This document shows, one piece after another, positions 1-27,309 of a stretch of DNA of 27,309 nucleotides. How positions within the stretch are numbered: position 1 is the stretch's first letter; each line of letters opens with the position of its first letter. The stretch is from a virus. The stretch covers positions 1-27,309 of IMG/VR virus record IMGVR_UViG_3300030060_003576. One strand, written 5' to 3'. The position numbers and the translations under genes were made by a program. Below the pieces are notes generated by a model that ran no database searches, was not told the DNA's origin, and worked only from the letters and a program-made list of their open reading frames with translations.

Positions 1-159
1 GTTCACTTCATGGAACAGATCCGTGGCAACGCCAAGCAGACCAAGCCGGATTTGGTCGATCTGTTTGCCAAGACTCAAATTGCACTAGCCCAGATCCAAA
101 AGTTTCTGGAAATCGACAGTGAGATTAACCCTCGTATTAATCAGATGCTTAATCATTAG
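1..159 (+). CDS. 3' end of an unknown phage protein (partial)
   Basis: Frame 1 is open from the first base to a TAG ending at 159 and encodes 52 residues ending in INQMLNH. The piece is hydrophilic and looks alpha-helical (DLVDLFAKTQIALAQIQKFLE). The reading frame may begin upstream of the window; an ATG at base 10 could also be an internal methionine. The next gene starts about 40 bases later on the same strand, so this is probably the upstream member of the same transcript. I do not recognise the family, and too little is visible to propose a function. Confidence 0.6.
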   Translation, partial: VHFMEQIRGNAKQTKPDLVDLFAKTQIALAQIQKFLEIDSEINPRINQMLNH

Positions 160-200
160 CGCGGTTCTCTCGTCATGTTCCGCCCCAGACCCCACCATCA

Positions 201-872
201 TTGCTTCGTCAATTATATATCGGACTTGGTACACAGTCCGGTGGATGGAATTGGATGTTCCACGCCTTGGCGATTTTAGATGGAAAGACAGAGGCGAGGT
301 CGAGCGGCTTCTACGATCTCGCGGATGTTCTCGCGGACACGCCAAACCTTTTGGTGTCGCTCGAAGATGTTTTCACGGAGATAAGATCGAAGACACTTGT
401 ATGGCACAACTGGAGTGCCGACCATCGAAACGTCCTCTTCGGTGAGTGGCACATTGCCAACATCTACCGGTCAGACACGATAGCACGGGGCCGAAGGCAG
501 AAGCCGCGCCCGAAAATGGCCAGCCATAGGGAAATGGCGAAGTGGATAAAATCCGTCCGGGCATTGCCCGAGGAGTTCCCGGTATCGAAGGCGGTGTTCG
601 ATAAAGTCCCAGCCGTAAACTTCGTCGGCCTCTCGCGCCTCGGGCCGAAGAGCTACCTTCAAACCCACACGCATAACAATCCGGATGCACTTGTCTGTCA
701 TGTCGGCGTGGACATTCCAGAGGGGGATGTCGGAATAGAGGTGGATGGCGAAGACCGCTCTTGGTTCCACGACCGGCAAGTTATCGTTTTTGATGACTGT
801 CTTCCTCACATGGCGTGGAACTGGAGCAGTCAACCTAGAACCGTTTTGCACATAGACATCGAGAACAAATGA
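201..872 (+). CDS. AspH-type Fe(II)/2-oxoglutarate-dependent oxygenase
   Basis: A 223-residue protein whose C-terminal half (about 137-222) matches the aspartyl/asparaginyl beta-hydroxylase fold (PF05118). Three features recall human AspH: H156 lies eleven residues before H167 in CHVGVDIP, like H679 and H690 in AspH; the FDDCLPHMAWN block carries H203, like H725; and R213 lies ten residues after it, like R735, which binds 2-oxoglutarate. The predicted reaction is oxidative decarboxylation of 2-oxoglutarate coupled to hydroxylation of a substrate, probably a protein side chain; the substrate is unknown. Residues 1-110 match nothing I recognise. The start is TTG at 201, the only common start codon after an in-frame stop at 150; ATG at 255 is the alternative. 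The stop overlaps the next ATG (ATGA), so the two genes are translationally coupled. The family call is strong, the biological role is not. Confidence 0.85.
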   Translation: MLRQLYIGLGTQSGGWNWMFHALAILDGKTEARSSGFYDLADVLADTPNLLVSLEDVFTEIRSKTLVWHNWSADHRNVLFGEWHIANIYRSDTIARGRRQKPRPKMASHREMAKWIKSVRALPEEFPVSKAVFDKVPAVNFVGLSRLGPKSYLQTHTHNNPDALVCHVGVDIPEGDVGIEVDGEDRSWFHDRQVIVFDDCLPHMAWNWSSQPRTVLHIDIENK

Positions 873-1084
873 AGACCGTCATTCATGTTAATCAGCACGT
901 CATTCGTGCGAATAAAAAGAACGGGGAGGACAACCCGCCGATCACCGTCAAGACCTACAAGTCGAACATCTATTGCAAGTCCGTTGAGATCGAGGGGCCA
1001 GCGACAGTTAAGTACGATCAGAAAGGACTTAGCTGTGGTGCGCGGGTGTGGGTCGAGACGCAATCGAAGGTAGTAACAGAATGA
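869..1084 (+). CDS. Small conserved phage protein, function unknown
   Basis: A 71-residue protein starting MKTVIHVNQHVIRANKK and containing LSCGARVWVET near its C-terminus. From memory this pattern (VNQH-IK-N-K, then TVKTYK, then SCGA-VW-ET) recurs as a short hypothetical protein in many phages, often near other early or packaging-adjacent small genes. It looks mostly beta-stranded, with two cysteines (C36 and C56), no signal peptide and no membrane segment. It overlaps both neighbours by ATGA junctions, so it is translated in a coupled run of three genes. The function is unknown. Confidence 0.75.
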   Translation: MKTVIHVNQHVIRANKKNGEDNPPITVKTYKSNIYCKSVEIEGPATVKYDQKGLSCGARVWVETQSKVVTE

Positions 1085-1332
1085 ACCCCGTTGAGACGCC
1101 AAAACATTACAAGCAGTCGATCCAGTGCTGGGATGCAATGGAAGCCATGCAAGACGATCCCGACCGCGAGGCGAACATCGTGGTCACGCCGCATATGGCG
1201 TACTGTTGGGGTAATGTTTTTAAGTATCTGTGGCGTTGGCCTTACAAAAATAAGCCCGTCGAGGATCTCCGAAAAGCCCGCCAGTATTTGGACAGATTAA
1301 TCGAGCGAGCGGAAATTCAAGAACTCGACTGA
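1081..1332 (+). CDS. DUF3310 family protein
   Basis: An 83-residue protein with the DUF3310 (PF11753) pattern: NPVETPKHY at the N-terminus, then AYCWGNVFKYLWRWPYKN, then EDLRKARQYLDRLIE. These correspond to the family's HY, GN-hKYhhR and DLxKAxxYLxxLI blocks. The ATG at 1081 overlaps the previous stop and places the family's usual N-terminus at residue 1; an upstream in-frame start near 1048 would add eleven poorly fitting residues. DUF3310 proteins are common in phages, usually among nucleotide-metabolism or replication genes, and no function is established. It is the last gene before the packaging genes, separated from terL by 47 bases. Confidence 0.88.
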   Translation: MNPVETPKHYKQSIQCWDAMEAMQDDPDREANIVVTPHMAYCWGNVFKYLWRWPYKNKPVEDLRKARQYLDRLIERAEIQELD

Positions 1333-1379
1333 AGTTTATCCACTTTTGGTGCTAGTTTGCTACGCGAGAGGAAAACCGT
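1333..1379 (+). other. Short leader before the terminase gene
   Basis: A 47-base non-coding gap, one of the longest in the window. It ends in a good Shine-Dalgarno match (AGAGGA at 1367-1372), seven bases before the terL ATG at 1380. It is AT-richer than its flanks and could hold a late promoter, but I see no convincing -35/-10 pair and no hairpin followed by a T run. Confidence 0.3.
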
Positions 1380-2885
1380 ATGCAGACTGCCGACATACTA
1401 AGTCGGCTAGACGAGCTTCCCCCGGAGCACCAGCTTCGCATTGCAAAGGCGCTTAACGCCCTTACGAAAATCAACCAGAAGGAAGCAGCGCAAAGGCAGT
1501 TCCTGCCTTTCGTAAAAAGCGTCTGGCCAGATTTTATTGAGGGTAGGCACCACCGTATCATGGCGGATGCCTTCGAGCGCGTCTCCCGTGGGGAACTCAA
1601 GCGGCTGTGCATTAACATTGCACCACGCCACGGTAAGTCGGAGCTTACGAGTTACATGCTCCCGGCTTGGCTTCTCGGACAAGACCCGTCGCGCAAAGTC
1701 ATTTGCGCTACGCACACAACAGAATTTAGCCAGAGGTTTGGACGAAAGGTCCGAAACCTTATCGAGAGCGACGACTTCAAAGCTGTCTTTCCCGAGACGG
1801 CACTCAAGGCTGATAGTAAAGCTGCCGGTCGATGGGATGTCAGTGGGGGAGGTGAGTACTTTGCTTGTGGTGTCGGCGCGGCCATGACCGGTCGCGGTGC
1901 CGACCTTTTGATTATCGATGACCCGCATTCAGAGTCAGCCGGTATCAATCCGACAAACGAATACTTTGAGTCAGTCTACGAATGGTATTCTTCGGGTCCA
2001 CGGCAGAGACTTCAGCCGGGTGGTGCAATCATCATCGTAATGACCCGGTGGCACCAACTGGATCTGACGGGGCGGGTTATCAAAGCCTCGGAGGTTCGAG
2101 GCGGTGACCAGTGGGAAGTCATTACGCTACCCGCCGTCGATGAATATGAGATCCCGCTCTGGCCAGAGTTCTGGAAGAAAGAAGAACTGGACGCCCTTCG
2201 CGCCACGATCCCGATCTCGAAGTGGAGCGCCCAGTACCAGCAAGACCCCACATCAGAAGAGGGTGCTCTTATAAAGCGCGAGCACTGGAATATGTGGGAC
2301 CAGAAGAACCCACCGGCATGTGAGTTCATTCTGCAAACGGTTGATACGGCGCATACCAAGAATGCGCGAAGCGATTACTCCGCAATAACGACGTGGGGCG
2401 TGTTCAACCATCCGGACGAAAACGGTATCTACGTTCCGAATATTATTTTGTTAGATGCGGTAAACGAGAAGCTGGAGTTTCCGGAACTAAAGAGAAAATG
2501 TTTTGAGCTTTACGAGGACTATCAGCCGGATGCGTTCCTAGTCGAAGCAAAGGCTGCTGGGTTTCCGCTCATCCAAGAGATGAGGGCTGTGGGTCTTCCG
2601 GTATCGGAATACTCGCCGTCGAGAGGGCAAGACAAACTATCGAGAGTTAACGCTGTGTCGGACATCTTCTCCAACGGAGTTGTCTGGGCACCACGCACCA
2701 GATGGGCCGAAGAGGTTATAGAACAATGTGCCGCCTTCCCAAACGGCGCACATGACGACCTTGTCGATAGCACCACGCTGGCACTTCTAAGGTTTCGCCA
2801 AGGCGGGTTCATTCCGCTTGCAACAGATTTTGAGGACGAGCCGCCGTGGATGAACATCCCATCCAGATCAGCGGCGTACTACTAG
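1380..2885 (+). CDS. terL: Terminase large subunit
   Basis: A 501-residue DNA-packaging motor. The N-terminal ATPase carries an atypical Walker A (PRHGKSEL, residues 82-89), a Walker B (LLIIDDP, 176-182) and a coupling motif MTRWH (221-225). The C-terminal RNase H-like nuclease has candidate metal ligands D322 (QTVDTAH), E389 (FLVEAKAAG) and D459/D460 (NGAHDDLVD). The order and motifs fit the psiM2-type large terminase group. It binds the portal, translocates DNA into the prohead and cuts the concatemer. The length is normal and the gene looks intact. The ATG at 1380 follows AGAGGA at 1367-1372. The stop overlaps the AGGAG that probably serves the portal gene. No small terminase was recognised in the window; it may lie upstream or be one of the small unknown genes. 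Confidence 0.96.
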   Translation: MQTADILSRLDELPPEHQLRIAKALNALTKINQKEAAQRQFLPFVKSVWPDFIEGRHHRIMADAFERVSRGELKRLCINIAPRHGKSELTSYMLPAWLLGQDPSRKVICATHTTEFSQRFGRKVRNLIESDDFKAVFPETALKADSKAAGRWDVSGGGEYFACGVGAAMTGRGADLLIIDDPHSESAGINPTNEYFESVYEWYSSGPRQRLQPGGAIIIVMTRWHQLDLTGRVIKASEVRGGDQWEVITLPAVDEYEIPLWPEFWKKEELDALRATIPISKWSAQYQQDPTSEEGALIKREHWNMWDQKNPPACEFILQTVDTAHTKNARSDYSAITTWGVFNHPDENGIYVPNIILLDAVNEKLEFPELKRKCFELYEDYQPDAFLVEAKAAGFPLIQEMRAVGLPVSEYSPSRGQDKLSRVNAVSDIFSNGVVWAPRTRWAEEVIEQCAAFPNGAHDDLVDSTTLALLRFRQGGFIPLATDFEDEPPWMNIPSRSAAYY

Positions 2886-2888
2886 GAG
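2884..2888 (+). promoter_or_regulatory. Ribosome binding site that questions the portal start
   Basis: AGGAG overlaps the terL stop. It is 7 bases from an in-frame ATA at 2896 but 19 bases from the first conventional start, TTG at 2908. The usual 5-9 base spacing therefore favours ATA, or a base error at that codon. Confidence 0.5.
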
Positions 2889-2907
2889 ACGAGAGATAAG
2901 CGAGCTT

Positions 2908-5403
2908 TTGAGAAACATTGCAGATACGGTTCCCTTGGAGGAAGCCGCGCAAAACGAAGCTCCTATCGAGATCGAGATTGAAGAAACGGTAATTGAGTTT
3001 GAGGGACCGGCGCTTGTTGTCGAAGTCCCAGAGTTCAATTCCAATCTCGCAGACTTTATGGAGGACGGCGATTTAGAGTCGCTTGCCTCTGAACTATCCG
3101 GACAGTTTGAAAGCGACAAGTCTTCAAGGGAGGACTGGGAAGAGTCGTATGTAAAAGGACTAGACCTTCTGGGGTTGAAGGTCGAAGACAGAACACAGCC
3201 TTGGCCGGGGGCGTGCGGTGTTTATCACCCGCTCTTAACCGAGGCAGTGGTGCGTTTCCAAAGTCAGACCATTACCGAGGTGTTCCCGGCCAGTGGCCCG
3301 GTTCGCACTTCTATTATTGGCAAGGAAACGAAAGAGCGCGTTCAGCAATCTGAAAGAGTGCAGAACGAACTCAACTACCAGCTACTGGAGGTAATGACGG
3401 AGTACCGTCCAGAAATGGAACAACTTTTGTTCCATCTTCCTTTGGCTGGGTCTGCCTTTAAGAAAGTCTATTACGACCCATCCCTTGGTCGTGCATGTGC
3501 GATGTTCGTGCCCGCCGAGGATTTTGTCGTCAGCCACGGGGCGTCAGACTTAATGACCAGCCCCCGATATACGCACGTCATGCGCCGAATGAAGAATGAC
3601 GTTCGTAAACTACAAGTGGCGGGATTTTACCGGGACGTGGAGCTTCCAGATCCTTCCCCCGACTATAGTAAAATCCAAGAAAAAATTGACGATCTCGATG
3701 GGTCAGCGGAGGTCGAGGCTGACGGGCGATTAGTCCTCCTCGAAATGCACGTTGATCTCGACCTCCCCGGTTTTGAGGATCTCGACTCCGACATGGAGCC
3801 GACCGGAATTGAGTTACCGTATGTGGTGACAATGGTCCGGGGTACGGGCGAGATCCTTTCGGTCTATCGCAACTACCGAGAAGACGATCCGCTTAAACTC
3901 AAGCGTCAGCACTTCGTCCATTATCAATACCTACCCGGTCTTGGGTTCTATGGCACCGGCCTCATCCATCTGATTGGTGGCTTGGCCAAGTCTGCGACCA
4001 GCATCTTACGTCAACTGGTTGACGCCGGTACGCTCTCGAACTTACCCGCCGGATTGAAGGCGAGGGGTCTCCGGATTAAGGGAGACGACAGCCCGATTAT
4101 GCCGGGTGAGTTTAGAGATGTAGATGTACCGGGCGGTAGCATTCGCGATAACATTTCGTTCCTCCCCTACAAAGAACCGTCGAGCGTTCTCTACCAACTA
4201 CTCGGCAACATAGTCGAGGAAGGTAGGCGAATAGGTTCGGTTGCCGACTTGCAAGTTGGTATGGGGCAGACCGGCAAGGAAGCGCCGGTAGGAACGACGC
4301 TCGCTATTATGGAACGCGCCATGAAGGTAATGAGTGCGGTTCAAGCCAGAGTACACTCCAGCCTTCGCTCGGAGTTACGTCTTCTGTCAGACGTTATCTC
4401 AACGTCGATGGAAGATGCTTACGATTATGATTTTGGTGAAGATCAGAGTTATTCCCGCAAGGAGGATTTTGATTCCCGCGTAGATATAATTCCCGTATCG
4501 GACCCCAACGCAGCATCGATGTCACAGAGAGTCATGCAATATCAAGCGGCTTTCCAGCTAGCACAGTCAAACCCTAACCTCTACGACATGCCGTTGCTGC
4601 ACAGACAAATGATGGAGACGCTCGGCATCCCGAATGCCGATGAGATCGTTAAGTCGCCAGATGACATGGAGCCGATGGACCCGGTCTCCGAAAACATGGC
4701 GATAATGAAAGGCAAGCCCGTCAAGGCATTCGTCTATCAAGATCACGAAAGTCACATCAAGACACACCTCGCTGCCGCGCAAGACCCACTTATCCGTCAA
4801 CTGGTCGCTGGTTCTCCAATGGCCAAGGCTATGGAGTCCGGTCTTGCCGCACACGTTGCAGAGCACGTTGCGTTCCAGTATCGCCGTGAAATCGAAATGG
4901 CTATGGGCGCACAGCTTCCAGAAACCGAGAAGCCGTTGCCAGAGGATGTCGAGTTCAAATACTCGAAGCTCGTTGCTGATGCCGCTGACAAGGTGCTCGC
5001 CAAAGACAAGGCGATTGCGGAAATGCAGAAGCGCCAGCAGATGGAGCAAGATCCAGTTGTGCAAATGCAGCGCAAGGAACTGGAGATCAAGGAAGCAGAA
5101 GTCCAGCGCAAGGCACTCTCCGACAAGAACCGCACAGAGCTAGAGCGTGAGCGCATCCAGACCACAGCCGCAATGAAAGCTGCTGAGATTGCGTCTGAAG
5201 ATCAGCGCACCGGGTTGCAAGTCGGCGTTGAGATCGCCAAGGCCCGCGAGAGCTTGGAAGCTGAAGGTAAACGTGAAGGTCTGAAATTCGGTGTCGATAT
5301 CGCCAAGGATATCGCAAACCGCGAAAGCAAAGAGAAATTGGAAGGTGCCCGTCTCGGTGTCGAGGTAGGGCGCGTGCTGACAGAACAACAAAACAAAGAA
5401 TGA
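2908..5403 (+). CDS. Portal protein (P22-like)
   Basis: An 831-residue portal, which as a ring at one capsid vertex forms the DNA channel and the docking site for terminase and neck proteins. It is recognised by its place straight after terL, its size and its central pattern: REDWEESYVKGLDLLG, TQPWPGACGVYHPLL, FQSQTITEVFPASGPV, then HYQYLPGLGFYGTGLIHLIG. The first 65 residues are strongly acidic. Residues from about 690 to the end form a long charged helix with repeated K/E/R/A segments (QVGVEIAKARES, KFGVDIAKDIA, RLGVEVGRVL), suggesting a coiled coil or barrel. This size and C-terminal helix resemble P22-type portals with a barrel. The conventional start is TTG at 2908, but AGGAG spacing suggests ATA at 2896, which would add four residues ending ELL. 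The stop overlaps the next ATG. Confidence 0.9.
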   Translation: MRNIADTVPLEEAAQNEAPIEIEIEETVIEFEGPALVVEVPEFNSNLADFMEDGDLESLASELSGQFESDKSSREDWEESYVKGLDLLGLKVEDRTQPWPGACGVYHPLLTEAVVRFQSQTITEVFPASGPVRTSIIGKETKERVQQSERVQNELNYQLLEVMTEYRPEMEQLLFHLPLAGSAFKKVYYDPSLGRACAMFVPAEDFVVSHGASDLMTSPRYTHVMRRMKNDVRKLQVAGFYRDVELPDPSPDYSKIQEKIDDLDGSAEVEADGRLVLLEMHVDLDLPGFEDLDSDMEPTGIELPYVVTMVRGTGEILSVYRNYREDDPLKLKRQHFVHYQYLPGLGFYGTGLIHLIGGLAKSATSILRQLVDAGTLSNLPAGLKARGLRIKGDDSPIMPGEFRDVDVPGGSIRDNISFLPYKEPSSVLYQLLGNIVEEGRRIGSVADLQVGMGQTGKEAPVGTTLAIMERAMKVMSAVQARVHSSLRSELRLLSDVISTSMEDAYDYDFGEDQSYSRKEDFDSRVDIIPVSDPNAASMSQRVMQYQAAFQLAQSNPNLYDMPLLHRQMMETLGIPNADEIVKSPDDMEPMDPVSENMAIMKGKPVKAFVYQDHESHIKTHLAAAQDPLIRQLVAGSPMAKAMESGLAAHVAEHVAFQYRREIEMAMGAQLPETEKPLPEDVEFKYSKLVADAADKVLAKDKAIAEMQKRQQMEQDPVVQMQRKELEIKEAEVQRKALSDKNRTELERERIQTTAAMKAAEIASEDQRTGLQVGVEIAKARESLEAEGKREGLKFGVDIAKDIANRESKEKLEGARLGVEVGRVLTEQQNKE

Positions 5404-5627
5404 ATTGGGTAATTGTGATTTTTATGTTCGCTCCTCTCCATGTGGAAGCGGATGCAGTAGAGATCGACAACTACCGTGGCAAACCTTTGGTGTTTCTGGA
5501 TAAGGAGTCTTGTTACCAGCACATATCCGAGAACTTGGATAAGCTGAAGACTTTCGCCGTCACTCACTTCGACGGTCAGTATCCCGTTAAAAGCATTGAT
5601 TGTTTCAAGCAAAAAGAAAGCGTTTGA
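5400..5627 (+). CDS. Small exported protein, function unknown
   Basis: A 75-residue protein. Residues 1-17 (MNWVIVIFMFAPLHVEA) look like a signal peptide with a likely cut after the EA. The mature part has two cysteines, C38 in DKESCYQHI and C68 in KSIDCFK, which could form a disulfide in the periplasm. Small proteins with an aromatic-rich strand, ExCxxh and a C-terminal Cys occur in many phages without known function. The ATG overlaps the portal stop (ATGA), so expression is coupled. Possible roles are envelope modification or superinfection control, but nothing in the sequence decides this. Confidence 0.72.
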   Translation: MNWVIVIFMFAPLHVEADAVEIDNYRGKPLVFLDKESCYQHISENLDKLKTFAVTHFDGQYPVKSIDCFKQKESV

Positions 5628-5832
5628 TATTAACGAAGAACCACAAACGGTTTTTGACATACTCCTGTCAAAGATCCGCGAAAATATGAATGCCGTCTCC
5701 GATTCAGTCTCGACCGGAGGGGCGCATGACTTCGGCCAATACCAGAGAATGGTAGGCCAGATCGAGGGCTTCGCCCTTGCTGAAAGAGAAATCCTCGACC
5801 TTAGAGATCGATACTACAAGGACGAGGAATAA
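5596..5832 (+). CDS. Small conserved phage protein, function unknown
   Basis: A 78-residue, mainly helical, acidic protein. The block GGAHDFGQYQRMVGQIEGFALAEREI is typical of a short protein found next to portal or scaffold genes in many phages: an invariant-looking YQ, then G-h-G-h-A-A-E-I/V. The start is TTG at 5596, giving a 32-base overlap with the exported-protein gene; this is long for this window, so the true start could be later, for example ATG at 5686. The function is unknown; its position suggests a head-assembly accessory or an internal chaperone-like role. Confidence 0.75.
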   Translation: MIVSSKKKAFDINEEPQTVFDILLSKIRENMNAVSDSVSTGGAHDFGQYQRMVGQIEGFALAEREILDLRDRYYKDEE

Positions 5833-5849
5833 CGGCACACACCAGCCGT
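5832..5849 (+). other. Small hairpin before the co-chaperonin gene
   Basis: ACGGC (5832-5836) and GCCGT (5845-5849) can pair around an eight-base loop, in the gap between the 5596 gene and the GroES-like gene if the latter starts at 5878. No T run follows, so it is not a standard terminator. It may be an RNA processing or stability element, or chance. Confidence 0.25.
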
Positions 5850-5877
5850 GATGGTGGCTAAAACAAAAGAGAGACGA

Positions 5878-6228
5878 ATGACCGCTGAACCAGCGCCAAA
5901 AATGCTGCCGGAACCTTCCGGCTATAAAATCCTCATCTCCATTCCGGAGCATGAGGAGAAAACCGATGGTGGTGTTTTCCTCCCAGATCGTTTCAAGACG
6001 GCTGAAGAGACCGCATCAATTGTCGGCTTTGTACTAAAACTCGGACCTCTCGCGTATGGCGACGAGGATAAATTCCCGACCGGCCCTTACTGCAAGGAAG
6101 GCGACTTTGTTGTTTTCCGCTCTTACTCCGGAACCCGTTTCAAGGTGAAGGGTAAGGAGTTTCGGCTGATCAACGACGACACGGTAGAAGCCGTTGTCGA
6201 TGATCCACGGGGGTTTGAACGAGCATGA
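5878..6228 (+). CDS. GroES-like co-chaperonin (phage Cpn10)
   Basis: A 116-residue protein with the Cpn10 layout: a first strand SGYKILISIP, a mobile-loop-like stretch EKTDGGVFLPDRFKT that matches the GroES pattern E-k-t-x-GG-h-h-L, then ASIVGFVLKLGP, a barrel strand GDFVVFRSYSGTRFKVKG, and EFRLINDDTVEAVV at the end. It is expected to form a heptameric cap on the host GroEL and help fold a phage protein, most likely the major capsid protein as for T4 gp31. The ATG at 5878 is preceded by AAAGAGAGACGA, a better ribosome binding site than that of the upstream in-frame GTG (5848) or ATG (5851), which would add ten or nine residues. The stop overlaps the scaffold ATG, placing it directly in the head-assembly set. 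Confidence 0.87.
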   Translation: MTAEPAPKMLPEPSGYKILISIPEHEEKTDGGVFLPDRFKTAEETASIVGFVLKLGPLAYGDEDKFPTGPYCKEGDFVVFRSYSGTRFKVKGKEFRLINDDTVEAVVDDPRGFERA

Positions 6229-7124
6229 GCGAAGAAGCACAAGAAGCGTTATCCCCAGACGAGGTGGAAGATAACAGCGTCGAAATAGATGTTGTTGACG
6301 ATACCCCGGCAGAGGATAGAGGAAGGCCAGAGCGAACCGGCGAACCCTACGATCCATCCGATGAGGAGATCGAGGAATACTCCGAGGGAGTTCAAAAGCG
6401 AATAAAGAAACTTCGCTTTGAATTTCACGAAGAGCGCCGCGCAAAAGAAAAGGTAGAACGCGAAAACGCGGAAGCATTTACCTACGCTCAACGATTGCTA
6501 GACGAGAACAACCAGATCAAGGAAGTTCTCCAACAGCACCAAGAAGTTCTACAAAAGAGTCAGTCAGAAAGATTGGCAACCGAAGTCGCCGCACAACGAA
6601 GGCGGTACAAGGATGCCTATGAATCTGGAGATGCCGAAGAGTTAGCATCCGCCCAAGAAGATTTAAGTCGGGCCGTTGCATCACATGAACGCATTTCTTC
6701 TGCGCCGCCTCCACAGCGATTGCAATCGGCTCCCCCACCGGAGCAACCCGCACCGCAAGTGGACCCGAAGGCACAGGGTTGGCTGAAAGAAAATTCTTGG
6801 TTTGGCGAAGACCGGACAATGACCGGTTACGCCTATGGTCTCCACGAACAACTCGTAACTCAAGAAGGCATCGACCCGCGAACCGATGCCTACTATGAGC
6901 GCATCGACAACGAGATGAGAACGAGGTTTCCCGAAAAATTTGGGGAGTCTCCTAGCTCGTCTGGGAATGGCGCTTCATTGGGAAACGTAGTCGCCCCGGC
7001 AACCCGAGGGACCGGAAAAGGACCACGCAAGATTAGCCTAACGCAAACCCAAGTCGCTCTCGCGAAGCGGTTGGGAATTACGCCAGAGCAATATGCACAA
7101 CAAGTGCTGAAGGACTCACAATGA
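6225..7124 (+). CDS. Capsid scaffolding protein
   Basis: A 299-residue, strongly charged protein between portal and capsid genes, the usual scaffold place. Residues 1-55 are acidic. About 57-155 are predicted to be a long coiled coil (KRIKKLRFEFHEERRAKEKVE and onward). A Pro-rich linker with two APPPQ/APPPE copies lies near 160-178. A compact segment follows, including KAQGWLKENSWFGEDRTMTGYAYGL. The C-terminus ends in a helix-turn-helix-like piece (LAKRLGITPEQYAQQVLK), as often seen in scaffolds that bind the capsid shell. The role is to direct prohead assembly and then leave or be cleaved. No protease gene or domain is seen. It overlaps both neighbours by ATGA. Confidence 0.83.
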   Translation: MSEEAQEALSPDEVEDNSVEIDVVDDTPAEDRGRPERTGEPYDPSDEEIEEYSEGVQKRIKKLRFEFHEERRAKEKVERENAEAFTYAQRLLDENNQIKEVLQQHQEVLQKSQSERLATEVAAQRRRYKDAYESGDAEELASAQEDLSRAVASHERISSAPPPQRLQSAPPPEQPAPQVDPKAQGWLKENSWFGEDRTMTGYAYGLHEQLVTQEGIDPRTDAYYERIDNEMRTRFPEKFGESPSSSGNGASLGNVVAPATRGTGKGPRKISLTQTQVALAKRLGITPEQYAQQVLKDSQ

Positions 7125-7597
7125 GTGATCGCGCAAAAGAAGATAGTAGCTCATCCAGAAGCGGACGAGAGACCGAGACGAGAGAAGCAAACGCCCGTAA
7201 GGCGACATGGAAGCCACCTTCGGTTTTACCGGACCCAACTCCGGAACCGGGTTACCACTATCGCTGGATCAGAGCGAGAACGATGGGAGAGTCCGACAAT
7301 CGGAATGTCTCCAGTCGTTTCCGCGAAGGGTATGTCCCGGTGAGGGCAGAAGACCATAAGGATCTTCAAATCCTTTCCGACAAGGGCAGCGAGTTTGCCG
7401 ACAACATCGAGGTTGGCGGTTTGGTTCTTTGCAAGACTTCCACGGAAAACAAGGAAGCCCGCGAAGAGTACTACGGCCAGAAAGCTCAAACGCAGATGGA
7501 TAGCGTCGATAACAATCTTATGAGGGAGCAAGACCCGCGTATGCCGCTCCTACGACCGGAGCGTTCTACGAAGGTTACCGGCTCCTTCAAAAAATAA
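7121..7597 (+). CDS. Conserved phage protein between scaffold and capsid
   Basis: A 158-residue hydrophilic protein. The conserved-looking core is KATWKPPSVLPDPTPEPGY, HYRWIRARTMGESDNRNVS and FREGYVPVRAEDH, then VGGLVLCKTSTENKEAR. From memory this family sits beside the scaffold or capsid gene in many aquatic phages and has no established function. The first 28 residues are rich in Ser, Arg and Glu and are probably disordered. It has no membrane segment. The position suggests a head-assembly factor or minor head protein. The ATG overlaps the scaffold stop. Confidence 0.75.
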   Translation: MSDRAKEDSSSSRSGRETETREANARKATWKPPSVLPDPTPEPGYHYRWIRARTMGESDNRNVSSRFREGYVPVRAEDHKDLQILSDKGSEFADNIEVGGLVLCKTSTENKEAREEYYGQKAQTQMDSVDNNLMREQDPRMPLLRPERSTKVTGSFKK

Positions 7598-7601
7598 GGA
7601 G
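7596..7601 (+). promoter_or_regulatory. Strong ribosome binding site
   Basis: AAGGAG eight bases before the ATG at 7610. It is the first of a run of near-consensus sites that set the virion genes apart from the overlapping genes around them. Confidence 0.7.
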
Positions 7602-7609
7602 ATGACTCA

Positions 7610-8185
7610 ATGGCAAGCACGGCTGCTGCCTTTGGTCTGAAACCAGTCAATCTTATTGGCGGTCGCGTCTACGCTGGCTCGACACGTCAAATCAAGATTG
7701 CCTCTGGTTATGGGACCAACATCTTCAATGGCGATGTTGTTAAGCTAGTCACTGCTGGCACTGTCGAAAAGGACACTGGCACGACTTCTTTGACTCCCAT
7801 TGGGGTTTTTGTGGGCTGTACTTTTACAGACCCTAACTCTGAACAGATGACGTTCAAAAACTATTGGCCCGCTTCGACTGCTGCGTCGGATGCGTTTGCT
7901 TATGTTGTGGACGATCCGGATGTTCTCTTCCACATCCAAGCGGATGGTGCCGTTGCCCAGACTGCGCTAGGTGCGAACTTTGCTGTTGTGCAAGGTTCTG
8001 GTTCGACCTCGACCGGCGTGTCGGGTGTCAGCCTTGACGCCTCGACGGTTGCGACAACGAACACGCTTCCGATGCGTTTAGTTGATTTCTGGAATGGTCC
8101 AGAATCTTCCATTGGTGACACTTACACTGACTGCATTGTTAAGTGGAACGTCGGTCACCAGTACCTCAACACAACCGGCATCTAA
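7610..8185 (+). CDS. Putative head decoration or minor capsid protein
   Basis: A 191-residue, beta-rich protein rich in Gly, Ser and Thr. It begins MASTAAAFGLKPVNLIGGRVYAG and contains strand-turn pieces such as GDVVKLVTAGTVEKDTG, TPIGVFVGCTFTDP and FAYVVDDPDVLFHIQAD, ending CIVKWNVGHQYL. Similar proteins directly before a gpT-like capsid gene are usually annotated as structural or decoration proteins in aquatic phages. A strong AAGGAG precedes the ATG, and the gene does not overlap its neighbours, consistent with high expression. An outer-surface stabilising role is inferred from place and fold; it could instead be a minor head protein. Confidence 0.72.
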   Translation: MASTAAAFGLKPVNLIGGRVYAGSTRQIKIASGYGTNIFNGDVVKLVTAGTVEKDTGTTSLTPIGVFVGCTFTDPNSEQMTFKNYWPASTAASDAFAYVVDDPDVLFHIQADGAVAQTALGANFAVVQGSGSTSTGVSGVSLDASTVATTNTLPMRLVDFWNGPESSIGDTYTDCIVKWNVGHQYLNTTGI

Positions 8186-8190
8186 GGGAG
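8184..8190 (+). promoter_or_regulatory. Strong ribosome binding site of the capsid gene
   Basis: AAGGGAG overlaps the preceding stop and lies nine bases before the capsid ATG at 8200. Another ATG at 8193 is out of frame with the capsid gene and is not used for it. Confidence 0.65.
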
Positions 8191-8199
8191 TAATGCATA

Positions 8200-9117
8200 A
8201 TGGCTATTAGTCGCGCACAACTCCTCAAGGAGTTGGTCCCCGGTCTGAACGCACTGTTCGGTCTGGAATATGATTCTTACGAGAACGAGCACGAAGAGAT
8301 CTACGAGACAAACACGTCTGATCGTGCGTTCGAGGAAGAACTGAAACTGTCTGGCTTCGGCGCTGCCGTTGTCAAAGACGAAGGCGAAGCGATTAGTTAC
8401 GACAATGCACAAGAGCATTACGTCGCTCGCTACAATCACGAAACCATTGCGCTCGGATTTTCGATCACCGAGGAAGCTATCGAAGACAATCTCTACGACA
8501 GCCTCTCCGCTCGGTACACGAAAGCCCTTGCCCGTTCGATGGCACACACGAAGCAAGTCAAAGCTGCTTCACCCATCAACAACGGTATGCCCAGTGGTTC
8601 TTTCACCTCTGGCGATGGCGTCACTCTGTTCAACACTGCACACCCGCTGGTGTCCGGTGGCACGAACTCGAACACGCCTTCGACTGCCCACGATCTCAAC
8701 GAGACCTCGCTCGAAGCGGACATCATTGCGATTTCCGAATTTACGGATGAGCGTGGCCTTCTGATCGCGGCACGGCCAGAGAAGCTGATTGTCCCGCCGG
8801 AACTGATGTTCGTTGCGAACCGTCTGTTGCAGACGGAGCTTCGTACCGGCACTGCCGATAACGACATCAACTCCATCCGCAACATGGGTTCGATCCCGCA
8901 AGGGTATCGTGTGAACCACTTCTTCACGGATGCTGATGCCTACATCATCATCACGTCCATCAATGGTTCTGATGGCATGAAGTATTTCGTTCGCACCCCG
9001 ATTGCGACCGGCATGGACGGTGACTTCGATACCGGAAATGTGAGGTACAAGGCGCGTGAGCGGTATTCGTTCGGCGTGTCTGACCCGCTCGGTGTCTACG
9101 GTTCGCCGGGAGCTTAA
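8200..9117 (+). CDS. Major capsid protein (Mu gpT-like)
   Basis: A 305-residue protein with the pattern of the Mu-like major head subunit (PF10124): YDSYENEHEEIYETNTSDRA at the start, EDNLYDSLSARYTKALARSM, then GVTLFNTAHPLVSGG (LFNTxHPL is typical), ISEFTDERGLLIAARPEKL and a C-terminal pattern FTDADAYIIIT. It should adopt the HK97 fold and form the icosahedral shell. There is no long N-terminal delta domain, which fits the separate scaffold gene at 6225. The gene has a strong AAGGGAG and non-overlapping flanks, as expected for the most abundant virion protein. The length is normal for gpT-like proteins. Confidence 0.93.
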   Translation: MAISRAQLLKELVPGLNALFGLEYDSYENEHEEIYETNTSDRAFEEELKLSGFGAAVVKDEGEAISYDNAQEHYVARYNHETIALGFSITEEAIEDNLYDSLSARYTKALARSMAHTKQVKAASPINNGMPSGSFTSGDGVTLFNTAHPLVSGGTNSNTPSTAHDLNETSLEADIIAISEFTDERGLLIAARPEKLIVPPELMFVANRLLQTELRTGTADNDINSIRNMGSIPQGYRVNHFFTDADAYIIITSINGSDGMKYFVRTPIATGMDGDFDTGNVRYKARERYSFGVSDPLGVYGSPGA

Positions 9118-9129
9118 CCTCTACACAAT

Positions 9130-9134
9130 AGGAG
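9130..9134 (+). promoter_or_regulatory. Strong ribosome binding site of the Cys-rich mini-gene
   Basis: AGGAG eight bases before ATG 9143. It decides the start: the frame is open upstream into the capsid gene, but only this ATG has a good site at proper spacing. Confidence 0.65.
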
Positions 9135-9142
9135 AGACCTCA

Positions 9143-9298
9143 ATGTCTTGGATCAAAGGCAAAGCGATTGCTGTGTGTAAACCGATCTGTCGCTGGGGTC
9201 TCTCCCTATTGCGGTGGATACGAGATCTTTTGTGCAAGGCGCTGCGCTGTAAGTGCAGTGGTTGCAAAAATCCAAACTGCGATTGTCAGACCGCCTAG
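9143..9298 (+). CDS. Cysteine-rich mini-protein behind the capsid gene
   Basis: A 51-residue protein with eight cysteines (12, 16, 31, 36, 38, 41, 46, 48). Residues 10-33 form an amphipathic, Trp-rich, positively charged stretch (CKPICRWGLSLLRWIRDLL). The C-terminal part, CKCSGCKNPNCDC, packs CxC, CxxC and CxC like metallothionein or zinc-knuckle loops. It could bind zinc or form disulfides, while the N-terminal helix could bind membrane or the capsid. A strong AGGAG and a gap on each side show independent, probably high, expression. I do not recognise a family. Alternatives are a lysis or membrane-active peptide, or a capsid-associated metal-binding peptide. Confidence 0.72.
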   Translation: MSWIKGKAIAVCKPICRWGLSLLRWIRDLLCKALRCKCSGCKNPNCDCQTA

Positions 9299-9326
9299 TG
9301 CGGACCCCTCCAGACGGGCAATCGGT

Positions 9327-9332
9327 AAGGAG
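9327..9332 (+). promoter_or_regulatory. Strong ribosome binding site
   Basis: AAGGAG eight bases before ATG 9341, in a 42-base gap (9299-9340) with no other signal seen and no terminator-like hairpin. Confidence 0.65.
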
Positions 9333-9340
9333 AAAATTTA

Positions 9341-9784
9341 ATGGGTACGACGACCTTTAGTGGTCCCGTCAAAGCGGGCACCATTCGGGAAGGCGCAAGC
9401 GCCAATGCGGGTTTCGCCCTCATGGCACAGAGCGCCAAGATTACTTTTGCGGCTGACGGAACAACGACTGTTGTTGCCCGTATTCCAGCCAACAGCCAAA
9501 TTTTCCAGATCACTGTTGACGTAACGACTGCCTTTGATGCGGGCAGCGCAAACACGCTCGACATTGGTGATGGTACAACAGCGGATAAGTATGCCGATGC
9601 TCTCGCGCTCGGCTCTCTCGCCCGCGTTCTGGCAACCTCAGATGTTAGCCAAATCGGTAACCTCATCGACATTGGAACGAGTGACGTTGCGATAACGACA
9701 ACCTACAACCAGTCTGGCTCTGCTGCTTCGGCTGGTGCTGCGACCGTCACGGTTCTGTATTTGCAGAACAACAACCTCTCGTAA
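9341..9784 (+). CDS. Small virion structural protein (beta-rich)
   Basis: A 147-residue protein, nearly all short beta strands with Ala, Thr, Gly and Ser: TTFSGPVKAGTIREG, then NAGFALMAQSAKITFA, FQITVDVTTAFDAGSANTL, GDGTTADKYADALAL and ATVTVLYLQNNN at the end. Proteins with this start and the GFALMAQ segment are, from memory, frequent behind capsid genes in aquatic phages and are called structural or head-fibre proteins. It has a strong AAGGAG. A surface-exposed head protein is the best guess; the sequence alone cannot exclude a neck role. Confidence 0.72.
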   Translation: MGTTTFSGPVKAGTIREGASANAGFALMAQSAKITFAADGTTTVVARIPANSQIFQITVDVTTAFDAGSANTLDIGDGTTADKYADALALGSLARVLATSDVSQIGNLIDIGTSDVAITTTYNQSGSAASAGAATVTVLYLQNNNLS

Positions 9785-9790
9785 GGAGGT
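9783..9790 (+). promoter_or_regulatory. Perfect Shine-Dalgarno octamer
   Basis: AAGGAGGT, fully complementary to the anti-SD core of 16S rRNA, five bases before ATG 9796. It is the best ribosome binding site found in the window and overlaps the preceding stop codon. Confidence 0.75.
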
Positions 9791-9795
9791 GACCG

Positions 9796-10095
9796 ATGGC
9801 TGTAAACGACCTCACAGCTAAGACGATAACCTCCACCGGATATGTATCCGGATCTTCCGGCAACCCACAGCCCGCTCGGGTAAAGTCAATCTACTATGTC
9901 GCGTCGGGTTCTGCTGGTTCCATTGTTCTTAAAGACGGTGGGTCTGGCGGGACAACGCTTATGACGATTGCCACGCCAGCGTCGGCTACCGCTACCGAAA
10001 ACGTCTACATCCCCGAGGGGGGTGTTCGCTTTCGGACGGACGTTCACGCGACTTTGACAAACGTCACTTCAGTAACGGTTTTCCACGACGGCTAA
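9796..10095 (+). CDS. Small beta-rich protein, probably virion
   Basis: A 99-residue protein made of alternating Thr/Ser/Gly/Val strands: KTITSTGYVSGSSGNPQPA, RVKSIYYVASGSAGSIVLKD, GGTTLMTIATPA, then VYIPEGGVRFRTDVHATL and TSVTVFHDG. It has no cysteine, membrane segment or signal peptide. It has the perfect AAGGAGGT site, so it should be made in large amounts, which fits a head surface or small neck protein. Small beta-sandwich proteins with VYIPEGGVRF-like strands are common among phage structural genes. Its stop TAA overlaps the next ATG by one base. Confidence 0.7.
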   Translation: MAVNDLTAKTITSTGYVSGSSGNPQPARVKSIYYVASGSAGSIVLKDGGSGGTTLMTIATPASATATENVYIPEGGVRFRTDVHATLTNVTSVTVFHDG

Positions 10096-10412
10096 TGGAA
10101 CTCGATCTACGGCTGATGCTGACGATTGGCACTTGTCTTGTGTCCATCGTCAGTGCCGCTGCCATAGCCAAGATTCAAATCAAAAACCTCATGGAAGACT
10201 ACGAAGCGTTGCGTCGATCCTTGTCTGACTTGGACAAGCGCATGGACATGAACGACCAGAAGACTTCGATGGTCGAGCAAAGAACGAATGTTCTTTCAGA
10301 CATCAATTCGCCTTCAGCCTTAAAGGAACACTGGACGACAATCGCGTCGATTCAGAAGGACGTTGAATGGATGAAGAAAAAAGTAACCACGATCTGTGAC
10401 AAGCTGACTTAG
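10095..10412 (+). CDS. Membrane-anchored coiled-coil protein (spanin or holin-like candidate)
   Basis: A 105-residue protein. Residues 7-26 (LMLTIGTCLVSIVSAAAIAK) form one membrane segment with a short N-terminal tail. Residues 27-70 are a charged coiled coil (MEDYEALRRSLSDLDKRMDM), and the C-terminus has a second helix ending in a Lys-rich VEWMKKKVTTICDKL. This layout is like inner-membrane spanins and like several one-TM phage proteins of unknown role. No outer-membrane spanin (lipoprotein) was found overlapping or following it, which weakens the spanin reading. It starts on the previous stop (TAATG), coupling it to the virion genes. Confidence 0.65.
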   Translation: MELDLRLMLTIGTCLVSIVSAAAIAKIQIKNLMEDYEALRRSLSDLDKRMDMNDQKTSMVEQRTNVLSDINSPSALKEHWTTIASIQKDVEWMKKKVTTICDKLT

Positions 10413-10420
10413 GATTTCCG

Positions 10421-10618
10421 ATGAATAAAAAACCTAAAAATGGCGCGAAGAGTAAACTGCCGCCATTTCTCCAGAAGAAGGTGTCCGAGAAAAAACCCGT
10501 CAAGAAAATGAGGGGTGGGGGCATGGCAAAGGGAACCAAGAAATACGCCAAGGGCGGTGCTGTTAAGAAGAAGGTAAAAAAGAAAGCGAAGGGTGGCGCT
10601 TCTAAAACACGCCGGTAA
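10421..10618 (+). CDS. Lys-rich basic mini-protein 1
   Basis: A 65-residue protein with 23 lysines, three arginines and only one acidic residue. There are no hydrophobic core segments after PPFLQ. Two GG-containing pieces, MRGGGMAKGTKKY and AKGGAVKKK, recall short basic repeats seen in many aquatic phage proteins. It is probably disordered and nucleic-acid binding; DNA condensation inside the head is a possible role. The stop overlaps the next ATG (TAATG). It is the first of four very basic small genes here. Confidence 0.7.
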   Translation: MNKKPKNGAKSKLPPFLQKKVSEKKPVKKMRGGGMAKGTKKYAKGGAVKKKVKKKAKGGASKTRR

Positions 10619-11322
10619 TGCCCCATCTGATAAGTAACGTACCGCACTTCAATTGCTGGGTACGCAAAGAGTTCACAGCCAATCATCAAGACTATCACGG
10701 CGAGTTTTTGCACGCGATGGCTTTTGCTGTGAACACCATTCCAGATCGCTCTTTAAGTTTTCAAATCGTTTTCACTGGTTGTGAGATCGATATGGAAGGC
10801 GGGCCAGAAGAAAACCTACACGGCGGTGCTATGTGGGCGAGGATGCCAATTCAAGCATTGGTAGCCGACATTCCGTTAGAGGAATGGCCAGAGCCGATGG
10901 AAGATCATCTGTGTCAACCTTGGGACTGTGAGTCCCGAGATCACAGTGTGGTAACGATGGACCGGGTAAGTTCCTCGCCGTGGATCTGTAAAATCGATGA
11001 CGAGTTCCACACGGGCAAATATCTGTTCACCGTTGATTACACCGGCAACGATATCGCTGACGATCCGGCACAGCATAAACAGTCTCACGTTATTTATCTA
11101 ACGGACGCGGGGAAATGGACGGGTAACTTTGTTGCGCTGCCCAACAACCGCGTTCGAGCAACTAGCCCAGCATTGTGGAGGACGGGAGAGGGAGCGCCAG
11201 ACTTCACGCCGTCTCAGTGGACGCACAGCGCAGAAGGCCATGAATCGTACCTCGATCCCGAAACAACTTTCAACAACCTCTACTCGGAAACGAATGCCAA
11301 GAAAAAAAGAAAAACCGATTAG
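10618..11322 (+). CDS. Conserved phage protein, function unknown
   Basis: A 234-residue protein starting MPHLISNVPHFNCWVRKEF, with a central LEEWPEPMEDHLCQPWDCES and a later CKIDDEFHTGKYLFTVDYTG and ALPNNRVRATSPALW. From memory, this set (PHxxCWVRKE; LQxWDC; GKxYxGEYLFTxDx; QPNNRV) is a well-spread hypothetical protein of cyanophages and other marine phages. The conserved Trp, Cys and His residues make an enzyme or a small virion domain possible. The C-terminal tail SETNAKKKRKTD is basic and overlaps the start of the next gene by 29 bases around a run of seven A. Confidence 0.78.
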   Translation: MPHLISNVPHFNCWVRKEFTANHQDYHGEFLHAMAFAVNTIPDRSLSFQIVFTGCEIDMEGGPEENLHGGAMWARMPIQALVADIPLEEWPEPMEDHLCQPWDCESRDHSVVTMDRVSSSPWICKIDDEFHTGKYLFTVDYTGNDIADDPAQHKQSHVIYLTDAGKWTGNFVALPNNRVRATSPALWRTGEGAPDFTPSQWTHSAEGHESYLDPETTFNNLYSETNAKKKRKTD

Positions 11323-11590
11323 GAAAACGACCAAGGGGTCTGGCGCAAATTACAGAAAGACTAAAAGCGGTGCCGGTATGACTGAAAAAGGAGTTGCGGC
11401 ATACCGAAGGAAGAACCCCGGATCGAAGTTGAAAACCGCTGTGACCGGCAGTCCGAAGAAGGGATCGAAAGACGCGAAGAGGCGCAAGAGTTATTGCGCT
11501 CGCAGTGCCGGGCAGATGAAGAAGTTTCCGAAGGCAGCTAAGAATCCAAACAGTCGCCTACGGCAAGCGCGGAAAAGGTGGAAGTGCTAA
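11294..11590 (+). CDS. Lys/Arg-rich basic mini-protein 2
   Basis: A 98-residue protein. The start is the ATG at 11294, inside the end of the previous gene; the frame is open upstream, but that is shadow coding. The conserved-looking core is KSGAGMTEKGVAAYRRKNPG, then SKLKTAVTGSPKKGSKDAKR and RRKSYCARSAGQMKKFP, ending LRQARKRWKC. This core (GhTxKGxxAYxRxNPGSxLKTAVT, then KSYCARsaG, then a final WKC) recurs in phage and giant-virus proteins; I think a DUF exists for it (possibly DUF6321) but cannot confirm the name. Two cysteines (C68 and the terminal C98) could bind metal. Function unknown; the charge suggests nucleic acid binding. Confidence 0.75.
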   Translation: MPRKKEKPIRKTTKGSGANYRKTKSGAGMTEKGVAAYRRKNPGSKLKTAVTGSPKKGSKDAKRRKSYCARSAGQMKKFPKAAKNPNSRLRQARKRWKC

Positions 11591-11751
11591 TGGCGGCGAA
11601 AAAGAAAAAGGCGAAACGTGATGCGTGTTACCACAAGGTAAAGCGCCGGTACACGAAATGGCCAAGCGCCTACGCAAGTGGTGCCCTTACACGGTGCCGA
11701 AAGGTCGGTGCCAAAAACTGGGGTAACAAGTCCAAGAAGAAGAAGCGTTAA
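11590..11751 (+). CDS. Lys/Arg-rich basic mini-protein 3
   Basis: A 53-residue protein: ATG at 11590 on the previous stop (TAATG), stop at 11749-11751. It starts MAAKKKKAKRDACYHKVKRR and holds WPSAYASGALTRCRKVGAKN, then ends in KSKKKKR. The PSAYASGAhxxCRKxGAxNWG block is a recurring short motif in aquatic phage mini-proteins. Two cysteines (C13, C36), 15 Lys and 6 Arg among 53 residues, and one acidic residue. The tight junctions on both sides make it a real gene despite its size. Function unknown. Confidence 0.72.
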   Translation: MAAKKKKAKRDACYHKVKRRYTKWPSAYASGALTRCRKVGAKNWGNKSKKKKR

Positions 11752-11978
11752 TGCCCGCCGAAAAGAAATACAAAAAGGAAGGGCTGCGCCGTTGGTTTTC
11801 ACGCAACGACGGTAAGGGGTGGATCGACTGCAAGACGGGCAAGCCGTGCGGTCGCAAGTCTGCCAAGGGTGGAAGCAAGCGTCCTTACCCAGCTTGCCGT
11901 CCTACCAAAGCACAATGCAACTCGGCGGCTCGAAAGAAAAAGGGACCGGGCCGTATTAGCTGGAAGAAGAAACGCTAA
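11751..11978 (+). CDS. Lys/Arg-rich basic mini-protein 4 with four Cys
   Basis: A 75-residue protein. It reads KEGLRRWFSRNDGKGWIDCK, then TGKPCGRKSAKGGSKRPYPA and CRPTKAQCNSAARKKKGPGR. Four cysteines, in DCKTGKPCG and ACRPTKAQC, form two pairs that could hold zinc. The set G-K-G-W-h-D-C...CGR...YPxCRPT is shared by small proteins in several phages and viruses. The starts and stops at both ends overlap by one base (TAATG), so the three basic genes and the following adaptor form one coupled block. Role unknown; DNA or RNA binding is inferred from charge only. Confidence 0.75.
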   Translation: MPAEKKYKKEGLRRWFSRNDGKGWIDCKTGKPCGRKSAKGGSKRPYPACRPTKAQCNSAARKKKGPGRISWKKKR

Positions 11979-12661
11979 TGGCGACGAGTGGTACAGCCAC
12001 GTTTAACCTCGACCTTGCGGACATCATCGAGGAAGCATACGAGCGAGCCGGGGTGGAACTCCGCTCTGGCTACGACTACAAGACAGCCCGGCGCTCTATA
12101 AATTTGATTTGCTCGGAGTGGGCAAACAAGGGGCTTAACCTTTGGACCGTAGAGGAGGGCAGTGTCGCCCTTGTTGACGGTACGCAGACCTACACTCTGC
12201 CAGCGGACACGGTCGATCTAATCGAGCACGTTGTTCGCGAGAACGCGGGAGACGTTAACTCACAAACCGATTTGGTTGTGACGCGCATTTCGGTGAGTCA
12301 GTACTCTGCTATTCCAAACAAGCTAACAAAGGGACGCCCAACGCAGATATATGTAGACCGGCAAGTTGTTCCAAAGATTTCACTCTGGCCCATCCCAGAC
12401 TCCACAACGCGGTCTCTTATCTATTACCGGTTGCGTCGGATACAGGACGCCGGATCGCCCGCGTCGAACGACATGGACATTCCGATCCGCTTCATGCCCG
12501 CGCTATGCGCCGCCCTTGCGTATCACATTTCAATGAAGCGCCCGGAGACAGCGCCGCGAACCCAGATTTTAAAAGGTTTGGCGGATGAAGCCTTTGACTT
12601 AGCGGCGGCAGAGGATCGAGATCGCTCTTCTATCACACTTACACCGGGAGCGCCGTTCTGA
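11978..12661 (+). CDS. Head-to-tail adaptor protein 1 (P22 gp4-like)
   Basis: A 227-residue protein expected to bind below the portal and form the first neck ring. Typical signs are an N-terminal helical hairpin (DLADIIEEAYERAGVELRSG), RRSINLICSEWANKGLNLWT, a short beta stretch with TQTYTLPADTVDL, the RPTQIYVDRQ and WPIPDSTTRSLIYYR strands, and a C-terminal helix with MDIPIRFMPALCAALAYHIS. This is the layout of phage adaptor proteins of the gp4/tail-accessory group. The gene overlaps the previous and next genes by one base each. Confidence is high for the adaptor class. Confidence 0.87.
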   Translation: MATSGTATFNLDLADIIEEAYERAGVELRSGYDYKTARRSINLICSEWANKGLNLWTVEEGSVALVDGTQTYTLPADTVDLIEHVVRENAGDVNSQTDLVVTRISVSQYSAIPNKLTKGRPTQIYVDRQVVPKISLWPIPDSTTRSLIYYRLRRIQDAGSPASNDMDIPIRFMPALCAALAYHISMKRPETAPRTQILKGLADEAFDLAAAEDRDRSSITLTPGAPF

Positions 12662-12993
12662 TGTTTGCTTCTGGAAGGTATGCTTTTGGTTTCTGCGACC
12701 GCTGCGGGTTTCGCTACGACCTTAACGATCTGGTCGATCAAGTGCGTGCGGGCCAAGAGACCGGGTTAATGGTTTGCCCCGAGTGTGACGACAACGATAA
12801 CCCACAGCTTCTTCTAGGGCGCGTTCGCTTTGACGATCCGCAAGCCCTTCGCAATCCACGTCCGGACACAGCAGAGGCCGTCAGTCGAGCACTGTCGAGC
12901 TTCGACCCGGTAGGATCTGGTCAGATAAATAACGGGCAGAAGGCTGGGTTTCTTTTGAAGTCTGAAGTTGGGCTGGTGACGGTGACGACATGA
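12661..12993 (+). CDS. Zinc-ribbon protein in the neck module
   Basis: A 110-residue protein with two CxxC knuckles: CDRCG at residues 12-16 and CPECD at 39-43, spaced as in a zinc ribbon, followed by NPQLLLGRVRFDDPQ. From memory, small proteins with FCDRCGxRY... and VCPECxD...PQ next to tail adaptors are found in many phages. The zinc ribbon may be structural in the neck or mediate a contact between adaptor and nozzle. The C-terminus ends GLVTVTT. Its start is on the preceding stop (TGATG), and its stop overlaps the next ATG (ATGA). Function not established. Confidence 0.78.
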   Translation: MFASGRYAFGFCDRCGFRYDLNDLVDQVRAGQETGLMVCPECDDNDNPQLLLGRVRFDDPQALRNPRPDTAEAVSRALSSFDPVGSGQINNGQKAGFLLKSEVGLVTVTT

Positions 12994-13625
12994 ACCTCAC
13001 AAAACTAAAACAGCTTATCCAAGATTACTGCGATAACTCCGAGACCACGTTCGTTGCGGATCTCGATGACATTATCAAGCAAGCGGAAGAGCGCATACTG
13101 CGTCTCGTTACAATTCCCGACTTCCGGAAAAACGTCACGGGTAATGTATTATCTGCAAACCGGTTTCTGGATATGCCTAACGACTTGCTCGCTGTTTTAT
13201 CATTCAGCGTTACGTCGGGCAGTACCAAGTCTTTCATGCTCCAAAAGGACGTTAACTTTTTGGACGAGGCGTTCCCCGCCTCGGAGACGGGACTGCCTCG
13301 GTTCTACGGTTTGTTTAACGACGAAAGCTTTGTTCTCGCACCAGTGCCAGATCAAAACTACTCGTCGGAACTGCACTATCGCGCCAAGCCGGAATCAATC
13401 ACCGCTGCTTCGAGCGGTACTTCTTGGCTAGGAGACAATGCGGAGAACGCGCTTCTGTATGGAAGCCTCGTTGAAGCTTACACGTTTATGAAAGGCGAGG
13501 CGGATCTCCTTCAGCTTTATGAAGGTAGATTCCAAGAAAGCATCGAACGGTTGAGAAATTTAGGAAGTGGACTCGACACACGGGATGATTACCGAAACGG
13601 TCAGTTGAGGGTGCCAGCATCGTGA
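12990..13625 (+). CDS. Head-to-tail adaptor protein 2
   Basis: A 211-residue protein of a second adaptor family (phage adaptor, like those annotated next to T7-like tail tube genes). It starts TKLKQLIQDYCDN, continues DLDDIIKQAEERILRLVTIP, then FLDMPNDLLAVLSFSV, GLPRFYGLFNDESFVLAPVP and ends with a helical piece ALLYGSLVEAYTFMKGEADL followed by YEGRFQESIERLR. This pattern is standard for neck or tail-tube-A-like proteins that sit under the first adaptor. It is not a close copy of the 11978 protein. The ATG overlaps the previous stop. Confidence 0.85.
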   Translation: MNLTKLKQLIQDYCDNSETTFVADLDDIIKQAEERILRLVTIPDFRKNVTGNVLSANRFLDMPNDLLAVLSFSVTSGSTKSFMLQKDVNFLDEAFPASETGLPRFYGLFNDESFVLAPVPDQNYSSELHYRAKPESITAASSGTSWLGDNAENALLYGSLVEAYTFMKGEADLLQLYEGRFQESIERLRNLGSGLDTRDDYRNGQLRVPAS

Positions 13626-13846
13626 CAGATTCCATTTTACAACTTGGTACAGTCGGGGTGGTCACCACCACAAATGGTGGGCTTCCGCCAGAGTACTGGG
13701 CCAAGCGGGCAGCAGAACAAATTATAAGCGTCGGTGATCAAGCACCAGCGCCCCTTCGAGAACAGGCACATGCATTTAAAGAGCGGATCGAGTCTGTTGT
13801 CCTTCACTACATGCAACAAGCAATCCGCTCACAGGAGACACGCTAA
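13622..13846 (+). CDS. Small conserved phage protein, function unknown
   Basis: A 74-residue protein starting at GTG 13622, which overlaps the previous stop (GTGA). The main block is GGLPPEYWAKRAAEQIISVG, then DQAPAPLREQAHAFKERIES and VVLHYMQQAIRSQETR. The pattern P-E-x-W/h-A-x-R-h-x-x-K/Q-I-I-x-h-s-D-x-A-P-x-x-h-R-x-Q-A is a familiar short phage protein next to neck genes. A GTGGT/ACCAC and CCACCA/TGGTGG pair of alternative hairpins lies in its first codons (13658-13680). Function unknown; likely a small structural or assembly protein. Confidence 0.78.
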   Translation: MTDSILQLGTVGVVTTTNGGLPPEYWAKRAAEQIISVGDQAPAPLREQAHAFKERIESVVLHYMQQAIRSQETR

Positions 13847-14277
13847 TGGCCTTTTCCGGTTCAGCCCTTTGCACGTCCTTCAAGCAAGAGATCCTTGTAG
13901 GCACGCATAACTTCACCGCATCAAGCGGTAATACTTTCAAGCTTGCACTGTATACAAACTCAGCCTCCCCAACGGCTGCTACGACTGCTTACTCAACAGG
14001 TAATGAGGTCAGCGGGACGGGGTACAGTGCTGGCGGCGGGACACTTACAAGTGTCACACCAACAACGAGCAGCACTACCGCTTTTTGTGATTTTGCGGAT
14101 TTGACGTTCTCAAGTTCCTCTATCACGGCACGCGGCGCACTTATCTATAACTCAAGCGCATCCAACAAAGCGGTTGCAGTTCTCGACTTTGGCTCTGACA
14201 AGACCTCATCGTCGGGCGACTTTACGGTTAGCTTCCCAACCGCTGACGCTAGTAACGCGATTATTCGTCTAGCCTAA
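13846..14277 (+). CDS. Beta-rich tail or fibre-associated protein
   Basis: A 143-residue protein, almost entirely strand-forming and rich in Ser, Thr, Ala and Gly. Signs are CTSFKQEILVGTHNFT, NTFKLALYTNSASPT, TGYSAGGGTLTSVTPTTSST, FCDFADLTFSSSSITARGA and LIYNSSASNKAVAVLDFGSD. Proteins with the strand pattern FK-ALYT-SA-L and AR-ALIYN are common in tail-fibre regions of aquatic phages; they are usually named structural or hypothetical. It is probably a trimeric or beta-sandwich part of the fibre system. ATG on the previous stop (TAATG). Confidence 0.72.
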   Translation: MAFSGSALCTSFKQEILVGTHNFTASSGNTFKLALYTNSASPTAATTAYSTGNEVSGTGYSAGGGTLTSVTPTTSSTTAFCDFADLTFSSSSITARGALIYNSSASNKAVAVLDFGSDKTSSSGDFTVSFPTADASNAIIRLA

Positions 14278-14279
14278 CC

Positions 14280-14927
14280 ATGCCGACCTTAACCGGGTGG
14301 GGGCGCTCAACTTGGAACGCGGGGTCATACGGCTCTGACATCGAGCAAGTCGATGTAAGCGGGGTAGCGTCAACAACGGCAATAGGTTCGGCAACAGTTA
14401 CGGGCACGGCAGTTGTATCTCCAACTGGTTTGTCTTCAACGACAGCCGTTGGATCTACGAGCGTCACTCAAGGTTCTGGCGTCACCGTCAGCCCGACCGG
14501 CATTTCGTCAACAACGGCGGTTGGCTCGGTCACAATCAACTTGGCCCCGGTTGTTGCACCAACGGGAGTTTCATCAACCGCATCTGTCGGTGATGCAAAT
14601 GCAAGGGCTGGTTTCGTTGTAGATGTTACCGGTGTGTCGTCCAGCGGTGGAGTTGGTTCGCCAACAATTTCAGAGGGAACGGGCGTAACTGTATCTCCTA
14701 GCGGGATCGCTTCTACCACCGCAATCGGCAGCGCAACGTCTGGGGCCGGAACAACTTTCACTGCTGTGGATGTCGTATCTGAAACCGCAGTCGGAACCGT
14801 TTCAATTACAGCAATCGCGAATGTATCGCTAACCGGTGTCTCAAGCACAACGGCTGTAGGCACAACAAACATATGGGGACTGCTTGATACGAGCGCCTCG
14901 ACAACTTGGACGCCGATAGCAGCGTAG
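14280..14927 (+). CDS. Eight-unit tandem repeat protein, likely tail fibre
   Basis: A 215-residue protein: a short N-terminus (LTGWGRSTWNAGSYGSD), about eight repeats of 20-24 residues (residues 24-203), and a C-terminal TSASTTWTPI. The consensus is V-x-x-T-G-V-S-S-T-T-A-V-G-S followed by a variable strand. Such alternating polar strands would form a fibrous stack or beta-helix. There is no cysteine and hardly any Lys. The GWGRSTWN start recalls fibre and baseplate-associated proteins in marine phages. It sits three bases after the previous gene and just before the tail fibre gene. Role inferred from context. Confidence 0.75.
   Translation: MPTLTGWGRSTWNAGSYGSDIEQVDVSGVASTTAIGSATVTGTAVVSPTGLSSTTAVGSTSVTQGSGVTVSPTGISSTTAVGSVTINLAPVVAPTGVSSTASVGDANARAGFVVDVTGVSSSGGVGSPTISEGTGVTVSPSGIASTTAIGSATSGAGTTFTAVDVVSETAVGTVSITAIANVSLTGVSSTTAVGTTNIWGLLDTSASTTWTPIAA
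14349..14888 (+). repeat. Protein-level tandem repeats (about 8 x 60-72 bp)
   Basis: The repeated S-T-T-A-V/I-G core is written with different codons in each unit (for example tcaacaacggcaataggt, tcaacgacagccgttgga, tctaccaccgcaatcggc), so the DNA copies are diverged while the protein motif is kept. Confidence 0.75.
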
Positions 14928-14936
14928 GAAACAAAG

Positions 14937-15836
14937 ATGCCATCAACTTATGTAAACAATCTTCGACTGGAAGAGATAGCGACCGGAGAAGCCTCTGGTA
15001 CATGGGGCACCAAGACAAACACCTCCCTCGAATTGATTGGTGAGGCACTTGGTAGAGGCACGGAAAATCTTGGCAGTGACGCTGATGCGACGATCACGAT
15101 TGCTGACGGTGCGGCAGATGCTGCACGGGCAATGTACCTAAAGATAACGTCCACGTCCTTATCAACCACGCGCACTGTTACGCTCGCTCCCAATACAGTT
15201 TCCAAACTTTGGTTTATTGAAAACGCAACGACCGGCAGTCAGTCGATCAACATCAGCCAAGGCAGCGGTGCCAATGTCACCATTGCAAACGGCAAGACCG
15301 CGCTGATCGCGACGGACGGTGCTGGGTCTGGCGCGGCTGTGGTCGATGTCTTCGCTACGCTCGCAGCCGGATCTCTAACCCTCGGCACGGCGTTACCCGT
15401 CGCCAGCGGCGGAACGGGATCGACCTCGGCCAGTGACGCCAGAACGGCGCTCGGCCTTGCAATCGGATCTGATGTCGCGGCGTTTAATGCAGATACCTTG
15501 TTCGCGGATGTCAGTGACAATCTGACCGCTGGATTTAGTAGCGACATCGAAGCTATTGGCAATTCGGGAACCGGGACTCAAACCCTAGAGATTGCCACCG
15601 CCAAAGAGAATCTCAAAACGCTTACCATAAACGGAAGCTTTACGCTTGCACCTCAGACCGCAAATTCGGTGGTCGCAATGATCACAACCAATGACGGGAC
15701 GGGCGGCTACACGATTACAACAAGCGGATATGACAAGGTATCTGGAACCTACAACAACGCCGCAAGTGCAAAGCACTTGATGAGAAGCACTGTCATCGAC
15801 GGCACCCAAGTCTTGGAAATTCTGGAGATCGCATAG
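14937..15836 (+). CDS. Tail fibre protein
   Basis: A 299-residue protein. The N-terminus has the pattern LRLEEIATGEASGTWGTKTN (residues 9-28), frequent at the virion-attaching ends of marine phage fibres. The middle has small Gly/Thr-rich strands, then ASGGTGSTSASDARTALG (156-173), the classic tail-fibre motif, and a helical linker GSDVAAFNADTLF. The C-terminal third is a beta domain ending HLMRSTVIDGTQVLEILEIA. It probably forms a trimer. The ATG follows TAGGAA at the end of the previous gene. Its stop touches the next ATG directly (TAGATG). Confidence 0.82.
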   Translation: MPSTYVNNLRLEEIATGEASGTWGTKTNTSLELIGEALGRGTENLGSDADATITIADGAADAARAMYLKITSTSLSTTRTVTLAPNTVSKLWFIENATTGSQSINISQGSGANVTIANGKTALIATDGAGSGAAVVDVFATLAAGSLTLGTALPVASGGTGSTSASDARTALGLAIGSDVAAFNADTLFADVSDNLTAGFSSDIEAIGNSGTGTQTLEIATAKENLKTLTINGSFTLAPQTANSVVAMITTNDGTGGYTITTSGYDKVSGTYNNAASAKHLMRSTVIDGTQVLEILEIA

Positions 15837-18290
15837 ATGTCGATCATCAACCCCTTGCTGGGTAGTAATCTTGTATCCGGGTTCGACACAACTCTGATTG
15901 GCAAATCAGTATGGCTGGATGGTTCTTCTGACGGTTTTGTAAGATCAGCAAGTGACTTTGACGATGAAGATGGAAAAGAATTTACACTAGGTACTTGGTT
16001 TCAACTTACTGAACTTAGTGTCACTGGTGCATTGTTCTGTGCTGGAATTACTAGTGACTATACGTCCATAAGACATGGTGTTGATAATAAAATTTATTTT
16101 CAAACCCAAGTTGGGGATGCAATTTTAAGCTCACCCAACGTCTACCGAGATGTTGGCTGGTATCACATTTTAGTTTCCGTCGATACAACACAGTCAACAG
16201 CAAGCAACAGGGTACGGCTATTTATAAATGGTGAAGAGGTAACATTTTCTGGGACACAACCAGACCAAAATCGCGCTTACAAATTCAACACCGCGCAAAT
16301 TCACGAAATTGGTGACAGTTACGAAAACGGCGCTTTTGAGGGGTACCTAGCGCAGTCATTTATGATTGGGTCTAAATCAATCCAACAGGGTGATTTTGCT
16401 ATCACAGACTTTTTAGATACGTTCACCTTCGGATCAAATGGCTCTCAGTTTATACCTAAAAAGCATACTGCAATAAAGACGCTTGTAGATGCTGGTAGTG
16501 ACAACTCCTTTCTTTTAGATTTTGAACCCGCTGATCCTACTGTATCAAACGCGCTGGGATTAGATATTAGCACTTACGGTAATAATTTTACCTCGACCAG
16601 TATGGGTAGTGCTAATCAGTCTGGGAATACACCAAGTAATCTTTACCCTGTAATTAATATAATTGATCATTCAAATAATACTTTACCCACTACTTCAGAA
16701 GGTAATTTAAGAGCGGCTGGCCCCGGTGCATCTAGAGCATGTATGAGAACCACGATACCTATTCCCACAACTGGTAAATGGTATTGGGAAGCAAAGTGGA
16801 ACAGTGTAGCTTCTGCAAGAATTGGTTTTGCTGAAAGTAATAGTCAGCTTTTATCTAACTGTGGGCAATCCGCTCTTAGCTGGGGCATTCAGAATGATGG
16901 TAAACTTGTAAATAATAATTCTGAAGGATCAGCATTATTCTCATGGTCAACCAACGATATTATCGCAATGGCTTACGATGCAGATAATAGCAAGTTTTGG
17001 TTTGGACGAATTGCTAGTGGTACTACTTCTGTGACTTGGGCAAGCAGTGGTAACCCAGAAACAGGAGCTAACGCAACAGTAACCAGCGTTCCTACACAAA
17101 TTACACCAGCTTTGGATACTAACACTGGTGATGTAAATTTGTTTTTTCCAGAAGAAGATTGGACATTATCTTCAAAATTATCGGGCTTTAAAGAAATAAA
17201 TTCTGCAAACTTAACCACACCAGCAAATCAAGGCATAGATTATTTTAATGCTGTAAAATATACAGGGAATGGCACTGCAATTGGCAGCGGTGGAAAGGCA
17301 GTTACAGGAGCAGGGTTTAAACCAGATTGGGTGTGGATTAAAAATAGAGACGCTGGCGATGACCATGCACTATATGACATTGCCAGAGGTGTGACAAAGC
17401 AATGGGAGTCGAATACCAATACCACCGCAAGTACAGAATCTGAAGGACTAACAACCTTTGGGTCTGATGGTTTTACAGTTGGCAGTTTAGACCAAGTTAA
17501 TACTAATACTGAAGACTTTATTAGTTGGAATTGGCTTGCTTCTAATAGCACCTCAACCACATCTCCTGCCGGAACTATAGCCAGCACTTCTTCTGTTGCT
17601 AGTCCGGGTCATTTTAGCGTGGGAACCTATACTGGAAATAGTACTGACAACTCTACAGTCGGACATGGGCTTGGTGGTATCCCAGAAATGATTATAGTCC
17701 GTAATCTTAGTCGTAGCACATATGGTTTAGTTTGGCATACAGATGGTGGAGGTGCCACACATACAGCGGACTTTGCAGTCACCGCAACTTTTTCAGCTAA
17801 TGATGAAAAATTTGGTGGAAGTGACGCATCTAATCCAACTGCTAATGTATTTAAAATTGGTGATCACAATGAAATAAATGCAAGTAGTGAAAGCCTTGTA
17901 TTCTATGCACTTCGATCAGTTGCTGGTGTATGTAAAGTGGGAAGCTATATAGGAGATGGTGGTGCTACTGCTCCTCCGTATGTTCACTTGGGATTTCGTC
18001 CAAGATTTGTAATGTATAAAAATGCTTCAGTTTCCAAAGACTGGGTAATAACTGACACAGAAAGAACAACAACAAATCCTGCTGAACTGTTTCTTTTTCC
18101 TAACTTAGCTATTGCAGAAGCGGCAAATGGAACATCAAGTGGAAGTACTTATGATATTGATTTGTTAGCTGACGGATTTCGCCCAATAACTGGCGATAGC
18201 GCACTTAATGGTAGTGGTAATACTATTGTATATATGGCTATGGCAGATATAGGCGGTGGTGGTACGCTACCACCGATTTACGGAAGGTAA
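15837..18290 (+). CDS. LamG/SPRY/triple-repeat receptor-binding protein
   Basis: An 817-residue protein. Residues 22-190 form a LamG/concanavalin-like lectin domain (KEFTLGTWFQLTEL, GWYHILVSVDTT, NRVRLFINGEEV, AFEGYLAQSFMIG). Residues 295-440 resemble a SPRY fold (GKWYWEAKWNSVASARIGFA, IIAMAYDADNSKFWFGR). Three copies of a further repeat follow at about 470-567, 592-693 and 699-803, each with Y-x-G, a GhxPxhhhhhN core and a closing NxxxEDFISWNW/VFYAL/YMAMA strand; they match the pattern of DUF7483-type phage adhesin repeats as far as I recall. The protein probably binds host surface glycans at the tail tip. The gene is visibly AT-richer than its neighbours, a sign of recent exchange. The ATG at 15837 abuts the previous stop. 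Confidence 0.83.
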   Translation: MSIINPLLGSNLVSGFDTTLIGKSVWLDGSSDGFVRSASDFDDEDGKEFTLGTWFQLTELSVTGALFCAGITSDYTSIRHGVDNKIYFQTQVGDAILSSPNVYRDVGWYHILVSVDTTQSTASNRVRLFINGEEVTFSGTQPDQNRAYKFNTAQIHEIGDSYENGAFEGYLAQSFMIGSKSIQQGDFAITDFLDTFTFGSNGSQFIPKKHTAIKTLVDAGSDNSFLLDFEPADPTVSNALGLDISTYGNNFTSTSMGSANQSGNTPSNLYPVINIIDHSNNTLPTTSEGNLRAAGPGASRACMRTTIPIPTTGKWYWEAKWNSVASARIGFAESNSQLLSNCGQSALSWGIQNDGKLVNNNSEGSALFSWSTNDIIAMAYDADNSKFWFGRIASGTTSVTWASSGNPETGANATVTSVPTQITPALDTNTGDVNLFFPEEDWTLSSKLSGFKEINSANLTTPANQGIDYFNAVKYTGNGTAIGSGGKAVTGAGFKPDWVWIKNRDAGDDHALYDIARGVTKQWESNTNTTASTESEGLTTFGSDGFTVGSLDQVNTNTEDFISWNWLASNSTSTTSPAGTIASTSSVASPGHFSVGTYTGNSTDNSTVGHGLGGIPEMIIVRNLSRSTYGLVWHTDGGGATHTADFAVTATFSANDEKFGGSDASNPTANVFKIGDHNEINASSESLVFYALRSVAGVCKVGSYIGDGGATAPPYVHLGFRPRFVMYKNASVSKDWVITDTERTTTNPAELFLFPNLAIAEAANGTSSGSTYDIDLLADGFRPITGDSALNGSGNTIVYMAMADIGGGGTLPPIYGR

Positions 18291-18480
18291 ACAAAATGAT
18301 TGCACTAGAACTTAACGGACAACTTGTTTACCAAGGGTCTTGGAATAACAAGTTACAAGAGATGTTAGGACTTGTTGGTAATAGGCAACCAAGGTTGCCA
18401 TTTGAAACGTCAGCAGGAACTTTGCGAAACATTGAATATGTAAGGGCTTCGCTCGACGCTTATTCAAGAAGTGGTTCAGA
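15890..18480. other. AT-rich island covering the adhesin gene
   Basis: By hand count 16621-16680 has 16 G+C of 60 and 16561-16620 has 22 of 60, against 38 of 60 at 14461-14520. The low-GC stretch starts shortly after the adhesin start and fades inside the 5' third of the DUF4376 gene. The edges are approximate. Confidence 0.7.
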
Positions 18481-18949
18481 AACCGGTGCGGTAAGTGGGA
18501 GTGTTTGGAAGATTAATGTCGCGGCTAAAGACATTGATCTCGCTAATGCAAAGCAAATTGCTCGGGACACAATAGCTGCAAAGCGTTTTGAGGTAGAGAC
18601 TGGCGGTGTAATTGCCAACAGCAAGTACTACGCGACAGATCGAGACTCACAGGCTGCTATCGCTCGGGCAACGGGAACAGTAAGCTGGAAGGCTGCTGGA
18701 ATTGTAGTGCGTGACGTTGTCCAAGAGGATGAAAGCACAGTAGCAACCAGCTTTATCTCCGATCCAGAATTTGTTGATACCGACATGGCGGCGCTCGGTG
18801 CAGTTGTCAGTCAGCATGTCCGTGATGCCTACGCAAAAGAGAAAGAGCTTCTTACGGCAATCAACGGTGCTTCAAATGTAAATGCGCTACGGGCGATAGA
18901 CCTCGATAGTGGTTGGGCGTTCGTTCCTCAAAACGACTCTGGCGAATAA
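18296..18949 (+). CDS. DUF4376 protein, fibre-associated
   Basis: A 217-residue protein. The C-terminal part matches DUF4376 (PF14301): KQIARDTIAAKRFEVETGGV, then YYATDRDSQAAIARATGTVS, WKAAGIVVRDV, and VVSQHVRDAYAKEKELLTAI ending DLDSGWAFVP. DUF4376 domains are found at the end of phage tail fibres or in small proteins next to fibre genes, and may act as fibre chaperone or cap. The first 60 residues are of the adjacent fibre style (MIALELNGQLVYQGSWNNK). It starts five bases after the adhesin stop; its first part shares the adhesin's low GC, so both probably moved together. Confidence 0.84.
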   Translation: MIALELNGQLVYQGSWNNKLQEMLGLVGNRQPRLPFETSAGTLRNIEYVRASLDAYSRSGSETGAVSGSVWKINVAAKDIDLANAKQIARDTIAAKRFEVETGGVIANSKYYATDRDSQAAIARATGTVSWKAAGIVVRDVVQEDESTVATSFISDPEFVDTDMAALGAVVSQHVRDAYAKEKELLTAINGASNVNALRAIDLDSGWAFVPQNDSGE

Positions 18950-18953
18950 ATAA

Positions 18954-19136
18954 GTGACAATTGAGTTAAAAGCAGCCGGGGACGCTCTGGGCCTTCTCGG
19001 GACGCTAACCGTGTGGGCAAATGCTCTCACACCAATCTTCTCGGTCTTGGTAAGCGTTGTCACCATTGTGTGGTTTGTCTTGCGGATCTTAGAGACTTCA
19101 ACTGTAAAACGGTTGCTAGGAAAATCTGACGACTGA
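18954..19136 (+). CDS. Putative holin
   Basis: A 60-residue protein starting at GTG 18954. Residues 10-48 are hydrophobic (LGLLGTLTVWANALTPIFSV, LVSVVTIVWFVLRILE) with room for one long or two short membrane segments, and the C-terminal tail is charged (VKRLLGKSDD). This size and layout fit small phage holins that open the inner membrane at lysis. No endolysin was recognised in the window, so the lysis partner must be elsewhere or hidden in a virion protein. Its stop overlaps the next ATG (TGATG), tying it to the nozzle gene. Confidence 0.68.
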   Translation: MTIELKAAGDALGLLGTLTVWANALTPIFSVLVSVVTIVWFVLRILETSTVKRLLGKSDD

Positions 19137-21451
19137 TGCCATTTCAAGCTTTAAAGTTTCCGCCGGGGATCGTGAGAGACCTTACAAGAAACGCGGGAGC
19201 CGGGGGCTGGTATGATGCCGACAAGATTCGCTTCCGAAATGGACTACCCGAAAAAATTGGTGGGTGGAAGCAACTCATTGCCGCGCAGTTTGAGGGTATC
19301 TGTCGTTCGCTGTTTTCGTGGACGACGCTTGCAAACGAAAAGCTCCTCGGTGTCGGAACCACTGCGCGGTTTCTGATTGAAAAAGACGGTGTCCTTAATA
19401 ACGTCACACCCTTTCGCACGTCAGCGATTACATTAGGAACGAACCCGCTCCAGACGGGAACGGCTGGGAGTGGTGTAGTTACAGTCACTCATGCAAGTCA
19501 CGGGGCTTTAAACGGCGACACGGTCAACATTACCGGAGCTACGACAACCGATGGTATAACAGCCGCACAGCTTACTGGCGCGTTTGTCATTACGCTTTTA
19601 GACAGCAACTCATATACAATAACGACGGCTGGCAGCGCCTCATCTGGCAGCACAGCCGGTGGTGGTAGTGCGGTTATTGTCCAGTATGAGATAAACACCG
19701 CTCCGGACTCTGATGTCAGTTCCGGCTACGGGTCTGGTGTTTGGGGTGGTACTTCTGCAACCGCCCTAACGACTACACTGTCTGGCAGCATGACGGACTC
19801 TGCTTCAAATTTTACCGTCGCCTCTGCAACGGGGTTTGTCGATACGGCCACTACGTTAAGCGTGGCAATAACCGATATCTCGACTGCTGGTATCCAAGTC
19901 GCGAGCGTGTCGGCCTTTCCAGATCGCGGTCACATAAAAATCGGTTCAGAGATAATCCAGTATACAGAGCGTAATACGACTGGAAATGTGTTCGGTGGGA
20001 TTACGCGGGAAACATATGGCACCACGGCGGCAGCACACTCGTCTTCCGCCACGGTAGATTTTGTAGGCACTGTCAAAATAGATGACGAGCTAATCGCCTA
20101 CGACACGATTAGTACAAACACCTTCTCTGGATTAGTTCGTCCTGTGCAAGGCACGTCTGCTGTAGCACATAGCAGTGGTGCGAATGTTGTTAACGCTGAC
20201 GACAATATTGGTTGGGGTCTCGCGCCGACAAACGCATCGACAGCGGTGACTTCAACGTCACGCGCTTGGACGCAAGACAACTTTGGTGAAGATCTGTTGT
20301 TCAATCTCAAGGACGACAAGATCTACTACTGGCAGAAAAGTGACGGTGTCGGTACACGCGGCGTAGAACTTTCATCTTTAACTGGTGCAAACGGAACACC
20401 AACAGTTGCTCGCCAGATTATGGTATCCGATCAATCGCGCCACATCATCGTACTTGGCACGAATGCAATCGGTAGCACGGTTCAAGATTTGATGCTGGTC
20501 CGTTTTAGTGATGCCGAGTCACTAACGGAGTTCACACCCGAAACAACAAACTCAGCCGGTGATCTTCGACTAGGAACTGGTTCAGAGATAATCGGTGCGC
20601 TGCAAACACGACAAGAGGTTTTGATCTGGACGGATGCTGCGCTCTACTCGATGCGGTTTACCGGCGCTCCGTTTGTCTTCGGCCTCCAGATGTTGGCTAG
20701 CGGTGTAACGATCCAGTCAATGAAGGCAGCGGGCCAACAGAACGATGTCGTTTACTGGATGGGGCAAAACCGCTTTCAGTTCTACGATGGTTCCGTCCAT
20801 ACGCTCGACTGTCCCGTTCTTGAGTATGTCTTCACAGATATCAACTTGTCGCGCAAAGACATCTTCTATGCCGGGGTGAACGCCGAGTTCAACGAGGTGA
20901 CGTGGTGGTATTGCTCCTCAAGTTCCACAGAGATCGACCGTTACGTTACATACAATACTGTCGATAAGGCATGGACGTTCGGAAACCTTGCTCGCTCCGC
21001 GTGGGTGGATCGACGTGGCCGTAGTTTCCCGATTGCTGCCAGCCCCAATGACCGGCGACTATACGAGCATGACAACGGGCAAGACGACGGTGAGAACGAC
21101 ACGGGCATAACCGCATTCGTTGAAAGCTCCGACATTATCATGGGGCAAGGGGAAACCTTCCAATCTGTGCGGCGGTTGCTACCCGATCTTTCTTTTAACG
21201 GTTCCGAAGCAGATGCACCGTCCGCAACGCTGACATTAAAAGCTCGAAACTTTCCGGGTGCAAACTTCGACCAGTCAGAAGCAGCAGCGGTAACCGCAAC
21301 CCAGACAGTCGATGTCGAACAGTTTACCAAACAGAGCAATGTTCGGTTACGAGGTAGAGCCATAGCGGTGCGCGTTGAAAGCAGCGACCTTGGCACGCAG
21401 TGGCGCTTTGGCGTTCCAATGATTGAGGTGAGACCAGACGGAAGACGATGA
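19136..21451 (+). CDS. Tail nozzle/stabilisation protein (P22 gp10 or T7 gp12-like) with insertions
   Basis: A 771-residue protein. The start is typical for this tail family: LKFPPGIVRDLTRNAGAGGW, YDADKIRFRNGLPEKIGGWK. The core then has GYGSGVWGG (about 197-205) and resumes near residue 358 with GWGLAPTNAS and AWTQDNFGEDLLFN, NLKDDKIYYWQ, RQIMVSDQSRHIIVLGTN, WTDAALYSMRFTGAPFVF, RFQFYDGSVHTLDCPVLEY and a C-terminal RGRAIAVRVESSDLGTQWRF. Two extra pieces interrupt it: about 108-183 (TVTHASHGALNGDTVNITGA) and about 206-356, which holds two copies of an IKIGSEIIQYT...GTTAAAHSS motif. It should form the tail tube or nozzle that closes the portal channel. Whether it is nearer gp10 or gp12 cannot be decided by eye. 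Confidence 0.8.
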   Translation: MPFQALKFPPGIVRDLTRNAGAGGWYDADKIRFRNGLPEKIGGWKQLIAAQFEGICRSLFSWTTLANEKLLGVGTTARFLIEKDGVLNNVTPFRTSAITLGTNPLQTGTAGSGVVTVTHASHGALNGDTVNITGATTTDGITAAQLTGAFVITLLDSNSYTITTAGSASSGSTAGGGSAVIVQYEINTAPDSDVSSGYGSGVWGGTSATALTTTLSGSMTDSASNFTVASATGFVDTATTLSVAITDISTAGIQVASVSAFPDRGHIKIGSEIIQYTERNTTGNVFGGITRETYGTTAAAHSSSATVDFVGTVKIDDELIAYDTISTNTFSGLVRPVQGTSAVAHSSGANVVNADDNIGWGLAPTNASTAVTSTSRAWTQDNFGEDLLFNLKDDKIYYWQKSDGVGTRGVELSSLTGANGTPTVARQIMVSDQSRHIIVLGTNAIGSTVQDLMLVRFSDAESLTEFTPETTNSAGDLRLGTGSEIIGALQTRQEVLIWTDAALYSMRFTGAPFVFGLQMLASGVTIQSMKAAGQQNDVVYWMGQNRFQFYDGSVHTLDCPVLEYVFTDINLSRKDIFYAGVNAEFNEVTWWYCSSSSTEIDRYVTYNTVDKAWTFGNLARSAWVDRRGRSFPIAASPNDRRLYEHDNGQDDGENDTGITAFVESSDIIMGQGETFQSVRRLLPDLSFNGSEADAPSATLTLKARNFPGANFDQSEAAAVTATQTVDVEQFTKQSNVRLRGRAIAVRVESSDLGTQWRFGVPMIEVRPDGRR

Positions 21452-21747
21452 GCGAGGCACTTGATCCTGTCTTGCCATATCCCTCTGGAGGGAATGTAGA
21501 TACTTCTTACATGAACCGGTTGGTGCGCTCTATTGAGATGTACCTCATCCGGAACGCGGATCGCGGCTTTGTTAGAGCCAGCACGATCTCCGCAACCCAG
21601 TTGCCAACGAGTGGTTACAACCTTCGGGAAGGTGATCTCTTCGTTGATGAAAACGGTTTCGTGAAAATTAGTCAATTAAATGACGCACACACATCCAGTG
21701 TGTCGAGCGTGACTGCGCTTGGCACGGTCACGGTGACGACGAGTTAG
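21448..21747 (+). CDS. Small conserved phage protein, function unknown
   Basis: A 99-residue protein with LPYPSGGNVDTSYMNRLVRS, IEMYLIRNADRGFVRAS, LREGDLFVDENGFVKI and the ending LGTVTVTT. The pattern P-x-x-x-P-x-G-G-x-h-D/N-x-x-Y-x-x-x-L-h-R-x-h-E fits a small helical front and a beta hairpin end (GDLFVDENGFVKI). Similar short proteins follow nozzle genes in marine phages, from memory. The ATG overlaps the nozzle stop (ATGA), indicating a joint function, perhaps a small tail component. Confidence 0.75.
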   Translation: MSEALDPVLPYPSGGNVDTSYMNRLVRSIEMYLIRNADRGFVRASTISATQLPTSGYNLREGDLFVDENGFVKISQLNDAHTSSVSSVTALGTVTVTTS

Positions 21748-21755
21748 GACATACC

Positions 21756-23591
21756 ATGCCATTACAACAGACCGATCCCCTAGGCATTCGCCCAGCGCAG
21801 CCACCGATGATGCAGCGCATGGGTCAGCAGACCGCGCCAATGCTGGATGCGCCGTTATCTCCCGAAGAGATGGCTCCCATCGTGAACAGAATGCCACAAG
21901 GAACAGATCAAGCTGGCAGACCGCGTAGCACGGATGAGTTGTTGTCGGCGCTACCACAAATGGGTGGCCCGGTTACTGACTTCCTTACGCGGCAGACCAT
22001 TCGGCAGAATGCGCCAGCGGTTGATCAGTTCTTATCCGCTCCGCGCAGCCGCTCGACGTTGCAACCAACAACGCCAGCCGGTGTGGTAGACGTGGCGGGA
22101 CCACCGAATATTTCAGAGCCACCGATGGCTGGTGCGGCTCGGGCGCTTGCAACCCGTGGGCGAGGGATGCCGGGTGGTCCGAAGGACGACATGCTCGTCC
22201 ACATGAACAAGAACGAAGTCCAAGCTCTGGCAGACGCCTCTCCGATTGGTGGTCTGCCGATTAACCCGGACACGGGAATGCCAGAAGCGTTTGCATTTCT
22301 TTTGCCACTAGCCGGTGGAATTGCCGGATCTGCGCTGGGTTCGGCTGGTTTGATTGGAGGTCTAGGTGCCCTTGGTGGCGGTGCGTTAGGCACCGGCCTC
22401 GGAGGTTTCGCGCAGGGGATGGCGCAGGGCGATAGCTTCGGTGATGCGCTCCTTCGTGGTGTTGTCGGTGGTGTTGCTTCCTATGGCCTCGGCAGCTTGT
22501 TCCAAGGTATGAGCGGAGCCGCTGACCCAGCGACTCAAGCACTGGCTTCGGGTAATCAAGCCCAGCAAGCCGCCGTCCAAGCGGCTGACGCGGGTGTGCG
22601 TATGACACCTTCAATGGCTAGTGCGCCTGCTGCACAAAGTTTTGGTGGTGGTGACTTTGGGTACGGGGACTTACTAGGCGCACCTTCAGCGATGACGACT
22701 AATCCGGACGTTGTAAATGCGTTGAGGGCTGGCGATGGCGCTTTTATGATGCGGGGTCCAATTCCGCCAGCTAACTTACCTTCAGTCCCGAATGTCGGTT
22801 CTGTTGGCACCCCACCCTCCATCGTGGATGTGGTGAATGACCCCACTGGCATAGTTGGGCAATCAGCCGCTGCTGCACCTTCGTTCGGCAGCGCCCTCAA
22901 GGATGCGGCGACAGACTTTACCTCACCGGCTTCGCTAGGACGAATGGTTGGAGGTATCACGCCAGACATAGTTATGCCACCAAGGACTCCGCAAGTCGGA
23001 TCGCCGTTAACGTCGCGTAAGAAGCGGAGCGACTATCGGAAAAATTTACCAGAGGCGGGCGATACAGAAGTCACAGCCGCACCGGAAGGTTACGTCCCCG
23101 GTCGAGATCCACAGCATCGTTACTTCCAGAACCGCTCCTTTCGTTTCCAAGAAGGCGGATTGGTCGATGCGGGCATAGGAGGTCTCGATCCAAAGGGCGA
23201 GCAAGAGATCGTCGTTAACGCCAAGCTTGCAGCAATGGGGAGACATCCAGATCCAGAGACTGCGTTGATGGCTTATGCTGAACGGTTTGGGATTGATGCG
23301 CTCCGCAAGCTTATGCGCGGTGTTACCTTGCAACCGGGTGAAGGCGAGGCACTCGATGGACCGGGTGGGGGCATGGCTGACCTCATCCCGGCAGTCATCG
23401 ACAATGACCAGCCCGCACGCCTTTCATCTGGTGAGGTTGTCGTTCCGGCAGATGTAGTATCTGGCGTAGGAGATGGTGATACGGAAGCTGGCGCAAATCG
23501 TTTGAAAGACATGATGGCGCAGATCCGTATGGCGAAGACGGGAAGCCCTCGACAGCCAATGCCAATTGACGAGGCGATGGCTAAAGTTTGA
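21756..23591 (+). CDS. Large virion protein with a membrane-active Gly-rich segment
   Basis: A 611-residue protein. The N-terminal 130 residues are Pro/Met/Gln-rich and likely flexible. GMPGGPKDDMLVHMNKNEVQ leads to a long Gly/Ala-rich hydrophobic segment (about 176-255: AFLLPLAGGIAGSALGSAG, LGALGGGALGTGLGGFAQG, VVGGVASYGLGSLFQG), typical of proteins that enter membranes during DNA ejection. The C-terminal end has RFQEGGLV (463-470) and PARLSSGEVVVPADVVSGVG, then a helix DMMAQIRMAKTG, a motif familiar from marine phage virion proteins. It is probably an internal virion or ejection protein. The stop overlaps the following TTG start. Confidence 0.76.
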   Translation: MPLQQTDPLGIRPAQPPMMQRMGQQTAPMLDAPLSPEEMAPIVNRMPQGTDQAGRPRSTDELLSALPQMGGPVTDFLTRQTIRQNAPAVDQFLSAPRSRSTLQPTTPAGVVDVAGPPNISEPPMAGAARALATRGRGMPGGPKDDMLVHMNKNEVQALADASPIGGLPINPDTGMPEAFAFLLPLAGGIAGSALGSAGLIGGLGALGGGALGTGLGGFAQGMAQGDSFGDALLRGVVGGVASYGLGSLFQGMSGAADPATQALASGNQAQQAAVQAADAGVRMTPSMASAPAAQSFGGGDFGYGDLLGAPSAMTTNPDVVNALRAGDGAFMMRGPIPPANLPSVPNVGSVGTPPSIVDVVNDPTGIVGQSAAAAPSFGSALKDAATDFTSPASLGRMVGGITPDIVMPPRTPQVGSPLTSRKKRSDYRKNLPEAGDTEVTAAPEGYVPGRDPQHRYFQNRSFRFQEGGLVDAGIGGLDPKGEQEIVVNAKLAAMGRHPDPETALMAYAERFGIDALRKLMRGVTLQPGEGEALDGPGGGMADLIPAVIDNDQPARLSSGEVVVPADVVSGVGDGDTEAGANRLKDMMAQIRMAKTGSPRQPMPIDEAMAKV

Positions 23592-24025
23592 CCGATGTTA
23601 TTACTGCCGTACCCCGAGACCAGATTCCGTTTGTCTGGCCAAGGGTAGCGGAACTTCTCAAACCGTCCCTTGATCTGTCGAGAGGGCGGTACTCTGTCGA
23701 GAGTCAATTCGACCGTCTCATAGATGGGGCCGACCATCTGTGGGTAATGACCAACGACGACCACACTGAAATCGTCGCAGCAGTGACTTTCAATTTTTTA
23801 ACGTACCCCGCTGGGCTTCGCGTCCTCCAATTAATGTTTATTGGCGGCAGTGGCTGGAAGGATTGGGGTGACGAATTGGATCGCAAGACGACGCAGCTAG
23901 CAGAAGAGACTGGCTGCGAATGTATCGAGCATTGCGGTCGCAAGGGATGGAAGCGGACGACCAAGCGTATGGGATACGAGCTTGAGTACGTCCACTACCG
24001 CAAGGACATAGAAAATGTGGAATGA
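23588..24025 (+). CDS. GNAT-like protein in the place of T7 gp13
   Basis: A 145-residue protein starting at TTG 23588 (TTGA overlap with the previous stop). The fold signs are GNAT-like: LWVMTNDDHTEIVAAVTFNF (beta hairpin), GLRVLQLMFIGGSGWKDWGD (strand, then a GGSGW loop where acetyl-CoA would bind), a helix ELDRKTTQLAEETGC and the end HCGRKGWKRTTKRMGYELEY. The last motif, GRxGW...xxxG(Y/F), is typical of small phage acyltransferase-like proteins. T7 gp13 holds the same gene position and, as I recall it, a similar size and end. It may be an assembly factor rather than an active enzyme, as no clear catalytic base is seen. Confidence 0.78.
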   Translation: MTDVITAVPRDQIPFVWPRVAELLKPSLDLSRGRYSVESQFDRLIDGADHLWVMTNDDHTEIVAAVTFNFLTYPAGLRVLQLMFIGGSGWKDWGDELDRKTTQLAEETGCECIEHCGRKGWKRTTKRMGYELEYVHYRKDIENVE

Positions 24026-25067
24026 TGGACTGACAGATCCTTTTGTAGACGAGGCATGGGCCGTCGAAGAACAAATGCGTCAGATGAAATATCTTGGCAT
24101 TTGCTTTGGTGGCGGGAAGGGCGGCGGCGGTGGCGCTCCTCAACAGCCGCAAACGGTCACGCAAAACACCTCCAGTCTACCAGATTACGTCGAACCGTTT
24201 TTTAAAGATTTGCTCGAACGTGGCGAAGAGGAAAGCCTAAAGGAGTACACGCCTTTTGCTGGTCAAAGAATTGCTGACCTTGGAGATACGGAGCAGCGTG
24301 CGTTCGGACTTGTTGCTGGGACTGACACAGACCCCGGACTCGTTGGTCGCTTTGATCCATCACTTCAAGCTGCATTGGGCACGGCAGCAACTGGACAAGG
24401 ATATCTGCCGCAAGAGATCCGTGATATATCAGCCGCAAGTCAGATAGCAGACTCAAACCAGTTTCTGTCACAATACATGGACGCGGCTGGTGGTGCATTG
24501 GATGTCGCGCAAGATCGAGCACAACGCCGCTTTGACGAACAGCAATTAGCAAGGGACGCAGAGGCTGTTGGTGCTGGAGCGTTTGGCCAGACCCGTGCGG
24601 GTCTCGTTAACCAAGCAGCACAGCGAGATTTAAATGAGGAACTGCTAGCACAGGAAGCGCAGATACTTGCGGATGCCCAGACCCGTGCCCTCGACATGGG
24701 TAGGCAGACTGCACAGATGGGCGTCGAGCGTGATCTTTCCGCTGCTGGATTAGGCGGTGAGTTTGCCAGAACTGGTCTTGCGGCTGCGACGACCGGACAA
24801 GAGATGGGGCTGACCGATGCGAACGCGCTACAGCAAATCGGTGCCATTGAACGCGACCTTGAGCAACAGCGGCTCGACCTTGATTACGCTGACTTCATAA
24901 GCGAGCGCGACTTCCCAAGACAACAGATCAACTACATGGGTGCCCTTTTGCACGGCGTTCCCGTCACCCCACAAAGCGAAGTTGTGCAGTTCCAAGCGAG
25001 AAACCCCACGGCTGAACTGCTTGGCCTCGGCCTCGGTGCTGCTGGGCTATCCCGACTGTTTAGCTAG
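24015..25067 (+). CDS. Internal virion/ejection protein (gp14-like position)
   Basis: A 350-residue protein. It begins with WNDGLTDPFVDEAWAVEEQM and MKYLGICFGGGKGGGGGAPQ, then TVTQNTSSLPDYVEPFFKDL and YTPFAGQRIADLGDTEQRAF. The middle (about 155-300) is long amphipathic helix with many Ala, Gln and Arg (ALDVAQDRAQRRFDEQQLAR, GAGAFGQTRAGLVNQAAQR). The end has a short hydrophobic GLGLGAAGLSRLFS. These patterns match internal core proteins of podovirus-like marine phages. It probably leaves the head with the DNA and forms part of the trans-envelope channel. It overlaps the GNAT-like gene by eleven bases. Confidence 0.8.
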   Translation: MWNDGLTDPFVDEAWAVEEQMRQMKYLGICFGGGKGGGGGAPQQPQTVTQNTSSLPDYVEPFFKDLLERGEEESLKEYTPFAGQRIADLGDTEQRAFGLVAGTDTDPGLVGRFDPSLQAALGTAATGQGYLPQEIRDISAASQIADSNQFLSQYMDAAGGALDVAQDRAQRRFDEQQLARDAEAVGAGAFGQTRAGLVNQAAQRDLNEELLAQEAQILADAQTRALDMGRQTAQMGVERDLSAAGLGGEFARTGLAAATTGQEMGLTDANALQQIGAIERDLEQQRLDLDYADFISERDFPRQQINYMGALLHGVPVTPQSEVVQFQARNPTAELLGLGLGAAGLSRLFS

Positions 25068-25076
25068 GAGAGAGAC

Positions 25077-26717
25077 ATGAACCTCATCGACATCGAAGAC
25101 CGGCTGAAGGATCTCTCCGATCAGCAGTTAATGCAGCAAATGCAGCGACCGGATGGCACTGCGCCACAGTTCCTTGTCATGTCGGAACTCAAGCGCCGGA
25201 AGGAAATGCGTGATAAGGCACCGGCACCGGAGACGACCACTGTAAAAGACGATCTTGTTCAGCAAGGCATTGCTTCAGTCGCAAATCAGATGGCACCGCA
25301 AGACGGCATTCCCAGATTCAGCAACGGCGGTGTTCTAAACAGAGGGCCACTGCACCCAAATATGTTACGCAGAATGCAACGTGCGGGGAGAACTGGCTAT
25401 GATCTCTCCCAAAGTCCATACGTTCCCGTACCGGGTTATAGTGGCGATGACATAGGGTTCTATCAAAACCCACCAACTTATTCGGGCGGTCCACAGATGG
25501 CGGGACAAGCCAGAGACCCCGGTACTTATAACTATAACCTCGCTCAAGATCTTGCAGAGACAGACGACGCGGGAAGCGGGATGGGCGCGAATATGTCTCG
25601 CACCATTTTCGACGCTGCACAGACTGCCGAAAGCATAGATCGGCTAGGTGATTTTCCGGCTGAAGATCAACAGGCGATGGGTCGCACTCAAGCTCCACCA
25701 CCCGCATCAAATCCAAACGCGGAATTAAACAGAAGGTATAGCATTCTTGGTGGCTCTATGCCCGGACAAGGAATGCCTATTGGCTCTGGTAGCGAGTTCG
25801 ACGGTGAGGTAAACGCGGCGACTGATTATGGTAGGGCGGTCAACCAGATTATGAGCGCCCCATCTTCGGCAGCACCAGCCGCTCCTCCAACGAATTACTA
25901 CGAGGGCATTGAGAAAAAACTCGCCGCTCTACAAGAAGCAGAAACTGGTCCAGACGTGGGCATGGCTTTGCTTCGCGCTGGTCTCGGTATCGCTCAAGCC
26001 GGTGGTGAGGGTAAGAGCACCGCCTCCGCAATCGGTGCTGGGGGTATTGCTGGCCTCGACGCTTACGAGGCTGACAAAAAAGCAAAGCAAGCACGTCAGA
26101 TGCAATTGATGGGCGTTGAGTCACAGCTTGCCGGTGCGAAGACACAGCAAGCCTACAATCAACAGAAGCTCGCCCTCGACTCAAGGATGCGCGACAACCA
26201 AGACAAAATGCTCCAGCTAAAGGGGCTGGGTATGTCGATGGAAGACAAGCGGTATAGAGATTTAGCGGCAAACCAGAACGAGTTGAAGTTCATGCAGCTT
26301 CAGCTTCAAGAACAGAAAATTAACTTTGATGCCGACGAGGCCGACCGAAAACTCAACCAAATGGCAAAAGACGGCAAAATCAAAGGGGATTACTACGCGG
26401 CGCTCATCCGTAAAGCGGACAGAGGTGATTCACTCGACCGTTATATCAACGCTTCACCCGAAGTAAGGCAACTTATTCTCCCAATTCTCCGCAAAAACAC
26501 TGCTTCTCTCCAAGATGATATCGGGAAAACGGCTGGAGAATTGATGCTTGATATGGGGTGGGTAAGTGACACCAAAGATGCGTTGAGACAGCAATTGCAA
26601 AGAGAGCCAAGTCTAAATGACGTGATTAGAGTCGCTCGCCAAAATGCTATGAGCCTCTATGGACAAGGCGGTGGTGCTCCACAAGGGCCGAGAGACGACG
26701 CGAGAATTCGTGGGTAG
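25077..26717 (+). CDS. Internal virion protein (gp15-like position)
   Basis: A 546-residue protein. It begins IDIEDRLKDLSDQQLMQQMQ and TAPQFLVMSELKRRKEMRD, a typical start for these virion proteins. IPRFSNGGVLNRG (about 78-90) repeats a pattern of the 21756 protein. Residues 90-275 are Pro/Gly/Tyr-rich and flexible. Then YYEGIEKKLAALQEAETG, a short Gly-rich segment (LRAGLGIAQAGGEGKSTAS), and long coiled-coil helices (AKQARQMQLMGVESQLAGAK, and ELKFMQLQLQEQKINFDADE). It probably assembles with the 24015 and 26724 proteins into the ejection machine. AGGAG at 25066-25070 overlaps the previous stop and precedes ATG 25077. Confidence 0.78.
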   Translation: MNLIDIEDRLKDLSDQQLMQQMQRPDGTAPQFLVMSELKRRKEMRDKAPAPETTTVKDDLVQQGIASVANQMAPQDGIPRFSNGGVLNRGPLHPNMLRRMQRAGRTGYDLSQSPYVPVPGYSGDDIGFYQNPPTYSGGPQMAGQARDPGTYNYNLAQDLAETDDAGSGMGANMSRTIFDAAQTAESIDRLGDFPAEDQQAMGRTQAPPPASNPNAELNRRYSILGGSMPGQGMPIGSGSEFDGEVNAATDYGRAVNQIMSAPSSAAPAAPPTNYYEGIEKKLAALQEAETGPDVGMALLRAGLGIAQAGGEGKSTASAIGAGGIAGLDAYEADKKAKQARQMQLMGVESQLAGAKTQQAYNQQKLALDSRMRDNQDKMLQLKGLGMSMEDKRYRDLAANQNELKFMQLQLQEQKINFDADEADRKLNQMAKDGKIKGDYYAALIRKADRGDSLDRYINASPEVRQLILPILRKNTASLQDDIGKTAGELMLDMGWVSDTKDALRQQLQREPSLNDVIRVARQNAMSLYGQGGGAPQGPRDDARIRG

Positions 26718-26723
26718 CACGCC

Positions 26724-27309
26724 TTGAATTACCTTCAGCAATTCCGACAGCGTTATTCGGAGTATAATGATCTCTCCGATCAAGAGGTTCTCGACGGTCT
26801 TTACCGGAATCACTATTCCGACTTAGAACGCTCAGACTTCGATGCACGCATGGCAGCAGAGGTTCCCGTTCCCGATGACGAGGGTGAGATAGATCTCGGC
26901 ACAGCCTTTGGTGCTGGTGTTGATATCCTTCAACAAGGACTTTACTCCGCTGCCGAAGGTGTGGGCGAAACTCTCGATGTAGACTTCCTTAAAGAGTTCG
27001 GGCGCGAGGGTGTAGAGCGTCAAAAAGAAGAACTTGCTACGGCAACTGGACTACAACAGTTCCGTGAAATCGGAGGTGTGGGAGACACAGTCGAGTTTGC
27101 TGGTGAGCAAATAGCACAACAGCTTCCGATCATGGCACCGATGTTGGCCGGTGCTCTCGGTGGGGCAAAACTGGGCGCGACAGTTGGTACAGGAATAGCT
27201 CCCGGCGTTGGCACGACAGTAGGTGGATTATTAGGTGGTGTTGCCGGTGGTGCTCTCGCTGGCATCCCACTCTTTTTCGGCCAAAACCGTGAACGTCAAA
27301 AAGAAGTGT
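26724..27309 (+). CDS. Large internal virion protein, N-terminal part (gp16-like position, partial)
   Basis: The frame starting at TTG 26724 is open to the window end; 195 codons are visible. It starts MNYLQQFRQRYSEYNDLSDQ with YRNHYSDLERSDFDARMAAE, a pattern seen at the start of very large internal virion proteins that often hold a lytic transglycosylase domain further on. About 130-180 is a Gly/Ala-rich hydrophobic segment (QLPIMAPMLAGALGGAKLGA, GTTVGGLLGGVAGGALAGIP), fitting a membrane-inserting role. The only ATG near the N-terminus (26850) would cut off the conserved start, so TTG is preferred. Any enzymatic domain would be beyond the window. Confidence 0.78.
   Translation, partial: MNYLQQFRQRYSEYNDLSDQEVLDGLYRNHYSDLERSDFDARMAAEVPVPDDEGEIDLGTAFGAGVDILQQGLYSAAEGVGETLDVDFLKEFGREGVERQKEELATATGLQQFREIGGVGDTVEFAGEQIAQQLPIMAPMLAGALGGAKLGATVGTGIAPGVGTTVGGLLGGVAGGALAGIPLFFGQNRERQKEV

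Follow-up and report, generated by a model that had tools for sequence, protein, structure and literature searches.

What would an oxygenase related to human AspH do in a bacterial virus, and is it still an enzyme of the AspH type? The question is raised by an open frame at 201–872 on the + strand of the window analysed here, i.e., the whole stretch of 27,309 nt taken from the IMG/VR record IMGVR_UViG_3300030060_003576, a 27.6 kb linear virus fragment. The frame scores 70.2 bits on the PF05118 (Asp_Arg_Hydrox) profile, whose cut-off is 22.6 (E = 2.3e-19), in agreement with the family proposed earlier from the letters alone (the sequence-only reading), and the product is a member of this family.

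Phage genes of the PF05118 type have been published before. Cyanophages P-HM1 and P-HM2 carry two, described as 'asparaginyl beta-hydroxylases' (PMC3037559), an 'aspartyl/asparaginyl beta-hydroxylase' is a core gene of pelagimyophages (PMC7029224), and one is on record for Limnohabitans phage DC33 (PMC12195039). The cyanophage (TlmH-type) and pelagimyophage proteins resemble that of the window in being marine phage members of the family and are distant from it in sequence, the former also keeping the HxG motif and the arginine equivalent to AspH R688. No paper on the substrate of a phage PF05118 protein was found in the open-licence PMC literature. What is new is the active-site pattern of the clade described below; otherwise the gene is a further phage 2-oxoglutarate (2OG) oxygenase.

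Extent of the Oxygenase Gene

The sequence-only reading had started the gene at TTG 201. In the relatives L004 and L006 the oxygenase frame is closed by in-frame stops 5′ of the position equivalent to 255 of the window, the ATG at 255 is conserved among relatives, and substitutions in 159–254 fall preferentially on third positions in the frame running from 119, rather than on those in the frame of the oxygenase. The oxygenase gene is therefore the shorter one given in Table 1, and the earlier residue numbers are 18 too high. Six IMG/VR contigs encode proteins 79–98% identical to the window oxygenase, and L020 and L189 are two further members of the clade. Between clade members dN/dS is about 0.08–0.14, so the gene has been kept for function; it is real, not a chance open frame, and is under strong purifying selection. 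The protein has no match in PHROG.

Table 1. Features of the oxygenase locus (window coordinates; residues numbered from ATG 255).
Feature	Position	Strand	Evidence and remarks
Lipoprotein-like frame, overlapping	119..445	+	GTG start in window, ATG in L004/L006; lipobox LSSC; 3′ limit uncertain
Open stretch with TTG 'start', outside the oxygenase, within the overlapping upstream frame	201..254	+	Stops in L004/L006; codon-position pattern
PF05118 (AspH/LpxO superfamily) Fe(II)/2OG oxygenase gene	255..872	+	205 aa from ATG 255; Pfam match, conserved ATG, dN/dS
W65 (AspH W625)	447..449	+	Invariant in alignment A5; position by counting along 5apa in the profile alignment
Basic loop IARGRRQKPR, residues 76–85	480..509	+	pLDDT <50; no counterpart in bacterial and Itty13-like rows of A5
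S127 (AspH S668; 2OG C5 carboxylate)	633..635	+	Alignments; role from PMC6817910
H138 (AspH H679; iron ligand)	666..668	+	Alignments, 86 bacterial domains
H140, at the position of a third ligand (AspH, Gly681; LpxO, Asp)	672..674	+	His in every clade member
A145 and V147, in place of AspH R686 and R688	687..695	+	Alignments, 86 bacterial domains
H149 (AspH H690; 2OG C1 carboxylate)	699..701	+	Alignments; role from PMC6817910
H185 (AspH H725; iron ligand)	807..809	+	Alignments, 86 bacterial domains
R195 (AspH R735; 2OG C5 carboxylate)	837..839	+	Alignments, 86 bacterial domains
71-aa neighbour, phrog_8676	869..1084	+	Shared with some relatives; L002, L006 and L020 lack it
DUF3310 gene	1048..1332	+	PF11753, E 2e-13
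Terminase large subunit (TerL)	1380..2885	+	Database matches
Portal protein	2908..5403	+	phrog_1216, E 1e-37; 44% to HTVC023P

Gene Neighbourhood and Related Phages

As the sequence-only reading had noted, the oxygenase lies among packaging genes, ahead of those for DUF3310 and TerL. Relatives have the genes in the order TerS, HTH, a small gene, an MT-A70 methyltransferase, a small acidic gene, a 92-aa gene, the lipoprotein-like frame, the oxygenase, (the 71-aa gene), DUF3310, TerL and portal. The lipoprotein-like frame (MRLTLVLIRCLIISAVLSSC...) overlaps the 92-aa gene on its upstream side as well as the oxygenase, and L002, L004, L006 and L189 have it at the same position. Up to about position 255 it is conserved in a frame other than that of the oxygenase, its start part being kept down to 42% identity, and it matches nothing in Pfam or PHROG. 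In L190 (TerL 83% identity) the neighbours are present and both the lipoprotein-like frame and the oxygenase are absent, so the pair is accessory; the oxygenase is carried between the terminase genes.

The window comes from a marine-type bacterial virus, one of a set of phages related to the HTVC023P type. Its TerL and portal proteins are nearest to those of HTVC023P-type pelagiphages (TerL 50–51%, portal 41–44%), 023Pt_psg01 and DSL-LC04. HTVC023P-type pelagiphages also have several 2OG-Fe(II) oxygenase genes (PMC9599517); a PF05118 search of HTVC027P, HTVC023P, 023Pt_psg01, DSL-LC04 and Pag-Yong1 gave no match. The GC content is 52%, versus 35–37% in the pelagiphage stretches, from which we infer that Pelagibacter is probably not the host.

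The related phage L193 (TerL 57–64%) has, between TerL and portal, a PF05118 gene of another, OlsC-like type. As the two proteins are unlike in type and location, it seems that this phage group acquired PF05118 enzymes on more than one occasion. The L193 gene (L193:3546-4250; 234 aa) directly follows TerL and may encode a phage lipid hydroxylase, and the TerL itself (L193:1090-3546) is split by an intein, which matches TIGR01445 and TIGR01443 and encloses an HNH-like frame at about 1959–2624.

Some other genes of the window and its relatives were also recorded. L006, and no other relative, has an extra gene 5′ of the 92-aa gene (L006:1854-3056; phrog_1458/36869) for a 400-aa protein whose C terminus is rich in Cys (CNRCWDCHAC). 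A gene that has moved is that at 11249–11590, within the tail region of the window, for a small basic protein (KPIRKTTKGSGANYRKTKSGAGMTEKG...), which has a close homologue immediately 5′ of TerL in L190 (L190:1958-2254). The 234-aa product of 10618–11322 matches phrog_3704, 'ferredoxin' (E 2e-31), and has no Pfam domain, making the label doubtful. A GroES-like phage co-chaperonin gene among the head genes (5848–6228) is common to HTVC023P and DSL-LC04.

Fold of the Protein

The sequence-only reading had set apart some 110 residues ahead of the domain as matching nothing. From residue ~30 on, they align with human AspH in both profile and structure. In an alignment of 21 rows (A5; the clade, Itty13-like viruses, bacterial HxG enzymes and cyanophage TlmH-type proteins), W65 and P109 are invariant, as are the catalytic residues, and W65 is the equivalent of AspH W625, which places the 'unknown' front within the PF05118 domain. 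Among solved structures the A5 profile matched AspH (5apa) over profile positions 15 to 194 (E 2.5e-29), the sole other match being L-proline cis-4-hydroxylase (4p7w), far lower at E 0.0012; a search with the single sequence matched AspH alone.

Structure prediction from six near-identical sequences gave a pLDDT of only 35.8, while an AlphaFold model built on the 21 sequences of A5 reached 76 (pTM 0.76), with an unreliable substrate-side loop at residues 76–85. The strand at 65–72 is part of the fold, and the strands predicted at E133-138, E145-153, E185-189 and E195-203 belong to a double-stranded beta-helix. On the model and the alignment, H138, H149, H185 and R195 occupy the expected strands, so that neither a different fold nor a misplacement of the active-site His and Arg residues is predicted. 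The best Foldseek match among solved structures was again AspH (E 1.1e-10, about 212 columns, whole chain), followed by 4p7w, and the viral proteins that matched best, from giant viruses and uncultured phages, are named as AspH. The protein therefore has the AspH fold. It shares the iron histidines, the S668/H690/R735 set and W625 with the human oxygenase domain (5apa, 5jqy), and differs in overall sequence (about 16–20% identity) and in having a basic loop specific to the clade. This loop and the first ~20–30 residues are the only parts without counterparts; a separate N-terminal domain is ruled out, its appearance having come from the start error and the divergent front of the same PF05118 domain.

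Relationships

In the phylogenetic tree the LpxO proteins form a group with 100/100 support that does not include the clade, which sits on a long branch and falls, though not firmly, close to the Itty13-like phages. The placements tested, near the Itty13-like phages or with LpxO, gave AU p values of 0.28–0.35, none being rejected or supported. The 184-aa protein of Pseudomonas phage Itty13 and its viral relatives (L021-L023) are likewise stand-alone PF05118 proteins, and in the C-terminal half identity reaches 38%, but they keep HxG and R688, and their front is dissimilar beyond the W strand. A scan of genomes for a close cellular source, which was not exhaustive, gave just 32–36% relatives, and in a similarly non-exhaustive profile search of 300 genomes no cellular relative reached before residue ~96; the donor may be a cell outside the scanned genomes. 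Two sets of apparent phage genes were discarded: an Acinetobacter MD-2021a contig, where a match to the LpxO model lies in a bacterial gene neighbourhood, and Salmonella and E. coli 'phage' database matches, where the records are unannotated or host-like.

Cofactor Site and Third-Ligand Position

Structures of AspH have iron bound by H679 and H725 (PMC6817910), with the C5 carboxylate of 2OG contacting R735 and S668, and the C1 carboxylate H690 and R688 (PMC6817910, PMC12816917). The phage protein retains all five residues of the cofactor set S668, H679, H690, H725 and R735. The earlier equation of H156, H167, H203 and R213 with AspH H679, H690, H725 and R735 is borne out by the alignments, the corrected numbers being H138, H149, H185 and R195. 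These four are invariant in the clade and nearly so across 86 bacterial PF05118 domains. The earlier impression of an intact active site holds for the iron and 2OG residues, but not for the four that contact the substrate Asp, which on alignment are replaced.

AspH is unusual in that just two protein ligands hold the iron. At the third-ligand position the clade always has His, in the forms HTH, HKH, HAH and HLH, while 86 distinct bacterial domains, a sample of limited size drawn largely from one phylum, have Gly in 45, Asp in 40, Glu in one and His in none. A search of IMG/VR with the DNA pattern for HxH[N/T]NxD...HxG recovered this clade alone, the pattern being a narrow one that other kinds of HxH would escape. 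It is possible, although we would not expect it, that H138-x-H140 ... H185 forms a three-histidine metal centre of altered chemistry in place of the ordinary two-histidine AspH site. The invariant third-position His, absent from the bacterial domains, argues for such a centre; the retention of S127 and R195 points instead to ordinary use of 2OG, and His140 may face away from the metal.

Substrate Side and Candidate Activities

The residues with which AspH holds its substrate Asp are R688, K666 and Q627, and R686 touches the substrate backbone (PMC6817910, PMC12816917). In the phage protein Q627, K666, R686 and R688 are replaced by I67, G125, A145 and V147. Bacterial relatives that have Gly as the third-position residue do not conserve K666 either, so its loss alone says little. 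An arginine at the R686 and/or R688 position occurs in 81 of the 86 bacterial domains and at neither position in the clade; going by the alignments, the loss of both is the stronger sign. Taken with the invariant H138-x-H140 ... H185, this loss of both beta-III arginines could tentatively be read as a three-His iron centre within an AspH fold, acting on a new substrate and perhaps with altered chemistry, a combination somewhat less probable than the metal centre by itself.

According to the sequence-only reading, the enzyme would be a true AspH-like one that hydroxylates the side chain of Asp or Asn in a protein of the phage or its host. No solved structure is closer than AspH in either sequence or fold, and its full cofactor set is there. 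With the substrate contacts replaced, however, hydroxylation of the AspH type is not supported; Gly681 has become His, the one-domain protein is without the TPR domain with which AspH binds its EGF substrate, and no frame of the window contains an EGF-type consensus site. We consider this activity improbable. Slightly less so, yet still unlikely, is an activity like that of LpxO or OlsC, in which the enzyme would hydroxylate lipids and so change lipid A or the membrane lipids of the infected cell. In NCBIfam the oxygenase matches the models for these two and no others, the best bacterial matches of the clade profile are mostly LpxO-like proteins of ~300 aa, and a related phage, L193, carries an OlsC-like protein (213.7 bits). 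LpxO and OlsC belong to the same Pfam family, but the phage protein is shorter and fails as a member of either group: it scores 44.7 bits with LpxO (cut-off 500) and 38.8 with OlsC (cut-off 450), both equivalog models, compared to 528.7 for an Acinetobacter LpxO on the LpxO model and 49.7 for the relative L189 on OlsC. It has HxH rather than HxD, the third-ligand Asp being present in 18/18 LpxO-like proteins, and it lacks both the C-terminal extension and the membrane-spanning segment, its Kyte–Doolittle maximum over 19 residues being 0.95 versus 1.5–2.5 in the LpxO-like proteins sampled. The tree also sets the clade outside the LpxO group, although a joint clade was not rejected (p-AU 0.28).

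A hydroxylase of free amino acids or other small molecules, like L-proline cis-4-hydroxylase, seems about as unlikely as the lipid enzyme. 4p7w is the only other solved relative in sequence and the next in fold, but the similarity is weak, and the loci read have no metabolic genes as neighbours. The domain may also be inactive or regulatory, against which stand the retained cofactor residues. On the residues and the model, we consider it probable that the protein is an active phage PF05118 Fe(II)/2OG oxygenase with a remodelled target pocket, hydroxylating a target in the infected cell.

Proposed Function and Outlook

As an active oxygenase, the protein would be a soluble double-stranded beta-helix enzyme of the PF05118 family, holding Fe(II) through H138 and H185, and perhaps H140, binding 2OG through R195, S127 and H149, and using O2 to hydroxylate some target during infection. 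The use of iron and 2OG, the reaction, its target and its timing are all features that we infer. In the remodelled pocket the residues by which AspH grips Asp/Asn have given way to uncharged ones, so Asp or Asn in an EGF-like domain is probably not the substrate. Our best guess, at rather less than even confidence, is that the enzyme hydroxylates a protein side chain, of the host or of the phage; lipid acyl chains, small molecules such as free amino acids, and nucleic acids rank below it. That this side chain differs from the AspH target is suggested with low confidence.

For phage genes of this family more widely, the Pfam title alone is no ground for the name 'Asp/Asn hydroxylase'. The clade represents a branch of the AspH fold, maintained by selection in phages, with His at the position that AspH leaves vacant, and so offers a ready test of the role of the third ligand.
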